64,000 bases of DNA, taken from contig NZ_BAABKV010000001.1 in assembly GCF_039544005.1 (NCBI RefSeq), positions 4,836,001 to 4,900,000 of the forward strand, given 5' to 3'. The translations under genes were made by a program, and so were the position numbers. The stretch comes from Kitasatospora paranensis. GTDB taxonomy: Bacteria > Actinomycetota > Actinomycetes > Streptomycetales > Streptomycetaceae. The notes beneath the pieces were generated by a model. The model ran no database searches and was not told where the DNA came from. It saw only the letters and a program-made list of their open reading frames with translations. Shown here piece after piece: positions 1 to 64,000 of this stretch (positions within the stretch are counted from its first letter, which is position 1; the number at the start of each line of letters is the position of its first letter).

Positions 1-34
1 GGCACCGCACGGGCCACGCCCGGGGAGGACTGTT

Positions 35-3000
35 ATGACCGCGAAGCAGACCTGGGGCAGGCCCGCAGCCGAGCCGGAGGACCGCACCAACGACGACCGG
101 CAGGGCCGGATCATCACCTTCTACTCCTACAAGGGCGGTACCGGGCGCACCATGGCGCTCGCCAACACCGCCTGGATCCTGGCCAGCAACGGCTTCCGGG
201 TGCTCACCGTCGACTGGGACCTGGAGGCTCCGGGCCTCGGCCGGTTCTTCCACCCCTTCCTCGCCCCGGACGCCGTCGCCGGGACCACCGGTGTGATGGA
301 CCTCTTCGCCGAGTACCTCGACGAGGCCCGCCGCCCGGTGGAGCGCGAGCCCGACTGGCACGAGGACTTCGCGCGGATCCACCCGCACGCCATCTCGCTG
401 GCCTGGCGGTTCCCCGGCACCGGAGGCGTCGACTACGTGCCGGCCGGCCAGATCAACCGCGACTACTCGGTCAACCGGATCGACTGGGACGAGCTCTACG
501 AGCGCTTCGAGGGGCGGCGGTTCCTCCAGTCGCTGCGCGAGGACATGCGCCGCCACTACGACTACGTGCTGATCGACAGCCGGACGGGCCTCACCGACAC
601 CGCCGACATCTGCACCGTCGAGATGCCCGACGACCTCGTGGTCTGCTTCACCCTCAGCGACCAGAGCATCGACGGCGCGGCCCGCATCGCGCACACGGTC
701 GACGGCCGCTACGCCGACCGGGGCATCCGCATCCTGCCCGTGCCGATGCGCATCGACGAGAACGAGAAGGAGAAGGCCGACGCCGGCCGCGCCCTCGTCC
801 GGGTCCGCTTCGCCGGGCTGCCCAACGGCGTCCCGGAGATCGACCTCAACCACTACTGGGCCTCCGTCGAGATCCCGTACCGGCCGTTCTACTCCTACGA
901 GGAGATCCTCGCCCCCTTCGGCGACCAGCGCGGACAGCCGGCCTCGATGCTCTCCGCCTGCGAACGGCTCACCGCGGTCATCACCCGCGACCGGGTCACC
1001 ACCCTCGGCCCGATGGACGAACTGGAGCGCCTGCGCAACCTGGAGTCGTTCATCCGCCGCCGGCCCACCGCGCCCGCCGACCTCTACCTCAGCTACGTGC
1101 CGGAGGACCGGGTCTGGGCCGACTGGATCTCCTCGGTGCTTACCGACGCCGGCTTCCGGGTCCGCTCCCGCGACCTGGGGGTCGGCGCGGATCCGCGCGC
1201 CTCCACCGAGGAGGGCATCGACGCCGCGTACCGGACGGTCGCCGTGCTGTCCTCCTCCTACCTCGTCTCCCCGCAGGCCCAGGCCCTGTGGGAGCGGATC
1301 GTCAGCGCGGACCCGAGCGGCACCCGCCGCCAGGTCATCCCCGTCCGGGTCGGCGACGTCCGGCTGACCGCGCCCTTCAACAACCGCAACCCGGTCGACC
1401 TGGTCGGCCGCGACGAGACCCAGGCCGCGCTGACCCTGCTGCGCGCCCTCGGCCACAACGAGCCGGTGCTCGCCGAACGCTCCCCGGCCGCGCCGCGCTT
1501 CCCCGGCACCCGGCCCAGGTACTGGTCCGTGCCGCAGCGCAACCCCTCGTTCACCGGCCGCATCGGCGTCCTCGACGACCTGCGCGAGCAGCTGGTCGGC
1601 GGCCCCACCGCCGTACTGCCCACCCCGCAGACCCTGTACGGCCTCGGCGGTGTCGGCAAGACCCAGATCGCGCTGGAGTACGCCCACCGCTACATGTCCC
1701 ACTACGACCTGGTCTGGTGGATCGACGCGGAGCAGCCGGAGAGCGTCGTCCACGACCTCTCCGAGCTCGCCGACGCCCTCGGCCTGCGCGTCGGCGAGAG
1801 CGTCAACGAGGCCGCCGAGGCGGCCCGTGAGGCACTGCGCCGCGGCAGCCCCACCTCCCGCTGGCTGCTGATCTTCGACAACGCCGACGAGCCCTCCGAC
1901 ATCAGGCGCTACTTCCCCGGCGACACCGCCGGACACGTGCTGATCACCTCGCGCAACCACGGCTGGTCCGGCCAGGCCGGCGTGCTCAGCGTCGACGTCT
2001 TCACCCGTGGTGAGAGCATCGACCACCTGCGCCGCCGGGTCCGCGGCCTGGCCCGGGCGGACGCCGACCGGGTCGCCGAGGCGGTCGGCGACCTTCCGCT
2101 CGCCGTCGAGGTCGCGGCCGCCTGGCTGGACACCACCCACACCCCGGTCGACGTGTACATCGCCCAGCTCCAGGCGGAGGCCACCAAGGCGCTCGCCGCG
2201 GGCGACACCCCCGCCGACTACCCGCGGCCGGTCGGCGCGACCTGGAACGTCTCCATCGCCAGGCTCCGCGAGCAGTCCCCGGCGGCCGTCCGGCTGCTGC
2301 AGCTGCTGGCGTTCTTCGCTCCCGAGCCGATCTCGCTCACCCTCTTCTACAACGACCAGATGACCCGGGCCCTCGCCCCCTACGACGAGGAACTCACCGA
2401 CAGCTTCATGCTCGGCAAGGTCATGCAGGCGGTGAACCGGTACGCGCTGGCCAAGACCGACGCCTCCAGCAACACCTTCCAGGTGCACCGCCTGGTGCAG
2501 GCCGTCGTCCGCAGCGGCATGTCCGAGGTGGAGCGGCAGGACGCCATGCACGACGTGCACCGCATCCTGGTCAGTGCCCGGCCGGCCCTCGGCGACACCG
2601 ACGACCCGGCCAACTGGCCGGCGTTCGAGAAGATCTGGCCGCACCTGCTGCCCTCCCGGGCCCAGGACTGCGACGAGCGGGAGACCCGCGAACTGCTCAT
2701 CGACCGCGTCCGCTACCTCTGGAAGCGCGTCGACCTCGAACGTGCCCTCACGCTCGCCCGTCAGCTCGACGCCTCCTGGAGCGAGCGCTACGGGACGGAG
2801 TCCAACCCCGGCGAGCGGCGGTTCCTGCGCCGCCAGATCCTCAGCCTCAACTTCCAGCTCGCCAACGTGCTGCGCACCCAGGGCGCCTACGACGAGGCAC
2901 TCGACCTGGACCGGGCGACCCTCGCCGGACAGAAGGAGCTCCTCGGCGACCACAACGCGTTCACGCTGATGACGGCCGGCTCGCTCGGGGCCGACCTGCG

Positions 3001-4030
3001 CGCCCTCGGGCGCTTCCAGGAGGCGCTGATCCTGGACATCGACACCTACAACCAGTTCCGCGAGCTGTTCGGCGACGACAACCCGCGCACCCTGTCCGTC
3101 ACCAACAACCTCGCCATCGACCACCGGCTGGTCGGCAACACCCAGCTCGCCCGCGACCTCGACCAGGAGACCTTCGACCGGCGCGCCGCGGTGCTCGGCC
3201 CCCGCCACCCGTACACCCTCTCCAGCAAGTCCAACCTCGCCCGCGACCTGCGCGAGATGGGCGACTACAAGGGCTCCGCGGAACTCCTCCGGGAGGTCAC
3301 CGAGCAACTCGACGAGATCCTCCAGCCCGACGCACCGGAGAACCTCCGCAACGCCAAGTCCCTCGCCGTCTCGCTCCGCCGCGCCGGAGAGGTCCGCGAG
3401 GCCCGCCGGATCAGCGAGCAGACCTACGAGCGGTACGTGGCGCAGTACGGCCCCGACAACGCCGACGCGCTCGCCTGCCGGCTCAACCTGGCCGCCGACC
3501 ACAGTGCCGCCGGCGACAAGGAGACCGCCCGGGACATCGCGGCCGAAGCCTACGAGGGCTACCGGCGGCTGCTCGGCGACCAGCATCCGTTCACCTTCGC
3601 CTGCCAGAACAACCTGGCCGTCTACCTGCGCGGCAGCGGCGACGTCGCGGCCGCCGTCCGGCACGCCGAGGAGGCTGTCGCCGGCCTCACGCACTCCCTC
3701 GCCCCCGACCACCCGTACACCCTCAACGCCACCATCAACCTCGCCAACGCCCTCGCCGACGACCACCAGCTGGCCAGGGCCGAGGAGCTCGGCCGGGCCG
3801 CCTACGCCGGCCTCCAGAACCGCTACGGCCCGGACCACCCCGACGCCGTGGTCTGCTGGCTCAACCTCGCCGTCACCCTGCGCCGCACCGGACGCCAGGA
3901 AGAGGCGGAGACCGTGCGCCGACAGGCCATCGCCGCGCTGATCCAGCTCTTCGGCGACGACCATCCCACCGTCGTCTCCGCCCGCGGTTGGCAGCGGATC
4001 AACCGCGACCTTGAGCCCCAGCCGCTCTGA
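35..4030 (+). CDS. fxsT: FxSxx-COOH system tetratricopeptide repeat protein (FxsT-like; P-loop + TIR-like + NB-ARC + TPR)
   Basis: A 1331-residue multidomain signalling protein. The N-terminus is a ParA/MinD-like P-loop ATPase with deviant Walker A KGGTGRT at residues 33-39. Residues about 348-470 look like a TIR fold (DLYLSYVPEDRVWADW). An NB-ARC/STAND ATPase follows, with P-loop LGGVGKT near 535-543 and a Walker B-like WLLIFDNADE near 610. The C-terminal 400 residues are TPR units with recurring PYTL/NNLA motifs. This order matches the TPR component of FxSxx-COOH systems, in which a radical SAM enzyme is thought to modify a short peptide. The FxsA/B/C partners are not in view and may lie upstream. 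ATG follows GGGGAGG by 8 nt. Family assignment is strong; biological function is unknown. Confidence 0.85.
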   Translation: MTAKQTWGRPAAEPEDRTNDDRQGRIITFYSYKGGTGRTMALANTAWILASNGFRVLTVDWDLEAPGLGRFFHPFLAPDAVAGTTGVMDLFAEYLDEARRPVEREPDWHEDFARIHPHAISLAWRFPGTGGVDYVPAGQINRDYSVNRIDWDELYERFEGRRFLQSLREDMRRHYDYVLIDSRTGLTDTADICTVEMPDDLVVCFTLSDQSIDGAARIAHTVDGRYADRGIRILPVPMRIDENEKEKADAGRALVRVRFAGLPNGVPEIDLNHYWASVEIPYRPFYSYEEILAPFGDQRGQPASMLSACERLTAVITRDRVTTLGPMDELERLRNLESFIRRRPTAPADLYLSYVPEDRVWADWISSVLTDAGFRVRSRDLGVGADPRASTEEGIDAAYRTVAVLSSSYLVSPQAQALWERIVSADPSGTRRQVIPVRVGDVRLTAPFNNRNPVDLVGRDETQAALTLLRALGHNEPVLAERSPAAPRFPGTRPRYWSVPQRNPSFTGRIGVLDDLREQLVGGPTAVLPTPQTLYGLGGVGKTQIALEYAHRYMSHYDLVWWIDAEQPESVVHDLSELADALGLRVGESVNEAAEAAREALRRGSPTSRWLLIFDNADEPSDIRRYFPGDTAGHVLITSRNHGWSGQAGVLSVDVFTRGESIDHLRRRVRGLARADADRVAEAVGDLPLAVEVAAAWLDTTHTPVDVYIAQLQAEATKALAAGDTPADYPRPVGATWNVSIARLREQSPAAVRLLQLLAFFAPEPISLTLFYNDQMTRALAPYDEELTDSFMLGKVMQAVNRYALAKTDASSNTFQVHRLVQAVVRSGMSEVERQDAMHDVHRILVSARPALGDTDDPANWPAFEKIWPHLLPSRAQDCDERETRELLIDRVRYLWKRVDLERALTLARQLDASWSERYGTESNPGERRFLRRQILSLNFQLANVLRTQGAYDEALDLDRATLAGQKELLGDHNAFTLMTAGSLGADLRALGRFQEALILDIDTYNQFRELFGDDNPRTLSVTNNLAIDHRLVGNTQLARDLDQETFDRRAAVLGPRHPYTLSSKSNLARDLREMGDYKGSAELLREVTEQLDEILQPDAPENLRNAKSLAVSLRRAGEVREARRISEQTYERYVAQYGPDNADALACRLNLAADHSAAGDKETARDIAAEAYEGYRRLLGDQHPFTFACQNNLAVYLRGSGDVAAAVRHAEEAVAGLTHSLAPDHPYTLNATINLANALADDHQLARAEELGRAAYAGLQNRYGPDHPDAVVCWLNLAVTLRRTGRQEEAETVRRQAIAALIQLFGDDHPTVVSARGWQRINRDLEPQPL

Positions 4031-4094
4031 GCGACGCGCCCGCTCCGCCCCCGGGACGCGCACGACCCCGGGGGCGGCGGTAACGTGCGGCCCC

Positions 4095-5092
4095 ATGACC
4101 ACCACCAGCACGGCGACCGTCCTCGTCACCCGCCGGCTCGCCCCCGGCGTCCTGGAGCGGCTCGCCGCCGCCTGCGAAGTGGTCCACCACGACAGCGAGC
4201 AGCCGATGCCGCGCGCGGCGCTGCTCGCCGCCGCCGACGGCTGCACCGCGCTCCTCACCACCCTCGACGACATCGTCGACGACGAACTCCTCGACGCCGC
4301 AGGCCCCGGCCTGCGCCTGGTGGCCAACCACGCGGTCGGCACCCACAACATCGACCACGCCGCCTGCGCCGCCCGCGGCGTGGCCGTCTCCCACACCCCG
4401 GGGGTGCTCACCGAGGCCACCGCCGACATGGCCTGGGCCCTGCTGCTCGCCGCCACCCGCCGGCTCGGCGAGGGCGAGCGACTGCTGCGCTCGGGCGAGC
4501 CGTGGGCCTGGGCACCCACCTTCATGCTCGGCGTGGAACTCGCCGGCACTCCGCTGGGCATCCTCGGCATGGGGCGGATCGGGCAGGCGGTCGCCCGCCG
4601 CGCCGCCGGCTTCGGCATGCCGGTGAGCTACCACAACCGCCACCGGCTGCCCCCGAGCGCGAGCACGGCGCCCGCTGGCTCCCCCTGGACGAACTCCTCG
4701 CCGGCTCGCCCGTCCTGGTCGTCACCGCCCCGCTGACCGCCGGCACCCGCCACCTGATCGACGCCGAGCGGATCGCCGGGATGCCGCGCGGCGCCGTCCT
4801 GGTGAGCATGACCGCGGGCGTGGTCGACGAGGACGCGCTGGCCGCCGCCCTCGACTCCGGGCACCTGTTCGCCGCCGCCGTCGACAACTTCGAGCACGAG
4901 CCGGCCGTCCCGGCGGCGCTGCTCGCCCAGGAGCGCGCGGTGCTCGCCCCGCACCTGGGCAGCGCCACCGTCCGGACCCGTCAGGCGATGGGCGACCTCG
5001 CGGTGGACAACGTCCTCGCCGCGCTGGTCGGCGCTGCGTTGCCCAGCCGCTTCAGCCCGCCGCCCACTTCAGTGCCTCCGTCATCACCTTGA
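4095..5092 (+). CDS. D-2-hydroxyacid dehydrogenase, glyoxylate/hydroxypyruvate reductase-like (frameshift near 4650-4654)
   Basis: Cytosolic NAD(P)-dependent reductase of 2-oxoacids. The Rossmann motif is GMGRIGQAVARR, followed by YHNRHR, typical of the NADP-leaning glyoxylate reductase branch. The catalytic Glu lies in DNFEHEP and the His in LAPHLGS. The usual catalytic Arg of the N-x-x-R-G segment is not visible: the sequence reads VSMTAGVVDED. The frame breaks at a five-C run (4650-4654); one added C restores a continuous protein of about 332 residues. The 3' end overlaps the convergent hydrolase gene by 41 nt, so the last residues may be mis-framed too. ATG at 4095 is chosen from family length. 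Confidence 0.75.
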
Positions 5093-5917
5093 GCGCGCCG
5101 AAGTGCGCCGCCCCCGGCTCCAGGTAGAGATCGGCACGGGGGATGTGGTCGGCCAGCCAGCGGGAGTGGTCGACCGGCGAGAACTGGTCCGCGGCCCCGT
5201 GCCACAGCCGGGTCGGCGCCGCGATCGACTCGACCTCGAAGCCCCACGGCGCGGTGAACGCCAGCACGTCGTCGATCCAGCCGTCCGCGCCGTAGCGGAA
5301 CGCCTCCTGGTAGGTCGCCAGCAGCATCCGGCGGATCCCCGCGTCGGAGACCAGTGCCCGGTCGGTGGGCGGCAGTTCGGGCACCAGGTCGTTGATCAGC
5401 GCATGCGGGTTGTCCCGGATCAGCCCCGACCGGAAGCGGAACGTGTCGACGAAGTGCTCCTCGCCGCGCTCCACGTCGGTGTACTCCCGGACGTTCGAAC
5501 GGGTCATCCCGCCGTACCAGTCCAGGCCGTCCGCGTGCCGCGGCGCCAGGCTCACCAGCGCCGCCACCCGCTCCACCCGGTCCGGCAGCAGCGCGGCGCA
5601 CGCCAGTGCGTGCGGGCCGCCGCCGGAGCGGCCGAGCACCGCGAAGCCGTCCAGCCCGAACGCGTCCGCGATGGCCGCCACGTCCTCGGCGGCAGCCGCC
5701 ACCCGGCGGCCCGGCATCCGGGCGGACTCGCCGTAGCCCGGCCGGTCGAACGAGATCAGCCGCATCCCGAGCCGCGCCAGCACGCTGCTGCGCGGCACCG
5801 GCCCGACCCTGCTGCCGGGCGTGCCGTGCAGCAGGAACACCGGCTTGCCGTACGGGTCCCCGGAGGTCTCGACCGCCAGTTTGCGGCCCCCGCGGCCTCG
5901 ACCAGTCGTAGTACCAC
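5052..5917 (-). CDS. alpha/beta hydrolase (frameshift near 5887-5891)
   Basis: Alpha/beta-hydrolase fold protein of about 288 residues once one G/C is restored in the run at 5887-5891. Visible features are the oxyanion-type segment FLLHGTPGSR, the nucleophile elbow LGRSGGG (Ser), and a C-terminal GAAHFG that supplies the catalytic His. No signal peptide is seen, and the substrate is unknown. The GTG start at 5917 has GGAGG 6 nt upstream and lies 15 nt after the stop of the SLATT/DUF4231-like gene, so the two are probably one transcript. Its 3' end overlaps the convergent dehydrogenase by 41 nt. Confidence 0.75.
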
Positions 5918-5931
5918 GCAGTACCTCCAGA

Positions 5932-6903
5932 TCAGTTGGGCACGTCCAGGCTGCGCACCTCGCGGCGCGCCTGCCAGGTCGTGTGCTCCCGCGAGATGGC
6001 GTCCTCGGCGTCCCGGGCCAGCCGGGCCCAGGTCTCCTCGGCGTCCTCGGAGTCCGGTTTCAGCTGGTCCAGCTGCCGCTCCACCAGAGCGAGTTCGGAT
6101 GCCGCCAGCGAGTAGGCGGCGGCCTGCGGCCGGTACTGCCGCAGCTGGGCCCAGGCGGACACCGAGGCGGCCACCGCGGAGACGGTGCCCAGCGCGTCGT
6201 AGCTGAAGTACCCCAGCGCCCGCAGCACCGCCAGCACGAGCCCGACCAAGGGCAGCAGGATGCCCAGCCGCCCGGCCCGCCGCCCGGCGTTGGCGCACTG
6301 CCGGGCCTTCTGCTGGTACCAGGTGCGCTGGGCGTGCACCCGCTCCCGCAGGTACACGTCGCGGCGGACGGTGAGCGGCTGCTCGCGCAGCTGCTGCATC
6401 CGCTCGGTGATCTGCGGATGCCGCGCCGAGCCCCGCCAGGCCAGCAGGTCGGCCCGCACCCGGCTCATCTGCGGGATCACCCGGTCGGTCTCGAACTCGC
6501 CGAGGATCCCGTCGAGTTGGATCGCGTACAGGCGTTCGGCGTCGGGCAGCTTCTTGGGCGGCGGCTGGTAGGAGTCGGCCCGCACCGCGTACTTCCAGGA
6601 CAGCGTCTTCACCGACTCGGCGACCGCCCGGCCCTCGTACCAGAGCCCCTGCGGGTTCTGCCGGCTGACCAGCGCGGCCATCGCCACCGTGCACAGGTAC
6701 GCGAACGCCGCCGCCCAGGCCCACCCGGTGCCGTCGGCGGAGCCGGCCGCGGCGGCCGCCACCAGGAGCACCAGCTCCCAGCGGGCGAGGGCCACCGCCC
6801 TCCGCTGGCCCTGTAACGACGACGAGTCCGCCGCCCAGAACAGCTCCGGCAGCAGGTCGTCCTCGCGCACCCAGCCGATCGAACGTACCGGTCCCGTGGT
6901 CAT
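5932..6903 (-). CDS. DUF4231 (SLATT-like) membrane protein
   Basis: A 323-residue protein with two pairs of hydrophobic helices: residues about 45-80 and about 200-245. A charged soluble segment lies between them, and a basic/acidic helical tail contains TWARLARDAEDAISREHTTW. This two-pair layout is typical of DUF4231 proteins, which belong to the SLATT membrane-effector superfamily; some SLATT relatives accompany nucleotide second-messenger or STAND conflict systems. No sensor gene is adjacent, so a defence role is not shown here. The hydrolase follows at 15 nt; the SIS gene lies 164 nt upstream on the same strand. ATG at 6903. Confidence 0.7.
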   Translation of the reverse strand: MTTGPVRSIGWVREDDLLPELFWAADSSSLQGQRRAVALARWELVLLVAAAAAGSADGTGWAWAAAFAYLCTVAMAALVSRQNPQGLWYEGRAVAESVKTLSWKYAVRADSYQPPPKKLPDAERLYAIQLDGILGEFETDRVIPQMSRVRADLLAWRGSARHPQITERMQQLREQPLTVRRDVYLRERVHAQRTWYQQKARQCANAGRRAGRLGILLPLVGLVLAVLRALGYFSYDALGTVSAVAASVSAWAQLRQYRPQAAAYSLAASELALVERQLDQLKPDSEDAEETWARLARDAEDAISREHTTWQARREVRSLDVPN

Positions 6904-7067
6904 CTCGGCCCCCACCGTCGCTCGGAACCCAGCAGGCCTGTTCCGCCCCACCGTGTTCTGCCCCGCGCCGCGGCGCGATACGCCTGGCGTCCGGCCAGTA
7001 TGGGTGCCGACGGTCCTTGGGGACAGGGGACGTCCGGCGCGTCCTCGGGCCCGTCCGCGGCCGCGGG

Positions 7068-7815
7068 TCAGAACGCGTAGTAGATGCGCTCCCGGTTGTC
7101 GGCCATCACCTTCGCATTCCACTCGGTGCCGCCGTCCACGTTCCCGGAGCGGAACAGCGGCGGGGTCACCCCGGTCGGCCAGCTTCCCGACCGCGGCGGC
7201 CACCACGGCCTGCATCAGCGCACTGGTGACGATGGTGGACACCGAGCCGAAGGTCGTCTCGGCACCCGGCCGGGACAACTCTCCGTCCCCGACCGCGATC
7301 TTGCTGTCGAGCACCACGTCGCAGTTGTCCTTGAGGTACGTCCCGGACGGGTGGTTGGACGTCACCGCGCCCGGATACGCCAGCGAGGTCACGCCGACCA
7401 CGTGCATGCCGCGCGCCCTGGCGTGCCGGGCCAGCTCCACCGGCATCACCTGGCGGCCGGAGAGCGAGATCAGGAAGAGCAGGTCGCCGGCGCCGGCCGG
7501 GGTGAGGTCGAGGGTGGCCGTGGCCAGCCCGGACACCCGCTCCAGCGCGCTGCCCAGCGGCGCCGGCATCACGTTCACCCCGGTCATCCCCGGCACGTTC
7601 AGCAGGTTGATCACGACCAGCCCGCCGGCCCGGTACACCACGTCCTGCGCGGCCAGCGAGGAGTGGCCGGCACCGAAGGCGAAGATGCGCCGGCCGTCCG
7701 CGACCGCGGCCGCCAGCAACTCGGCGGCCGCGTCGATACCGGCCGCCTCCTCGTCGCGCACCCGCTGAAGATGGGCCACGGCAGCGTCGAAGTACTGCCC
7801 GACCAGGTCGCTCAT
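7068..7815 (-). CDS. SIS domain sugar-isomerase-like protein (frameshift near 7169-7172)
   Basis: Sugar isomerase (SIS) domain protein of about 249 residues, resembling the streptomycete phosphosugar isomerase-like protein encoded next to dmdR1. The SIS core is clear: an N-terminal helix SDLVGQYFDAAVAHLQ, the FGAGHSSLAAQDV loop, and the phosphosugar-loop-like FLISLSGRQ. The C-terminal signature RSGNVDGGTEWNAKVMADN is present but shifted in frame. The break is at a four-G/C run (7169-7172), and family alignment suggests two bases are missing. ATG at 7815. It is divergent from dmdR, with 197 nt between them. The substrate is unknown. Confidence 0.8.
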
Positions 7816-8012
7816 CGGAATCTCCGAACGGTCCGGGCGGCCCGGTGGTCCAGACCGCGCATGGAGAAAGATACGGCGAGCACCGTCCTGCCTGCGGCGG
7901 TCCGCTGTCAACAGGAACGAAAAGCTCCGGGCATAGGCGCAGGGCGTCACAGGTTGTCGTCGCGGTACGTCAGAATTGGCGGTGAGGACACCGAGGAACG
8001 GAGCCAACGGCG

Positions 8013-8705
8013 ATGTCCGGTCTGATCGACACCACAGAGATGTACCTTCGCACCATCCTGGAGCTGGAGGAGGAGGGCATCACGCCGATGCGCGCCCGGA
8101 TCGCGGAGCGGCTCGAACAGAGCGGCCCCACGGTCAGCCAGACGGTCGGCCGGATGGAGCGCGACGGCCTGCTGCGCGTCGCCGGCGACCGCCACCTGGA
8201 ACTCACCGAGGAGGGCCGGCGCCTCGCGGTGCGCGTGATGCGCAAGCACCGCATCGCCGAGTGCCTGCTCGTCGACGTGATCGGCCTGGAGTGGGAGCAG
8301 GTCCACGAGGAGGCCTGCCGCTGGGAGCACGTGATGAGCGAGACGGTCGAGCGCAAGGTGCTCGCCATGCTCGGCCACCCCACCCAGTCCCCGTACGGCA
8401 ACCCGATCCCCGGCCTCGACGAGCTCGGCGACACCAAGGCCGAGGGCGAGGGCTTCGACGCCGCGCTGCTCACCCTGGACGCCCTCGCCGGGCAGGACGC
8501 GGCCGCCAGCGTGGTCATCCGGCGGATCGGCGAGCCGATCCAGACCGACGAGGACCTGATGCGAACGCTGCGTCGCGCCGGGGTCCGCCCGGGCGCCACG
8601 GTGCTGGTCTCCCCGATGGTCGGCGGCGTGCTCGTCGGCGAGGGCGACAGTGCCGCCGAGCTCGGCAAGGACATCGCGGCCCACGTCTTCGTCGCGCAGG
8701 CGTAG
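8013..8705 (+). CDS. dmdR: DtxR/IdeR-family iron-dependent repressor (DmdR-like)
   Basis: A 230-residue metal-dependent repressor of siderophore and iron-uptake genes. The N-terminal winged HTH (about 1-70) contains MRARIAERLEQSGPTVSQTV. The dimerisation and metal domain carries the typical C-x-x-E/H-x-x-x-H region (EEACRWEHVMSETVE) and the LGHPTQSPYGNPIPG segment. The C-terminal SH3-like domain (about 150-230) is complete. Family length is normal. ATG at 8013 has GGAG about 9 nt upstream. The SIS gene on the divergent side matches the known neighbourhood of S. coelicolor dmdR1. A long open antisense frame covers the gene (see findings). Confidence 0.93.
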   Translation: MSGLIDTTEMYLRTILELEEEGITPMRARIAERLEQSGPTVSQTVGRMERDGLLRVAGDRHLELTEEGRRLAVRVMRKHRIAECLLVDVIGLEWEQVHEEACRWEHVMSETVERKVLAMLGHPTQSPYGNPIPGLDELGDTKAEGEGFDAALLTLDALAGQDAAASVVIRRIGEPIQTDEDLMRTLRRAGVRPGATVLVSPMVGGVLVGEGDSAAELGKDIAAHVFVAQA

Positions 8706-9258
8706 GGCCCCGGCCCGCCGCCGTTCGGCCCGCCGGCCACCCCGGCGCCGGGCCGCGCTTCGTCGTGCCCGGGTGCGGACACGCCATGAGGCCCGGTGCT
8801 CCCCGGCACCGGGCTCCACGGCCCTGCATCCCCTCCGTCCCGCCCCGCCCCCTCGCGGATCCCTCCCTGATCCGCCCGCCGCGACACCGGCCACCCCGAG
8901 CCCGGACGGTGTCGCGCCACCCCTGCGTCCCCCTGCCGCGCCCGGCTTCCCCGACCGGACGCCCTCCCTGCTCCCCCGGCCCCTGCTCCCTCCTCGTCTG
9001 CCGACGGCTGCCCTCACGTCGGAAATCCTCCCCTCGGCAGGTCGGGGCAATCCTTGAGCGATGTCACTCGTACGAGCGGCTTGGCTGCGGAGCGTACGGG
9101 TACATCCCGTTGTTATCCGGACATGCGTCCGGCGGGCCCGGCCTCCGGTGGGAGCCCGGGTCCGCCGACGGTGCACGCGGCTTCCGCGTGCTGCCCGCCC
9201 TCACCCGATAGGAGCAGGGCGGCGTTCGGTGAACGGGTGAATCCCCGTCAGTCGCCCC
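8706..9258. other. convergent intergenic region, 553 nt
   Basis: No gene is recognised between the convergent dmdR and primase-polymerase-like genes. The segment holds one clear hairpin (8791-8814) and otherwise proline/arginine-type GC-rich sequence that is open in several frames without any family resemblance. The part from 9050 to 9130 is somewhat less GC-biased but shows no tRNA cloverleaf. Confidence 0.5.
8791..8814. terminator. candidate intrinsic hairpin downstream of dmdR
   Basis: A perfect 9-bp inverted repeat, GCCCGGTGC and GCACCGGGC, with a 6-nt loop, lies 86 nt after the dmdR stop. There is no U-tract, which is common for streptomycete terminators. Because the flanking genes converge, it could serve either strand. 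Confidence 0.5.
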
Positions 9259-9960
9259 TCAGCGACGGCCCGCCACGGCCGGCTGCGGCTGCCGGACGGC
9301 CGCCGGCTGGGCCTCCCGGCCGCAGGCGTAGGCGAGCGGATTGACCAGCTCCTCGGCGTCCGGCAGCCAGCGGTTGATCGCGGACGGCGGCCGCGCCCAC
9401 TGCGCGAAGCCGAACGGGCCGATCCGGGACGGCGGGGCCACCACGAAGTCACCCTCGCCGCGGGCGACCAGATCCAGCCGTCCGGGTGCCCAGCCGAGCT
9501 TGCGCAGCATCTCGGGCAGCTTGGCCGCCACCCCCGGCAGCACCAGGAAGTGCAGGCGCCGGCCGGGGAGCCCCGCCGCCGCGGGGACGGCCACCACCGG
9601 GCCCAGCTGCAGACCCATCCGCTCCATCCGGGCCAGCGCGAGGCAGCCCGCGACCTCCGGTACGTCCAGCACGTCGAAGGCGCTGCCGGTGGGCAGCAGG
9701 ATCGAGGACGAGGGCTGCTCCGTCCACCAGCGGCGCACCACCCCGGGGCCGGCGCTCGCCCTGCGCCGCCAGTCGTCCTCCGCGGGGTGCGCGCCCGGCA
9801 GGGGGCAGCTCCGGTCGCCGCAGGAGCAGCGGGCGGGGCCGTCGCCGTCGATCAGCCGCGTCCCGGGGACGACCTCCCAGTGGCGGTCCTCCGCGTAACT
9901 GACGGCTTCGATGAGGAGCGGGGGCAGGCCCTGGTCACGGGCTCCTGGGGTGTTGTCCAC
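9259..9960 (-). CDS. bifunctional DNA primase/polymerase N-terminal-domain protein, stand-alone
   Basis: A 233-residue protein resembling the archaeo-eukaryotic primase-like 'Prim-Pol' N-terminal domain of actinobacterial proteins. Visible features are a Cys-rich segment CSCGDRSCPLPGAHP (about 45-60), RRWWTEQPSSSILLPTG (about 75-95), then FDVLDVPE. In active enzymes the last position carries a D-x-D metal motif; here the second acidic residue of that pair is replaced (DVP). No helicase domain follows, so replication activity is doubtful and a regulatory or structural role is possible. The GTG start at 9960 is divergent from the HTH/TPR regulator. Confidence 0.65.
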   Translation of the reverse strand: MDNTPGARDQGLPPLLIEAVSYAEDRHWEVVPGTRLIDGDGPARCSCGDRSCPLPGAHPAEDDWRRRASAGPGVVRRWWTEQPSSSILLPTGSAFDVLDVPEVAGCLALARMERMGLQLGPVVAVPAAAGLPGRRLHFLVLPGVAAKLPEMLRKLGWAPGRLDLVARGEGDFVVAPPSRIGPFGFAQWARPPSAINRWLPDAEELVNPLAYACGREAQPAAVRQPQPAVAGRR

Positions 9961-10276
9961 GGGCTGCTCAACTACGGTGCGTGAATGGGGTTACGGCCGG
10001 ACGGGGGTGGTCAGCGGCGTGTCCCGGATGTCACTCTCGAAGGTGAGCGGTAGCCCGGTCGGGCGCCTCGGTCGGGGGGCGGTAACGGGCGCAGTGGGGG
10101 CGCACAGGGGCATTCGCCAGGGCGCGCGGGGAGTGGATCCGTCACGCTGGGTATTCCGCTGGTGTCACCGGGTTCCGGCCGGGGGAGGGTCGTGCCCCCG
10201 CCCGCCCGGCGCACGCACCGAGCAGCAGAATCGTCGCCCCACGGTCAGGGCCGGGGGCGTTGGGGAGGCGAAGTAC
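9961..10276. promoter_or_regulatory. divergent intergenic region between primase-like gene and HTH/TPR regulator
   Basis: This 316-nt spacer separates two divergently read genes and so should hold both promoters. I see no convincing -35/-10 pair and no strong repeat. A GGAGG at 10264-10268 is the ribosome binding site of the regulator. Confidence 0.4.
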
Positions 10277-11652
10277 ATGGCCGCCAGACAACTCGTCGCA
10301 CGGGAGCCCAACGAGCGCTTGCAGCAGCTGATCCAGGAGGCGGGCTGCTCCAACGCGGGCCTCGCACGCCGGGTCAACCTCTGCGGCGCGGAACACGGTC
10401 TGGACCTGCGGTACGACAAGACCTCGGTCGCCCGGTGGCTGCGCGGTCAGCAGCCGCGCGGCCAGGCGCCGGCGGTGATCGCGGAGGCCCTCGGCCGCAA
10501 GCTCGGCCGCGGGGTGTCTGTGGACGAGATCGGCATGGCCGACGGCAAGGGCCTCAGTTCCTCCGTCGGGCTGCAGTTCGCACCGAACATCGCCGCCGCC
10601 CTGGAGCAGGTCTGCGAACTCTGGCGCAGCGACGTCGGGCGGCGCGACTTCCTGGCCGGCGCCTCGGTCGCCGCATCGGCGCTGGTCGAGCCCAGCCGGG
10701 ACTGGCTGATCACCCCGCCCGACCCGGTGGTGGCCCGGACGGGCCCCACCCGGGTCGGTCCGACGGACGTCGCCGCCGTCCGGGCCACCACGCAGATGCT
10801 GGTCGAGCTCGACCACCGCTTCGGCAGCGGGCACGTGCGCCCGGTGGTCGTGCACTACCTCAACAGCGTGGTGTCCGGCCTGCTGTCCGGCGGCTACCGG
10901 GACGAGACCGGCCGTCAGTTGTTCGCCGCAGTGGCCCGGCTGACCGAACTGGCCGGCTACATGGCGGTCGACACCGGCCAGCCCGGGCTGGCCCAGCGCT
11001 ACTACATCCAGGCGCTGCGGCTGGCCCAGGCCGCCGACGACCGGGGCTACGGGGGTACGTGCTGGCCGCGTCGATGAGCCACCTCGCCGCGACCCTCGGC
11101 AACCCGCGCGAGATCGCCCAGCTCGCCCGGGCGGCCCAGGAGGGCGCCCGGGCGGTCGCCACCCCGACCGCGATGGCGATGTTCTACGCCGCCGAGGCCC
11201 GCGGCCACGCCCTGCTGGGCGACGCCCGGTCCTGCGAGGCGGTCGCGGAGCGCGCGCAGGAGGCGATGGCCGGGCGCAACCCGGACGACGACCCGGACTG
11301 GATCGTCCACTTCGACGAGGCCTACCTCGCGGACGAGCTCGCGCACTGCCACCGGGATCTGGAGCAGGGCGCGAAGGCGGAGGCCTACGCCCGTACTGCG
11401 CTGGAACTCCACCCCGTGAGCCGTGTGCGCCGGCGGGCGGTCGACCTGGTGCTGCTGGCCACCGCGCAGCTGCAGCAGCGCGAGGTGGAGCGGGCCTGCG
11501 AGACGGGCACCCAGGCCGCGCGGCTGCTCAGTGGGCTGCGATCGAACCGTGGCGTGGAGTACCTGGACGACTTCCGGAGCAGGCTTGAGCCGTACCGGGA
11601 GCACCGGGTCGTCCGCGAGTTCCAGGCCCGGATGGCGGGTGAGGCGGCCTGA
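10277..11652 (+). CDS. HTH-TPR transcriptional regulator, NsdA-like architecture (frameshift near 11051-11055)
   Basis: Putative cytosolic regulator of about 458 residues. The N-terminus (1-80) is an XRE-like HTH region: NERLQQLIQEAGCSNAGLAR followed by KTSVARWLRGQQPRGQ. A linker contains DFLAGASVAASALVEP, and the C-terminal half is a tetratricopeptide-like helical array (YYIQALRLAQAADD, HRDLEQGAKAEAYARTALEL). This arrangement is common among streptomycete developmental and antibiotic regulators such as NsdA. The frame breaks at a five-G run (11051-11055); adding one G joins ADDRGYGG to YVLAASMSHLA. ATG at 10277 has GGAGG 8 nt upstream. The targets are unknown. Confidence 0.8.
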
Positions 11653-11813
11653 GGAGCGGCCCGGCTTCGTGAGGAGCAGGTGAGGATGGTCCTCCCTGCG
11701 TAGTCACCCGTACCGGTGACCGGGTAGCGTGGGCGTGCTATGCAGCGTTATCGAGGTCGTCGAGCAGTTGTGGTCCGCCGTCAGCGAGCGCGCGGCACAG
11801 GTGAGGAATCGCG

Positions 11814-12987
11814 TTGAGCCAGCGCCGCTCGTTCTCCCACTCCCATTCCAGCAATGACTTCAACCTGGACGATCTGTTCAGGCCGGAGCCGGGGCAGGAA
11901 CAGGGCCAGGCCGCGCCGCAGCCTGCCGCGCCCCAGATGCCGCCCCCGGCACCGCCGGTGCCGGGTCAGGGCGGCCCGGAGTACTGGGGTGCGGCGCCCG
12001 CCCCCAGGGGGCCCCGCCGGTCGCCGAGCACGCGCCGGAGACGCAGTACCTGCCGCCGTACCCGACCGCCGACCCCGCGGTCGGCGGCGGTGCGCCGCAG
12101 CAGATGCCCGGTCAGCCGACAGCGGGTCAGCCGGGTTATCCGGCCGGTCAGTCGTACGGCGGTCAGCAGACCTTCGGAGGCCAGCAGTCGTTCGGGGGGC
12201 AGCAGTCCTTCGGGGGCAGCAGTCCTTCGGCGGGCAGCAGCCGTATGCGGGCCAGCAGCCCCAGCAGTCCTACGGCGGTCAGCAGACCTTCGGCGGGCAG
12301 TCCTTCCCGGCCCCGCCTGCCGGGCCCGCGCACCCCGGTGCGGGGCAGGGCCGGGGCGGCTCCGGGCGCCCGTCCAACCGGATGGTCGTCGGCGGGGCGA
12401 TCGCCGGTGTCGCGGTGGTGGGCATCCTGGTCGCGGTGCTGATGAGCGGCGGCGACGACAAGCCCTCCGGGGCGAAGCCGCCGGCGACCGCCGCGTCGCA
12501 CGGTGCCACGGCGTCCGCCGCGGGCGGCACCGACCCCGCCGTGCAGGCGCAGGCGAGCGCACTCTCCGATCTGCTCGGCACGGCCAGCGCCAGCCGCCAG
12601 GCCGTGGTCGGCGCGGTGTCGGCGGTCACCGGCTGCCAGAACCTCCCGCAGTCGCAGGCGCAGCTGACCGACGCGGCCGGGCAGCGTCAGGCCCTGCTCA
12701 CCAAGCTGGCGGCGCTCAAGGTCGACAAGCTGCCGTCCGGCCCCGAGCTGGCCGGTCAGCTGCAGAAGGCCTGGCAGGCCTCGGCCACCGCGGACAGCGA
12801 GTACGCGGCCTGGGCGGGAGACCTGGTGGCCGGCTGCGACGCGGGCACGGCCAAGAACAACCAGCACTACAAGGACGGCACCGCGGCCAGCGGCACCGCG
12901 ACCGGGGCGAAGGAGAAGGCGTCCTCGCTCTGGAACGCGATCGCGGGCCAGAGCGGCCTGCCGACCAGGGGCAAGACCGACCTCTGA
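11814..12987 (+). CDS. Pro/Gln-rich single-pass membrane protein (two frameshifts, 12001-12005 and 12212-12216)
   Basis: Unrecognised protein with a long disordered cytoplasmic-side region rich in Pro and Gln, including QQSFGGQQ/QQTFGG repeats (about residues 100-160). One transmembrane helix follows (MVVGGAIAGVAVVGILVAVL), then an extracytoplasmic helical domain of about 180 residues with two Cys (TGCQNLP, AGCDAG) that could form a disulfide. Two base losses break the frame: in five C at 12001-12005 and in five G at 12212-12216 inside the repeats. The TTG start at 11814 is preceded by GAGG and is tentative. It is closed by a strong terminator. Function is unknown; the layout resembles streptomycete envelope-associated proteins. 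Confidence 0.65.
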
Positions 12988-12993
12988 CCGACG

Positions 12994-13044
12994 CACGCCG
13001 AAGGGGGCGGCCCGGGATCGCCCCGGGCCGCCCCCTTCGGCGTG
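12994..13044. terminator. bidirectional intrinsic terminator, 23-bp perfect stem
   Basis: A perfect 23-bp inverted repeat (12994-13016 and 13022-13044) with a 5-nt loop. It starts 7 nt after the Gln-rich gene and ends 10 nt before the 3' end of the convergent ABC binding-protein gene. Placement between two gene ends and the length of the stem make a bidirectional terminator very likely despite the lack of a T-run. Confidence 0.9.
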
Positions 13045-13053
13045 GGCGGTGGG

Positions 13054-14364
13054 TCACGCCGGGGGCTTGCCCCCGGCCAGCACCCAGCGGACGTCCACGA
13101 AGCCCTGCTGCTGGTCGACCAGCCGGCCGCCGCGGACCTGCTGGAAGGTCACCGAGGTGTTGACCAGGCGCGGGGAGTCCGCGCTGGGCAGCATGCTGGT
13201 CATGCCCCAGTTCAGCGGGGGTGTCGCGCCGTTCGTCTCGATCGGGTCGCCGCTGTCCAGCACGGTGCGCAGCGTCTTGGCGGTGAGCGGCTTGGCCGCG
13301 TCGACGCGCTTCGCTGCGGCCCGGAACACCTCGTACGCGACCCAGGTGGTCTGCACGCCGGGGTCGGCGACGTCGATCGCGACGCCGTTGCCGTAGGTCT
13401 TCACGGTGTCCCGCAGCGCGTCCCAGACCGGCGAGGACTCGGGCGGGAACCAGCCGGTGGCGTACGCGCCGCCGAGCGGGCCGCTGTCACCGCCGGTGGC
13501 GTCCACCACGGACTGCTGGAAGCTGCCGACGACCGAGGCCAGCGCGGTGTGCTTGGGGTTCAGCCGGCGCAGCGGGTCGAGCAGGTTGGCGGTCGGCTCG
13601 GCGCCGAGGGCGACGGTGACGCAGTTCCCGCTGCGGTCGTCGCCGACGGCCTGCCGGGCGATCGGGGTGTAGTCGTTCGACCGCTCCGGGGCCTTCACGT
13701 CGGTCAGCCGGATGCCGGCGGGGCGCAGCGCGGCGTCCAGGAAGCCGACCATGGTGTCGCCGGCCCGGGTGTCCGGCCGCACCAGCGCGACGTTCTTGCA
13801 GCCCGCCGCCACCAGCTGCCGCCCGCTGCCCGCGATCAGCGCGGGCGTCCCGCCGGCGACCGGGTAGGAGAGCGGGCTGGAGAACTCGGGCGTGGAGAGG
13901 CCGTAGCCGCCCAGGTACGGGATGCCGGCCGCCTCCAGGGTGGGGATGAACGTGCTGCCGTACTGGCTGTACGAGCCGATCACCGCCACCGCCTTGGCGT
14001 CCACCGCCTGCCGGGTGCAGGCCGCGGCACCCTCGGCGGTGTTGTGCTCGTTGCAGGTGAGGACGCGCAGCTGCCGGCCGTGCAGGCCGCCCTTGGCGTT
14101 GATGTCCCGGCCGACGGCGTCGGCGAGGGCGGTCATGCCCGGCCGGTCGGTGGACCCGGTGCCGGACGGGGCCCAGGTCATCACGGTCAGGTCGCCGGCG
14201 GCGGAGGCGGCGTCGGCGGGGCCGCCGCAGGCGGAGGTCGCCAGCAGGGCGGGTGCGAGGGCCGCGGCGGTGGCGAGGGCGGCTGCTCTGCGGCGGAGGC
14301 CTGGGCGGTCGGTGATCCGTCGGCTGGTGGGCTGATGGTCGTCGGGCGATCCGTTCCGCCTCAT
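13054..14364 (-). CDS. ABC transporter substrate-binding lipoprotein, branched-chain amino acid (type 1 periplasmic) family
   Basis: A 436-residue secreted lipoprotein. The N-terminus has basic residues (RRITDRPGLRRR), a hydrophobic core and a lipobox ending LLATSAC, so the mature protein would be lipid-anchored at Cys near residue 45. The body fits the LivJ-like Leu/Ile/Val-binding fold (GRDINAKGGLHGRQL, AVIGSYSQYGS, FFP-type WFPPESS). No permease or ATPase genes are adjacent, so this is an orphan binding protein and its ligand is unknown. The second in-frame ATG (14364) was chosen because GGAGGGG lies upstream and the signal peptide then has normal length. Confidence 0.85.
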   Translation of the reverse strand: MRRNGSPDDHQPTSRRITDRPGLRRRAAALATAAALAPALLATSACGGPADAASAAGDLTVMTWAPSGTGSTDRPGMTALADAVGRDINAKGGLHGRQLRVLTCNEHNTAEGAAACTRQAVDAKAVAVIGSYSQYGSTFIPTLEAAGIPYLGGYGLSTPEFSSPLSYPVAGGTPALIAGSGRQLVAAGCKNVALVRPDTRAGDTMVGFLDAALRPAGIRLTDVKAPERSNDYTPIARQAVGDDRSGNCVTVALGAEPTANLLDPLRRLNPKHTALASVVGSFQQSVVDATGGDSGPLGGAYATGWFPPESSPVWDALRDTVKTYGNGVAIDVADPGVQTTWVAYEVFRAAAKRVDAAKPLTAKTLRTVLDSGDPIETNGATPPLNWGMTSMLPSADSPRLVNTSVTFQQVRGGRLVDQQQGFVDVRWVLAGGKPPA

Positions 14365-14537
14365 GATGATCTGTCCCCTCCCCGGGTCGCGGCCGGGATT
14401 TTCGGCCGAATTCAAGCCTTGACCTGGCCGGGCAAGCAGAGAGGGACGAAAAGCGAACGACGGCCAAACGGGGGTGGAACACCGAGGGGTGACGCGTGTA
14501 GAGCGCCGGTTCCGGGGGCACGTACGATCGATGCACG

Positions 14538-15056
14538 ATGTCCGACACCACAGATTCTTCGTATCGGTCCGCCAACACCTCTTCTCGTAGCGGCCGTCGC
14601 TCCAGCACCATGGGCGGCATGCCGCTCAACGATCTCCCCTGGTGGCGCTGGCGGGCCCGGATCCGCTCGGCGCTGCACATGCTCTCCGACCCGGGCTTCC
14701 AGCAGCACGCATGGCTGGCCGGCCAGAACGGCTACGGCGACGTCACCGACGCCGTCTACCGCCTGGTCGAGGACACCTGGCTGGACCGCTGGTCCGCCGA
14801 GAAGTACGTCGGCACGATCGTCCGCGACGCGGCCGAGGCCGCCGCGGTCGACGCCGCCGTGCTGCGGGTGCTGCGGGTGCTGCACCAGGTCGGTGCGGAC
14901 GCCCCGGCAGGCGCGTACCTCGGGCACGCCGGCTGGCCGGAGGCCGTCCGGGCCGCCCGCGAGGCGCACGTCCTGCTGGCCGTCAACGACGGCGAGGACC
15001 CGGACACCCCGCCGCGCAGCCTGGAGATCCTCCGCATCCTCACCCAGGCCGCCTAG
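14538..15056 (+). CDS. conserved streptomycete protein, SCO4402-like
   Basis: A 172-residue protein without signal peptide or membrane helix. An Ser/Thr-rich N-terminus (1-28) precedes a helical domain with LNDLPWWRWRARIRSALHML, EDTWLDRWSAEKYVGTIV and a C-terminal SLEILRILTQAA. It resembles the family named after S. coelicolor SCO4402, which is likewise found just upstream of purU. The function is unknown. ATG at 14538; it is divergent from the lipoprotein gene. Confidence 0.65.
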   Translation: MSDTTDSSYRSANTSSRSGRRSSTMGGMPLNDLPWWRWRARIRSALHMLSDPGFQQHAWLAGQNGYGDVTDAVYRLVEDTWLDRWSAEKYVGTIVRDAAEAAAVDAAVLRVLRVLHQVGADAPAGAYLGHAGWPEAVRAAREAHVLLAVNDGEDPDTPPRSLEILRILTQAA

Positions 15057-15171
15057 GGCTTGTCCGACGCCTCGGACGGACGCCGTCCCGCAGTGCGGGC
15101 GGCGCCGCCCCGGGTGTCCGGGATGTGACACGCTGGGTCGTCGTGTCGTGAACCAGTGAAGGAACCCAGCC

Positions 15172-16038
15172 GTGGCAGAGACTCCGGGCAGCGCACAGTA
15201 CGTCCTCACGCTCTCCTGCCCGGACAAGCAGGGGATCGTGCACGCGGTGTCCAGCTACCTCTTCATGACCGGCTGCAACATCCTGGACAGCCAGCAGTTC
15301 GGCGACGCCGACAGCGGGCTCTTCTTCATGCGGGTGCACTTCTCGGCCGAGGAACCGGTCACCGTGGAGAAGCTCCGGGCGAGCTTCGCCGCGGTCGGCG
15401 CGTCCTTCCACATGGACTGGCGGATCGACCCGACGGCCGAGCGGATGCGCATCGTCCTGATGGTGTCGAAGTTCGGCCACTGCCTGAACGACCTGCTCTT
15501 CCGCACCCGGATCGGCGCCCTTCCGGTGGAGATCGCCGCCGTGGTCTCCAACCACACCGACTTCCGCGAGCTCACCGAGTCGTACGGGATCCCCTTCCAC
15601 CACATCCCGGTGACCCGGGACACCAAGGCGCAGGCCGAGCAGCAGGTGCTGGACCTGGTCGCCGAGGAACGCGTCGACCTGGTCGTGCTGGCCCGCTACA
15701 TGCAGGTGCTCTCGGACGACCTCTGTAAGGCGCTGTCCGGCCGCGTGATCAACATCCACCACTCGTTCCTGCCGAGCTTCAAGGGCGCGAAGCCGTACCA
15801 CCAGGCGCACGCCCGCGGCGTCAAGCTGATCGGCGCCACCGCCCACTACGTGACGGCCGACCTCGACGAGGGCCCGATCATCGAGCAGGAGGTCGCCCGG
15901 GTGACCCACGACGTCACCCCCGACCAGCTGGTCGCGCTCGGCCGCGACGTCGAGTGCCAGGCGCTGGCCCGTGCGGTCAAGTGGCACAGCGAGCGCCGGG
16001 TGCTGCTCAACGGAAGCCGGACGGTCGTCTTCACCTGA
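15172..16038 (+). CDS. purU: formyltetrahydrofolate deformylase
   Basis: Hydrolyses 10-formyltetrahydrofolate to formate and tetrahydrofolate, balancing one-carbon pools and supplying formate for purine synthesis. It has 288 residues, normal for PurU. An N-terminal ACT domain (about 8-85: VLTLSCPDKQGIVHAVSSYL) is followed by a formyltransferase fold. The active-site segment HHSFLPSFKGAKPYHQA contains the catalytic His, and the Asp lies in ADLDEGPII. The GTG start at 15172 follows GAAGGAACCC. It appears monocistronic, with the sigma/anti-sigma pair convergent to it. Confidence 0.95.
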   Translation: MAETPGSAQYVLTLSCPDKQGIVHAVSSYLFMTGCNILDSQQFGDADSGLFFMRVHFSAEEPVTVEKLRASFAAVGASFHMDWRIDPTAERMRIVLMVSKFGHCLNDLLFRTRIGALPVEIAAVVSNHTDFRELTESYGIPFHHIPVTRDTKAQAEQQVLDLVAEERVDLVVLARYMQVLSDDLCKALSGRVINIHHSFLPSFKGAKPYHQAHARGVKLIGATAHYVTADLDEGPIIEQEVARVTHDVTPDQLVALGRDVECQALARAVKWHSERRVLLNGSRTVVFT

Positions 16039-16092
16039 GACCGGGCACGCCGCCCGGCCCCGTGCCGTCCGCCGCTCAGGGCCGTCCGCAGC

Positions 16093-17208
16093 TCAGGGCC
16101 GGGACAGCATCGGCAGTGCCCGCAGCACCTCGTCGACCGCGGAGCGGTCGCCGTCGCAGCCGAGCGGCAGCCGCCCGGGCTCCCGGTGGGCCGCCGCCAG
16201 GTAGCAGAACTCCAGTCCGTCCACGACCATTTCGGCCACCGTGTCGGTGCCCTCCGGCGGCGCCGCCGGATCGTCGAGCGGAATCAGCCACTCGCCGGCC
16301 GCCGGGCCGTCGATGACCAGCCGCAGGCTGCGGCCCCGCGCGCGGCCGCCCGCGCCGACCGGTGCGGGGCTGCGCAGGGCGGCCAGCAGGTGCGGGAGCA
16401 TCCGGGCGGCGAGGTCGATCAGCCGGTGCAGGTGCTGCGGGGCCGGCGGCGGGTAGGGGTAGGCGACCGCGCGCGCGATGTCGTCGCCGTGGATCCAGCA
16501 CTCGAAGGCGCGGTCCAGGAAGGCGTCCCGCAGCGGCAGTACGGCGAAGCCGTAGTCCACCGGGGCGGTGCCGTCGCCGCCGAGCGCGGCGGCCCGCAGC
16601 AGGGCGTGGCTCTGGCCGCGCCAGCGGGCCCGGATCTGGTCCGGATCGTCGCCGCCGACCGTGCGGAGCATGGCTCCGGTGCGTTCCAGCACCCCGGCGG
16701 GGCGGCCCCGTCCGGGCACCCGCGGGAGGCCGTCCGTCGGCGGTGCGCCGTCGGCGAGCGGGTCGGCCAGCCCGAGCGCGGGGGAGAGGTAGCCGTCGAC
16801 CGCGGCGAGGTGGCAGAGCACCTCGGCCGGGCGCCAGTGCTGCACCCCGCCGTGCCAGGGCAGTTCGGCGACCTCCTGCCACTCGTCGGGGCCGAGGTCG
16901 CACAGCAGGGCGTCCAGCCGGGCGCTCTCCGCCGCGTACGGGGCGGCCCAGGGCGGTATCGGCAACTCGGCGGGGCGCCGGGCGAGGCAGTGGTCGAGGA
17001 CCTGCTGGCGCAGCGTGCCGGAGAGGTCGAGCGCCTCGTCGGCGGCGAGTTCGGCCGCGGCACCGCTGAGCCGGGCGGCCTCCTCGGCGCATCCGGGGCA
17101 CCCGGCCAGGTGGAGGGCGACCTCGGCCGCCTCCGGGCGCGGGCAGGCACCGAGCGCCCACGCACCCAGCAGGGAGCGGAGCGCCTCGTGCCGCCCGTCG
17201 GCCGTCAC
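16093..17208 (-). CDS. zinc-finger anti-sigma factor fused to maleylpyruvate isomerase-like (MDMPI) domain
   Basis: A 371-residue soluble protein. The N-terminus (1-75) is a ZAS-type anti-sigma domain with motif HLAGCPGC (H-x3-C-x2-C), which in family members binds zinc and the cognate ECF sigma. From about residue 85 the protein resembles the mycothiol-dependent maleylpyruvate isomerase/DinB fold (LDALLCDLGPDEW, WRPAEVLCHLAAVDGYL, FECWIHGDDIARAV), with a C-terminal MDMPI-like domain. No transmembrane helix is present, so sensing would be cytosolic. The GTG start overlaps the sigma stop in a GTGA, implying translational coupling and near 1:1 synthesis. Sensing a thiol or redox state is my inference. 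Confidence 0.8.
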   Translation of the reverse strand: MTADGRHEALRSLLGAWALGACPRPEAAEVALHLAGCPGCAEEAARLSGAAAELAADEALDLSGTLRQQVLDHCLARRPAELPIPPWAAPYAAESARLDALLCDLGPDEWQEVAELPWHGGVQHWRPAEVLCHLAAVDGYLSPALGLADPLADGAPPTDGLPRVPGRGRPAGVLERTGAMLRTVGGDDPDQIRARWRGQSHALLRAAALGGDGTAPVDYGFAVLPLRDAFLDRAFECWIHGDDIARAVAYPYPPPAPQHLHRLIDLAARMLPHLLAALRSPAPVGAGGRARGRSLRLVIDGPAAGEWLIPLDDPAAPPEGTDTVAEMVVDGLEFCYLAAAHREPGRLPLGCDGDRSAVDEVLRALPMLSRP

Positions 17209-17759
17209 GGCGCGGGCCGTCCGGGGCCGGTGGCGGCCATGGTGTCCGGACAGCCGTGCGGGTGGTCGCCCGCCAGTTCGGTGGCGACCAGGTGCAGGCC
17301 CAGCCGCATCCGGTGTTTGGCGGTGTGTTCGCTGATGCCGAGCCGGCGGGCGGTGTCCCGGTAGCTCGCGTCCTCCGGCCGGCCGGTGCCGAGGGTGTCG
17401 ATGGTGTCGCGCAGCGGTTCGGGCAGGGTCGCGACGATGTGGTGCGCCCGGGCTCCGGCGGCCCGTTCGGCCAGTTCCCGTCCGTCGCCGTAGCGGTGGC
17501 GCAGCCGCTCGACGGCGCGGCGGTGGGTGAGGGCGCCGAGCCAGGCGCGCAGCGTGCCCTCGTCGGGGCGGTAGGCCGCGGGAGTGGTCCACAGGTGGGC
17601 GAAGACCTCGCGGGTGAGCTGTTCGGCGGCGTCCTGGTCGTCGAGGATCCGCCAGGCGAGGCCGTGCACGAGTGGTGCGAAGCGGTCGTACAGCTCGCCG
17701 AGGGCGGCCTCCTCGCCGCGGGCGAGGCGCTGTTGAAGTCGCGCGTCGGGCGTGCTCAT
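17205..17759 (-). CDS. ECF-family RNA polymerase sigma factor
   Basis: A 184-residue extracytoplasmic-function sigma factor. Region 2 spans about 20-85 (LYDRFAPLVHGLAWRILDDQ, WLGALTHRRAVERLRHRYGD), and region 4 about 105-160 with HTH DTARRLGISEHTAKHRMRLG. Its stop overlaps the GTG of the zinc-finger anti-sigma by 4 nt. The pair is thus an operon with built-in negative control; autoregulation is expected for such pairs but no promoter motif was identified upstream of 17759. ATG at 17759. Confidence 0.9.
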   Translation of the reverse strand: MSTPDARLQQRLARGEEAALGELYDRFAPLVHGLAWRILDDQDAAEQLTREVFAHLWTTPAAYRPDEGTLRAWLGALTHRRAVERLRHRYGDGRELAERAAGARAHHIVATLPEPLRDTIDTLGTGRPEDASYRDTARRLGISEHTAKHRMRLGLHLVATELAGDHPHGCPDTMAATGPGRPAP

Positions 17760-18314
17760 GGCCCCTCCCTGGTGCCCCGGGCCGTGCTTCGAACCACCGT
17801 AGCGGGACGGCTTTCCCGGCCGTGCGGATTGTGCGAAGAAGGGAACACGGAGTTTCGGGGCGTCAGATCCTGGGGCGGCCTGTACCCCGCGGGGGCGGCC
17901 CGAGTTGTGCCGGAACGGGTGGTTCGCTCGTGGCGGTCACGCCATTCGGGTGTCGTGGCGGTACCGTCGTTGTGCTCGTGCACACGCCCCGCCCGGCCGG
18001 CGTTCACCGGTACGAAGCCCGTCAGGGTGAGCGGGACAGTATGCACCGGGCTGTCCCCCGATCGCTGGAATATGCCCGAAGCGCTTGCAGCGGCCCCTGG
18101 GCCGTCTCATCCTGAGGCGTATTCGTGTCGAAGCCATGGGTGGTCCGGCCAGGCGCACCGGCCGTGCGCGGTCGACCGACCGGCTTGATGAGGAGCGACC
18201 GGAAGCAGGGAACGCGGACGCTGCGGGCTCTGCTCCCGGTCACTCGAAAGTCCCTGACGCCCGGGCGGGTGTCAGGGGATGGGTGGCCGAATACCGAGTG
18301 CGGGTGGTGGAGCG
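17760..18314. promoter_or_regulatory. divergent intergenic region, 555 nt, upstream of sigma and HATPase genes
   Basis: No convincing gene is visible. Several short frames are open but have no recognisable motif or ribosome binding site. The region must carry the promoter of the ECF sigma operon (left) and that of the HATPase regulator (right). An AT-richer patch at 18060-18080 and GATGAGGAG at 18187-18195 stand out weakly. Confidence 0.4.
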
Positions 18315-18788
18315 GTGCAGGTACTTCAGGTGCAGCTGGCGGTCCAGGCGGACCCGTCCGAGGTCGGCAGGGCACGCCGGTGGGTACGGACCCGGCTGAG
18401 CGGCCACGGGCTGGACCCGGACGCCCCGATCGCGGAGACCCTGGTGCTGGTCGTCTCCGAGCTGGTCACCAACGCGGTCGTGCACACCGGCTGTCCGGCG
18501 GTGCTGCGGCTCAGCATGCCGGTGCCGGACGCGATGTCGGGTGACGCCGTGTCGGTCCCCGTCCGGGTCGAGGTGGCGGACGCCAGCCGGACGGCGCCCG
18601 CGCCGCGGCACGCCGGCGGCGAGGCCACCAACGGCCGGGGCCTGGAACTCGTCGAGCTGCTGTGCGACCGCTGGGGCTGGTACCCGGACGGTTCCGGGAA
18701 GCGGGTCTGGTGCGAGATCGACCCGAACGCCACGGCCGCCGTCGCGGCCGAGGTGCCCGTCATGGACGAGTTCGCCTGGCAGCTCTGA
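18315..18788 (+). CDS. ATP-binding anti-sigma/regulatory protein, HATPase_c_2 (RsbW/SpoIIAB-like)
   Basis: A 157-residue GHKL-fold protein of the RsbW-like family. The N box is SELVTNAVVHTG (about 55-66), and the G1/G2-like region is TNGRGLELVELLCDRWGW. These proteins usually act as anti-sigma kinases or partners of anti-anti-sigma factors; streptomycetes have dozens and no partner is adjacent. GTG at 18315 is chosen because GGAG lies 5 nt upstream and the beta-strand VQVLQVQLAV begins right there. A stop follows with no downstream gene on this strand. Confidence 0.8.
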   Translation: MQVLQVQLAVQADPSEVGRARRWVRTRLSGHGLDPDAPIAETLVLVVSELVTNAVVHTGCPAVLRLSMPVPDAMSGDAVSVPVRVEVADASRTAPAPRHAGGEATNGRGLELVELLCDRWGWYPDGSGKRVWCEIDPNATAAVAAEVPVMDEFAWQL

Positions 18789-19232
18789 CCGCCCGCCGCA
18801 CGCCCACCGCACGCCCGTCGGCCGCCCGCCGCAGACACCGCCGCAGGCCTTTCGGCCGCCCGCCCGGCATCCGTCGGCCTCGTGCCCCGCCCGGCGCCGC
18901 CACCCACCCCCGGTGCTGCCCTCTGCCCTGCCTGCCGCCCCTGACCGCGTTCGTCGCTTTTCTCCGCTTTTCTCTGCCTCTGCCCGGCGCACGCCGGGGG
19001 CGTGCCGTCCGCCGCCGGCAGCCGTTGCCACCTCCGCCCTCCGACCCGCCGCCCGGATCCGATCCGAATGTCGGACAAGCCATTGACGTGACGTATCCGA
19101 CTGATCACCCTTGGGTGCGGCTCTCCGTTGCGAGGGGACGCCGAGGGAAGCCCAGGCGGGCCAGCATGGGGGGACAGCGCTGCCCACCGCCGACCGGCCT
19201 CCTCGGCGAGTGCGGAGTGCCGGCGTGCGGGT
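18789..19232. other. convergent intergenic region, 444 nt
   Basis: Lies between the 3' ends of the HATPase gene and the GlxA-like gene. It is pyrimidine-rich on the plus strand (many CCGCC/CTCT blocks). I found no perfect long stem and no supported gene. Confidence 0.4.
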
Positions 19233-20294
19233 TCAGGCCCCGTGCGCCCGTTCGGACGGCGGCGCGGCGTGCATCCGGGATGCGGGCGCCACGCCGCCGC
19301 CCGGGGCGCGCCGCGGTTCCGGCACGACGGCGCGGAAGGTCCGCCGGTAGGCGGTCGGGGCCACGTCGAGGCGGCCGCGCAGCTGGAGCCGGAGCGAACC
19401 TGCCGTGCCGAAGCCGGAGCGCCGCGCCACCTCGTCGATCGACAGTTCGGTCTCCTCCAGCAACTGCCGTGCCAGTTCGGTGCGCTGGACGGTCAGCCAC
19501 TCGCCCGGGCTGCTGCCGGTCTCGGCCCGGAAGCGCCGGGTGAACGTCCGTACGCTCATCCCGGCCCGGTCGGCGAGCTCCCGCAGGCCGAGCGTCTGCG
19601 ACAGGTGGTCGAGTGCCCAGGCGCGGACGGCGGCGGTGCCCGCACCGGCGTCGGCGGGTACCGGTCCGGGCGCCCGTACGTACTGCTTCTGCCCGCCCTC
19701 CCGCCACGGCGGGACCAGGCACGTCCGGGCCACCGCGTTGGCGACCGCGCTGCCGTGGTCGCGGCGCACGATGTGCAGGCAGAGGTCGACCCCGGCGGCG
19801 ACCCCGCCCGAGGTCAGCACGTCGCCGTCGTCCGTGAACAGCACGTCCGGATCCAGCCGGACCTTCGGGAAGAGCCGCGCGAACTCCTCCGTGTAGGCCC
19901 AGTGCGTGGTGGCCGGGCGGCCGTCCAGCAGGCCCGCCGCGGCCAGCACGAACGCGCCGGTGCAGATCGACACCAGCCGGGTGCCGGGCCGGATCCGGGC
20001 CAGGGCGGCGGCCACCCGCGGGTCGGCTTCGGCCGTGGCGCCGCCCCGCTGCGCCGGGACCACCACGGTGTCCGCCTCGGCCAGCAGTTCGGGCCCGTGG
20101 TCGACGACCACCCTGAAGTCGGTGCTGGTGGTCACCGGGAGCCCGTCCACGGTGCAGGTCGCCACCCGGTACAGCGGCTGCCCGGCCGGACCCCGGGCGG
20201 ACTCGAAGATCCGGGCCGGGATGCCCAGTTCGAACGCGATCACGCGGTCCAGTGCCAGCACCGCCACCCGGTGCACCTGCCCCTGCTCGGTCAT
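19233..20294 (-). CDS. GlxA-family transcriptional regulator (DJ-1/PfpI amidotransferase-like + AraC HTH)
   Basis: A 353-residue regulator. The N-terminal half (about 8-190) is a DJ-1/PfpI-type domain with the nucleophile-elbow Cys in SICTGAFVLAAAGLLDG. The C-terminal half is an AraC DNA-binding domain (about 225-325) with both helix-turn-helix units, LRELADRAGMSVRTFTRRFR and SIDEVARRSGFGTAGSL. The strand remains open far upstream, but ATG at 20294 gives the normal family N-terminus (VAVLALDRVIAFELGIP). It is divergent from an MFS transporter 84 nt away, which it may control. Confidence 0.88.
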   Translation of the reverse strand: MTEQGQVHRVAVLALDRVIAFELGIPARIFESARGPAGQPLYRVATCTVDGLPVTTSTDFRVVVDHGPELLAEADTVVVPAQRGGATAEADPRVAAALARIRPGTRLVSICTGAFVLAAAGLLDGRPATTHWAYTEEFARLFPKVRLDPDVLFTDDGDVLTSGGVAAGVDLCLHIVRRDHGSAVANAVARTCLVPPWREGGQKQYVRAPGPVPADAGAGTAAVRAWALDHLSQTLGLRELADRAGMSVRTFTRRFRAETGSSPGEWLTVQRTELARQLLEETELSIDEVARRSGFGTAGSLRLQLRGRLDVAPTAYRRTFRAVVPEPRRAPGGGVAPASRMHAAPPSERAHGA

Positions 20295-20378
20295 CGTGCG
20301 CGTCCTTCCGCCGGTTGCCGCCACATTGTGACCCGGGAACCCCTGGCACCCGAAGTGGTCTGGACCAAAAATTCTGCT

Positions 20379-21623
20379 GTGCCCGAACTGAGATCCGCGC
20401 CCGCCCCCGTCGACCCGGCCCTCCGGAGCCCGGCCATCTGGTCCCGCAACTTCCGGCTCTACTTCACCGCCCGCAGCTCCGGCCTGCTCAGCGACGCGAT
20501 GCTCCCGGTCGCGGTCTCCGCCGGCCTGATCGGCGCGGGCCACCCGCTCGGCAGCGTCGGCTACGCGATGGCCTTCCTGATGGCCCCGTTCGCCGGCCTG
20601 GTCCTGCTCGGCGGCGTCCTCGCCGACCGGTTCACCGCCCGCCGGCTGATGATCACCGCCGACCTCGTCAACCTGGTCACCCGGATCCTGATGGCGGTGC
20701 TGTTCTTCCACGGCGTCCAGCAGCTCTGGCAGCTGTACGGCCTGCTCGCACTGGCCGGAGCGGCCGCCGCGATGTTCCAGCCGGGCGCCGCGTCCACCGT
20801 GCCGCTGGTCGCGCGCGACGTGCAGGGCGCCAACGGCGTGCTGCGCACCTCGGAGGCGCTCACCACGCTGCTCGGTCCGGCCGTCGCCGGCGTCCTGGCC
20901 GGCGCCGCCGCGACCGGCTGGGTGATGGTGATCGCCGCGGTCGCCTACGGCCTGAGCGCCGGCTGCCTGCTGACGCTGCGGCTCGGCACCGTTCCCGCGC
21001 CGCCGCCCGGGGACAGCCTGTGGCGCAACCTGGTCGTCGGATGGCGCGAGTTCCGCTCCCGCAGCTGGATGTGGGGCGTCATCGTGATCTGGATGTTCTA
21101 CAGCGTGCTGTGCTTCGGCCCGCTGTTGCCGATCGCCGCCGGCCTGATCGTCCCGGCCCACGGCTCCACGGCGTACGGCCTGCTCAACGGGGCGTTCGGG
21201 GCCGGCACCGTGGCCGGCGGGCTGATCGCCATTCGGGTGAAGCCGCAGCGTCCGCTGCTCGGCGGGGCGCTCGGGATGCTGGCCTTCCCGCTCTACCCGC
21301 TCGCCATCGTGCTCGGCCTGCCGGTGCCGCTGCTCGCCCTGTGCTTCCTGGTCGCCGGGGCGGGCACGACCTTCTGGGGCGTGATGTGGGCGACCAACGT
21401 GCAGACCCAGGTGCCCGGCGAGGTCCTCAACCGGATCCACGCGTACGAGGTGGCCGGCTCGGTCTGCATGGCCCCGGTCGGTGCCGCGCTTGCCGGCCCC
21501 GCGGCCGCGGCCTTCGGGCCCAGGGCCGTCCTGAGCGCGGGCGCCCTGGTCGGCCTGCTGGTGGTCGCGGCGCTGCTGCTGGCCCGCCCGATCCGTGAGC
21601 TGCGGCGGATCGACGGGCGCTGA
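20379..21623 (+). CDS. MFS transporter (multidrug/macrolide-efflux-like)
   Basis: A 414-residue membrane protein with about 12 hydrophobic helices, resembling actinobacterial MFS exporters with sequence NFRLYFTARSSGLLSDAMLP at the N-terminus. A loop 2-3 motif variant is visible in GGVLADRFTARRLM. The substrate is unknown. The GTG at 20379 is used because it sits just upstream of the conserved region; no clear ribosome binding site exists, so a leaderless transcript or a different start is possible. The divergent GlxA-like gene suggests local regulation. Confidence 0.82.
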   Translation: MPELRSAPAPVDPALRSPAIWSRNFRLYFTARSSGLLSDAMLPVAVSAGLIGAGHPLGSVGYAMAFLMAPFAGLVLLGGVLADRFTARRLMITADLVNLVTRILMAVLFFHGVQQLWQLYGLLALAGAAAAMFQPGAASTVPLVARDVQGANGVLRTSEALTTLLGPAVAGVLAGAAATGWVMVIAAVAYGLSAGCLLTLRLGTVPAPPPGDSLWRNLVVGWREFRSRSWMWGVIVIWMFYSVLCFGPLLPIAAGLIVPAHGSTAYGLLNGAFGAGTVAGGLIAIRVKPQRPLLGGALGMLAFPLYPLAIVLGLPVPLLALCFLVAGAGTTFWGVMWATNVQTQVPGEVLNRIHAYEVAGSVCMAPVGAALAGPAAAAFGPRAVLSAGALVGLLVVAALLLARPIRELRRIDGR

Positions 21624-21730
21624 ACGGTGGCCGGCCGACCGCCCTCCGCCGGAGCGGGTGGCCCGATCCTGACGAAAGCTGGCAGTCAGGCCACTCGTCC
21701 TTCCCGGGGCCGCCCGGGAGACTCTCCGGT

Positions 21731-23032
21731 GTGACCGAACTGACCACCCGTCCGACCGCCCGGAAGCCCGCCCGACCGCCCCGCGTCCACTACGCCTGGG
21801 TGGTGGCCGGCCTCGCCCTCCTCGTCCTCGTCGGCTCGGCCGGCATGCGCTCCGCCCCCGGCCTGATGATGGACGCGCTGAACAGCGAGTTCGGCTGGTC
21901 GCACGCCACCATCAGCAGCGCCGTCTCGGTCAACCTCACCCTGTACGGGCTGACCGCGCCGTTCGCCGCGGCGCTGATGGACCGCTTCGGCGTCCGGCTG
22001 GTGGTGGTCTGCGCCCTGCTGCTGATATCCGTCGGCGCCGGACTGACCGTGCTGATGACGCAGAGCTGGCAGCTGATCCTGTGCTGGGGCGTGCTGGTCG
22101 GACTCGGGAGCGGCTCGATGGCGGGCGCCTTCGCGACCACCGTCACCGGTCGCTGGTTCCAGGCCCGGCAGGGGCTGGTCACCGGGGTCCTCACCGCCGC
22201 CGGCGCCGCGGGCAACCTCGTCTTCATGCCGCTGCTGGCCTCGCTGGTGGAGAACCAGGGCTGGCGCACGGCCGTGGTGGTCGTCTCGCTGACCGCGACC
22301 GCCGTCGCCGTCCCCGTCCTGCTGCTGATGCGCGAGCGCCCCGCCGACCTGGGCCTGCTGCCGTACGGTGCCACCGAGCCGCCGCCCGCGCCGGTGGTGG
22401 ACGGCAGTGCGCTGGCCCGCTCGCTGCGGGTGCTGCGGGGCGCCTCGACCAGCCGGGCGTTCTGGCTGCTGGCCGGCTCCTTCGCGATCTGCGGGGCCAC
22501 CACCGCCGGCCTGGTCGGCACCCACTTCATCCCGGCGGCGCACGACCACGGCCTGCCGGTCACCACCGGTGCGAGCCTGCTGGCCCTGGTCGGCGTGTTC
22601 GACGTGGTCGGGACGATCGCCAGCGGTTGGTTCACCGACCGCTTCGACTCGCGGCGGCTGCTGATCGTCTACTACGCGCTGCGCGGCCTGTCCCTGCTCT
22701 TCCTGCCGCAGCTGTTCGGCCATGCGCTGCAGCCGCCGATCCTGGCCTTCGTGATCTTCTACGGCCTGGACTGGGTGGCAACCGTCCCGCCGACCGTCGC
22801 GCTCTGCCGGCGGCACTTCGGCCCGGACGCCCCGATCGTCTTCGGCTGGGTGCTGGCCGCCCACCAGATCGGCGCCGCCGTGGTCGCCGCCCTGGCGGGC
22901 GTGGTCCGCGACCGCTTCGGCGACTACGACCTGGCCTGGTACGCAGCGGGCGGGCTGTGCGCGGTGGCCGTCCTGCTCTGCCTCGCCCTGCGCGGACGCC
23001 CGGCCGGGACACCGGCCCTGGCCGGGGCCTGA
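21731..23032 (+). CDS. MFS transporter, oxalate/formate-antiporter-like subfamily
   Basis: A 433-residue permease with 12 predicted membrane helices. It begins RVHYAWVVAGLALLVLVGSAG, the pattern typical of the OFA/monocarboxylate-type MFS branch, and contains the loop motif AALMDRFGVRLVV and a central cytoplasmic loop around residues 205-235. Its substrate could be an organic anion, but this is only family-level inference. GTG at 21731. The gene is 107 nt after the previous transporter on the same strand. Confidence 0.82.
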   Translation: MTELTTRPTARKPARPPRVHYAWVVAGLALLVLVGSAGMRSAPGLMMDALNSEFGWSHATISSAVSVNLTLYGLTAPFAAALMDRFGVRLVVVCALLLISVGAGLTVLMTQSWQLILCWGVLVGLGSGSMAGAFATTVTGRWFQARQGLVTGVLTAAGAAGNLVFMPLLASLVENQGWRTAVVVVSLTATAVAVPVLLLMRERPADLGLLPYGATEPPPAPVVDGSALARSLRVLRGASTSRAFWLLAGSFAICGATTAGLVGTHFIPAAHDHGLPVTTGASLLALVGVFDVVGTIASGWFTDRFDSRRLLIVYYALRGLSLLFLPQLFGHALQPPILAFVIFYGLDWVATVPPTVALCRRHFGPDAPIVFGWVLAAHQIGAAVVAALAGVVRDRFGDYDLAWYAAGGLCAVAVLLCLALRGRPAGTPALAGA

Positions 23033-23056
23033 CGCGAGCTCCTCGTAAGGGTCATC

Positions 23057-23062
23057 TAGGCT
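23057..23062 (+). promoter_or_regulatory. -10 element (TAGGCT) of a probable leaderless GNAT mRNA
   Basis: TAGGCT matches the streptomycete housekeeping -10 hexamer and ends 8 nt before the ATG at 23071. Transcription would therefore start at or next to the start codon, implying a leaderless or near-leaderless mRNA. This fits the lack of a ribosome binding site there. Confidence 0.55.
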
Positions 23063-23070
23063 GGGTGACC

Positions 23071-23598
23071 ATGACGATGGTCTTCACCCTGGACCCGGAC
23101 CCCACCCCCGGACTGCGGGCCGAGGTCGTCGACCTCTGGACGGCGGTCAGCAACGCCGGGGGTGCGGTCGGCTTCGTCCCCCCGGTCACCGCCGAGCGGG
23201 TCCGCCCCACCGCGGAACGGCAGCTCGCCGGCATCGGCCCGGACGGTCCCGACCGGCTCCTGATCGGCCGCGAGCCCGGCACCGGCCGGCTCGCCGCCGT
23301 CCTGTTCTTCGAGTCCCAGCGCTTCGACCTCATGGAGCACTGGCGACTGCTCAAGCGGGTCATGGTGCACCCGGCCCTGCAGGGCCGCGGCTACGGCGGC
23401 CAACTGCTCGCGGAGGCCGAGCGCATCGCCCGCGGCTGGGGCCTGGCAGGGCTGCGCCTGACCCTGCGCGGCGGCCACGACCTGGAGACCTTCTACGGCC
23501 GCAGCGGCTACACCGAGGTCGGCCGGGTGCCCGGCGCGATCCGGGTCGCCCCCGGCGACGACCGCGACGACGTCACCATGTGGCTCGACCTGCGCTGA
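23071..23598 (+). CDS. GNAT family N-acetyltransferase
   Basis: A 175-residue acetyltransferase. The acetyl-CoA binding signature is VMVHPALQGRGYGGQLLAEA (motif A, about 90-109). It is followed by LRLTLRGGHDLETFYGRSGY, the C-terminal beta-bulge region. Its substrate is unknown. Alternative starts are GTG 23065 and ATG 23077; ATG 23071 was chosen from its position relative to the -10 element. Confidence 0.88.
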   Translation: MTMVFTLDPDPTPGLRAEVVDLWTAVSNAGGAVGFVPPVTAERVRPTAERQLAGIGPDGPDRLLIGREPGTGRLAAVLFFESQRFDLMEHWRLLKRVMVHPALQGRGYGGQLLAEAERIARGWGLAGLRLTLRGGHDLETFYGRSGYTEVGRVPGAIRVAPGDDRDDVTMWLDLR

Positions 23599-23779
23599 GC
23601 CCGGCCGGCCGGGTACACCAGCCCACCGACCGCGCCGGGAGCGCACGCAGCCCCCTGCGGCCGCCGCCGTAGGGCATGCTTCACTGGGAGGCTGTGACAT
23701 CCCATCCGGCTCCCGGGGGCCCCGCCCCCGCCGCCGGCAGCACCACCCGCCGTACCCCAGCAGCGAAGGACGCCCACCC

Positions 23780-24106
23780 GTGAGCAGCAAGTCGCACGCC
23801 ACGCTCCGCTACACCTCCCTGCGGGCCAGCATCTTCCTCGGCTGCCTGCTGATCGCCCTGCTGCTCGGGCACTTCGGCGTCATCCCGGTCGCCGGCGGCT
23901 CGGGCGTGGTCTTCCTGGTGCTGCTCGCCGGCCTGGTCTCCGCGCCGATCAGCTACGTGGCGCTCAGCCGCCAGCGGGACGAGATGTCCGAGCAGATCGC
24001 CGGCCGGGTCGACGGCATCCGGTCGCGCACCGCCAAGCGGATCGCCGCGCAGAACGCCGAGGAGGACGCGGCCGACGACGCCGCCCGTGCCGCCGCCCAG
24101 AACTGA
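23780..24106 (+). CDS. DUF4229 domain-containing two-helix membrane protein
   Basis: A 108-residue protein with two membrane helices (IFLGCLLIALLLGHFGVI, about 19-36; VVFLVLLAGLVSAPISYVAL, about 43-62). A basic/acidic cytoplasmic tail rich in Ala, Asp and Glu follows (SRQRDEMSEQIAGRV). This is the standard DUF4229 layout. The function is unknown. The start is GTG at 23780. The LacI regulator starts 1 nt after its stop, suggesting translational coupling. Confidence 0.85.
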   Translation: MSSKSHATLRYTSLRASIFLGCLLIALLLGHFGVIPVAGGSGVVFLVLLAGLVSAPISYVALSRQRDEMSEQIAGRVDGIRSRTAKRIAAQNAEEDAADDAARAAAQN

Positions 24107-24107
24107 C

Positions 24108-25106
24108 GTGCCGGGGCCCGCGCGCCGTCCCACCGGGCGCGACGTGGCACGGCTGGCCGGCGTCTCGCAGGCCACCGTCTCCCTGGTGTTCTCCGGGCCC
24201 GAGGGCGGTCACCGCGTCTCCGAGGCCACCCGCGAGCGCGTCCGCGCCGCCGCGGACCGGCTCGGCTACCGCCCGCAGGCCGCCGGCCGGCAGCTGCGGC
24301 TCGGCCGCAGCGGCATGGTGATGCTGGCCGTCCCCAACCTGCTCGGCCCGTTCTTCGGCCGGGTGCTGTCCGGCGCCCACGAGGAGGCACACCGGCGCGG
24401 CCTGGCCGTGGTGGTCAGCTCCGGCTGGGACGGCGCCACCCTTGCCGAGGCCGCCACCGCCGGCCGCTTCGACGGACTGCTGGTCTGCTCCCCGGACGAC
24501 AGCCAGCTCGGCGGGCTGCCCGCCGCCATGCCCACCGTCTTCCTGGACGCGGACCCGGCACTCGACCCGGCCCGGCCGACCGTCGAGCTGGACGTCGCCG
24601 CCGGCATGCGGGCCGCCGTCGACCACCTCGCCGCGCTCGGGCACCGGCGGATCGGGCACCTGCGCTCCACCCTCTCGGCGCACACCTTCCGCGTCCGGCA
24701 GGCCGCCTTCGAGGCCGCCACCGCCGACCTGGAGGTGATCGAGGCCGGCGTCAGCCTGAACGAGGGCGCGGCCGCCGCACGGGTCGTCGCGCGCGAGCTG
24801 CTCGGCCGGGCCGACCGGCCGGCCGCGATCATCTGCGACGACGACGTCGTCGCCTCCGGCCTCTACCAGGCCGCGGCGGAACTCGGCCTCGCCATCCCCG
24901 CGGACGTCTCCGTGGTCGGCATCGACAACGTGCCGGTGGCCGACCTGCTCGTGCCGCCGCTGACCACCGTCGACCTTCCCGGGGAGGAGCTCGGCCGCTG
25001 GGGCGTCACGGCACTGGCCGCCCTCCTGGACGGCGATCCGGTCGCCCCGACCGCCCCCCTGCCCACCACCCTGGTCGTCCGCGACTCCACCCGCCGGGCG
25101 GACTGA
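24108..25106 (+). CDS. LacI-family transcriptional regulator
   Basis: A 332-residue repressor. The N-terminal HTH and hinge lie in GRDVARLAGVSQATVSLVFS, and the hinge helix in RLGYRPQAAGRQLR. The effector domain is a type 1 periplasmic-binding fold with the C-terminal SVVGIDNVPVADLLVPPLTT typical of LacI/GalR sugar-responsive proteins. The TGACGTG junction with the DUF4229 gene supports GTG 24108; GTG 24087 is an in-frame alternative. No transport operon is adjacent except the convergent MFS gene. Confidence 0.85.
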   Translation: MPGPARRPTGRDVARLAGVSQATVSLVFSGPEGGHRVSEATRERVRAAADRLGYRPQAAGRQLRLGRSGMVMLAVPNLLGPFFGRVLSGAHEEAHRRGLAVVVSSGWDGATLAEAATAGRFDGLLVCSPDDSQLGGLPAAMPTVFLDADPALDPARPTVELDVAAGMRAAVDHLAALGHRRIGHLRSTLSAHTFRVRQAAFEAATADLEVIEAGVSLNEGAAAARVVARELLGRADRPAAIICDDDVVASGLYQAAAELGLAIPADVSVVGIDNVPVADLLVPPLTTVDLPGEELGRWGVTALAALLDGDPVAPTAPLPTTLVVRDSTRRAD

Positions 25107-25208
25107 GCCGCCGCACGGGCCCGCCGCAGGAGCCTCCGGGACCGGTGCGGGGTCGGGAGTGCCGCCGGGTCGGGAGTGCCGCGTGGCAGAGGCCGGGAGC
25201 GGTCCGGG

Positions 25209-26425
25209 TCAGTGCGCGCCGACGGCCTCGGGAGCCGGAAGCCGGTCGCCCGGCAGCGCCGCGCGGAACCACCCGCGGCAGCCGAACAGCAGCAGAGCGC
25301 CCGCCCCGATCCCGGCCACCGCGCACAGCGCGACCTGGAACAGCGAGGCGTCGACCAGCGCCCCGGAGACGGCGTACCCCGCCGCGTTGCCGGTCGCGAA
25401 GAGCGTGATCAACCAGGCGAAGGCCTCGGTGACCGTGCCGGTCGGCGCCAGTTCGGCGACCAGCACGAAGGCTGCCGCCAGCAGCGGAGCCAGCCCGACG
25501 CCGGACAGCAGCGCCAGCCCGGCCATCGCCCACGGCGCGGGCAGCGACAGCAGCGGCACGAACGAGGCGGCCATCAGCAGGGCGATCACCCAGGTGCGGG
25601 TGGCGGTGCTGGAGCGCCAGCGCACCGCGCCGTAGCCGAGCGCGCCCACCAGCCCGCCGACCGCGGCCAGCGCCAGCAGCAGCCCGGCCCCGCCGGGCAG
25701 CGCGCCAGGGTGCCGCTCGGCGTACGCGATGAACAGCACGCTCTGCGCGCCGACCGTCCAGCCGGCCCCGGCCAGGCCGACCAGCAGCAGGACCAGGCCG
25801 GGGAGCGCAGCGGGCCGAGCAGGCCGGCGGAGGCGGACCGGGCGGGGGCGCGCCAGGAGCGGGCCGGTCCGGCCGTCGCCACCACCAGTGCGCCGAGCAG
25901 GCCGAGCGCGGCCGCCGTCCACAGGGCCGCCGACGGGCCGAATCCGGCCGTGATGCCGGCCACCGCGAGCGGGCCCGCGACGTAGAGGATCTGCTGCGAG
26001 GCGGAGTCGAAGGCGTAGGCGGTGTCGAGCTGCTCCTCGGCGACGACCGCCGGCCACAGGGCCCGCAGGCAGGGTTCGAGCGGTGGCATGGCGAGGCCGG
26101 CGAGGGCGGCGCCGGTCAGCGCGGCGGCCGGGGAGCCGGGGGCGACGGCGAGCAGGGCGTAGCCGAGCCCGGCGACGACGGCGGTGGTCAGCAGGACCCG
26201 GGGCTGGCCGGTGCGGTCCACGATCCGGCCGAGCACCGGTCCGCCGATCGCGGCGGCGATGGCGTACGCGGCGGTCGCCAGGCCGATCCTGCTGTACGGC
26301 GCGCCCGCCTCGCGCAGGGCGAGGGCGATCACCAGGCCGGTCATGCCGGCCGGGAGACGGCCGAGGAGGGTGCCGAGGAGGAGCCTGGAGACGTGCGGGG
26401 CGCGGAGCAGCGCGAGATAGCCCAT
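25209..26425 (-). CDS. MFS transporter (frameshift near 25800-25803)
   Basis: A permease of about 405 residues after one base is restored. The N-terminal half (LRAPHVSRLLLGTLLGRLPAG, loop motif GPVLGRIVDRTGQPRVLL) and the C-terminal half (LVLLLVGLAGAGWTVGAQSV onward) are in different frames. They meet at a four-G/C run (25800-25803), where one extra base gives a continuous protein with about 12 helices. The ATG start lies 7 nt from a perfect 14-bp palindrome in an unusually AT-rich patch, suggesting tight repression. The substrate is unknown. Confidence 0.78.
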
Positions 26426-26432
26426 ACCTGAA

Positions 26433-26446
26433 GTTATACGTATAAC
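26433..26446. promoter_or_regulatory. perfect palindrome GTTATACGTATAAC, putative operator
   Basis: This 14-bp self-complementary sequence lies 8 nt upstream of the MFS start codon (26425, minus strand), inside an AT-rich island that contrasts with the surrounding GC-rich DNA. It could overlap the -10 of the minus-strand promoter. Position and symmetry suggest an operator for a dimeric repressor; the repressor is not encoded beside it. Confidence 0.6.
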
Positions 26447-26525
26447 CAGAGCGGTCGGTCAATCGAGGCCCTGGCGGGGCGGGCTGCTTCGTGGCCGTAG
26501 CTCACGGCGTCTCTCAAACAAGAGC

Positions 26526-26556
26526 TTTGAACATCTCAAATGTTTACTGCTAATCT
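26526..26556 (+). promoter_or_regulatory. promoter (TTGAAC-18-TAATCT) with overlapping operator-like inverted repeat
   Basis: TTGAAC at 26527-26532 and TAATCT at 26551-26556 are 18 nt apart, a good housekeeping sigma promoter. Transcription would start near 26562-26564, at the ATG of the Cys-rich leader. TTTGAACATCTCAAA (26526-26540), a perfect 5-bp inverted repeat, covers the -35. A second TCTCAAA at 26512-26518 gives a 22-bp direct spacing. Confidence 0.6.
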
Positions 26557-26563
26557 TCCGGCC

Positions 26564-26725
26564 ATGACCACCCCAGGCGCAGCCCACCGGCACGGGACGA
26601 GCACTCCGCTCGCCCCCTGCGGCGCGCGCCCGGACGGTGCCGGCCGTACCCGCGCCTCCCACCGCACCCGGGTCGCCGGCTGCGCCTGCGCCCTCGGCTG
26701 TATCTGCGCCTCCAGCTGTATCTAG
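26564..26725 (+). CDS. Cys-rich leader peptide (53 aa) upstream of symporter
   Basis: Short reading frame whose last 14 codons before the stop contain five Cys (CACALGCICASSCI), with one more Cys near residue 19 and several His/Arg in the middle. It begins at the predicted transcription start, so translation would be leaderless. The stop lies 106 nt before the symporter ATG. Actinobacteria have known Cys-rich leader peptides that couple cysteine availability to downstream expression, and the DAACS family includes cystine importers. I infer an attenuator-type uORF. An upstream in-frame ATG (26540) overlaps the promoter and is unlikely. Confidence 0.6.
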   Translation: MTTPGAAHRHGTSTPLAPCGARPDGAGRTRASHRTRVAGCACALGCICASSCI

Positions 26726-26831
26726 GCGGCACGCCTCCTCCCGACCCGGGCCCTTCCCCGCCCGCGCGTCCCGCCGTGCCGCCGCGCTCTCCCCTCCCCC
26801 GCCTGCCGCCCCACTCCGGAGTCGCATCCCC

Positions 26832-28172
26832 ATGCCCACCGCGCCCACCACGCCGGCCGAACCCGACACGTCCGGCCCGCTCGCCCGGATCCGCCGGACG
26901 CCCTTCTGGGCCCAGATCGTCGGCGGCCTCGCCCTCGGCCTGCTGCTCGGCGGCATCGCCCGCGCCGGCGACGTCTCGTGGCTCACCACCACCCTCGACA
27001 CCATCGGCAAGACCTTCGTCCAGCTGCTCAAGCTGGCCGTTCCGCCGCTGGTCTTCACCGCGATCGTGGTCAGCGTCGCCAACCTGCGCAACGTCACCAA
27101 TGCCGCCCGGCTCGCCGTCCGCACCCTGCTCTGGTTCCTGATCACCTCGCTGATCGCGGTCTCCATCGGCCTCGGCCTCGGCCTGCTCACCGACCCCGGC
27201 CAGGGCGCCGGCCTGTCCACGGAGGGCCTCAAGGCCCCCGAGGAGGCCGGCAGCTGGGTCGACTTCCTGACCGGGATCATCCCGACGAACATCGCCACCA
27301 CGTTCGTCGAGGTCAACGTCCTCCAGATCGTCTTCCTCGGCATCGTCACCGGCGCCGCCATCCTGAAGATCGGCGAGAAGGCCGAGCCGGTCCGCAAGCT
27401 CGGCGAGTCCGTCCTCGAACTCACCCAGACCGCCCTGTGGTGGGTCATCCGGCTCGCCCCGCTCGGCACCCTCGGCCTGATCGGCAAGTCCGTCGCCAAG
27501 TACGGCTGGGACCTCCTCGCCCCCTTCGCGACCCTGACCGCCGACGTGTACGTCGGCTGCGCCCTGGTGCTGTTCGGCGTCTACTCGCTGCTGCTGCGCT
27601 TCGCCGGCGGCCTCAACCCGCTCAACTTCTTCAAGGGCGCCTGGCCGGCCATCCAGCTCGCCTTCGTCTCCCGCTCCTCGGTCGGCACCCTGCCGGTCAC
27701 CCGCCGGGTCACCGAGCGCCTCGGCGTCCCGAGCGAGTACGCGTCGTTCGCCGTCCCGTTCGGCGCGACCACCAAGATGGACGGCTGCGCCGCGATCTAC
27801 CCGTCGCTCGCCGCGATCTTCGTCGCCCAGGTGTACGGCATCCACCTCGGCATCGGCGACTACCTGCTGATCGCCTTCGTCTCGGTGATCGGCTCCGCCG
27901 CCACCGCGGGCCTGACCGGCGCGATCGTCATGCTGACCCTCACCCTCTCCACCGTCGGCCTGCCGCTGGAGGGCGTGGGCCTGCTGCTCGCCATCGACCC
28001 GATCCTGGACATGGTCAGGACGGCGACGAACGTCGCCGGACAGGCGGTCGTCCCGATCCTGGTGGCGGCCCGTGAGAAGACCCTCGACCGCGACGCGTAC
28101 AACAACCCGACCGGCGACCTGCTCGCGGCCGAGGCCGTGAAGGTCGCGGAGCCGGTGGCCGTCGCCGCCTGA
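26832..28172 (+). CDS. dicarboxylate/amino acid:cation symporter (DAACS; cystine or C4-dicarboxylate uptake)
   Basis: A 446-residue inner-membrane symporter of the SLC1-like DAACS family. Helices begin with FWAQIVGGLALGLLLGG. The first hairpin region is SRSSVGTLPVT, the TM7 substrate motif reads TTKMDGCAAIYP (NMDGT-type), and the C-terminal part ends DPILDMVRTATNVAGQAV, which supplies the Asp/Asn substrate contacts of the family. The GCA-IYP variant resembles, from memory, the TcyP cystine-transporter branch more than GltP. This agrees with the Cys-rich leader upstream, but substrate is not proven. ATG at 26832 has GGAG about 11 nt upstream. Confidence 0.85.
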   Translation: MPTAPTTPAEPDTSGPLARIRRTPFWAQIVGGLALGLLLGGIARAGDVSWLTTTLDTIGKTFVQLLKLAVPPLVFTAIVVSVANLRNVTNAARLAVRTLLWFLITSLIAVSIGLGLGLLTDPGQGAGLSTEGLKAPEEAGSWVDFLTGIIPTNIATTFVEVNVLQIVFLGIVTGAAILKIGEKAEPVRKLGESVLELTQTALWWVIRLAPLGTLGLIGKSVAKYGWDLLAPFATLTADVYVGCALVLFGVYSLLLRFAGGLNPLNFFKGAWPAIQLAFVSRSSVGTLPVTRRVTERLGVPSEYASFAVPFGATTKMDGCAAIYPSLAAIFVAQVYGIHLGIGDYLLIAFVSVIGSAATAGLTGAIVMLTLTLSTVGLPLEGVGLLLAIDPILDMVRTATNVAGQAVVPILVAAREKTLDRDAYNNPTGDLLAAEAVKVAEPVAVAA

Positions 28173-28186
28173 CGCCCGCGCACGCT

Positions 28187-28220
28187 TCGAGCCCTTCCCT
28201 GTGACCGGGGAAGGGCTCGA
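28187..28220 (+). terminator. intrinsic terminator after symporter gene
   Basis: A perfect 13-bp stem (28187-28199 with 28208-28220) and 8-nt loop, 14 nt after the symporter stop, followed by a short pyrimidine stretch including TTT. Confidence 0.8.
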
Positions 28221-28379
28221 GCCGTTTCACTCCCGCACGCCGCCCACGGAAGGCGTCGCGTCGCAGCCCGGCAGCCTCGATGAAATTACCCTTCGTGTGC
28301 GATTGACTGCCCGTTGGCTGCACGATTGTGCGGCCGGTCCGGTGGCGCCTGCAGGCGACCCTGATGCGCGGGAGCGGCA

Positions 28380-28802
28380 GTGGAGAAGCGACTCAAGCCC
28401 TGGGGCAACAATCGCGGCGGGCAGCTCGGTGACGGCACCTGGACCGATTTCCGCACCACGGCGACCACTGTGCTGGGGCCGACCAGCGCGGAGGTGGTGA
28501 AGATCGCCGCTGGCGGGGCCGGACCGGCCACCGGGCACGGGCCGGCGCTGCTGACCGACCGCACCGTGCAGTCCTGGGGCGCCAACGGCTCCGGCCCGCT
28601 CGGCAACGGCACCACCACCGACAGCCCCACCCCGGTGACCACGCTCACCGCACTGACCGGCGCCGACAAGATCGCCGCCCGGTGGGCGGAGACTTCTCCC
28701 TGGCCAACTGACTTGCCGTCACGCCAGCCCGGAGTCCGCACCGAGAGAGACAGGCCCGTCGCGGCGACCACCGTGGCGGGCACCGTGCGACGGCTCGGGT
28801 GA
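28380..28802 (+). pseudogene. RCC1-repeat protein remnant
   Basis: Open frame of 140 codons containing two RCC1-like units, WGNNRGGQLGDGTWTDF and SWGANGSGPLGNGTTTDSPTP. Intact RCC1/alpha-tubulin-suppressor-like proteins carry about seven such blades and a signal peptide; here only about two survive. The C-terminal 45 residues lose all resemblance. There is no signal peptide and no clear ribosome binding site before the GTG at 28380. I read it as the decayed end of a secreted propeller protein. A short functional fragment cannot be excluded. Confidence 0.55.
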
Positions 28803-29375
28803 GGCCGGCTACTGAGACGTTGCCTGTGCGTGGTTCCGTGCTCCGGGTGGACAGCCACAGCGGTGGAAGGGTGGCTCACCGGTCCTGAAGCCCACGACGT
28901 GCCACTGCGTCGACCGGGCGTTTCGTTGCCTCGAAGTTGAGGGCCGAAGCGCCCAGTCGGCGTTCGTGTCGGCCGCGTCGCGGAAGTCCTGCCGGCCGGA
29001 CCCCACTCACGATCTCGGCGTCATCCCGGACGATTTCGGCTTTCGCTTGGGAACGGACGTCAGCGTGCTGGGCAAGGGCACGGCGGCGTCCCGTGGCATT
29101 CACCGGTGTCCAGTCCCCGGCAGGTCGCACAAGAATCAAGGCGCGTTCGGCGTGATGATGTCAGGCCGCTGTCTTTCCCGGGAACCAGCCACCCGGGTCC
29201 GGTAGGCGCCCTGTCCGGATGCTGCCTGTCCGGATGCTGCCCGCTCCGGGCTCTTACACAGGGCTTCGCGGCTGAGCAGGATGGTGATCACCGGTCGCCA
29301 GCAAGGCCAGGCGGACAGCAGCTCCGCCGGCCCGATCCGGTCCTCATCCGCTCGACCCGATTCGGGGGCATCGCC
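28803..29375. other. gene-poor region, 573 nt, with a 15-bp tandem duplication
   Basis: No supported gene on either strand; codon-position GC bias is weaker than in the neighbours. CTGTCCGGATGCTGC occurs twice in perfect tandem at 29211-29225 and 29226-29240. With the RCC1 remnant to the left, this looks like decayed accessory DNA. Confidence 0.4.
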
Positions 29376-29546
29376 ATGTCCAGCACCACCCGCCGTCTCA
29401 CCATCACGATTGCTTCGCTCCTGCTCTCCGGTGCCGCGGTGGTACCGACCTCAGCGGCTGTTGCCGAAGCGACGTCGGCAGGTCTGAGCGGTGTGGCACC
29501 GGTGGCTGCGACCTCCCCGGCTGCCAACGGCATCGGCTGGGACTGA
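29376..29546 (+). CDS. small secreted peptide (56 aa)
   Basis: Starts MSSTTRRLTITIASLLLSGA, a typical Sec signal peptide: basic Arg pair, hydrophobic core, then Ala-rich cleavage region near PTSAAVAEA (residues about 25-33). The predicted mature part is only about 25 residues and ends NGIGWD. GGGGG about 8 nt upstream may serve as the ribosome binding site. It precedes the Rpf-like gene by 192 nt on the same strand. No family was recognised; it could be a signalling or envelope peptide. Confidence 0.5.
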   Translation: MSSTTRRLTITIASLLLSGAAVVPTSAAVAEATSAGLSGVAPVAATSPAANGIGWD

Positions 29547-29687
29547 CCCGCACGTTTCTCGTCCACTCGATGCTCCTCGGGGTGCTCGCGGGGGAGAAGA
29601 GGACGCCCGGGACGCACGGCCGAGGCCGCCCGCCGTGAGGACGCGTTGTGGGCGCGCGGGGCCCACCACCATGCACTTGAGTTCTGA

Positions 29688-30980
<1,293 letters not shown>

Positions 30981-31053
30981 CGCAGCCTGCAGGTCGAGTG
31001 CTGCCGTCCGCCGTGTCGCCCGACCAGAGCCGGTCGGGTGACACGGCGCGCCG

Positions 31054-31764
31054 TCAGGAGACGGCCGGCGCTGTGACCGGGAGTTCACCGGATCGCGGCA
31101 TCGGTCGCGGGCGGCCCCGTGGCCTGGCCTGATGCCGACGGCATCCTCGCCCTGTGACTCCTCGCGTCCGCTTCCGAGACCGACCGGATCGCCGGTCCCA
31201 CCGGCTGGGAAGTACCCGGGCGTCCCGACCCCTCGCCGCGTTCCACCGGTTCTCGTACAGTGCGCAGATGGGTGCCCGGCCGAGGGCGAAGAAGCCCAGT
31301 GTGCCGCCGATCGCGGCGGCCGAGGCGTCGTCGTCGAGGCCCAGCTTCTCGACGCCGAGGGCGTGCACGGTGAAGACGTAGCGATGCGGGCCATGGCCCG
31401 GCGGCGGGGCGGCGCCGCCGAAGTCCTTGGTCCCGTAGTCGTTGCGGCCATGGATCGCGCCGGGCGGCAGGCCCGGGAGGCTGCCGCTGCCTGCGCCTGC
31501 GGGAAGCTCGGTGACGCCGGCCGGGAGGTCGAGGAGCGCCCAGTGCCACCAGCCGCTGCCGGTGGGCGCGTCCGGGTCGAAACAGATCACCGCGAAGCTC
31601 CTGGTGTCGGGCGGGAAGCCCGACCAGCTCAGCTGCGGGGAGACGTTGCCGCCTTCGAGGACCTGGAGTGGGGAGAGCACGGCGCCATCGGTCATGGTTT
31701 CGCTGGTGGCGGCGAAGGAGGGGACGGCGCGCTGGAAGTCGTGCGGCATGGGTGGCCTGTTCAT
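31054..31764 (-). CDS. YbhB/YbcL family Raf kinase inhibitor-like protein (PEBP), C-terminally extended
   Basis: Phosphatidylethanolamine-binding-protein fold, cytosolic. Conserved segments: GGNVSPQLSWSGFP, FAVICFDPDAPTGSGWWHWA (anion pocket D-P-D-A-P) and GPHRYVFTVHAL. Usual family proteins end shortly after the ALGRA/TYE-type strand. Here the frame runs about 50 residues past ALYENR with Arg-rich, low-complexity sequence, so a lost stop or a base error near 31250 is likely. ATG 31764 was taken; ATG 31749 (MPHDFQ) is an alternative. It stands alone. Confidence 0.8.
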   Translation of the reverse strand: MNRPPMPHDFQRAVPSFAATSETMTDGAVLSPLQVLEGGNVSPQLSWSGFPPDTRSFAVICFDPDAPTGSGWWHWALLDLPAGVTELPAGAGSGSLPGLPPGAIHGRNDYGTKDFGGAAPPPGHGPHRYVFTVHALGVEKLGLDDDASAAAIGGTLGFFALGRAPICALYENRWNAARGRDARVLPSRWDRRSGRSRKRTRGVTGRGCRRHQARPRGRPRPMPRSGELPVTAPAVS

Positions 31765-32253
31765 GGCGGGTCGGTCTCCCCGGTTGTGGCCGATACCGGG
31801 CGGACACTGGTTCAGTCGATGACGGACACGCCCGCATCGTTGAATACCCTGCTTACGCAAGGCTGTTCGATAAAGTGGAAACCGGAAAATGCGCCAGGGC
31901 TTCGGTCGCGGCCCGACCCGCCGGAACGCTCGGCGAGCCCTCCCCGTCGGTGTCGACGGGGAGGGCTCGCCGAGCGTTCCGGCTTCGGCTCCGACGGAAT
32001 CCGAACGCCGCCGATCACTCGAACGGGTGAGGAACGCAAGGGCGAGTTACTGGCTCCTTATCGTCGAACCCCGCGACTGGGCGGGGGCTTCCGGCCGGAC
32101 GTACCCATCGCGGCGGCACGGCAGGCAGGAAGCGTGCACGGAGGAGGAGCCGATCCGATGGACTGTTCACATGCCGGCCTGCACCCGGCCCGATGTGCGC
32201 CGCCCCGCCTGTGGGGGCGAATCCGGGCCCGTCACCACCGTTAGCCTGAAAGG
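31765..32253. other. divergent intergenic region, 489 nt, holding a 30-bp perfect hairpin
   Basis: Lies between the 5' ends of the YbhB and SUKH-like genes. It contains an AT-richer promoter-like stretch at 31835-31895 and the long hairpin at 31920-31983. No gene was supported; short frames through the hairpin are mirror images of one another. Confidence 0.45.
31920..31983. repeat. 30-bp perfect inverted repeat with GTGT loop
   Basis: Arms 31920-31949 and 31954-31983 are exactly complementary, with a 4-nt loop. It contains GAGCCCTCCCCGTC and its complement, so it looks like a strong terminator. However, both flanking genes point away from it, so no gene end is served. Confidence 0.85.
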
Positions 32254-33378
32254 GTGACACTCCAGCCGCCGCGCCCGCTGACCACCGAGGGCGCCCGCGC
32301 GCTCCACGCGATGACAGGTGCTGAGACCGCACCAGGGTTGACGGAGTGTGAACTCGATGGCGTGGAGGAGCGGTACGGCTTCCGATTCGCCGCCGACCAC
32401 CGGGTCTTCCTCGCCGCAGGGCTTCCGTTGGGCGGTGGCTGGCCAGACTGGCGGGGCGGCGATCCGGCACGGCTGCGCGGCATGCTCGACTGGCCGGTCG
32501 AGGGCACCCTCTTCGACGTCGAGCACAACAGCTTCTGGCATCCCCGCTGGGGCGTCCGTCCGGAGGCGACCGCCGAGAGGCTGGACGTCGCGCGGGTCCG
32601 GCTCGCCGACGTCCCACAACTGGTCCCCGTCTACGGCCACCGCTACCTGCCCGGCACGCCGGGGCAGTTCGGGCATCCGGTGCTGTCGGTCCACCAGACC
32701 GACATCATCTACTACGGTGCCGACCTCGCCGACTACGTCCGGCACGAGTTCACCGGCCTGCCCGCACAGCTCGGCTCCGCACGCTCCACTGTGGACTTCT
32801 GGTCCTACGTGCTCGGTGAGAACAACGGGGCGGACCCCACGTTCACCTGCACCACCCCGCACGACCAGTACGCCACCGATGCCGGGGAGGCCCTCGCCCA
32901 CCTGCGGATGCTCGCGCTGGAGCGACGGCTGGGCCGCCAGGTCGACGACGCCACCCTGATCGCCACGGCGCTGACGGCCCTCGTCCTCGACGTCGACACG
33001 CCCGCGCTGCGCCTGCTGGCCGGGCTCTCCGGGGCGGAGGAGGCACGGGCCGCCGACCTGTTCGGGCAGGTGCTGGACGAGCTCGGCCCGGCGGGCGACC
33101 TCCCCGCCGACGAGGCGGGGATCCGTTGGGAGCTGGCCCGCTGGTGGCTGGAGCTCGTCGCCGGCGGCACCGTACGCCCGGCGCTCGGCGCCGATCTCAT
33201 CGCCCAGGAGGCCTGGGCGGCACTCGGGCACCCGCAGCCTCTGTTGCGGATCTCCGCCGAGGGGGTCCGTCACGAGGAGTGGACGCCGGAGGCCGGTGGA
33301 ACGCGCGAGGCCATCGCCGCCGCGATCGTCGCGGAGGCCCGGCGGCTCCTTGCGGGCCCCTGGCCGCCCACCTCGTGA
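32254..33378 (+). CDS. SUKH (SMI1/KNR4)-like domain protein
   Basis: A 374-residue soluble protein. The N-terminal third resembles the SUKH fold: LTECELDGVEERYGFRFAAD with FLAAGLPLGGGWPDWRGG, then WPVEGTLFDVEHNSFWHPRWG. The middle has LVPVYGHRYLPG and DIIYYGADLADYVRHEF. SUKH proteins include many toxin-immunity proteins, but no polymorphic toxin gene is adjacent. The C-terminal 150 residues are helical and unassigned. The start at 32254 (GTG) follows AAAGG. Confidence 0.65.
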   Translation: MTLQPPRPLTTEGARALHAMTGAETAPGLTECELDGVEERYGFRFAADHRVFLAAGLPLGGGWPDWRGGDPARLRGMLDWPVEGTLFDVEHNSFWHPRWGVRPEATAERLDVARVRLADVPQLVPVYGHRYLPGTPGQFGHPVLSVHQTDIIYYGADLADYVRHEFTGLPAQLGSARSTVDFWSYVLGENNGADPTFTCTTPHDQYATDAGEALAHLRMLALERRLGRQVDDATLIATALTALVLDVDTPALRLLAGLSGAEEARAADLFGQVLDELGPAGDLPADEAGIRWELARWWLELVAGGTVRPALGADLIAQEAWAALGHPQPLLRISAEGVRHEEWTPEAGGTREAIAAAIVAEARRLLAGPWPPTS

Positions 33379-33508
33379 GGCACGGCCCGGTACCCTCCGG
33401 CCCGGGTGAGCCCCGGCCGGGCCTACACCTGCCGACCGACCCTGCTCGACCTGCGCGCCTGCTCGGCCCACGCCCCCGTCCGACCTGCCGACCCTGCTCG
33501 ACCGTTGC

Positions 33509-34591
33509 TCAGCCCGGCGGCTGCTCCCGGTCCGGCCGTCCTCGGTCCAACTGCTCCGGGCCCTGCGGCTCCTCCGCCTGCCGTCCCCAGCGCTGGGCCA
33601 GGACGGTGCAGACCATCAGCTGGATCTGGTGGAAGAGCATCAGCGGCAGCACGGTGATGCCGACCAGGGGCGCCGGGAACAGGATCGTTGCCAGCGGGAG
33701 GCCGTTGGCGAGCGACTTCTTGGATCCGCAGAGCCGGATGGTGACCCGATCGGCCCGGTCGAACCCCAGCCGCCGGGAGGCCGCGCCGCTGAACGCGAGA
33801 ACGACGGCCAGCAGCACGGCGCAGATCACCACCAGCCAGATCAACTGGCCGGCCGTCACCCTGCTCCAGACGCCGTCGACCACGCCCTCGCCGAAGGCGG
33901 CGTAGACGATCAGCAGGATCGAGCCGCGGTCGACCACCCGGGTCACCGTGCGGTGCCGGACGATCCAGGGGCCCATCCACGGCCGGAGCAGCTGGCCGGC
34001 GGCGAACGGGACCAGGAGCTGGAGCACCACGTCCAGCACCTGGCCGCCGCTGACGTGCACGGCCGAGCTCCCGGTCAGCAGCCAGGCGGCCAGCAGCGGG
34101 GTGAGCACGATGCCGAGCAGGCTGGAGAAGGTGGCGGCGCAGATCGCCGCCGCCACGTTGCCGCGGGCCATCGAGGTGAACGCGATCGACGACTGGACGG
34201 TCGACGGCAGCAGCGTGAGGAACAGCACGCCCCCGGCGAGTTGGGGCGACAGTACGGCGGGTGGCAGCAGCCCTGCCGCCTCGCCCAGCAGCGGGAACAG
34301 GACGAAGGTGCATCCGATGATCAGGAGGTGCAGTCGCCAGTTCCGGGCGCCGGCCAGGGCCTCGGCGGGCGAGAGGCGTGCGCCGTAGAGGAAGAAGAGC
34401 AGTCCGACGGCGATCTTCACGGCGGCTGCGACCGCGTCGGCGGCGGCTCCGCGGGCGGGCAGCACGGTGGCCAGGCCGACCGTGGCCAGCAGGAGCAGGA
34501 GGTAGCCGTCGATGCCGATCCGGTGCAGGGCACGGTCGAGGGTGCGGGCTGCACGGCGGATCCGGGGCGGACGGGGCATACCGTCGATCAT
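33509..34591 (-). CDS. bile acid:sodium symporter-like (SBF-like) transporter
   Basis: A 360-residue membrane protein with about ten helices. It matches the SBF-like family through FFLYGARLSPAEALAG, LLPSTVQSSIAFTSMARGN and the crossover region GSKKSLANGLPLATILF. Members are putative sodium-coupled organic anion or pantothenate-type transporters, and the substrate is unknown here. The last 25 residues are charged and hydrophilic. ATG 34591 and ATG 34579 are both possible. The cold-shock gene lies upstream on the same strand but a hairpin separates them. Confidence 0.82.
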   Translation of the reverse strand: MIDGMPRPPRIRRAARTLDRALHRIGIDGYLLLLLATVGLATVLPARGAAADAVAAAVKIAVGLLFFLYGARLSPAEALAGARNWRLHLLIIGCTFVLFPLLGEAAGLLPPAVLSPQLAGGVLFLTLLPSTVQSSIAFTSMARGNVAAAICAATFSSLLGIVLTPLLAAWLLTGSSAVHVSGGQVLDVVLQLLVPFAAGQLLRPWMGPWIVRHRTVTRVVDRGSILLIVYAAFGEGVVDGVWSRVTAGQLIWLVVICAVLLAVVLAFSGAASRRLGFDRADRVTIRLCGSKKSLANGLPLATILFPAPLVGITVLPLMLFHQIQLMVCTVLAQRWGRQAEEPQGPEQLDRGRPDREQPPG

Positions 34592-34622
34592 GCGACGCGC
34601 ACCGTGGTCCTGCTGACAGGCA

Positions 34623-34650
34623 GGGGCCCACCACAGCCGTGGCGGGCCCC
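34623..34650 (-). terminator. hairpin between cold-shock and SBF-like genes
   Basis: A 12-bp stem (34623-34634 with 34639-34650) with one mismatch and a 4-nt loop, 89 nt beyond the cold-shock stop. Probable terminator of the cold-shock transcript. Confidence 0.6.
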
Positions 34651-34738
34651 CTTGGTACTGCGCGTCGTGCTCTGGTGGCGGCCCGGTGCGCCGCCGGCGG
34701 ACCCGAAGGTCCCGAGCGATCAGATCATCAGAGGATGG

Positions 34739-34942
34739 TCAGACAGCGGTGACGTTCTCCGCCTGCGGGCCCTTCGGGCCCTGGGTGACGTCGAAGGTGA
34801 CCGCCTGGTTCTCCTCCAGCGAGCGGAAACCGTTCGCGTTGATGGCGGAGTAGTGGACGAAGACGTCGGGGCCGCCGCCCTCCTGGGCGATGAAGCCGAA
34901 GCCCTTCTCAGCGTTGAACCACTTGACGGTTCCCTGAGCCAT
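34739..34942 (-). CDS. CspA-family cold-shock protein
   Basis: A 67-residue single-domain OB-fold nucleic-acid chaperone. RNP1 is KGFGFIAQ and RNP2 is VFVHYSAI, preceded by [10 protein letters not shown]. Length and motifs are fully typical, and the strong ribosome binding site AAGGAG sits 6 nt before the ATG. A long AT-richer leader upstream is usual for cold-shock genes. Confidence 0.96.
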
Positions 34943-36168
<1,226 letters not shown>

Positions 36169-36364
36169 CCCTTCCGTCCCCGACCTCGACCTCGGCCTCG
36201 TCCCGCTCCCGTCCCCGACCGTCGCCCCGCCTCGTCCCTTTCCCGCCCGGGCCGACAGGGGGGTCGGGAAACAGGGCCGACGCTGCCCGCGGGGCCGGGC
36301 CCGGCGCGGTACTGTCCGGCGGGAGACCGGGTACCGGAGGCGCGGCACCGCGAACGGGGGCGCA

Positions 36365-38080
36365 ATGGAAGCACTGGGTGGTTCGGATCCACGGCAGGTC
36401 GGCGCGTACCGGCTGCTCGGCCGGCTCGGCGCGGGCGGCATGGGCCGGGTCTACCTCGGCCGCACCGCGGGCGGCCGCACGGTGGCCGTGAAGGTGGTGC
36501 GCGGCGAGCTCGCGGACGACGCCGAGTTCCGAGCCCGGTTCCGTCAGGAGGTGGCCGCCGCACGGCTGGTCGGCGGGCGCTGGACGGCACCGGTGCTGGA
36601 CGCCGACACCGAGGCCGACCCGCCCTGGGTGGCGTCCGGCTACGTGGCCGGCCCCTCGCTCGACGCCGCCGTCCGACGGCACGGCCCGCTGCCCGTGGCG
36701 TCCGTGCACGCCCTCGGTGCGGCACTCGCCGAGGCGCTCGGTCAGGTGCACGGTCTCGGCCTGATCCACCGGGACGTCAAGCCCTCCAACGTGCTGCTGG
36801 CCCTGGACGGGCCGCGCCTGATCGACTTCGGCATCGCCCGCGCCCTGGACGCCGCGACCGCGCTCACCCGTTCCGGCTACGTGGTCGGCTCGCCCGGCTA
36901 CCTCTCGCCCGAGCAGGCGGCGGGCGAGACGGCCGGGCCGTTCGGCGACGTCTTCTCGCTCGGCGCGGTGCTCGCCTTCGCGGCGAGCGGCGTCCCGCCG
37001 TTCGGGGAGGGCGTCAGCGCGGCCGTCCTGCTGTACCGGGTGCTGCACGAGGAGCCGGACCTCCGCGGGCTCACGGGCCCGCTGCACGACGCCGTCCGGG
37101 CCTGCCTGGCCAAGTCGGCCGCCGACCGTCCCTCCCCGGACGGCCTGCGCGCCCTGCTCGCCCCGGACGCCGCCCCGCTCGCCGACGGTGGCTGGCTGCC
37201 GCCCGCGGTCTCCGCCGCGGTCGCCCGCAGCGCGGTCGACCTGCTGGACCTGGAGGCCCACGACCCCGGCCCCACGGCGGTACCGGTCCCCGGTCCCGTC
37301 CCCGCCGCGGACGCTCCCGCCGTCCGGCTTCCCGGCGCGGGCCCGGACCGCTCGCCGACCGAGGTGGACCGTCCCGCCGACCGCGTCCCCCCTCACCCTC
37401 CCGGCCCCGCCCCCAGTCCCGGCCCGGATCCGGGCACACCGGCCGGGACCGGCCCGGTGCCGCCCGCCCGGCGGCGCGGCCGGCGCCTGCTCGTCCCGCT
37501 GCTCGCCGTGGCCCTGCTGGCGGCGGGTGTCCTCGTCTGGGAGGCCCCGTGGGGCGGCACACCCGACGGGCGCAGCCAGGACGGCACCCGCGCCTCCGGC
37601 ACGTCGGGCATGCCGTCCGCGCAGCAGCCCGGCTCGGCCACCGGTGCCCGGCCGTCCTCCCCGGCGTCCCCGGCCGCATCCGCCTCCGCTTCCGCTTCCG
37701 CCTCCGCGTCCGGCACCGCCGGCGGCAGCCTCCCGGTCGGCTACCTCGGCACCTGGAGGGGCACCATCACCACGAAGATCGCCCCGCTGCCGAGCACCTT
37801 CCAGGTCGAGTTCACCGCCGGCCGGGTGGGCCAGGTGGTCGGACGGACGGCCAACGCCTCGGCCTTCGACGACACGGTCTGCCGCGGCGAGCTGACCCTG
37901 ATCACGGTCGGTCCGGACCGGATCGAGCTGCAGGAGCGGCCGGTGGGCAGCGATCCGGCCTGCACCGGCGTGCCGGAGAAGCAGACCTACACACCCAACG
38001 GCGCCGGTGTGCTGCACCTGCGGGTCACCGAGGCGCCGCTGGGCTCGGACCCGTCCGGCGACCTGCTGAAGCAGGGGTGA
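36365..38080 (+). CDS. transmembrane Ser/Thr protein kinase (Hanks-type, PASTA-less)
   Basis: A 571-residue receptor-like kinase. The kinase domain spans about 12-270: Gly loop GRLGAGGMGRVYLG, VAVKVV Lys, catalytic IHRDVKPSNVLL, LIDFGIAR and SPGYLSPEQ. A Pro/Ala linker leads to one membrane helix (LLVPLLAVALLAAGVLVW, about 374-391). An Ala/Ser tract follows, then an extracellular domain of about 110 residues (GYLGTWRGTITTKIAP) with two Cys (DTVCRGEL, DPACTGVP). This sensor domain type recurs in streptomycete kinases; its ligand is unknown. It sits between mqnA and mqnC. ATG at 36365. Confidence 0.9.
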   Translation: MEALGGSDPRQVGAYRLLGRLGAGGMGRVYLGRTAGGRTVAVKVVRGELADDAEFRARFRQEVAAARLVGGRWTAPVLDADTEADPPWVASGYVAGPSLDAAVRRHGPLPVASVHALGAALAEALGQVHGLGLIHRDVKPSNVLLALDGPRLIDFGIARALDAATALTRSGYVVGSPGYLSPEQAAGETAGPFGDVFSLGAVLAFAASGVPPFGEGVSAAVLLYRVLHEEPDLRGLTGPLHDAVRACLAKSAADRPSPDGLRALLAPDAAPLADGGWLPPAVSAAVARSAVDLLDLEAHDPGPTAVPVPGPVPAADAPAVRLPGAGPDRSPTEVDRPADRVPPHPPGPAPSPGPDPGTPAGTGPVPPARRRGRRLLVPLLAVALLAAGVLVWEAPWGGTPDGRSQDGTRASGTSGMPSAQQPGSATGARPSSPASPAASASASASASASGTAGGSLPVGYLGTWRGTITTKIAPLPSTFQVEFTAGRVGQVVGRTANASAFDDTVCRGELTLITVGPDRIELQERPVGSDPACTGVPEKQTYTPNGAGVLHLRVTEAPLGSDPSGDLLKQG

Positions 38081-38103
38081 TCGGTCGGGGAAAAGCCCTG
38101 GCG

Positions 38104-38109
38104 TAGGCT
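38104..38109 (+). promoter_or_regulatory. -10 element (TAGGCT) upstream of mqnC
   Basis: A housekeeping-type -10 hexamer located 24 nt after the kinase stop and 75 nt before the mqnC start. It implies that mqnC has its own promoter rather than depending on the kinase transcript. Confidence 0.5.
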
Positions 38110-38184
38110 GGTTCGGTCATTCCGGCCGAGCTTTCCCCACCCGGCCGCGGCGACCCGACGTTGGACAGAAAGAAGGCCCGCCAG

Positions 38185-39414
38185 GTGTCCGAGCAGACCC
38201 TCCCTTCGACCGGGGGCGCCCCCATCGCCACCGACCTGCAGGCCGTTCTCGACCGCGCGGCCGCCGGTGGCCGGATCACCCCCGACGAGGCGCTGGAGCT
38301 CTACCGCTCCGCGCCGCTGCACGCGCTGGGCTCGGCCGCGGACGCGGTGCGCCGGCGCCGCTACGCCGGCGTCGAGCACATCGCGACGTACATCATCGAA
38401 CGGAACATCAACTACACCAACGTGTGTGTGACGGCGTGCAAGTTCTGCGCGTTCTACGTCGCGCCGAAGAGCGACAAGGGCTGGTCGCGGGACCTGGAGG
38501 AGATCCTCCGCCGCTGCGCCGAGACCGTCGAGCTGGGCGGCACGCAGATCATGTTCCAGGGCGGCCACCACCCGGACTACGGCGTCGAGTACTACGAGCA
38601 GGCGTTCTCCGCGATCAAGGCGGACTTCCCGCAGCTGGTGATCCACTCGCTGGGTGCCTCCGAGGTCGAGCACATGGCCCGGATCTCCAAGGTCTCGGTC
38701 GAGGAGGCGATCACCCGGATCCACCGGGCCGGCCTGGACTCCTTCGCCGGGGCCGGCGCCGAGCTGCTGCCGGAGCGTCCGCGCAAGGCGATCGCGCCGC
38801 TGAAGGAGTCCGGCGAGCGCTGGCTGGAGATCATGGAGACCGCGCACGGCCTCGGCGTCGAGTCGACCTCCACGATGCTGATGGGCACCGGCGAGACCAA
38901 CGCCGAGCGGATCGAGCACCTGCGGATGATCCGCGACGTGCAGGACCGCACCGGCGGCTTCCGAGCGTTCATCCCGTACACGTACCAGCCGCAGAACAAC
39001 CACCTGAAGGGCTCGACGCAGGCCACCGTCTTCGAATACCTGCGGATGATCTCGATCGCCCGGCTGTTCCTCGACAACGTGGCCCACATCCAGGGCTCCT
39101 GGCTGACCACCGGCAAGGAGGCCGGCCAGCTGTCGCTGCACTACGGCGCGGACGACCTCGGTTCGGTGATGCTGGAGGAGAACGTCGTCTCGGCGGCCGG
39201 TGCCAAGCACCGCTCCAACCTCACCGAGCTGATCCACCTGATCCGGGCGGCCGGCCGGGTCCCGGCCCAGCGCTCCACCACCTACGAGCACCTGCGGGTG
39301 CTGGACGACCCGGCGAACGACCCGGTCGACCCGCGGGTGGCCTCGCACATCGCCTCCACCGCCATCGAGGGCGGCACCGCCCACCCGGAGCTGAAGATCC
39401 TCTCCGCCAGCTGA
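38185..39414 (+). CDS. mqnC: cyclic dehypoxanthinyl futalosine synthase (radical SAM)
   Basis: Radical SAM enzyme that cyclises dehypoxanthine futalosine in the futalosine menaquinone pathway. The [4Fe-4S] motif CVTACKFC (C-x3-C-x2-C) lies near residue 78, and family hallmarks TQIMFQGGHHPDYGVEYYE, LGASEVEHMARIS and SWLTTGKEAGQLSLHYGADD are present. It has 409 residues. GTG 38185 is preferred over TTG 38161 because AAGAAGG sits 8 nt upstream. The next gene overlaps its stop by 1 nt (TGATG). Confidence 0.95.
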   Translation: MSEQTLPSTGGAPIATDLQAVLDRAAAGGRITPDEALELYRSAPLHALGSAADAVRRRRYAGVEHIATYIIERNINYTNVCVTACKFCAFYVAPKSDKGWSRDLEEILRRCAETVELGGTQIMFQGGHHPDYGVEYYEQAFSAIKADFPQLVIHSLGASEVEHMARISKVSVEEAITRIHRAGLDSFAGAGAELLPERPRKAIAPLKESGERWLEIMETAHGLGVESTSTMLMGTGETNAERIEHLRMIRDVQDRTGGFRAFIPYTYQPQNNHLKGSTQATVFEYLRMISIARLFLDNVAHIQGSWLTTGKEAGQLSLHYGADDLGSVMLEENVVSAAGAKHRSNLTELIHLIRAAGRVPAQRSTTYEHLRVLDDPANDPVDPRVASHIASTAIEGGTAHPELKILSAS

Positions 39415-40054
39415 TGCTGACCCTGCATCGCGGCACGCTGCTCGTCCGCGACCCCGCCGCCCCGTCGATCGCCGACGGGGCGGTGCTGGTCGACGGCGAC
39501 CGGATCGCCGCTCTCGGTCCGTACCCGGAGCTGGCCCGTGCGGCGGGTGGTGCCCGGGTCCGGGAGTGGCCCGGGCTGATCGCCCCGGGCCTGGCCAATC
39601 CGGCCGGAGCCCGGCTGCTGGAGACGCTCTACCACCCCGACCCGCGCGAGGAGCTGGGCACCGGGCCGCTGGCCGTCGCGGTGCCCGAGGCGCAGCTCGG
39701 CGGGTCGGCCCGCCGCGGCCTCCAGCGGATGCTGGGCTTCGGTACGACCGCGGTGGCCGGGCCGTTCACGCTGCCCGCGGTCCGGACGGCGGTGTCCCGC
39801 TCCGGGCTCGCCGTGCTGCCCGGGGTCGGGTCCGGGCCCGTGGCCGGGGCCGATGGCGGAGCCGGGGCCGAGGGCGGCCTCGACCCCTGGCGGGCCGGCG
39901 GCTGGCCGAGGCCGTGCACCGGGTGCTCGTCCCGGGCGGCCCGGCCGACCTCGCCGTGTTCGCGGCGGGTTCGGTCGAGGAACTGGAGGCCGCCGGGGCG
40001 GGCTGCTGCGTGGCGACCGTCCTGGGCGGCCGGTTGGTCTTCCGTCGCCGGTGA
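39414..40054 (+). CDS. imidazolonepropionase-like (truncated amidohydrolase) protein (frameshift near 39884-39887)
   Basis: About 213 residues once one C is restored at 39884-39887. It begins with the composite beta-sandwich of amidohydrolases (RGTLLVRDPAAPSIADGAVLVDGDRIAALG) and ends with the matching C-terminal strand (PADLAVFAAGSVEELEAAG...LGGRLVFRRR). Where active amidohydrolases have GxxDxHxH, this one reads APGLANPAGARLLE. The TIM-barrel metal sites are lacking, so it should not be a metallohydrolase. The TGATG overlap with mqnC implies translational coupling and perhaps a supporting role for MqnC or menaquinone synthesis. Its function is unknown. Confidence 0.65.
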
Positions 40055-40250
40055 GGCGCGGATCGGGCCGCGGCCGGTGCCGGCCCGCACCCTGCCATGC
40101 ACAACTCATACAAACTGATCACTTCTCGTCGTGACCTGAGGGCCCGCCAGCGGATACGATCCCGGACAGTCACTCAGGCATCGGCCCGATGACGCCTTCT
40201 CGCCACCGGGCCTCCGAACGGGAGCCCCGTCCGCAGCCAGGACAGGAACG

Positions 40251-40819
40251 ATGCGACCCGCCACCGCCCCCGCCCCGCAGCCGAGCGGCTGGGACGGGGC
40301 TGGTACCTCGGGGCCGTGCTGAGCGCCGTGCTCGCGCTCGGCATGTGCCTGCTCGGCTGGCGCCAGGCCGATCAGGCGGACCGGATCACCGCCAACCCCG
40401 TCCGCGTCCAGGGCACCGTCATCCAGCTCCCCGGCGGCAGCGCCACCTACAGCGAGGTCGGCTACACCGCCGAGGGCCGCCGGCTCACCGCCGCGGACCT
40501 CGCGCTGCCCAGTGGCGCCCGGGTCGGCGGCGCGGTCTGCCTGGAGCACGCCGCCGACGACCCCTCCGCCGTCCGGGTCTGCGGCAACCGCTACCCGCAG
40601 CCGCTCGGCATCACCCTCGCCCGCACCAGCGTGCCGGTCGCCCTGCTCTGCCTCGGGCTGTGCCTCGTCCGGATCCTGCGCCACCGGCGGGCCCACCCGG
40701 CGGCGGCCGCCCGTCCACGGGTCGGCACCGGTGCCGTGTTCGCCGCCGAGGGCATGCCGGCCCTCACCCACGGCAAGCGCTCGCGCCGCCGCCGGGGCGG
40801 CCGCCGCGCCCTGCGCTGA
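40251..40819 (+). CDS. two-helix membrane protein, DUF3592-like (frameshift near 40273-40276)
   Basis: About 189 residues when one C is added in the four-C run at 40273-40276, joining the N-terminus MRPATAPA to [19 protein letters not shown]. Helix 1 ([19 protein letters not shown]) and helix 2 ([16 protein letters not shown]) flank an extracytoplasmic beta-rich domain ([26 protein letters not shown]), as in DUF3592 proteins. A basic tail ([13 protein letters not shown]) is cytosolic. ATG 40251 has AGGA upstream; GTGACC-18-TACGAT at 40131-40160 is a plausible promoter. Its function is unknown. Confidence 0.6.
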
Positions 40820-40953
40820 GCCCGGCGCCGCAGCCCCCGGCAGCACGCCCGGGCCGTCCGCGGCACGACCTCCGCGGCCCGGCCCCCGCCACCCCGCCGC
40901 TCCGGCGCGCCCCTGGGTGCACGGGTGGCCCCGGTCCGCGCAACAATGGGGGC

Positions 40954-41646
40954 GTGACCCGAGCCTCCCTGGACAAGCAGCCCCACGAAGTCGCCGCCAT
41001 GTTCGACGACGTCGCGGAGAAGTACGACCGCACCAACGACGTGCTCTCGCTCGGCCAGGCCCGGGCCTGGCGACGGGCGGTGGCCGACGCGGTCGCGGCC
41101 GAGCCGGGCCAGCTCATCCTCGACCTGGGCGCCGGCACCGGCACCTCCTCGCTGCCGTTCGCCGAGGCCGGTGCGAAGGTCGTGCCGTGCGACTTCTCGA
41201 CCGGGATGCTCGCCGAGGGCAAGCGCCGCCACCCGGAGCTGCCGCTGACCGCGGGCGACGCCACCCGGCTCCCGTTCGCCGACGGCACCTTCGACACCGT
41301 CACCATCTCCTTCGCGCTGCGCAACGTCCAGGACACCGATGCCGGGCTGCGCGAGATGCACCGGGTCACCCGCCCCGGCGGCAAGATCGTCATCTGCGAG
41401 TTCTCCACCCCCACCTGGACCCCGTTCCGGACGGTCTACACCGAGTACCTGATGCGCGCCCTGCCGCCGGTCGCCACCGCGGTCAGCAGCAACCCGGACG
41501 CGTACGTCTACCTCGCCGAGTCGATCCGCTCCTGGCCCGACCAGCCCGCGCTGGCCGCCAAGCTCCAGCAGGCCGGCTGGTCCAAGGTGGCCTGGCGCAA
41601 CCTCACCGGCGGCATCGTGGCCCTGCACCGGGGTTTCCGCGCGTAA
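40954..41646 (+). CDS. ubiE/menG: demethylmenaquinone methyltransferase
   Basis: S-adenosylmethionine-dependent C-methyltransferase converting demethylmenaquinone to menaquinone, the last head-group step. It has 230 residues. Motif I is [15 protein letters not shown] (about 55-69), the post-motif [20 protein letters not shown] is the UbiE/MenG signature, and [14 protein letters not shown] follows. GTG at 40954 lies only 7 nt after an AACAAT element (40942-40947), so the mRNA may be leaderless. The menaquinone-reductase-like gene follows with its own promoter. Confidence 0.94.
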
Positions 41647-41654
41647 GCGCTGGC

Positions 41655-41660
41655 TAGACT
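41655..41660 (+). promoter_or_regulatory. -10 element (TAGACT) for the GGR-like gene
   Basis: A good housekeeping -10 hexamer 9 nt after the ubiE stop. Predicted transcription start near 41667 gives a 40-nt leader containing AGGAG before the GTG at 41707. Confidence 0.5.
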
Positions 41661-41706
41661 CAGGTCCAGCCAGCCGTCCGCAGCCCCCGTGCAGGAGTGT
41701 GCCCCC

Positions 41707-43008
41707 GTGTCCGAGACCGCCGTCGACCTGAGTGGCACCGTCGAGAGCAGCGCCGACGTCATCGTGGTCGGCGCCGGCCCGGCCGGGTCCACCACCGCCT
41801 ACTACCTGGCCCAGGCCGGCCTGGACGTGCTGCTCCTGGAGAAGACCGAGTTCCCGCGGGAGAAGGTCTGCGGCGACGGTCTCACCCCGCGCGCCACCAA
41901 GCAGCTCGTCGACATGGGCATCGACGTCTCCACCGACAACGGCTGGCTGCACAACAAGGGCCTGCGGATCATCGGCGGCGGCGTCCGGCTGGAGCTGGAC
42001 TGGCCCGAGCTGGCCTCCTTCCCTGACTACGGCCTGGTCCGCAAGCGGGCCGACTTCGACGAGCTGCTGGCCCGTCAGGCCGTCAAGGCGGGCGCCCGGC
42101 TCCACGAGAACTGCAACGTCACCGGCCCCGTCCTGGACGAGCGCACCGGCCGGATCACCGGGGTCACCGCCAAGCTCGGCGAGGACAAGCGGCCCGTGGT
42201 CTTCCGCGCCCCGCTGGTGGTCGCCGCGGACGGCAACTCCACCCGGCTGTCGGTCGCGATGGGCCTGCACCGCAAGGAGGACCGTCCGATGGGCGTCGCC
42301 TACCGGACGTACTTCACCTCGCCCCGGCACGACGACGACTACCTGGAGTCCTGGCTGGAGCTGTGGGACACCCGCGGCGGCCAGCGCAAGCTGCTGCCCG
42401 GCTACGGCTGGATCTTCGGCATGGGCGACGGCACCTCCAACGTCGGCCTCGGCATCCTCGACTCCTCGCCCGCCTTCGGCGACCTCAACTGGCGCGAGGT
42501 GCTCAAGAGCTGGTGCGCGAGCATGCCCGCGGAGTGGGGCTACACCCCGGAGAACATGACCGACCCGATCCGCGGCGCCGCCCTGCCGATGGCCTTCAAC
42601 CGGCAGCCGCACTACACCCGCGGCCTGCTGCTCGTCGGCGACGCGGGCGGCATGGTCAACCCGTTCAACGGCGAGGGCATCGCCTACGCGATGGAATCCG
42701 GCCAGATCGCGGCCGGCGTCATCGTCCAGGCCATGGCGCGGATCACCGACGCCGGCCGGGAGCGCGCCCTGCACCACTACCCGCAGGTCCTCAAGGACGT
42801 CTACGGCGGCTACTACACGCTCGGCCGGGCCTTCGTGAAGCTGCTCGGCAACCCGAAGATCATGCAGATGGCGGCCGAACGCGGCCTCACCCACCCGATC
42901 CTGATGAAGTTCCTGCTCAAGCTGCTCGCCAACCTGACCGACCCGCGGGGCGGCGACGCCATGGACCGCATCATCAACGGCCTCACCAAGGTCGCCCCGA
43001 ACGCCTGA
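41707..43008 (+). CDS. geranylgeranyl reductase family FAD protein, probable menaquinone reductase (MenJ-like)
   Basis: A 433-residue flavoprotein with the Rossmann FAD motif VVGAGPAGSTTAYYLAQAG (about 20-38), the family segment PREKVCGDGLTPRA, and the second FAD contact LLVGDAGGMVNPFNGEGIAY. In mycobacteria the homologue MenJ saturates one isoprenyl unit of menaquinone-9. Streptomycete menaquinones are partially hydrogenated, and the gene lies between ubiE and nuo, so the same role is likely. GTG 41707 follows AGGAG by 10 nt. Confidence 0.88.
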   Translation: MSETAVDLSGTVESSADVIVVGAGPAGSTTAYYLAQAGLDVLLLEKTEFPREKVCGDGLTPRATKQLVDMGIDVSTDNGWLHNKGLRIIGGGVRLELDWPELASFPDYGLVRKRADFDELLARQAVKAGARLHENCNVTGPVLDERTGRITGVTAKLGEDKRPVVFRAPLVVAADGNSTRLSVAMGLHRKEDRPMGVAYRTYFTSPRHDDDYLESWLELWDTRGGQRKLLPGYGWIFGMGDGTSNVGLGILDSSPAFGDLNWREVLKSWCASMPAEWGYTPENMTDPIRGAALPMAFNRQPHYTRGLLLVGDAGGMVNPFNGEGIAYAMESGQIAAGVIVQAMARITDAGRERALHHYPQVLKDVYGGYYTLGRAFVKLLGNPKIMQMAAERGLTHPILMKFLLKLLANLTDPRGGDAMDRIINGLTKVAPNA

Positions 43009-43087
43009 GACTCCACCACGGCCCCGTCCCGGCACCGCCGGTGACGGGCCGCTGGACAGGCCAGGTCAGGGGCCCGACAATCGGCCC

Positions 43088-43633
43088 ATGGTGTCAGCAG
43101 AAATCGGCGCGCGGGCGGCCAGGCCCTCGGAGGCCGAACGGGAGCGCGCGCTCGGCGCACTGCGCGACGGCGTCGGCAGCGGCCGGCTCTCGCACGACAC
43201 CTTCATGCGCCGGATGGAACTCGTCCTGGTCGCCCGCACCCGGGCCGACATCGACGAGGCGCTCACCGGGCTGCCCGCCGGCGGCCCGCTGTCGCGCGCG
43301 GTGCTGCGGGCCGTGGCCGGCGTCTCCGCCTTCCACGTACGGCTGCGCCGGACGTGGCGGGTGCAGCAGCTCCCCGAGCTCGCGCTGCCGCCGCCGGGGC
43401 CCGCACCGCTGCTGATCGGCCGCAACCACGGCAGCGGCCTGCGGCTGTCGGACGCCACCGTCTCGCGCACCCATGCCGAGTTGCGGCACCAGGACGGCGG
43501 CTGGGTGCTGCACGACCTCGGCTCTGCCAACGGCACCTACGTCAACGGCAGCCGGGTGACCGGCGCCGTCCGGGTCCGGCCCGGCGACCAGGTCGGCTTC
43601 GGCCGGACGTCGTTCCGGCTCAGCGGGGGCTGA
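43088..43633 (+). CDS. DUF1707 and FHA domain protein
   Basis: A 181-residue cytosolic protein. The N-terminal DUF1707 segment (about 13-65) has RPSEAERERALGALRDGVG and FMRRMELVLVARTRADIDEA. The C-terminal FHA domain (about 105-178) contains LLIGRNHGSGLRLSDATVSR, HAELR and LHDLGSANGTYVNG, the phosphothreonine-binding residues. It is likely a reader of Ser/Thr kinase signalling; a receptor kinase lies 5 kb upstream, but no direct link is shown. The 3' end overlaps the convergent GNAT gene by 14 nt. The start is ATG 43088. Confidence 0.85.
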   Translation: MVSAEIGARAARPSEAERERALGALRDGVGSGRLSHDTFMRRMELVLVARTRADIDEALTGLPAGGPLSRAVLRAVAGVSAFHVRLRRTWRVQQLPELALPPPGPAPLLIGRNHGSGLRLSDATVSRTHAELRHQDGGWVLHDLGSANGTYVNGSRVTGAVRVRPGDQVGFGRTSFRLSGG

Positions 43634-44137
43634 GCCGCAGTTCCCAGCGGTCCTCGCCGTCGTGCACCAGGCCCGTCCGGTGCAGCCCGGCCGAGGCCGC
43701 GACCGCGCCGGACGCCCGGTGCCCCGGGTGGACGTGCGCCACCACCAGCTCGACCCCCGCCGCGGCCAGCGCGTCGACCAGCGCCCGGGCGGCCTCGCCG
43801 GCCAGCCCGCGGCCCTGCCAGGGGTGCCCACCACCCAGGCGACCTCCGCGACCCGGCCCCGCTCGGTGACGGTCGCCTGGACGTAGCCGACCAACCGGTC
43901 CTCGGCGCGCAGCCGCAGCACCCAGTTGAACCAGGCCTGCGCGGGGTCGGGCGAGCCGGCGGTCTGCCGCGCGTAGCGCGCCCGCAGCAGCTCGGCGTCC
44001 TCCGGCTCCCCGCCGATGAAGGCGTGCAACGCCGGGTCGGCCAGCACCACGGCCATCTCGTCCGCGTCCTCGACCCGCAGCGGCACCAGGTCGAGGCGGC
44101 CGGTGGGTGCCGGCTCCGGCGTCCCGCCGGCCGTCAC
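43620..44137 (-). CDS. GNAT family N-acetyltransferase (frameshift near 43821-43824)
   Basis: About 172 residues after one base is restored in the four-G/C run at 43821-43824. The acetyl-CoA loop WQGRGLAGEAARALVDAL then becomes continuous with AEVAWVVGTP. It resembles RimJ/RimL-like acetyltransferases (GRLDLVPLRVEDADEMAVVL at the N-terminus). GTG 44137 overlaps the MazG-like stop in GTGA, so the two genes are translationally coupled. The substrate is unknown. Confidence 0.78.
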
Positions 44138-44462
44138 GGCGTGCTCCCGGCGGCCGCCGCGCGGGCGTCGACGAAGCGCAGCCGTTCGGCGAACACCGCT
44201 TCCGCGTCCGGGGTGAGGGTGCGCAGCGCGACCATCGCGGTGATCATCACGTCGCACAGTTCGGACCGGACGTCGTCCCAGCTGTGCGTGACGCCCTTGC
44301 GCGGGTTCTGCCCGGTGGCGCCGATCACCGCCGCGGCGACCTCGCCGACCTCCTCGGACAGCTTGAGGATCCGCATCAGCCGCTGCTCGCCGGGGGCAGG
44401 GCGGCCGCCTCGTCGAGCCGGCCGACCAGCCGGTCGACGGTCTCCCAGTGGCTGCTCTCCAT
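44134..44462 (-). CDS. MazG-like nucleotide pyrophosphohydrolase (frameshift near 44392-44396)
   Basis: About 109 residues with one base restored at 44392-44396; the N-terminus SSHWETVDRLVGRLDEAAA and the body GEQRLMRILKLSEEVGEVAA are in different frames. Metal-binding motifs of the all-alpha NTP-PPase fold are present: SEEVGEVAAAVIG (E-E-x-x-E) and SELCDVMITAM (E-x-x-D). It is expected to hydrolyse nucleotide triphosphates, possibly house-cleaning. ATG 44462 was chosen because the family starts with a Trp/Leu helix right there. Confidence 0.78.
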
Positions 44463-44749
44463 GCGGCGGCTCCTCTGCGCTGCGGCGGCGGGCCTCCCAC
44501 CGTAGGGCAGGGCCGGTGACGTTCCGGTCACCGGGGTGGCCGCGGTGGCGGCCGGGTTCGGCGCGGCCGTTCCTGCTGCGTCCGCCACGGCGTGAGCGCG
44601 GTTCTCGTGAGCTTGTGAACAAAGGGTCAAACGCGTGCAGCACCCCCTCCCCCGAAGGGTGAGGACCTATATCACGTCAACCGAGGGCCTCCGAAATTTG
44701 CGATGGCCGCCGCATGATTGATATAGGCGCACGGCTCTGACCAGTCGCT

Positions 44750-44775
44750 TCACAAATGAATGCGACCGTTTGTGA
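44750..44775. repeat. everted repeat TCACAAA-12-TTTGTGA
   Basis: Exact 7-bp complementary arms separated by 12 nt, 258 nt upstream of nuoA. The half-sites are the same words as in the Rex operator but in everted orientation. Confidence 0.55.
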
Positions 44776-44839
44776 CCATATGCCTTCGTTGGGTGGTTAC
44801 GCCGTGGCTCGACCGCCTTGGTGGTCGTTTGTCAGGTGG

Positions 44840-44884
44840 CGCAGATCACAAAGATCGTTCCGAACCGCGTGTCGCAGATCACAA
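44840..44884. repeat. 12-bp direct repeat CGCAGATCACAA, 33-bp phase
   Basis: Perfect copies at 44840-44851 and 44873-44884. The 33-bp offset equals about three helical turns, placing both copies on one face of the DNA. Confidence 0.6.
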
Positions 44885-44918
44885 GCCGGGAGGCATAGGA
44901 TGCGCTCGTTCCAGGCTT

Positions 44919-44934
44919 TGTGAACTGCCTCACA
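44919..44934. promoter_or_regulatory. Rex operator (ROP)-like site TGTGAACTGCCTCACA
   Basis: Matches the streptomycete Rex consensus TGTGAAC-N3-TTCACA at all but one position (CTCACA instead of TTCACA). Rex is the NADH/NAD+-sensing repressor of respiratory genes. The site lies 99 nt upstream of the nuoA start, a suitable place to couple complex I synthesis to redox poise. Confidence 0.7.
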
Positions 44935-45032
44935 TGCGGTGGATCTCAAGGAATGGATCACGGGATCACCCCAGTGTGACCCGGCGATTCCTATCTGCAG
45001 TCAAGGACGACTGGACGGAGGGAGCGGGGGCT

Positions 45033-45392
45033 ATGAATGCCTACGCGCCGATCCTCGTACTCGGTGCCATCGCGGCGGCGTTCGCGGTCGGCTCCGTCGT
45101 GATGGCCTCACTGACCGGCCCGAAGCGCTACAACCGGGCCAAGTTGGAGGCGTACGAGTGCGGCATCGAGCCGACCCCGCAGCCGTTGGGCGGCGGGCGG
45201 TTCCCGATCAAGTACTACCTGACGGCGATGCTCTTCATCGTCTTCGACATCGAGATCGTCTTCCTCTACCCCTGGGCGGTCAGCTTCGACGCCCTGGGGA
45301 TCTTCGGGCTGGTCGAGATGCTCCTGTTCATCGCCACCGTCTTCGTCGCGTACGCCTATGTGTGGCGCCGCGGCGGTCTGGAGTGGGACTGA
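45033..45392 (+). CDS. nuoA: NADH-quinone oxidoreductase subunit A
   Basis: A 119-residue membrane subunit with three helices (APILVLGAIAAAFAVGSVVM; IKYYLTAMLFIVFDIEIVFL; IFGLVEMLLFIATVFVAYAY). The conserved loop YECGIEPTPQPLGGGRFPIK contributes the Cys loop near the quinone site. GGAGGGAGCGGGGG lies upstream of the ATG. It is the first gene of a complete nuo operon and directly follows the Rex-like control region. Confidence 0.96.
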   Translation: MNAYAPILVLGAIAAAFAVGSVVMASLTGPKRYNRAKLEAYECGIEPTPQPLGGGRFPIKYYLTAMLFIVFDIEIVFLYPWAVSFDALGIFGLVEMLLFIATVFVAYAYVWRRGGLEWD

Positions 45393-45452
45393 CCGCTGAC
45401 TTTGTGAACGGGCGGACAAGCCACCGGACTTGAGGGCATTGAGAGGGATCTG

Positions 45453-46007
45453 ATGGGTATCGAGGAGAAGCTGCCGAGCGGCTTTCTGCTCACCAGCGTG
45501 GAGGCGGCCGCAGGGTGGGTGCGGAAGGCGTCGGTCTTCCCCGCCACCTTCGGTCTGGCCTGCTGCGCGATCGAGATGATGACGACCGGCGCCGGCCGCT
45601 ACGACCTGGCCCGGTTCGGCATGGAGGTGTTCCGCGGCTCGCCGCGGCAGGCCGATCTCATGATCGTCGCCGGACGGGTGAGCCAGAAGATGGCGCCGGT
45701 GCTGCGCCAGGTCTACGACCAGATGCCGAACCCCAAGTGGGTCATCTCGATGGGCGTGTGCGCCTCCTCGGGAGGCATGTTCAACAACTACGCGATCGTC
45801 CAGGGCGTCGACCACATCGTCCCGGTCGACATCTACCTGCCGGGCTGTCCGCCCCGCCCGGAGATGCTGCTGGACGCGATCATCAAGCTGCACGAGAAGA
45901 TCCAGCACGAGAAGCTCGGCGTGAACCGCCGCCGCGAGGAGGAGCAGGCCGAGCAGTTCGCCCTGCAGGCCACCCCGGTCAGCGAGATGCGGGGGCTGCT
46001 GCGATGA
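45453..46007 (+). CDS. nuoB: NADH-quinone oxidoreductase subunit B
   Basis: A 184-residue peripheral-arm subunit carrying the terminal cluster N2. Ligands are seen in [13 protein letters not shown] (adjacent Cys pair), [10 protein letters not shown] and LPGCPPRPE. The C-terminal 35 residues are charged. Its stop overlaps nuoC (ATGA). A further TTTGTGAAC half-site lies in the nuoA-nuoB gap at 45401-45409. Confidence 0.96.
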
Positions 46008-46720
46008 GCGAGCAGAACACCCCGGCGGAGACCGTGCCCGCCACCCGCAAGGAGATCCCGGTCGAGGTCGTCGGCAGCCGTCAGGGCATGTTCGGCGCCC
46101 AGGGCTCCGGCGACACCTCCGGCTTCGGCGGGCTCACCCGCCCGATCGCCCTCCCGCCGGCCGCCGTCCGCCCGTACGGGGGCTGGTTCGACGAGGTCGC
46201 CGACGAGCTGGAGGGCGCCCTGGAGGAGCAGGGCCTCGACGTCGCCGACGTGATCGAGAAGACCGTCGTCGCCCACGGCGAACTCACCTTCCAGATCGCC
46301 CGCGAGCACCTCCTGCAGACCGCCCGCACCCTGCGCGACGACCCGGCGCTCCGCTTCGAGCTCTGCCTCGGCGTCAGCGGCGTCCACTACCCGGCCGAGA
46401 CCGGCCGCGAACTGCACGCCGTCTACCACCTGCGCTCGATCACCCACACCCGGCTGATCCGCATCGAGGTGACCGCACCCGACGCCGACCCGCACATCCC
46501 GTCCGTCGTCAGCGTCTACCCGACCAACGACTGGCACGAGCGCGAGACCTACGACTTCTTCGGCCTGGTCTTCGACGGCCACCCCGCCCTCACCCGGATC
46601 ATGATGCCGGACGACTGGCTGGGCCACCCGCAGCGCAAGGACTACCCGCTCGGCGGCATCCCCGTCGAGTACAAGGGTGCCCAGATCCCGGCGCCCGACC
46701 AGCGGAGGTCGTACAGCTGA
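46004..46720 (+). CDS. nuoC: NADH-quinone oxidoreductase subunit C
   Basis: A 238-residue 30-kDa-type subunit, separate from nuoD as is usual in actinobacteria. Family signatures are [39 protein letters not shown] and the C-terminal [11 protein letters not shown]. An actinobacterial N-terminal extension of about 60 residues ([15 protein letters not shown]) is present. It overlaps nuoB by 4 nt and nuoD by 1 nt. Confidence 0.95.
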
Positions 46721-48048
46721 TGACCACTCACTACGAAGAGGCAGCCGCCCGCGAGACCACCGAGGGACGGGTCTTCACCGTCACCGGCGGCGACTGGGGC
46801 GAGGTCGTCGAGGCCGTCGGCCGCGCCGACGACGAGCGGATCATCGTCAACATGGGCCCCCAGCACCCGTCCACCCACGGCGTGCTGCGGCTCATCCTGG
46901 AGATCGACGGCGAGACGGTGAAGGAAGCCCGCTGCGGCATCGGCTACCTCCACACCGGCATCGAGAAGAACATGGAGTTCCGGAACTGGGTCCAGGGCAC
47001 CACCTTCGTGACCCGCATGGACTACCTGACCCCGCTGTTCAACGAGACCGCCTACTGCCTGGCCGTCGAGAAGCTGCTCGGCATCACCGGCGACATCCCG
47101 GAGCGCGCCACCGTCATCCGCGTCCTGATGATGGAGCTCAACCGGATCTCCTCCCACCTCGTGGCACTCGCCACCGGCGGCATGGAGATCGGCTCCACCA
47201 CGCTGATGATCTACGGCTTCCGCGACCGCGAGCTCATCCTGGACATCTTCGAACTCGTCACCGGCCTGCGGATGAACCACGCGTACGTCCGCCCCGGCGG
47301 CCTCGCCCAGGACCTCCCGCCCGGCGCCGTCGACCAGATCCGCGAAGCGGTCAAGCTGTTCCGCTCCCGGATGCACGAGTACGACAAGCTCGCCACCACC
47401 AACCCGGTCTTCAAGGCCCGCCTCGTCGACGTCGGCCACCTCGACCTGGCCGGCTGCCTGGCCCTCGGCGCCACCGGCCCGATCCTGCGCGCCACCGGCC
47501 TGCCGCACGACCTGCGCAGGACCGACCCGTACTGCGGCTACGAGAACTACGAGTTCGAGGTCGCCACGGCCGACACCGCCGACTCCTACGGCCGGTTCCT
47601 GATCCGGCTGGAGGAGATGGCGCAGTCCCTGCGGATCGTCGAACAGTGCCTCGACCGGCTCGCCCCCGGCCCGGTCATGGTCGGCGACAAGAAGATCGCC
47701 TGGCCCGCCCAGCTCGCCATCGGCCCCGACGGCATGGGCAACTCCCTCGACCACATCCGGAAGATCATGGGCACCTCCATGGAGGCCCTGATCCACCACT
47801 TCAAACTGGTCACCGAGGGCTTCCGGGTGCCCGTCGGCCAGGCCTACGCGGCCGTCGAGTCGGCCAAGGGCGAACTCGGGGTGCACGTGGTCAGCGACGG
47901 CGGCACCCGGCCCTACCGGGTCCACTTCCGCGACCCCTCGTTCACCAACCTGCAGACGATGGCGGCGATGTGCGAGGGCGGCCAGGTCGCCGACGTCATC
48001 GTCGCAGTGGCCGGGATCGACCCGGTGATGGGAGGCGTGGACCGGTGA
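46720..48048 (+). CDS. nuoD: NADH-quinone oxidoreductase subunit D
   Basis: A 442-residue 49-kDa subunit forming the quinone-binding cavity with NuoB. Diagnostic segments: [20 protein letters not shown] (quinone-site His), [26 protein letters not shown] and the C-terminal [20 protein letters not shown]. Length is normal and no frame problem was seen. It is translationally coupled on both sides (TGATG with nuoC, GTGA with nuoE). Confidence 0.96.
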
Positions 48049-48780
48049 GCAACGTCGAACTCGGGCTGCCGGCACTGCCGGCCAAGCCCTACCCCACCGA
48101 GGTGCACGAGCGCCTCACCGCGGACGCCGCCGAACTGATCGGCCGCTACCCCGTCGCCCGCTCCGCCCTGCTCCCGCTGCTCCACCTGGTGCAGGCCGAG
48201 GACGGCTGCGTCACCCCGACCGGCATCCGCTTCTGCGCCGAGCAGCTCGACCTGACCACCGCCGAGGTCACCGCGGTCGCCACCTTCTACACCATGTACC
48301 GCCGCCGGCCCGCCGGCGACTACCACGTCGGCGTCTGCACCAACACGCTCTGCGCCGTCCTCGGCGGAGACCAGATCTTCGACGAGCTCAAGCAGCACCT
48401 CGGCATCGAGAACAACCAGACCACCGACGACGGCGCGATCTCCATCGAGCACATCGAGTGCAACGCGGCCTGCGACTACGCACCCGTGGTGATGGTCAAC
48501 TGGGAGTTCTTCGACAACCAGACGCCCGACAGCGCCCGGCAGCTCGTCGACGACCTGCGCGCCGGCCGCGAGGTCAGCCCCACCCGCGGCGCCAAGCTCT
48601 GCTCCTTCAAGGAGACCGCCCGCATCCTGGCCGGCTTCCCCGACGGGCGCACCGGCGCCGTCGACGAGTCCGGCGCCGGCGGCGACCCTCCCTCGCCGGC
48701 CTGCGCCTCGCCAAGGGCGAGGCCCTGCCCGGCACCCCGGGCACCAAGGTGGTCGCCCCCCGGCACGAAGGGACCGAAGC

Positions 48781-48784
<4 letters not shown>
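48045..48784 (+). CDS. nuoE: NADH-quinone oxidoreductase subunit E (frameshift near 48686-48688)
   Basis: The 24-kDa [2Fe-2S] subunit, about 246 residues. Cluster N1a ligands are CTNTLC (C-x4-C) and CNAAC (C-x3-C). The thioredoxin-like core is intact. In the C-terminal extension one C appears lost at 48686-48688; with it restored, the protein ends PRHEGTEA and the stop overlaps nuoF in GTGATG, as expected for this operon. The GTG start at 48045 overlaps the nuoD stop. Confidence 0.93.
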
Positions 48785-50138
<1,354 letters not shown>

Positions 50139-50142
<4 letters not shown>

Positions 50143-52574
50143 CCGTCACCGAGACGAGCACCGACCTCGTCACGCTCACCATCGACGGCGTCGAGCTCCA
50201 GGTCCCCAAGGGCACCCTGGTGATCCGCGCCGCCGAGCAGATCGGCACCCAGATCCCGCGCTTCTGCGACCACCCGCTGCTCGACCCGGCAGGTGCCTGC
50301 CGGCAGTGCATCGTGGAGATCGAAGGACAGCGCAAGCCGGTCGCCTCATGCACCATCCCGGTCGCCGAGGGCATGGTCGTCCGCACCCAGCTCAGCTCCC
50401 CGGTCGCCGAGAAGGCCCAGCGCGGCGTCATGGAGCTGCTGCTCATCAACCACCCGCTGGACTGTCCGGTCTGCGACAAGGGCGGCGAATGCCCCCTGCA
50501 GAACCAGGCGATGTCCACCGGCGCCGCCGACAGCCGCTTCGACGGCATGAAGCGCACCTACGCCAAGCCCGTCCCGATCTCCACCCAGGTGCTGCTCGAC
50601 CGCGAGCGCTGCGTGCTCTGCGCCCGCTGCACCCGCTTCTCCCAGCAGATCGCCGGCGACCCGTTCATCGACCTCGTCGAGCGCGGCGCCCTCCAGCAGG
50701 TCGGCACCGGCGAGGGCGACGACTTCCGGTCGTACTTCTCCGGCAACACCATCCAGATCTGCCCGGTCGGCGCCCTCACCTCCGCGGCGTACCGCTTCCG
50801 CTCCCGCCCGTTCGACCTCACCTCCTCGCCCAGCGTCTGCGAGCACTGCTCCTCCGGCTGCTCGCTGCGCACCGACCACCGCCGCGGCAAGGTGCTGCGG
50901 CGCCTGGCCGGCGACGAGCCGGAGGTCAACGAGGAGTGGAGCTGCGACAAGGGCCGCTTCGCCTTCCGCTACGCCCAGCAGCGGGACCGGCTCGCCACCC
51001 CGCTCGTCCGCGGCGACGACGGTGAACTCGCCCCCGCCTCCTGGACGGAGGCCCTGGCGAAGGCCGCCGAGGGCCTGCGCGGCGCCCGCACCGGTGTCCT
51101 CACCGGCGGCCGGGTCACCGTCGAGGACGCCTACGCCTACGGCAAGTTCGCCCGCACCGTGCTCGGCACCAACGACGTCGACTTCCGGGCCCGCCCGCAC
51201 AGCGGCGAGGAGGCCGACTTCCTGGCCGCCGCCGTCGCCGGCCGCGGCGTCGACCTCGGGGGCGACGGCCTCTCCTACCGGCAACTGGAGGACGCACCGG
51301 CCGTGCTGCTCGCGGGCTTCGAGCCCGAGGAGGAGTCGCCGATCGTCTTCCTGCGGCTGCGCAAGGCCGTCCGCGACAAGGGCCAGCGGGTCTACGCGAT
51401 CGCCACCCACGCCACCCGGGGCCTCGGCAAGCTGCGCGGTGCGCTGCTGCCCGCCGCCCCCGGCACCGAGGCCGAGTGGCTGGCCGCCCTCGCCGGCGAG
51501 GAGATCCTCGCGGACGACGCCGGCCGGGCCGCCGACGCGCTGCGCTCCCCGGGCGCGGTGATCCTGGTCGGCGAGCGGCTGGCCGCCGTCAGCGGCGGCC
51601 TCACCGCCGCCCTGCGGCTCGCCCACGCCACCGGCGCCACCCTCGCCTGGGTGCCGCGCCGGGCCGGTGAGCGCGGCGCCGTCGAGGCCGGCGCCCTGCC
51701 CGGGCTGCTGCCCGGCGGCCGGCCGGTCACCGTGCTCGCCGCCCGGGCCGAGGCCGCCGCCGCCTGGGGCCTGCCGGACCTGCCGTCCCGGCTCGGCCGC
51801 GACACCGACCAGATCCTGGCCGCCACCGTGGCCGGCGAACTGGACGCCCTGCTGGTCGGCGGCGTCGAGATCGACGACCTGCCGGACCCGGCGCTCGCCG
51901 AGGAGGCCCTGGAGCGGGCCGCGTTCGTGGTGTCCCTGGAGCTCCGGCCGTCCGCGGTCACCGCCCGCGCCGACGTGGTGCTGCCGGTGGCCGCCGTCGC
52001 CGAGAAGGCCGGCACCTTCCTCGACTGGGAGGGCCGGGTGCGGCTGTTCGAGCCCGCCCTCAAGGCCGACCAGCTGATGCAGCGGCACCTCCACCCGGAT
52101 CTGCGGGTCCTGCACATGCTCGCCGACGCGCTCGGCCGGCCGCTCGGCCTGCCGGACGTCCCGGCCGCCCGCCGCGAGCTCGACCGCTTCACACCCTGGT
52201 CGGGCGACCGCCCGGCCGCACCCGCCGCGCACCCCGCGCCGCTGCCCCGCCCGGCGACCGGGCAGGCCGTCCTCGCCGGCCACCGGATGCTGCTCGACAA
52301 CGGCCTGCTGCAGATCGGTGACGACGCCCTCGCAGGCACCCGGCACCCGGTCGTCGCCCGCCTGTCCGCGGCCACCGCCGCCGAGATCGGCGCCACCGCG
52401 GCGCTGCGGATCACCGGCCCCGGCGGGTCGGTCGTCCTGCCGCTGGAGGTCACCGACGCGGTGCCCGACCGCACGGTCTGGCTGCCGCTCAACTCCACAC
52501 CGGGCGGCGCCCACCGCGCACTCGGCACCACCGTCGGCCACCTGGTCACCATCGCCCCGGCACAGGAGGCGTGA
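50139..52574 (+). CDS. nuoG: NADH-quinone oxidoreductase subunit G
   Basis: An 811-residue 75-kDa subunit. Residues 1-80 are a [2Fe-2S] ferredoxin domain ([16 protein letters not shown]...SCTIP). Then come the His-ligated cluster ([17 protein letters not shown]), two ferredoxin-type clusters ([17 protein letters not shown]) and the molybdopterin-oxidoreductase-like domain. That domain opens with CEHCSSGC and a downstream Cys (EEWSCDKG), so the extra N7-type cluster site is intact. The GTG start overlaps nuoF by 4 nt. No frame problem was seen over 2.4 kb. Confidence 0.95.
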
Positions 52575-53919
52575 TGCACAACCTCGCTGCCTACGACACC
52601 CTCGCCTTCTTCGGCCGCGACCCCTGGTGGCTGGTGCTGCTCAAGGCGGTCTTCTGCTTCGCGTTCCTGGTCGGCACGGTGCTGATCGCGATCGTCTGGG
52701 AGCGCAAGGTCGTCGCCTGGATGCAGCTGCGGATCGGCCCGAACCGGCACGGCCCCTGGGGCCTGCTCCAGTCCCTCGCCGACGGTGTGAAGCTGGCCCT
52801 CAAGGAGGACCTGGTCGTCACCGGGTCCGACAAGATCGTCTACATCCTCGCCCCGATCGTCGCCGCCATCCCGGCCTTCATGGCCATCGCGGTGATCCCG
52901 TTCGGCCCCGCGGACGACCAGGTGTCGATCTTCGGCACCCGTACCCCGCTCCAGCTCACCGACCTGCCGATCGCCCTGCTGTACATCCTGGCCACCGCCT
53001 CGATCGGCATCTACGGCATCGTGCTGGCCGGCTGGTCCTCCGGCTCGACGTACCCGCTGCTCGGCGGCATCCGCTCCTCCGCCCAGATGATCAGCTACGA
53101 GATCGCGATGGGCCTGTCCTTCGCGGCGGTGTTCATCTACTCGGGCTCGATGTCCACCTCGGAGATCGTCGCCTCCCAGCAGCCCACCTGGTTCGCCGTG
53201 CTGCTGCCGGTCTCGTTCATCGTCTACATCATCGCGATGGTCGGCGAGACCAACCGCGCACCGTTCGACCTCCCGGAGGCCGAGGGCGAACTCGTCGGCG
53301 GCTTCAACACCGAGTACTCCTCGCTGAAGTTCGCGATGTTCATGCTGGCCGAGTACGTCAACATGGTCACCGTCTCCGCCGTCGCCTCCACCCTCTTCCT
53401 GGGCGGCTGGCGCGCCCCTGGCCGATCTCCACCTTCTGGGCGGGCGCCAACCACGGCTGGTGGCCGATGCTCTGGATCGTCATCAAGATCCAGCTGCTGC
53501 TGTTCTTCTTCATCTGGCTGCGCGGCACGCTGCCCCGCCTGCGCTACGACCAGTTCATGAAGCTCGGCTGGAAGGTCCTCATCCCGGTCTCGCTGGTCTG
53601 GCTGGTGATGGTCGCCAGCGTCCGCGCGCTGCGCAACGAGGGCTACGACTTCGCCCGGGTCGTGCTGTACGTCGGGGCGCCGATCGCCGCCCTGCTGCTG
53701 CTCGCCCTGGTCTGGGACATGCTGCGCCGCAAGCCCGGGACGGAGCGGCCGGCCGAGGGCGGCGCCCCGGCCGAGCCCGCCGCCTTCGACCCGATGGCGG
53801 GCGGCTACCCGGTGCCCCCGCTGCCGGGCCAGGAACTGCCGCCGGTGCCGCGCCGGCGCAGCCGCGCCCCGCAACTCCAGGACGCCCTCAACGGCGCCGA
53901 CCATTCCGAAGGGAGCTGA
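52571..53919 (+). CDS. nuoH: NADH-quinone oxidoreductase subunit H (frameshift near 53415-53418)
   Basis: About 449 residues, eight-helix membrane subunit linking the quinone cavity to the proton channels. Diagnostic segments: [60 protein letters not shown] and [20 protein letters not shown]. The halves are separated at a four-C run (53415-53418); one extra C joins LGGWRA to PWPISTFW. A hydrophilic C-terminal tail of about 70 residues is typical of streptomycetes. Start GTG 52571 or ATG 52574. Confidence 0.93.
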
Positions 53920-53925
53920 GCCGAC

Positions 53926-54510
53926 ATGTCGTCAGACGAGACGGACAAGCCGTCCATCCTCGGCCCGGCCGCCGGCTTCGGCGTGACCTTCAAGGCCATG
54001 TTCAAGAAGCGGCTCACCGAGCAGTACCCGGAGCAGAAGAAGCCCACCGCTCCGCGCTTCCACGGCCGCCACCAGCTGAACCGGCACCCGGACGGCCTGG
54101 AGAAGTGCGTCGGCTGCGAGCTGTGCGCCTGGGCCTGCCCCGCCGACGCCATCTACGTCGAGGGCGCCGACAACCGCGACGAGGAGCGCTACTCGCCCGG
54201 CGAGCGGTACGGCGCGGTCTACCAGATCAACTACGCCCGCTGCATCCTGTGCGGGCTCTGCATCGAGGCCTGCCCGACCCGGGCCCTCACCATGACCAAC
54301 GAGTACGAGCTGGCCGACTCCTCACGGGCCGACCTGATCTTCACCAAGGAGCAGCTGCTGGTCGGCCTCTCCGAGGGCATGGTCGACAGCCCGCACTCGA
54401 TCTTCCCCGGCACCGACGAACAGGCCTACTACCGCGGTGAGATCACCGCGGCGGCGCCCGGCACGGTGCAGCAGGAGCGGACCAGCAGGGACAAGGAGGC
54501 GCAGTCATGA
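53926..54510 (+). CDS. nuoI: NADH-quinone oxidoreductase subunit I
   Basis: A 194-residue ferredoxin-like subunit with two [4Fe-4S] clusters (N6a, N6b): [12 protein letters not shown] (about 63-74) and [12 protein letters not shown] (about 106-117). It connects the NuoG chain to N2 in NuoB. ATG 53926 follows GAAGGGAG. The stop overlaps nuoJ (ATGA). Confidence 0.96.
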
Positions 54511-55352
54511 CCTCCACCGGAGAGGCCGTCCAGTTCTGGATCCTCGCGGTGATCGCCGTCGGCGGTGCGCTCGGCATGCTGCTGATGAAGAAGGCGGTGC
54601 ACAGCGCGCTCTGCCTGGCCGCCACGATGCTGGCGCTGGCGCTCTGCTACATCGCCCAGGGCGCAGTGTTCCTGGGCGTGGTGCAGATCGTCGTCTACAC
54701 CGGCGCGATCATGATGCTGTTCCTGTTCGTGATGATGCTCGTCGGTGTCACCAGCGAGGACTCGCTGAAGGAGCAGCTCAAGGGGCAGCGGATCGCCGCC
54801 GTCCTCTGCGGGCTCGGCTTCGGAGTCCTGCTGGTGGCCGGCCTGGCGAACGCCAGGCTGAGCCACTTCACCGGACTGTCCGAGGCCAACGCCGAGGGCA
54901 ACGTGCAGGGCCTGGCCCGGCTGATCTTCACCCGGTACGTCTGGGCGTTCGAGGTCACCGGCGCCCTGCTGATCACCGCCGCCATCGGCGCCATGGTGCT
55001 GACCCACCGCGAGCACGTGAAGGCCCCGATGACCCAGCGCGAGCTGGCCGCCCAGCGGGTGCGGGACAACCTCCAGGTGCCGCCGATGCCGGCCCCCGGC
55101 GTGTACGCCCGGCACAACGCGGTCGACGTCCCCGGTCTGCTGCCGGACGGCACCGTCGCCGAGGACTCGGTGATGGGCACCCTGCGCGAGCGCGGCCAGG
55201 TCCGCGACGTCAGCCAGGAGATGCTCGACCGGATGGCCGAACTGGAGGACACCACGGCCTACTTCCTCGGGCGGCGGTCCTCCGCCCGGCCGGTCACGCC
55301 CGAGCAGCGCCGGGCGCTGGAGACCGTACCGACGAAGGAGGGCGAGGAGTGA
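54507..55352 (+). CDS. nuoJ: NADH-quinone oxidoreductase subunit J
   Basis: A 281-residue membrane subunit with five helices in the first 180 residues ([40 protein letters not shown] with the family TGAIM motif). A streptomycete-specific hydrophilic tail of about 100 residues ends [17 protein letters not shown]. It overlaps nuoI and nuoK by 4 nt each. Confidence 0.94.
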
Positions 55353-55648
55353 ACCCCGTCAACTACCTCTATCTCGCCGCCCTGCTGTTCACCATCGGTG
55401 CGTCCGGTGTGCTGATCCGGCGGAACGCGATCGTGCTGTTCATGTGCGTCGAGCTGATGCTCAACGCCTCGAACCTGGCACTGGTCACCTTCTCCCGGAT
55501 GCACGGCAACCTGGACGGCCAGGTCATCGCCTTCTTCACCATGGTGGTCGCGGCGGCCGAGGTCGTGGTCGGCCTCGCCATCATCGTGAGCATCTTCCGG
55601 ACCAGGCACACCGCCTCGGTCGACGACAGCAATCTGATGAAGCTGTAG
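55349..55648 (+). CDS. nuoK: NADH-quinone oxidoreductase subunit K
   Basis: A 99-residue three-helix subunit with the conserved glutamates in [15 protein letters not shown] and [18 protein letters not shown], part of the antiporter-like proton path. The start is GTG 55349, overlapping the nuoJ stop. Confidence 0.95.
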
Positions 55649-55662
55649 GCGGAGGGCCCACG

Positions 55663-57560
55663 GTGAACTCACTCATTCCGCTGCTGGTCGCAGCCCCCTG
55701 GCCGGTGCCGCCCTGCTGCTGCTCGGCGGGCGCAGGCTCGACCGGGTCGGGCACTGGCTCGGCACCCTGGCCGCCGCCTGTTCCTTCGGGTTCGGCCTCG
55801 CCCTGTTCCTCTCGATGCTGGGCCGCCCCACCGATCAACGGGCCGTCCACCTGTTCCTGTTCAGCTGGATCCCGGTGAACGGCTTCCAGGCCGACGTCGC
55901 CTTCCAGCTCGACCAGTTGTCGATCACCTTCGTCCTGCTGATCACCGGCGTCGGCACGCTGATCCACCTCTATTCGGTGGGCTACATGGCGCACGACGAG
56001 CGCCGCCGCCGCTTCTTCGGCTACCTCAACCTGTTCCTGGCCGCCATGCTCCTGCTGGTGCTGGCCGACAACTACCTGCTGCTGTACGTCGGCTGGGAGG
56101 GCGTGGGCCTCGCCTCGTACCTGCTCATCGGCTTCTGGCAGCACAAGCCGAGCGCCGCGACGGCCGCCAAGAAGGCGTTCATCGTCAACCGGGTCGGCGA
56201 CATGGGCCTGTCCATCGCGATCATGCTGATGTTCACCACCTTCGGCTCCTTCGCCTTCGGGCCGGTGTTCGCCACCGCCGGGCACGCGGGCGAGGGCCGG
56301 CTCACCGCGATCGGCCTGATGCTGCTGCTCGCCGCCTGCGGCAAGTCCGCCCAGGTGCCGCTGCAGTCCTGGCTCGGCGACGCCATGGAGGGCCCGACCC
56401 CGGTCTCCGCCCTCATCCACGCGGCCACCATGGTGACCGCCGGCGTCTACCTGATCACCCGCTCCTCGGCCATCTTCGACCTCGCGCCGAACGCGCAGAC
56501 CGTCGTCGTCGTGGTCGGCACGGTCACGCTGATCTTCGGTGCGATCGTCGGTTGCGCCAAGGACGACATCAAGAAGGCGCTGGCCGGCTCGACGATGTCG
56601 CAGATCGGCTACATGGTCCTCGCGGCCGGACTCGGCCCGATCGGCTACGTCTTCGCGATCATGCACCTGGTGACGCACGGCTTCTTCAAGGCCGGGCTCT
56701 TCCTCGGCGCCGGATCGGTCATGCACGGCATGGACGACGAGGTGAACATGCGCCACTACGGCGGCCTGCGGAAGTACATGCCGGTCACCTTCGCCACCTT
56801 CGGCCTCGGCTACCTCGCGATCATCGGCTTCCCCGGCCTGTCCGGCTTCTTCTCCAAGGACAAGATCATCGAGGCGGCGTTCTCCAAGGGCGGCACCGAG
56901 GGCTGGATCCTCGGCCTGTGCACCCTGATCGGCGCCGCCCTGACCGCGTTCTACATGACGCGCGTGATGGTGCTGACCTTCTTCGGCGAGAAGCGCTGGC
57001 AGCCCTCCCCGGAGACCGGCGAGGAGCCGCACCCGCACGAGTCGCCGAAGATCATGACGCTCCCGATGGTCGTCCTCGCCGTCGGATCGGTCTTCGCCGG
57101 CGGCCTGTTCAGCATCGGCGACTCCTTCGTGCACTGGCTGGAGCCGGTCACCGGCTTCGCCGAGGGCGACTCGCCGATCCCGTCGGGCGTCGTCACCGGC
57201 CTCACCACCGTCTGCATGCTGGCCGGCGTCGGCCTCGCGTACGTGATGTACGTCCGCACCCGCGTCCCGGTGACACCCCCGGTGGGCTCCGCGCTCACCC
57301 GGGCCGCCCGCCGCGACCTGCTCCAGGACGACTTCAACCACGCAGCTCTCGTCCGCCCCGGCACCGCGCTCGCCGCGACGCTGGTCTGGTTCGACAGCCG
57401 CGGCCTGGACGGGTTCGTCAACGGCCTGGCCGCGACCATCGGCGGGATCTCCGCCCGGCTGCGCCGGGTGCAGACCGGGTACGTCCGCTCCTACGCGCTC
57501 TCCATGTTCGGCGGCACGCTCGTGCTGGTCGCCACCACCCTGCTGATGAGGTCCGTCTGA
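55663..57560 (+). CDS. nuoL: NADH-quinone oxidoreductase subunit L (frameshift near 55694-55698)
   Basis: About 632 residues, antiporter-like proton-pumping subunit with a long lateral helix. Core motifs: [58 protein letters not shown] (catalytic Lys/His region) and [20 protein letters not shown]. The first 11 codons are in another frame; adding one C at 55694-55698 gives [20 protein letters not shown] 55663 has GGAGGG upstream. Confidence 0.93.
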
Positions 57561-57596
57561 TGGGACGCCACATGATGACTGCCGAGGAGGACGGCC

Positions 57597-59213
57597 ATGA
57601 GCTACCTGCTGACCGCCACCTGCGCCGTCCCCGCCGTCGGCGCGGTGGTCACCGCCGCGCTGCCGGCCGGGTCCAGCGAGGCGCGCCGGCGGACGAGCAA
57701 GTCCGTCGCGCTGGCCGTCTCCGCGGCCACGCTGGCCCTGACCGCCACCGTCGCCGCCCGGTTCCAGCCGGGCGGCCCCCGCTACCAGATGACCGAGTCG
57801 CACACCTGGATCCGCTCCTTCGGGATCGACTTCGCGCTCGGTGCGGACGGCATCGGCACCGTGCTGATCCTGCTCACCGCCGTCCTGGTGCCGCTGGTGA
57901 TGCTGGCGTCCTGGCACGACGCCGACCCGGAGCCGCGGCCCGACGGCACCTTCGAGAACCGCCGCCGCACCCAGGGCTTCTTCGCCCTGATCCTGGCCGT
58001 CGAGGCGATGGTGCTGGTGTCCTTCCTGGCCACCGACATCTTCGTGTTCTACGTGTTCTTCGAAGCCATGCTGATCCCGATGTACTTCCTGATCGGCGGC
58101 TTCGGCGACCGGGCCGGCGGTCCGGAGGCCGGCCGGCAGCGCAGCTACGCCGCGGTGAAGTTCCTGCTCTACAACCTGCTCGGCGGCCTGGTGATGCTGG
58201 CCGCGGTGATCGGCCTGTACGTGATCGCCGCCGACCAGAACCTCGCCACCTTCGACCTGCCGACCCTCACCGGCGCCATCGCCGACGGCAAGCTGGTCAT
58301 CGACCCGACCGCCGAGAAGGCGCTGTTCCTCGGCTTCTTCTTCGCCTTCGCGGTGAAGGCCCCGCTCTGGCCGCTGCACACCTGGCTGCCGAACGCGATG
58401 GGGGAGTCCACCGCCGGAACGGCCGTGCTGATCACCGCCGTCGTCGACAAGGTCGGCACCTTCGCGATGCTGCGGTTCTGCCTCGGCCTCTTCCCGGGCG
58501 CCTCGAAGACCTTCGCCCCGGCGATCCTGGTCCTCGCGCTGGTCGGGATCGTCTACGGCGCGCTGGTCGCCATCGGCCAGAAGGACATCAAGCGGCTGGT
58601 CGCCTACGCCTCCATCTCGCACTTCGGCTTCATCATCATGGGCATCTTCGCGATGACCAGCCAGGGGCAGAGCGGCGCGACCCTCTACATGGTCAACCAC
58701 GGCATCTCCACCGCCGCGTGGATGCTCGTCGCGGGCTTCCTGATCTCCCGCCGCGGCTCGCGGCTGATCGCCGACTACGGCGGCGTGCAGAAGGTCGCCC
58801 CGGTGCTGGCCGGCACCTTCCTGCTCGGCGGTCTGGCGACCCTGTCGCTGCCCGGCATGGCGCCGTTCGTCAGTGAGTTCCTGGTGCTGGTCGGCACGTT
58901 CAGCCGGTACCCGGTGATCGGCATCGTCGCCACCTTCGGCATCGTGCTCGCCGCGCTGTACGCGCTGCTGCTCTACCAGCGCACCATGACCGGCCCGGTG
59001 AAGCCCCGCATGGAGGGCATGACCGACCTCAAGGTCCGCGAACTCGCCGTGGTGGCGCCCCTGGTGGCGCTCACCCTGCTGCTGGGCGTGTACCCGAAGC
59101 CGCTCACCGACATCGTCAACCCGGCGGTGGACGCCACGCTCTCGCAGGTCCACCAGTCCGACCCGGCACCGGCCCACCCGGTCGCCGCCACCTCCGGAGG
59201 TGAGCACCAGTGA
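57597..59213 (+). CDS. nuoM: NADH-quinone oxidoreductase subunit M
   Basis: A 538-residue antiporter-like membrane subunit. Motifs: FYVFFEAMLIPMYFLIGGFG (Glu), FAVKAPLWPLHTWLPNAMGE (Lys and His), GQKDIKRLVAYASISHFGFI. There is no frame problem. ATG 57597 follows GAGGACGGCC. The stop overlaps nuoN (GTGA). Confidence 0.96.
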   Translation: MSYLLTATCAVPAVGAVVTAALPAGSSEARRRTSKSVALAVSAATLALTATVAARFQPGGPRYQMTESHTWIRSFGIDFALGADGIGTVLILLTAVLVPLVMLASWHDADPEPRPDGTFENRRRTQGFFALILAVEAMVLVSFLATDIFVFYVFFEAMLIPMYFLIGGFGDRAGGPEAGRQRSYAAVKFLLYNLLGGLVMLAAVIGLYVIAADQNLATFDLPTLTGAIADGKLVIDPTAEKALFLGFFFAFAVKAPLWPLHTWLPNAMGESTAGTAVLITAVVDKVGTFAMLRFCLGLFPGASKTFAPAILVLALVGIVYGALVAIGQKDIKRLVAYASISHFGFIIMGIFAMTSQGQSGATLYMVNHGISTAAWMLVAGFLISRRGSRLIADYGGVQKVAPVLAGTFLLGGLATLSLPGMAPFVSEFLVLVGTFSRYPVIGIVATFGIVLAALYALLLYQRTMTGPVKPRMEGMTDLKVRELAVVAPLVALTLLLGVYPKPLTDIVNPAVDATLSQVHQSDPAPAHPVAATSGGEHQ

Positions 59214-60839
59214 CCGGTTGGCTCGCTGCTGCGGGCGGCAACAGCCCCAGCATCCCCGCCCCGCACGTCGAGTACGGTCAGCTCTCCCCGATGCTGATCG
59301 TCTTCGGTGCGGCGATCGCCGGCATCCTCGCCGAGGCGTTCCTGCCCCGCCGGTCCCGCTACGGCGCCCAGCTCGGCATCTCGCTGCTCGGCCTCGGCGG
59401 CGCCTTCGCCGCCGTGGTCGTGCTCGCCGCCCAGGGCTACGGCACGACCAAGGCCGGCCTGCTGGCGATGGGCGCCGTCGCGATCGACGGACCCGCGCTC
59501 TTCCTGCAGGGCGTCATCCTGCTGACCGCCGTCCTCGCCGTCCTCACCTACGCCGAACGGAAGCTGGAGCCGCGCCTGAACGGGCACGGCGTGGACGCGT
59601 TCACCGCGCAGGCCTCCGCCGTCCCCGGCGGCGAGCAGGAGCGGGACGCCACCCGGGCCGGCTTCGCCACCACCGAGGTCTTCCCGCTCACCCTGTTCGC
59701 GGTCGGCGGCATGCTGCTCTTCCCGGCCGCCAACGACCTGCTGACGATGTTCGTCGCGCTGGAGGTCTTCTCCTCCCGCTGTACCTGCTCTGCGCCCTGG
59801 CCCGCCGCCGTCGGCTGCTCTCCCAGGAGGCGGCGGTCAAGTACTTCCTGCTCGGCGCCTTCGCCTCGGCGTTCTTCCTGTTCGGCACCGCCCTGCTGTA
59901 CGGCTACGCGGGCAGCGTCCAGCTCGGCGACATCGCCGACGTGGTGTCGGGCGTCGCTCCGGTCACCCCGGCCCTCGCCGTCACCACCCAGAACGACGCG
60001 CTGCTGCTGATCGGCCTGGCGATGGTCGCGGTCGGCCTGCTCTTCAAGGTCGGCGCCGTCCCCTTCCACTCCTGGACCCCGGACGTCTACCAGGGTGCCC
60101 CGACCCCGGTCACCGGGTTCATGGCGGCGGCCACCAAGACGGCCGCGTTCGGCGCCTTCCTGCGGCTGTTCTACGTGGCCTTCCCCGGCCTGAAGTGGGA
60201 CTGGCGGCCCGTCATGTGGGGCGTGGCGATCCTGACCATGGTGGTCGGCGCGATCCTCGCCGTCACCCAGCAGGACGTGAAGCGGCTCCTCGCCTACTCC
60301 TCGATCGCGCACGCCGGATTCATCCTGACCGGCCTCATCGCGACCAGCAAGCAGGGCCTGGGCGCGGTGCTCTTCTACCTCCTCGCGTACTCCTTCGTGA
60401 CCCTCGGCGCGTTCGCCGTCGTCACCCTGGTGCGCGACTCCAAGGGCGAGGCCACCCACCTGTCCAGCTGGGCCGGGCTCGGCCGGCGCTCCCCGCTGCT
60501 CGCCGCGGTCTTCGCGCTGTTCCTGCTGTCCTTCGCCGGCATCCCGCTGACCAGCGGTTTCACCGGGAAGTTCGCGGTCTTCCAGGCCGCGGCGGCGGGC
60601 GGCGCCACGCCGCTGGTGATCATCGGTGTGCTCAGTTCGGCCGTCGCGGCGTTCTTCTACATCCGCGTCATCGTGCTGATGTTCTTCTCCGACCCGCAGC
60701 CGCAGGGCCCTCCGTGGCCGTCCCCAGCCCGCTCACCGCCACCGCCATCGGCATCGGCGTGCTGGTGACCCTCGGCCTCGGCCTGCTGCCGCAGTACTTC
60801 CTCGACCTGGCGGCGAAGGCCTCGCTCTTCGTCCGGTAG
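59210..60839 (+). CDS. nuoN: NADH-quinone oxidoreductase subunit N (frameshifts near 59772 and 60708-60710)
   Basis: About 543 residues, the third antiporter-like subunit. The N-terminal part (ALEVFS), central part (LPLYLLCALARRRRLLSQEA, VGAVPFHSWTPDVYQGAPTP, QQDVKRLLAYSSIAHAGFI) and C-terminal part (VAVPSPLTATAIGIGVLVTL) lie in three frames. Adding one C at 59772-59773 and one at 60708-60710 restores the family protein. The GTG start overlaps nuoM. A terminator follows 64 nt after the stop. Confidence 0.93.
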
Positions 60840-61143
60840 GGCGTGCGTTCGGCGCCGCCGGGCAGGCGGGAGCTGACGACACGACGTGGAACGGGCTCGG
60901 CGGCGTCCGGCCCCCGCCACTCGGCGGGGGCCGGACGGCTGCCCGGCCCGAACGGGTGCGACCCGCTCCGCCGGCGGCCGCCCCGCAGGGTGCACCACCC
61001 GGCCCAAGCACCGCCGGAGGGCGCATGCCCGGTGCAGTGATCCACTCGTGACCGGATACGCTGCCTAGTACGTGCAGGGGCACGTGCTGAGGGCGGCAGC
61101 AAGGGCCGGGCCGCTGGATCGACCAGGGACAGGAGTGGTCTTC
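60840..61143 (+). other. intergenic region after nuoN, 304 nt
   Basis: Contains the nuo terminator (60904-60937) and, towards its end, a TAGTAC -10-like element at 61066-61071 and GGAG at 61132-61135 for the polyprenyl synthase gene. No gene was seen. Confidence 0.5.
60904..60937 (+). terminator. nuo operon terminator, 15-bp stem
   Basis: A perfect 15-bp inverted repeat (60904-60918 with 60923-60937) and a 4-nt ACTC loop, 64 nt after nuoN. Confidence 0.85.
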
Positions 61144-62157
61144 GTGACCGTCGTGGGGCCCTTCGGGCTGAGCGTGCAGGACCGCGATCTGACCCGCGAC
61201 GTCCAGGCCGGTATGGACGCCGTGGAAGCGGCGCTGGTCGAGACGGTGAAGAGCGAGGTTCCGTTCATCACCGTGACCGCCAGCCACCTGATCGAGGCCG
61301 GCGGCAAGCGCTTCCGCCCGTTGCTGGTCATGCTCGCCGCCCAGTTCGGTGACCCGTACGCGCCCGGCGTGGTGCCCGCCGCCGTCGTCGTCGAGCTCAC
61401 CCACCTCGCCACCCTGTACCACGACGACGTGATGGACGAGGCCCCGGTGCGCCGCGGCGCCGCCAGCGCCAACTCCCGCTGGGACAACTCGGTCGCCATC
61501 CTCACCGGCGACTTCCTCTTCTCCCGCGCCTCGCAGGTCCTCGCCGACCTCGGCCCGGAGGCCGTCCGCATCCAGGCCGACGCGTTCGAGCGCCTGGTGA
61601 CCGGCCAGATCCTGGAGACCGCCGGACCGCGCCCCTCCGAGGACCCGCTCCAGCACTACCTGGACGTCATCGCCGGCAAGACCGGCTCGCTGGTCGCCGT
61701 CTCCTGTCGCTTCGGCGCGCTGATGGCCGGCGCCGAGCCGCGCGTCGTCGACCTCCTCACCCAGTACGGCGAGCGCATGGGCACCGCCTTCCAGCTCGCC
61801 GACGACGTCCTCGACATCGCCAGCGACAGCCACGAGTCCGGCAAGACCCCCGGCACCGACCTGCGCGAGGGCGTCCCCACGCTGCCCGTGCTGCTGCTCC
61901 GGCAGACCCCGGTGGACGAGGACGACCCGGCCGACCTGCGGCTGCGCGAGCTCCTCGCCGGCGACCTCGCCGAGGACGACGAGGCGCACGCCGAGGCCCT
62001 GCGCCTGCTGCGCCGGCACCCGGCCCTGGAGCGCGCCCGCCGCGAGACGCTCCGCTACGCGGAGGAGGCCCGGGCGCTGCTGGAGCCGCTGCCGGACTGC
62101 CCGGCGAAGGCGGCCCTGCAGGGGCTGTGCGACGCGGTGGCCATCCGCACCATGTGA
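61144..62157 (+). CDS. all-trans polyprenyl diphosphate synthase (menaquinone side chain)
   Basis: A 337-residue all-alpha prenyltransferase that elongates the isoprenoid chain. The first Asp-rich motif is LYHDDVMDEAPVRRG and the second QLADDVLDI; GGKRFRPLLVML is the substrate-binding region. Product length (probably C40-C45) cannot be read directly. Its position after nuo and near ubiE favours menaquinone side-chain synthesis. GTG 61144 was chosen since GGAG lies 8 nt upstream; GTG 61135 is in frame but lies within that site. Confidence 0.9.
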   Translation: MTVVGPFGLSVQDRDLTRDVQAGMDAVEAALVETVKSEVPFITVTASHLIEAGGKRFRPLLVMLAAQFGDPYAPGVVPAAVVVELTHLATLYHDDVMDEAPVRRGAASANSRWDNSVAILTGDFLFSRASQVLADLGPEAVRIQADAFERLVTGQILETAGPRPSEDPLQHYLDVIAGKTGSLVAVSCRFGALMAGAEPRVVDLLTQYGERMGTAFQLADDVLDIASDSHESGKTPGTDLREGVPTLPVLLLRQTPVDEDDPADLRLRELLAGDLAEDDEAHAEALRLLRRHPALERARRETLRYAEEARALLEPLPDCPAKAALQGLCDAVAIRTM

Positions 62158-62227
62158 GACCGCCGGTCCCGCACCGCGTGGGACGGGCCGGGTCCGGGGG
62201 ACCCACCGCCGAAGGGGGCTGTTCGCC

Positions 62228-62890
62228 GTGCTGCGTGTCGTCATCGCCGAGGACTCCGTCCTGCTCCGCGAGGGGCTGACCCGGCTGCTCACCGACCGCG
62301 GGCTGGAGGTGGTCGCGGGCGTCGGCGACGGCGAGGCCCTGCTGAAGGCCGTCCACGACCTCGTCGAGGCCGGCAGCGCGCCGGACGTGGTCGTCGCCGA
62401 CGTGCGGATGCCGCCCACCCACACCGACGAGGGCGTACGGGCCTGCGTGACGCTCCGCGGCCTGCACCCCGGCATCGGCGTGCTGGTGCTGTCGCAGTAC
62501 GTGGAGGAGCAGTACGCCGGGGAGCTGCTGGCGGGCTCCACCCGCGGCGTCGGCTACCTGCTGAAGGACCGGGTGGCCGAGGTCCGCGAATTCGTGGACG
62601 CGGTCGTCCGGGTCGCCGGCGGCGGCACCGCGCTGGACCCGGAGGTCGTGCAGCAGCTGCTCAGCCGCAGCCGGCGCGGCGACGTCCTGGAGGGGCTCAC
62701 CCCGCGCGAGCGCGAGGTGCTGGGCCTCATGGCCGAGGGCCGCACCAACTCGGCGATCGCCCGGCAGCTGGTGGTCTCCGACGGCGCGGTGGAGAAGCAC
62801 GTCAGCAACATCTTCACCAAGCTGGGCCTGGCGCAGAGCCAGGAGGACCACCGTCGGGTGCTCGCCGTCCTCACCTATCTGGAGTCGTAG
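62228..62890 (+). CDS. LuxR/NarL-family response regulator (orphan)
   Basis: A 220-residue regulator. The receiver domain (1-125) has acidic pocket AEDSV, phospho-acceptor Asp in VVADVRMPP and Lys in YLLKDR. The C-terminal NarL-type HTH (about 153-210) has LTPREREVLGLMAEGRTNSA and SDGAVEKHVSNIFTKLGL. No histidine kinase is adjacent, so its partner is elsewhere. The start is GTG 62228, with AGGGGG upstream. Confidence 0.92.
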   Translation: MLRVVIAEDSVLLREGLTRLLTDRGLEVVAGVGDGEALLKAVHDLVEAGSAPDVVVADVRMPPTHTDEGVRACVTLRGLHPGIGVLVLSQYVEEQYAGELLAGSTRGVGYLLKDRVAEVREFVDAVVRVAGGGTALDPEVVQQLLSRSRRGDVLEGLTPREREVLGLMAEGRTNSAIARQLVVSDGAVEKHVSNIFTKLGLAQSQEDHRRVLAVLTYLES

Positions 62891-62994
62891 CCGGGCCCGC
62901 CCGGGCGGCGGTGCGGGGCACCCCGAGTCATCGAAGATGGCGCACCGTGCGACGCCGCCTGCGCGAGTTCCGGTCGAGTGATCCCCGGCCGTCC

Positions 62995-63000
62995 TAGGAT
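62995..63000 (+). promoter_or_regulatory. -10 element (TAGGAT) upstream of the 2-oxoacid oxidoreductase gene
   Basis: A housekeeping-type -10 hexamer 73 nt before the GTG start at 63074. The matching -35 is weak. Confidence 0.45.
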
Positions 63001-63073
63001 GCGATGGGTGCACCAGGCGGACGGGGCACACGGCTCACGCCCGCGGCTGGCGTCCACGAGGAGGTCCGCGGCA

Positions 63074-64000
63074 GTGACCAGTCAGGTCGATCAGTCAGAG
63101 GCAGTGGACGGTTCGGACGGGAGCGAGGGCCGCCCGGGCTCGGCGCCGCCGTCGGCCCGGCAAGGACGTCCCGTGAAGCCCACCCGCCGGCTCGACCGGG
63201 TGATCATCCGGTTCGCCGGGGACTCCGGCGACGGCATGCAGCTCACCGGTGACCGCTTCACCTCGGAGACGGCGTCGTTCGGCAACGACCTGTCGACGCT
63301 GCCGAACTTCCCCGCCGAGATCCGGGCCCCCGCCGGTACGCTGCCCGGCGTCTCCAGCTTCCAGCTGCACTTCGCCGACCACGACATCCTGACGCCGGGC
63401 GACGCGCCGAACGTGCTGGTCGCGATGAACCCGGCCGCCCTCAAGGCGAACCTGCCGGACCTGCCGCACGGCGCGGAGATCATCGTCAACACGGACGAGT
63501 TCACCAAGCGCGCCCTGGCCAAGGTCGGCTATGCGGCCGACCCGCTGGGCGACGGCTCGCTGGACGCCTTCCGGCTGCACCGGGTGCCGCTGACCACGCT
63601 CACCCTGGAGGCGCTGAAGGACAGCGGCCTGGCCCGCAAGGACGCCGAACGGGCGAAGAACATGTTCGCCCTCGGCCTGCTCTCCTGGATGTACCACCGC
63701 CCCACCCGCGGCACCGAGGACTTCCTGCGGCAGAAGTTCGCCAGGAAGCCCGACATCGCCGAGGCCAACATCACGGCCTTCCGGGCCGGCTGGAACTTCG
63801 GCGAGACCACCGAGGACTTCGCGGTCTCCTACGAGATCCCCCGGCCCGCGTCCCGGCCGGCACCTACCGCAACATCTCCGGCAACCTCGCCCTCTCCTAC
63901 GGGCTGATCGCGGCCGCCGAACGCGCCGCCCTGCCGCTGTTCCTCGGCTCGTACCCGATCACCCCGGCCTCGGACATCCTGCACGAGCTGTCGAAGCACA
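63074..64000 (+). CDS. korA: 2-oxoacid:acceptor (ferredoxin) oxidoreductase alpha subunit, partial (frameshift near 63838-63842)
   Basis: N-terminal 310 residues of a fused gamma-alpha subunit that oxidatively decarboxylates 2-oxoacids (2-oxoglutarate or pyruvate) to acyl-CoA with ferredoxin. The gamma domain starts [20 protein letters not shown]; the alpha domain begins [20 protein letters not shown] with the pyrimidine-binding-type [14 protein letters not shown]. One C is missing in the five-C run at 63838-63842 ([14 protein letters not shown] expected). GTG 63074 has GGAGG 9 nt upstream. The gene continues beyond the window, where the beta subunit is expected. Confidence 0.88.

Follow-up and report, generated by a model that had tools for sequence, protein, structure and literature searches.

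A polycysteine leader of Mycobacterium smegmatis, reportedly studied by Canestrari in 2020, is said to fold so that a ribosome binding site (RBS) is hidden, and a ribosome stalled on the leader to free this RBS. Citing papers speak, in the passages concerned, of translation attenuation for the mycobacterial leaders (PMC13236596, PMC9031893), and gene control by ribosome speed is proposed in part of this literature for the leaderless polycysteine ORFs Ms5788A and Ms4527A. For the leader ORFs of actinobacterial cys operons, the relevant passage of Seliverstov 2005 (PMC1262725) states that no conserved terminator-like hairpin was found. The S. lividans metL leader before metNIQ was published as methionine-dependent, according to the section of PMC8079986 that deals with it. 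Another group of leaders is described by the curated profile NF042934 (cis_reg_atten, 'putative leader peptide', HVDL-type). Searches of the open-licence literature returned nothing on NF042934 or the Ms leader names, and nothing on a Kitasatospora leader peptide with cysteine attenuation.

Here we describe a leader ahead of a DAACS symporter gene in Kitasatospora paranensis. The window, a stretch of 64,000 nt that was analysed as a whole, lies on the genome's single contig (8.41 Mb). The leader is a conserved, frame-locked Cys leader of the known actinobacterial kind, in a new form. It resembles the NF042934 leaders in promoter geometry, in the 39-nt offset between promoter and frame, in N-terminal sequence, in having Cys codons ahead of the stop, and in preceding the same gene as in Streptomyces. 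Unlike them, the Kitasatospora leaders of the symporter lack RLHVDL (the four that were tested went unmatched), are longer, have their stop on or inside a hairpin, and carry a Cys codon at a fixed distance from that hairpin. They share a short, putatively leaderless Cys frame ahead of a gene with the mycobacterial ORFs, but most of them lack a contiguous Cys run, and sequestration of the RBS is unsupported in the Kitasatospora and Streptomyces folds. Compared with the cys-operon leaders, as the passage in PMC1262725 presents them, the Cys codons near the stop, the lack of a terminator and a pyrimidine-rich candidate Rho region are held in common, whereas the conserved hairpin locked to a Cys codon is particular to Kitasatospora. 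The metL leader, in the section of PMC8079986 that describes it, is likewise leaderless and without RLHVDL, with a C-x-C...C tail, a transporter downstream and no clear terminator; it differs in its published methionine dependence and in the gene concerned. Its tail is given there as C-M-C-R-R-M-C, and metL may be a cysteine leader.

Promoter, leader frame and symporter gene

The preliminary description of this DNA had proposed that a TTGAAC-18-TAATCT promoter fires at the ATG of a 53-codon frame with five Cys in its last 14 codons, and that the symporter begins 106 nt after the stop. Each of these elements was found in place (coordinates refer to the window, + strand unless stated otherwise). 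The -35 element TTGAAC (26527-26532) and the -10 element TAATCT (26551-26556) are separated by 18 nt, and TTGA and TAnnnT occupy the equivalent places in all 64 Kitasatospora loci. A generic sigma-70 promoter scan found 0 promoters and left this one unlisted. The leader ATG (26564) lies 7 nt past the -10 element, which suggests that the transcript begins at the ATG and is leaderless. The frame (26564-26725) has 53 codons plus a TAG stop at 26723-26725 and encodes six Cys, five of them within the final 14 residues. The symporter ATG (26832) lies 106 nt past the leader stop.

The -35 region is overlapped by a dyad, CTTTGA-N5-TCAAA (26525-26540), which has one exact match in the genome, at this -35. 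The Streptomyces form of the dyad, CTTTGAG-N3-CTCAAAG, is present at many Streptomyces loci. The dyad may provide a second, protein-based layer of control. Further upstream, a divergent MFS transporter gene (25209-26425, - strand) is split across two frames, its N-terminal part being a 279-aa ORF and its C-terminal part lying in an overlapping 417-aa ORF; this is either a frameshifted gene or a sequencing error. The perfect palindrome GTTATACGTATAAC (26433-26446) is situated between the MFS gene and the promoter of the leader. It recurs upstream at several other Kitasatospora loci and is probably an operator.

The symporter (26832-28172, 446 aa) belongs to the DAACS (SDF) family (PF00375, E 2e-106) and scored below the cut-off of all four NCBIfam models that it matched. 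The motif KMDGCAAIYP is present, as had been noted; the proposed placement in the TcyP branch is no more than a possibility. Pairwise comparison put the protein at about equal distance from E. coli TcyP (32.5% identity, 150 bits), GltP (30.0%, 169 bits) and DctA (28.0%, 153 bits). In TM7 it has GCAxxYP and a one-residue insertion as in TcyP, the only features that favour TcyP and suggestive at most; an Arg in TM8 is common to GltP and TcyP. Possible substrates are cystine or a different sulfur amino acid, and also acidic amino acids; we infer that the substrate contains sulfur.

The leader frame is conserved and locked to a downstream hairpin in Kitasatospora

A symporter ortholog was identified in 66 of 70 Kitasatospora genomes, the other four having no match at 1e-100. 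The upstream set comprised 64 loci, the window included; G046 (contig edge) and G055 (partial match) were excluded, and L066-L077 and L087 were left outside this count. Every one of the 64 upstream regions contains a short, putatively leaderless frame with conserved Cys codons ahead of the symporter start. It begins 39 nt after CTTTGAA with ATG (57 loci) or GTG (7), is 38 to 65 codons long and includes 2 to 6 Cys codons. The last Cys codon (26717-26719 in the window) is TGT in 64/64 leaders, and the penultimate one is TGT in 57/64. The last TGT is followed by A, four variable bases and GGCG in all 64, a TGTA that could be kept for an RNA reason. Conservation of the terminal Cys codons had been set beforehand as a test of the proposed attenuator, and the last two codons bear it out; the density of five Cys per 14 codons belongs to the window strain alone among the leaders listed.

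A hairpin was detected between leader and symporter. In the window its 5' arm, GGCGGCACG (26725-26733), begins on the G of the leader stop codon and its 3' arm, CGTGCCGCC, lies at 26775-26783, with a predicted stem probability of 0.78. The stem has 9 bp and the loop in Kitasatospora is mostly about 35 to 70 nt. The distance from the last Cys codon to the 5' arm is 5 nt in 64/64 loci, and the position of the leader stop relative to the first base of the arm takes the values -2 (14 loci), 13 (25), 16 (24) and 19 (1), a range of 21 nt. When measured from motifs only, with the ORF unused, the promoter-to-arm distance assumes 15 values, all of which are 2 modulo 3 (64/64). The phases of hairpin length (26/24/14 of 64) and of the hairpin-to-symporter length (23/22/18 of 63) are scattered.

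Pairing of the nine stem positions holds in 99.6% of cells across the 64 sequences, compared with 27 to 61% when the partner was slid along, and RNAalifold independently recovered the identical nine pairs. Double-changed cells numbered 19, against 3.0 +/- 1.4 in shuffled alignments (0 of 500 shuffles reached 19), with 18 of the 19 coming from nine related sequences that have one common variant. Counted by stem pair, double changes occur in 3 of 9, which is not above chance (1.9 in shuffles, 85 of 500 reaching 3).

Folding was then compared with and without a ribosome, represented by a simple 28-nt or 31-nt block rather than a real ribosome. The stem was predicted at a probability above 0.5 in the free leader in 64/64 loci, with the mask on the first Cys codon in 64/64, and on the penultimate one in 62/64. 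Once the mask covered the final Cys codon or the stop codon the count was 0/64, a result that follows from the overlap of mask and arm. In this masked folding, the position of the ribosome on the Cys codons alters the structure of the downstream RNA. The idea that a conserved antiterminator pairs with the 5' arm was rejected, as the best complementary segments were scattered and the commonest position accounted for 11/64 Kitasatospora loci.

The element TGTA-N4-GGCGGCACG, allowing up to 1 mismatch, had 33 matches (3 exact) in the genome compared with 16 for a reversed control; among the 15 of 33 matches that were examined, the 3' arm was present only at the symporter locus. No Rfam family matched the window at its gathering score, and at E up to 5 the only match was a microRNA model (17.9 bits vs a gathering score of 71).

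The leader appears to be a diverged relative of the HVDL-type family

The window leader and three other Kitasatospora leaders had 0 matches to NF042934 at E up to 10. The leader of one Streptomyces locus (L121) scored 26.0 bits (E 4.9e-6), within 1 bit of the 27-bit cut-off, and that of a second (L145) scored 14.8 bits, also below it. Comparison of profiles built from 26 Kitasatospora and 28 Streptomyces leaders with hhalign yielded an N-terminal alignment of 19 columns only, at E 2.1e-5 and a probability of 77%. As promoter, 39-nt offset and downstream gene are also common to both sets, the window leader looks like a diverged descendant of an HVDL-type leader that NF042934 misses, a reading that we hold with moderate certainty.

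Leaders of the NF042934 type also occur elsewhere in this genome. The profile gave 22 matches at E up to 10, 5 of them above the cut-off; in a control search, 10/14 well-known genomes had matches and none exceeded it. Eleven of the loci were examined, 10 of which had the motif, and 5 of those 10 were below the cut-off. Downstream products were assigned from the best frame within 700 nt for 9 of the 10 motif leaders (L154 excluded). They include nitrite/sulfite reductase, 3-mercaptopyruvate sulfurtransferase, SsuE and cysteine dioxygenase; cysteine synthase follows one leader but is not the first frame there. The remaining genes are NtaA/DmoA monooxygenase, 2OG oxygenase, DUF4395 and an NMT1-like gene. 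Since the NMT1-type product is ABC binding protein-like, a transporter is not a new type of target for these leaders, as the preliminary description had supposed, even within the same genome.

In 9/10 of these leaders (L146-L152, L155, L157) the final Cys codon reads TGT. Of the 157 Cys codons that 25 long window frames contain, 25 are TGT (Fisher p 2e-6 for the comparison), as are 12 of 99 across the 30 symporter genes counted in Kitasatospora. This codon bias makes it attractive to think of UGU as a sensor codon that would be read more slowly.

Streptomyces loci are predicted to use mutually exclusive pairings

Orthologous loci outside Kitasatospora were drawn from the best 80 of at least 586 confirmed relatives; 67 of these, mostly Streptomyces, are non-Kitasatospora (L078-L145 without L087). 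An HVDL-type Cys leader was present in 65/67, and in 56 of the non-Kitasatospora loci the leader begins at the 39-nt offset from the CTTTGA promoter. The remaining two (L113 and L134), together with L189, contain no leader, and the symporter ATG itself is positioned 39 nt from the promoter. From this arrangement, the three loci appear to be natural deletions of the attenuator. Among 20 further family regions, at least 3 of which duplicate named loci (L175 = L081, L185 = L083, L191 = L113), 13 had an HVDL-type leader, 2 had a Kitasatospora-like leader (TGT, 5 nt, GGCG) without HVDL, 2 lacked a leader and had the symporter start in its stead, 39 nt from the promoter, and 3 had no leader that could be seen.

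The codons for C-R-C-M in the Streptomyces leaders (TGCCGCTGTATG, segment 1) can pair through as many as 12-13 complementary bases with CATGCAGCGGCG (segment 2), usually 7 to 20 nt past the leader stop, for which a later GCGCCGC (segment 3) is an alternative partner. The 1:2 pairing was above shuffles at the 5% level in 43/65 Streptomyces-type loci and not above in 22/65. Masking 31 nt at the first regulatory Cys codon (54 of 67 loci) lowered P(1:2) from 0.81 to 0.07, a drop that is partly built into the mask. P(2:3) went from 0.04 to 0.55, rising in 46/54 loci and falling in 8/54, and this rise is not built in. A ribosome at the Streptomyces Cys codons is thus predicted to flip the fold of the leader. 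In one subgroup (L119, L120, L122, L130, L136, L138, L140 and L145) the leaders contain CCC or CCCC, and the Cys run, instead of C-R-C-M, is complementary to (A)CAGCAGCGG past the stop; the pairing partner appears to have shifted when the Cys codons did, but this complementarity does not exceed that of shuffles.

The output stage

The preliminary description had suggested that ribosome stalling exposes or extends the symporter message, and exposure at the RBS would correspond to the mechanism reported for M. smegmatis, with a fold that hides the RBS of the symporter and a stalled ribosome that frees it. The Shine-Dalgarno (SD) sequence GGAG (26818-26821) is 10 nt ahead of the symporter ATG, a spacing found in 64/64 loci. 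When the window was folded alone, SD accessibility rose from about 0.03 to 0.24-0.25 with the mask on the last Cys codon, as a translational output would require. However, the Kitasatospora mean was 0.073 in the free leader vs 0.080-0.084 with the mask on that codon (p = 0.07 at 0.084), the Streptomyces values were 0.20 and 0.21 (p = 0.20), and the SD had the neighbouring tract as its main partner (0.66-0.67) whether or not a mask was applied. As accessibility was nearly constant in both genera, SD sequestration was rejected as the main model, and exposure of the message at the RBS was not borne out; a Cys sensor with translational output is a rather unlikely reading of these data.

The stretch between hairpin and SD (26784-26816 in the window) is C-rich, G-poor and rut-like. 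Its length varies from 29 to 53 nt in the 64 Kitasatospora loci, and C makes up 64% and G 13% of it, compared with 42/34 in the leader ORF and 43/29 at the start of the symporter gene. It lacks a U-run: within the 20 nt that follow the stem, T runs reach at most 3 in the 64 loci, and an intrinsic terminator scan of the window was empty. These two results speak against classical trp-type attenuation with an intrinsic terminator, which the hairpin between leader and gene and the mutually exclusive Streptomyces pairings would otherwise suit, and we regard it as improbable. Judged by its composition, the tract looks like a Rho-loading site. It is exposed in either conformer, so a Rho step is a weak point of the model.

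A constitutive leader might only insulate or stabilise the message, its hairpin and Cys codons having no sensing role. The hairpin is indeed predicted in free RNA at all 64 loci, and some genomes keep the symporter and yet have no leader. Such a leader would leave the phase lock, the fixed TGT, the kinship with NF042934 and the 1:2/2:3 switch unexplained, and we give this explanation little weight.

Among similar Kitasatospora leaders (153 non-independent pairs), differences at codon positions 1, 2 and 3 numbered 738, 681 and 648, with no third-position excess, although high G+C may by itself damp third-position differences in this comparison; if the peptide sequence is unimportant, no such excess is expected. 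In 26 of the 64 leaders, which were aligned, 4 of 65 columns are invariant. The frame and the Cys codons are therefore conserved, and most of the peptide is not. As the stop shifts from leader to leader and most residues besides the last Cys are variable, a cis-acting ribosome sensor fits better than a functional peptide. That the frame encodes a functional small protein, such as a Cys-rich metal or redox peptide that neighbours the symporter by chance, is very improbable, with the MTT start and C-R-x-x-[SG]-C tail common to many of the 26 aligned leaders on its side and the variation in length, residues and stop position set out above against it.

A model for ribosome-mediated control

We consider it likely that the leader acts as a ribosome-mediated, cysteine-responsive attenuator ahead of the symporter. 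This part of the earlier proposal is well supported in kind, by the Cys codons at all 64 loci and by the closeness of a Streptomyces leader to the curated family; its exposed-message mechanism is not. Transcription would begin at or beside the ATG of the short frame, and the leaderless message would be translated by a ribosome that moves across the Cys codons at a pace presumably set by charged tRNA-Cys. This progress would decide, while the RNA is being made, whether the hairpin between leader and symporter is present. With 5 nt between the final Cys codon and the Kitasatospora hairpin, a ribosome that pauses at an earlier Cys codon is predicted to leave the hairpin intact, whereas a ribosome that has advanced to the final Cys codon or to the stop would cover the 5' arm and open it. 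In Streptomyces, segment 1 would pair with segment 2, and a held ribosome would free segment 2 for segment 3.

Cysteine shortage would be expected to raise symporter expression, mainly on physiological grounds, since cells low in cysteine ought to make more of an importer that such a sensor controls. The starved form in Streptomyces is predicted by folding to be the 2:3 pairing. In Kitasatospora, 2:3 would likewise stay formed while a ribosome pauses at an earlier Cys codon, and the sign would match that of Streptomyces; a pause at the last Cys codon would reverse it. The output would most likely be the prevention of Rho-type termination on the C-rich tract.

Tentatively, the Kitasatospora leader may be a distance-gated sensor rebuilt from an HVDL-type leader. 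The base of the hairpin, 5 nt past the last Cys codon, would be near the mRNA entry of the ribosome, and a single slow UGU would decide whether the hairpin opens, without an antiterminator. The Streptomyces 1:2/2:3 switch would be a second architecture, accompanied by natural deletions.

These results would extend Cys-leader control at the symporter locus to a genus that the curated profile leaves unmatched, as judged from the four leaders tested, and would link a symporter that is still uncharacterised with the supply of cysteine or sulfur. They would also provide a natural series for terminator-less attenuation in actinobacteria, formed by the predicted switch of Streptomyces, the fixed-distance hairpin of Kitasatospora and the lineages that have no leader.
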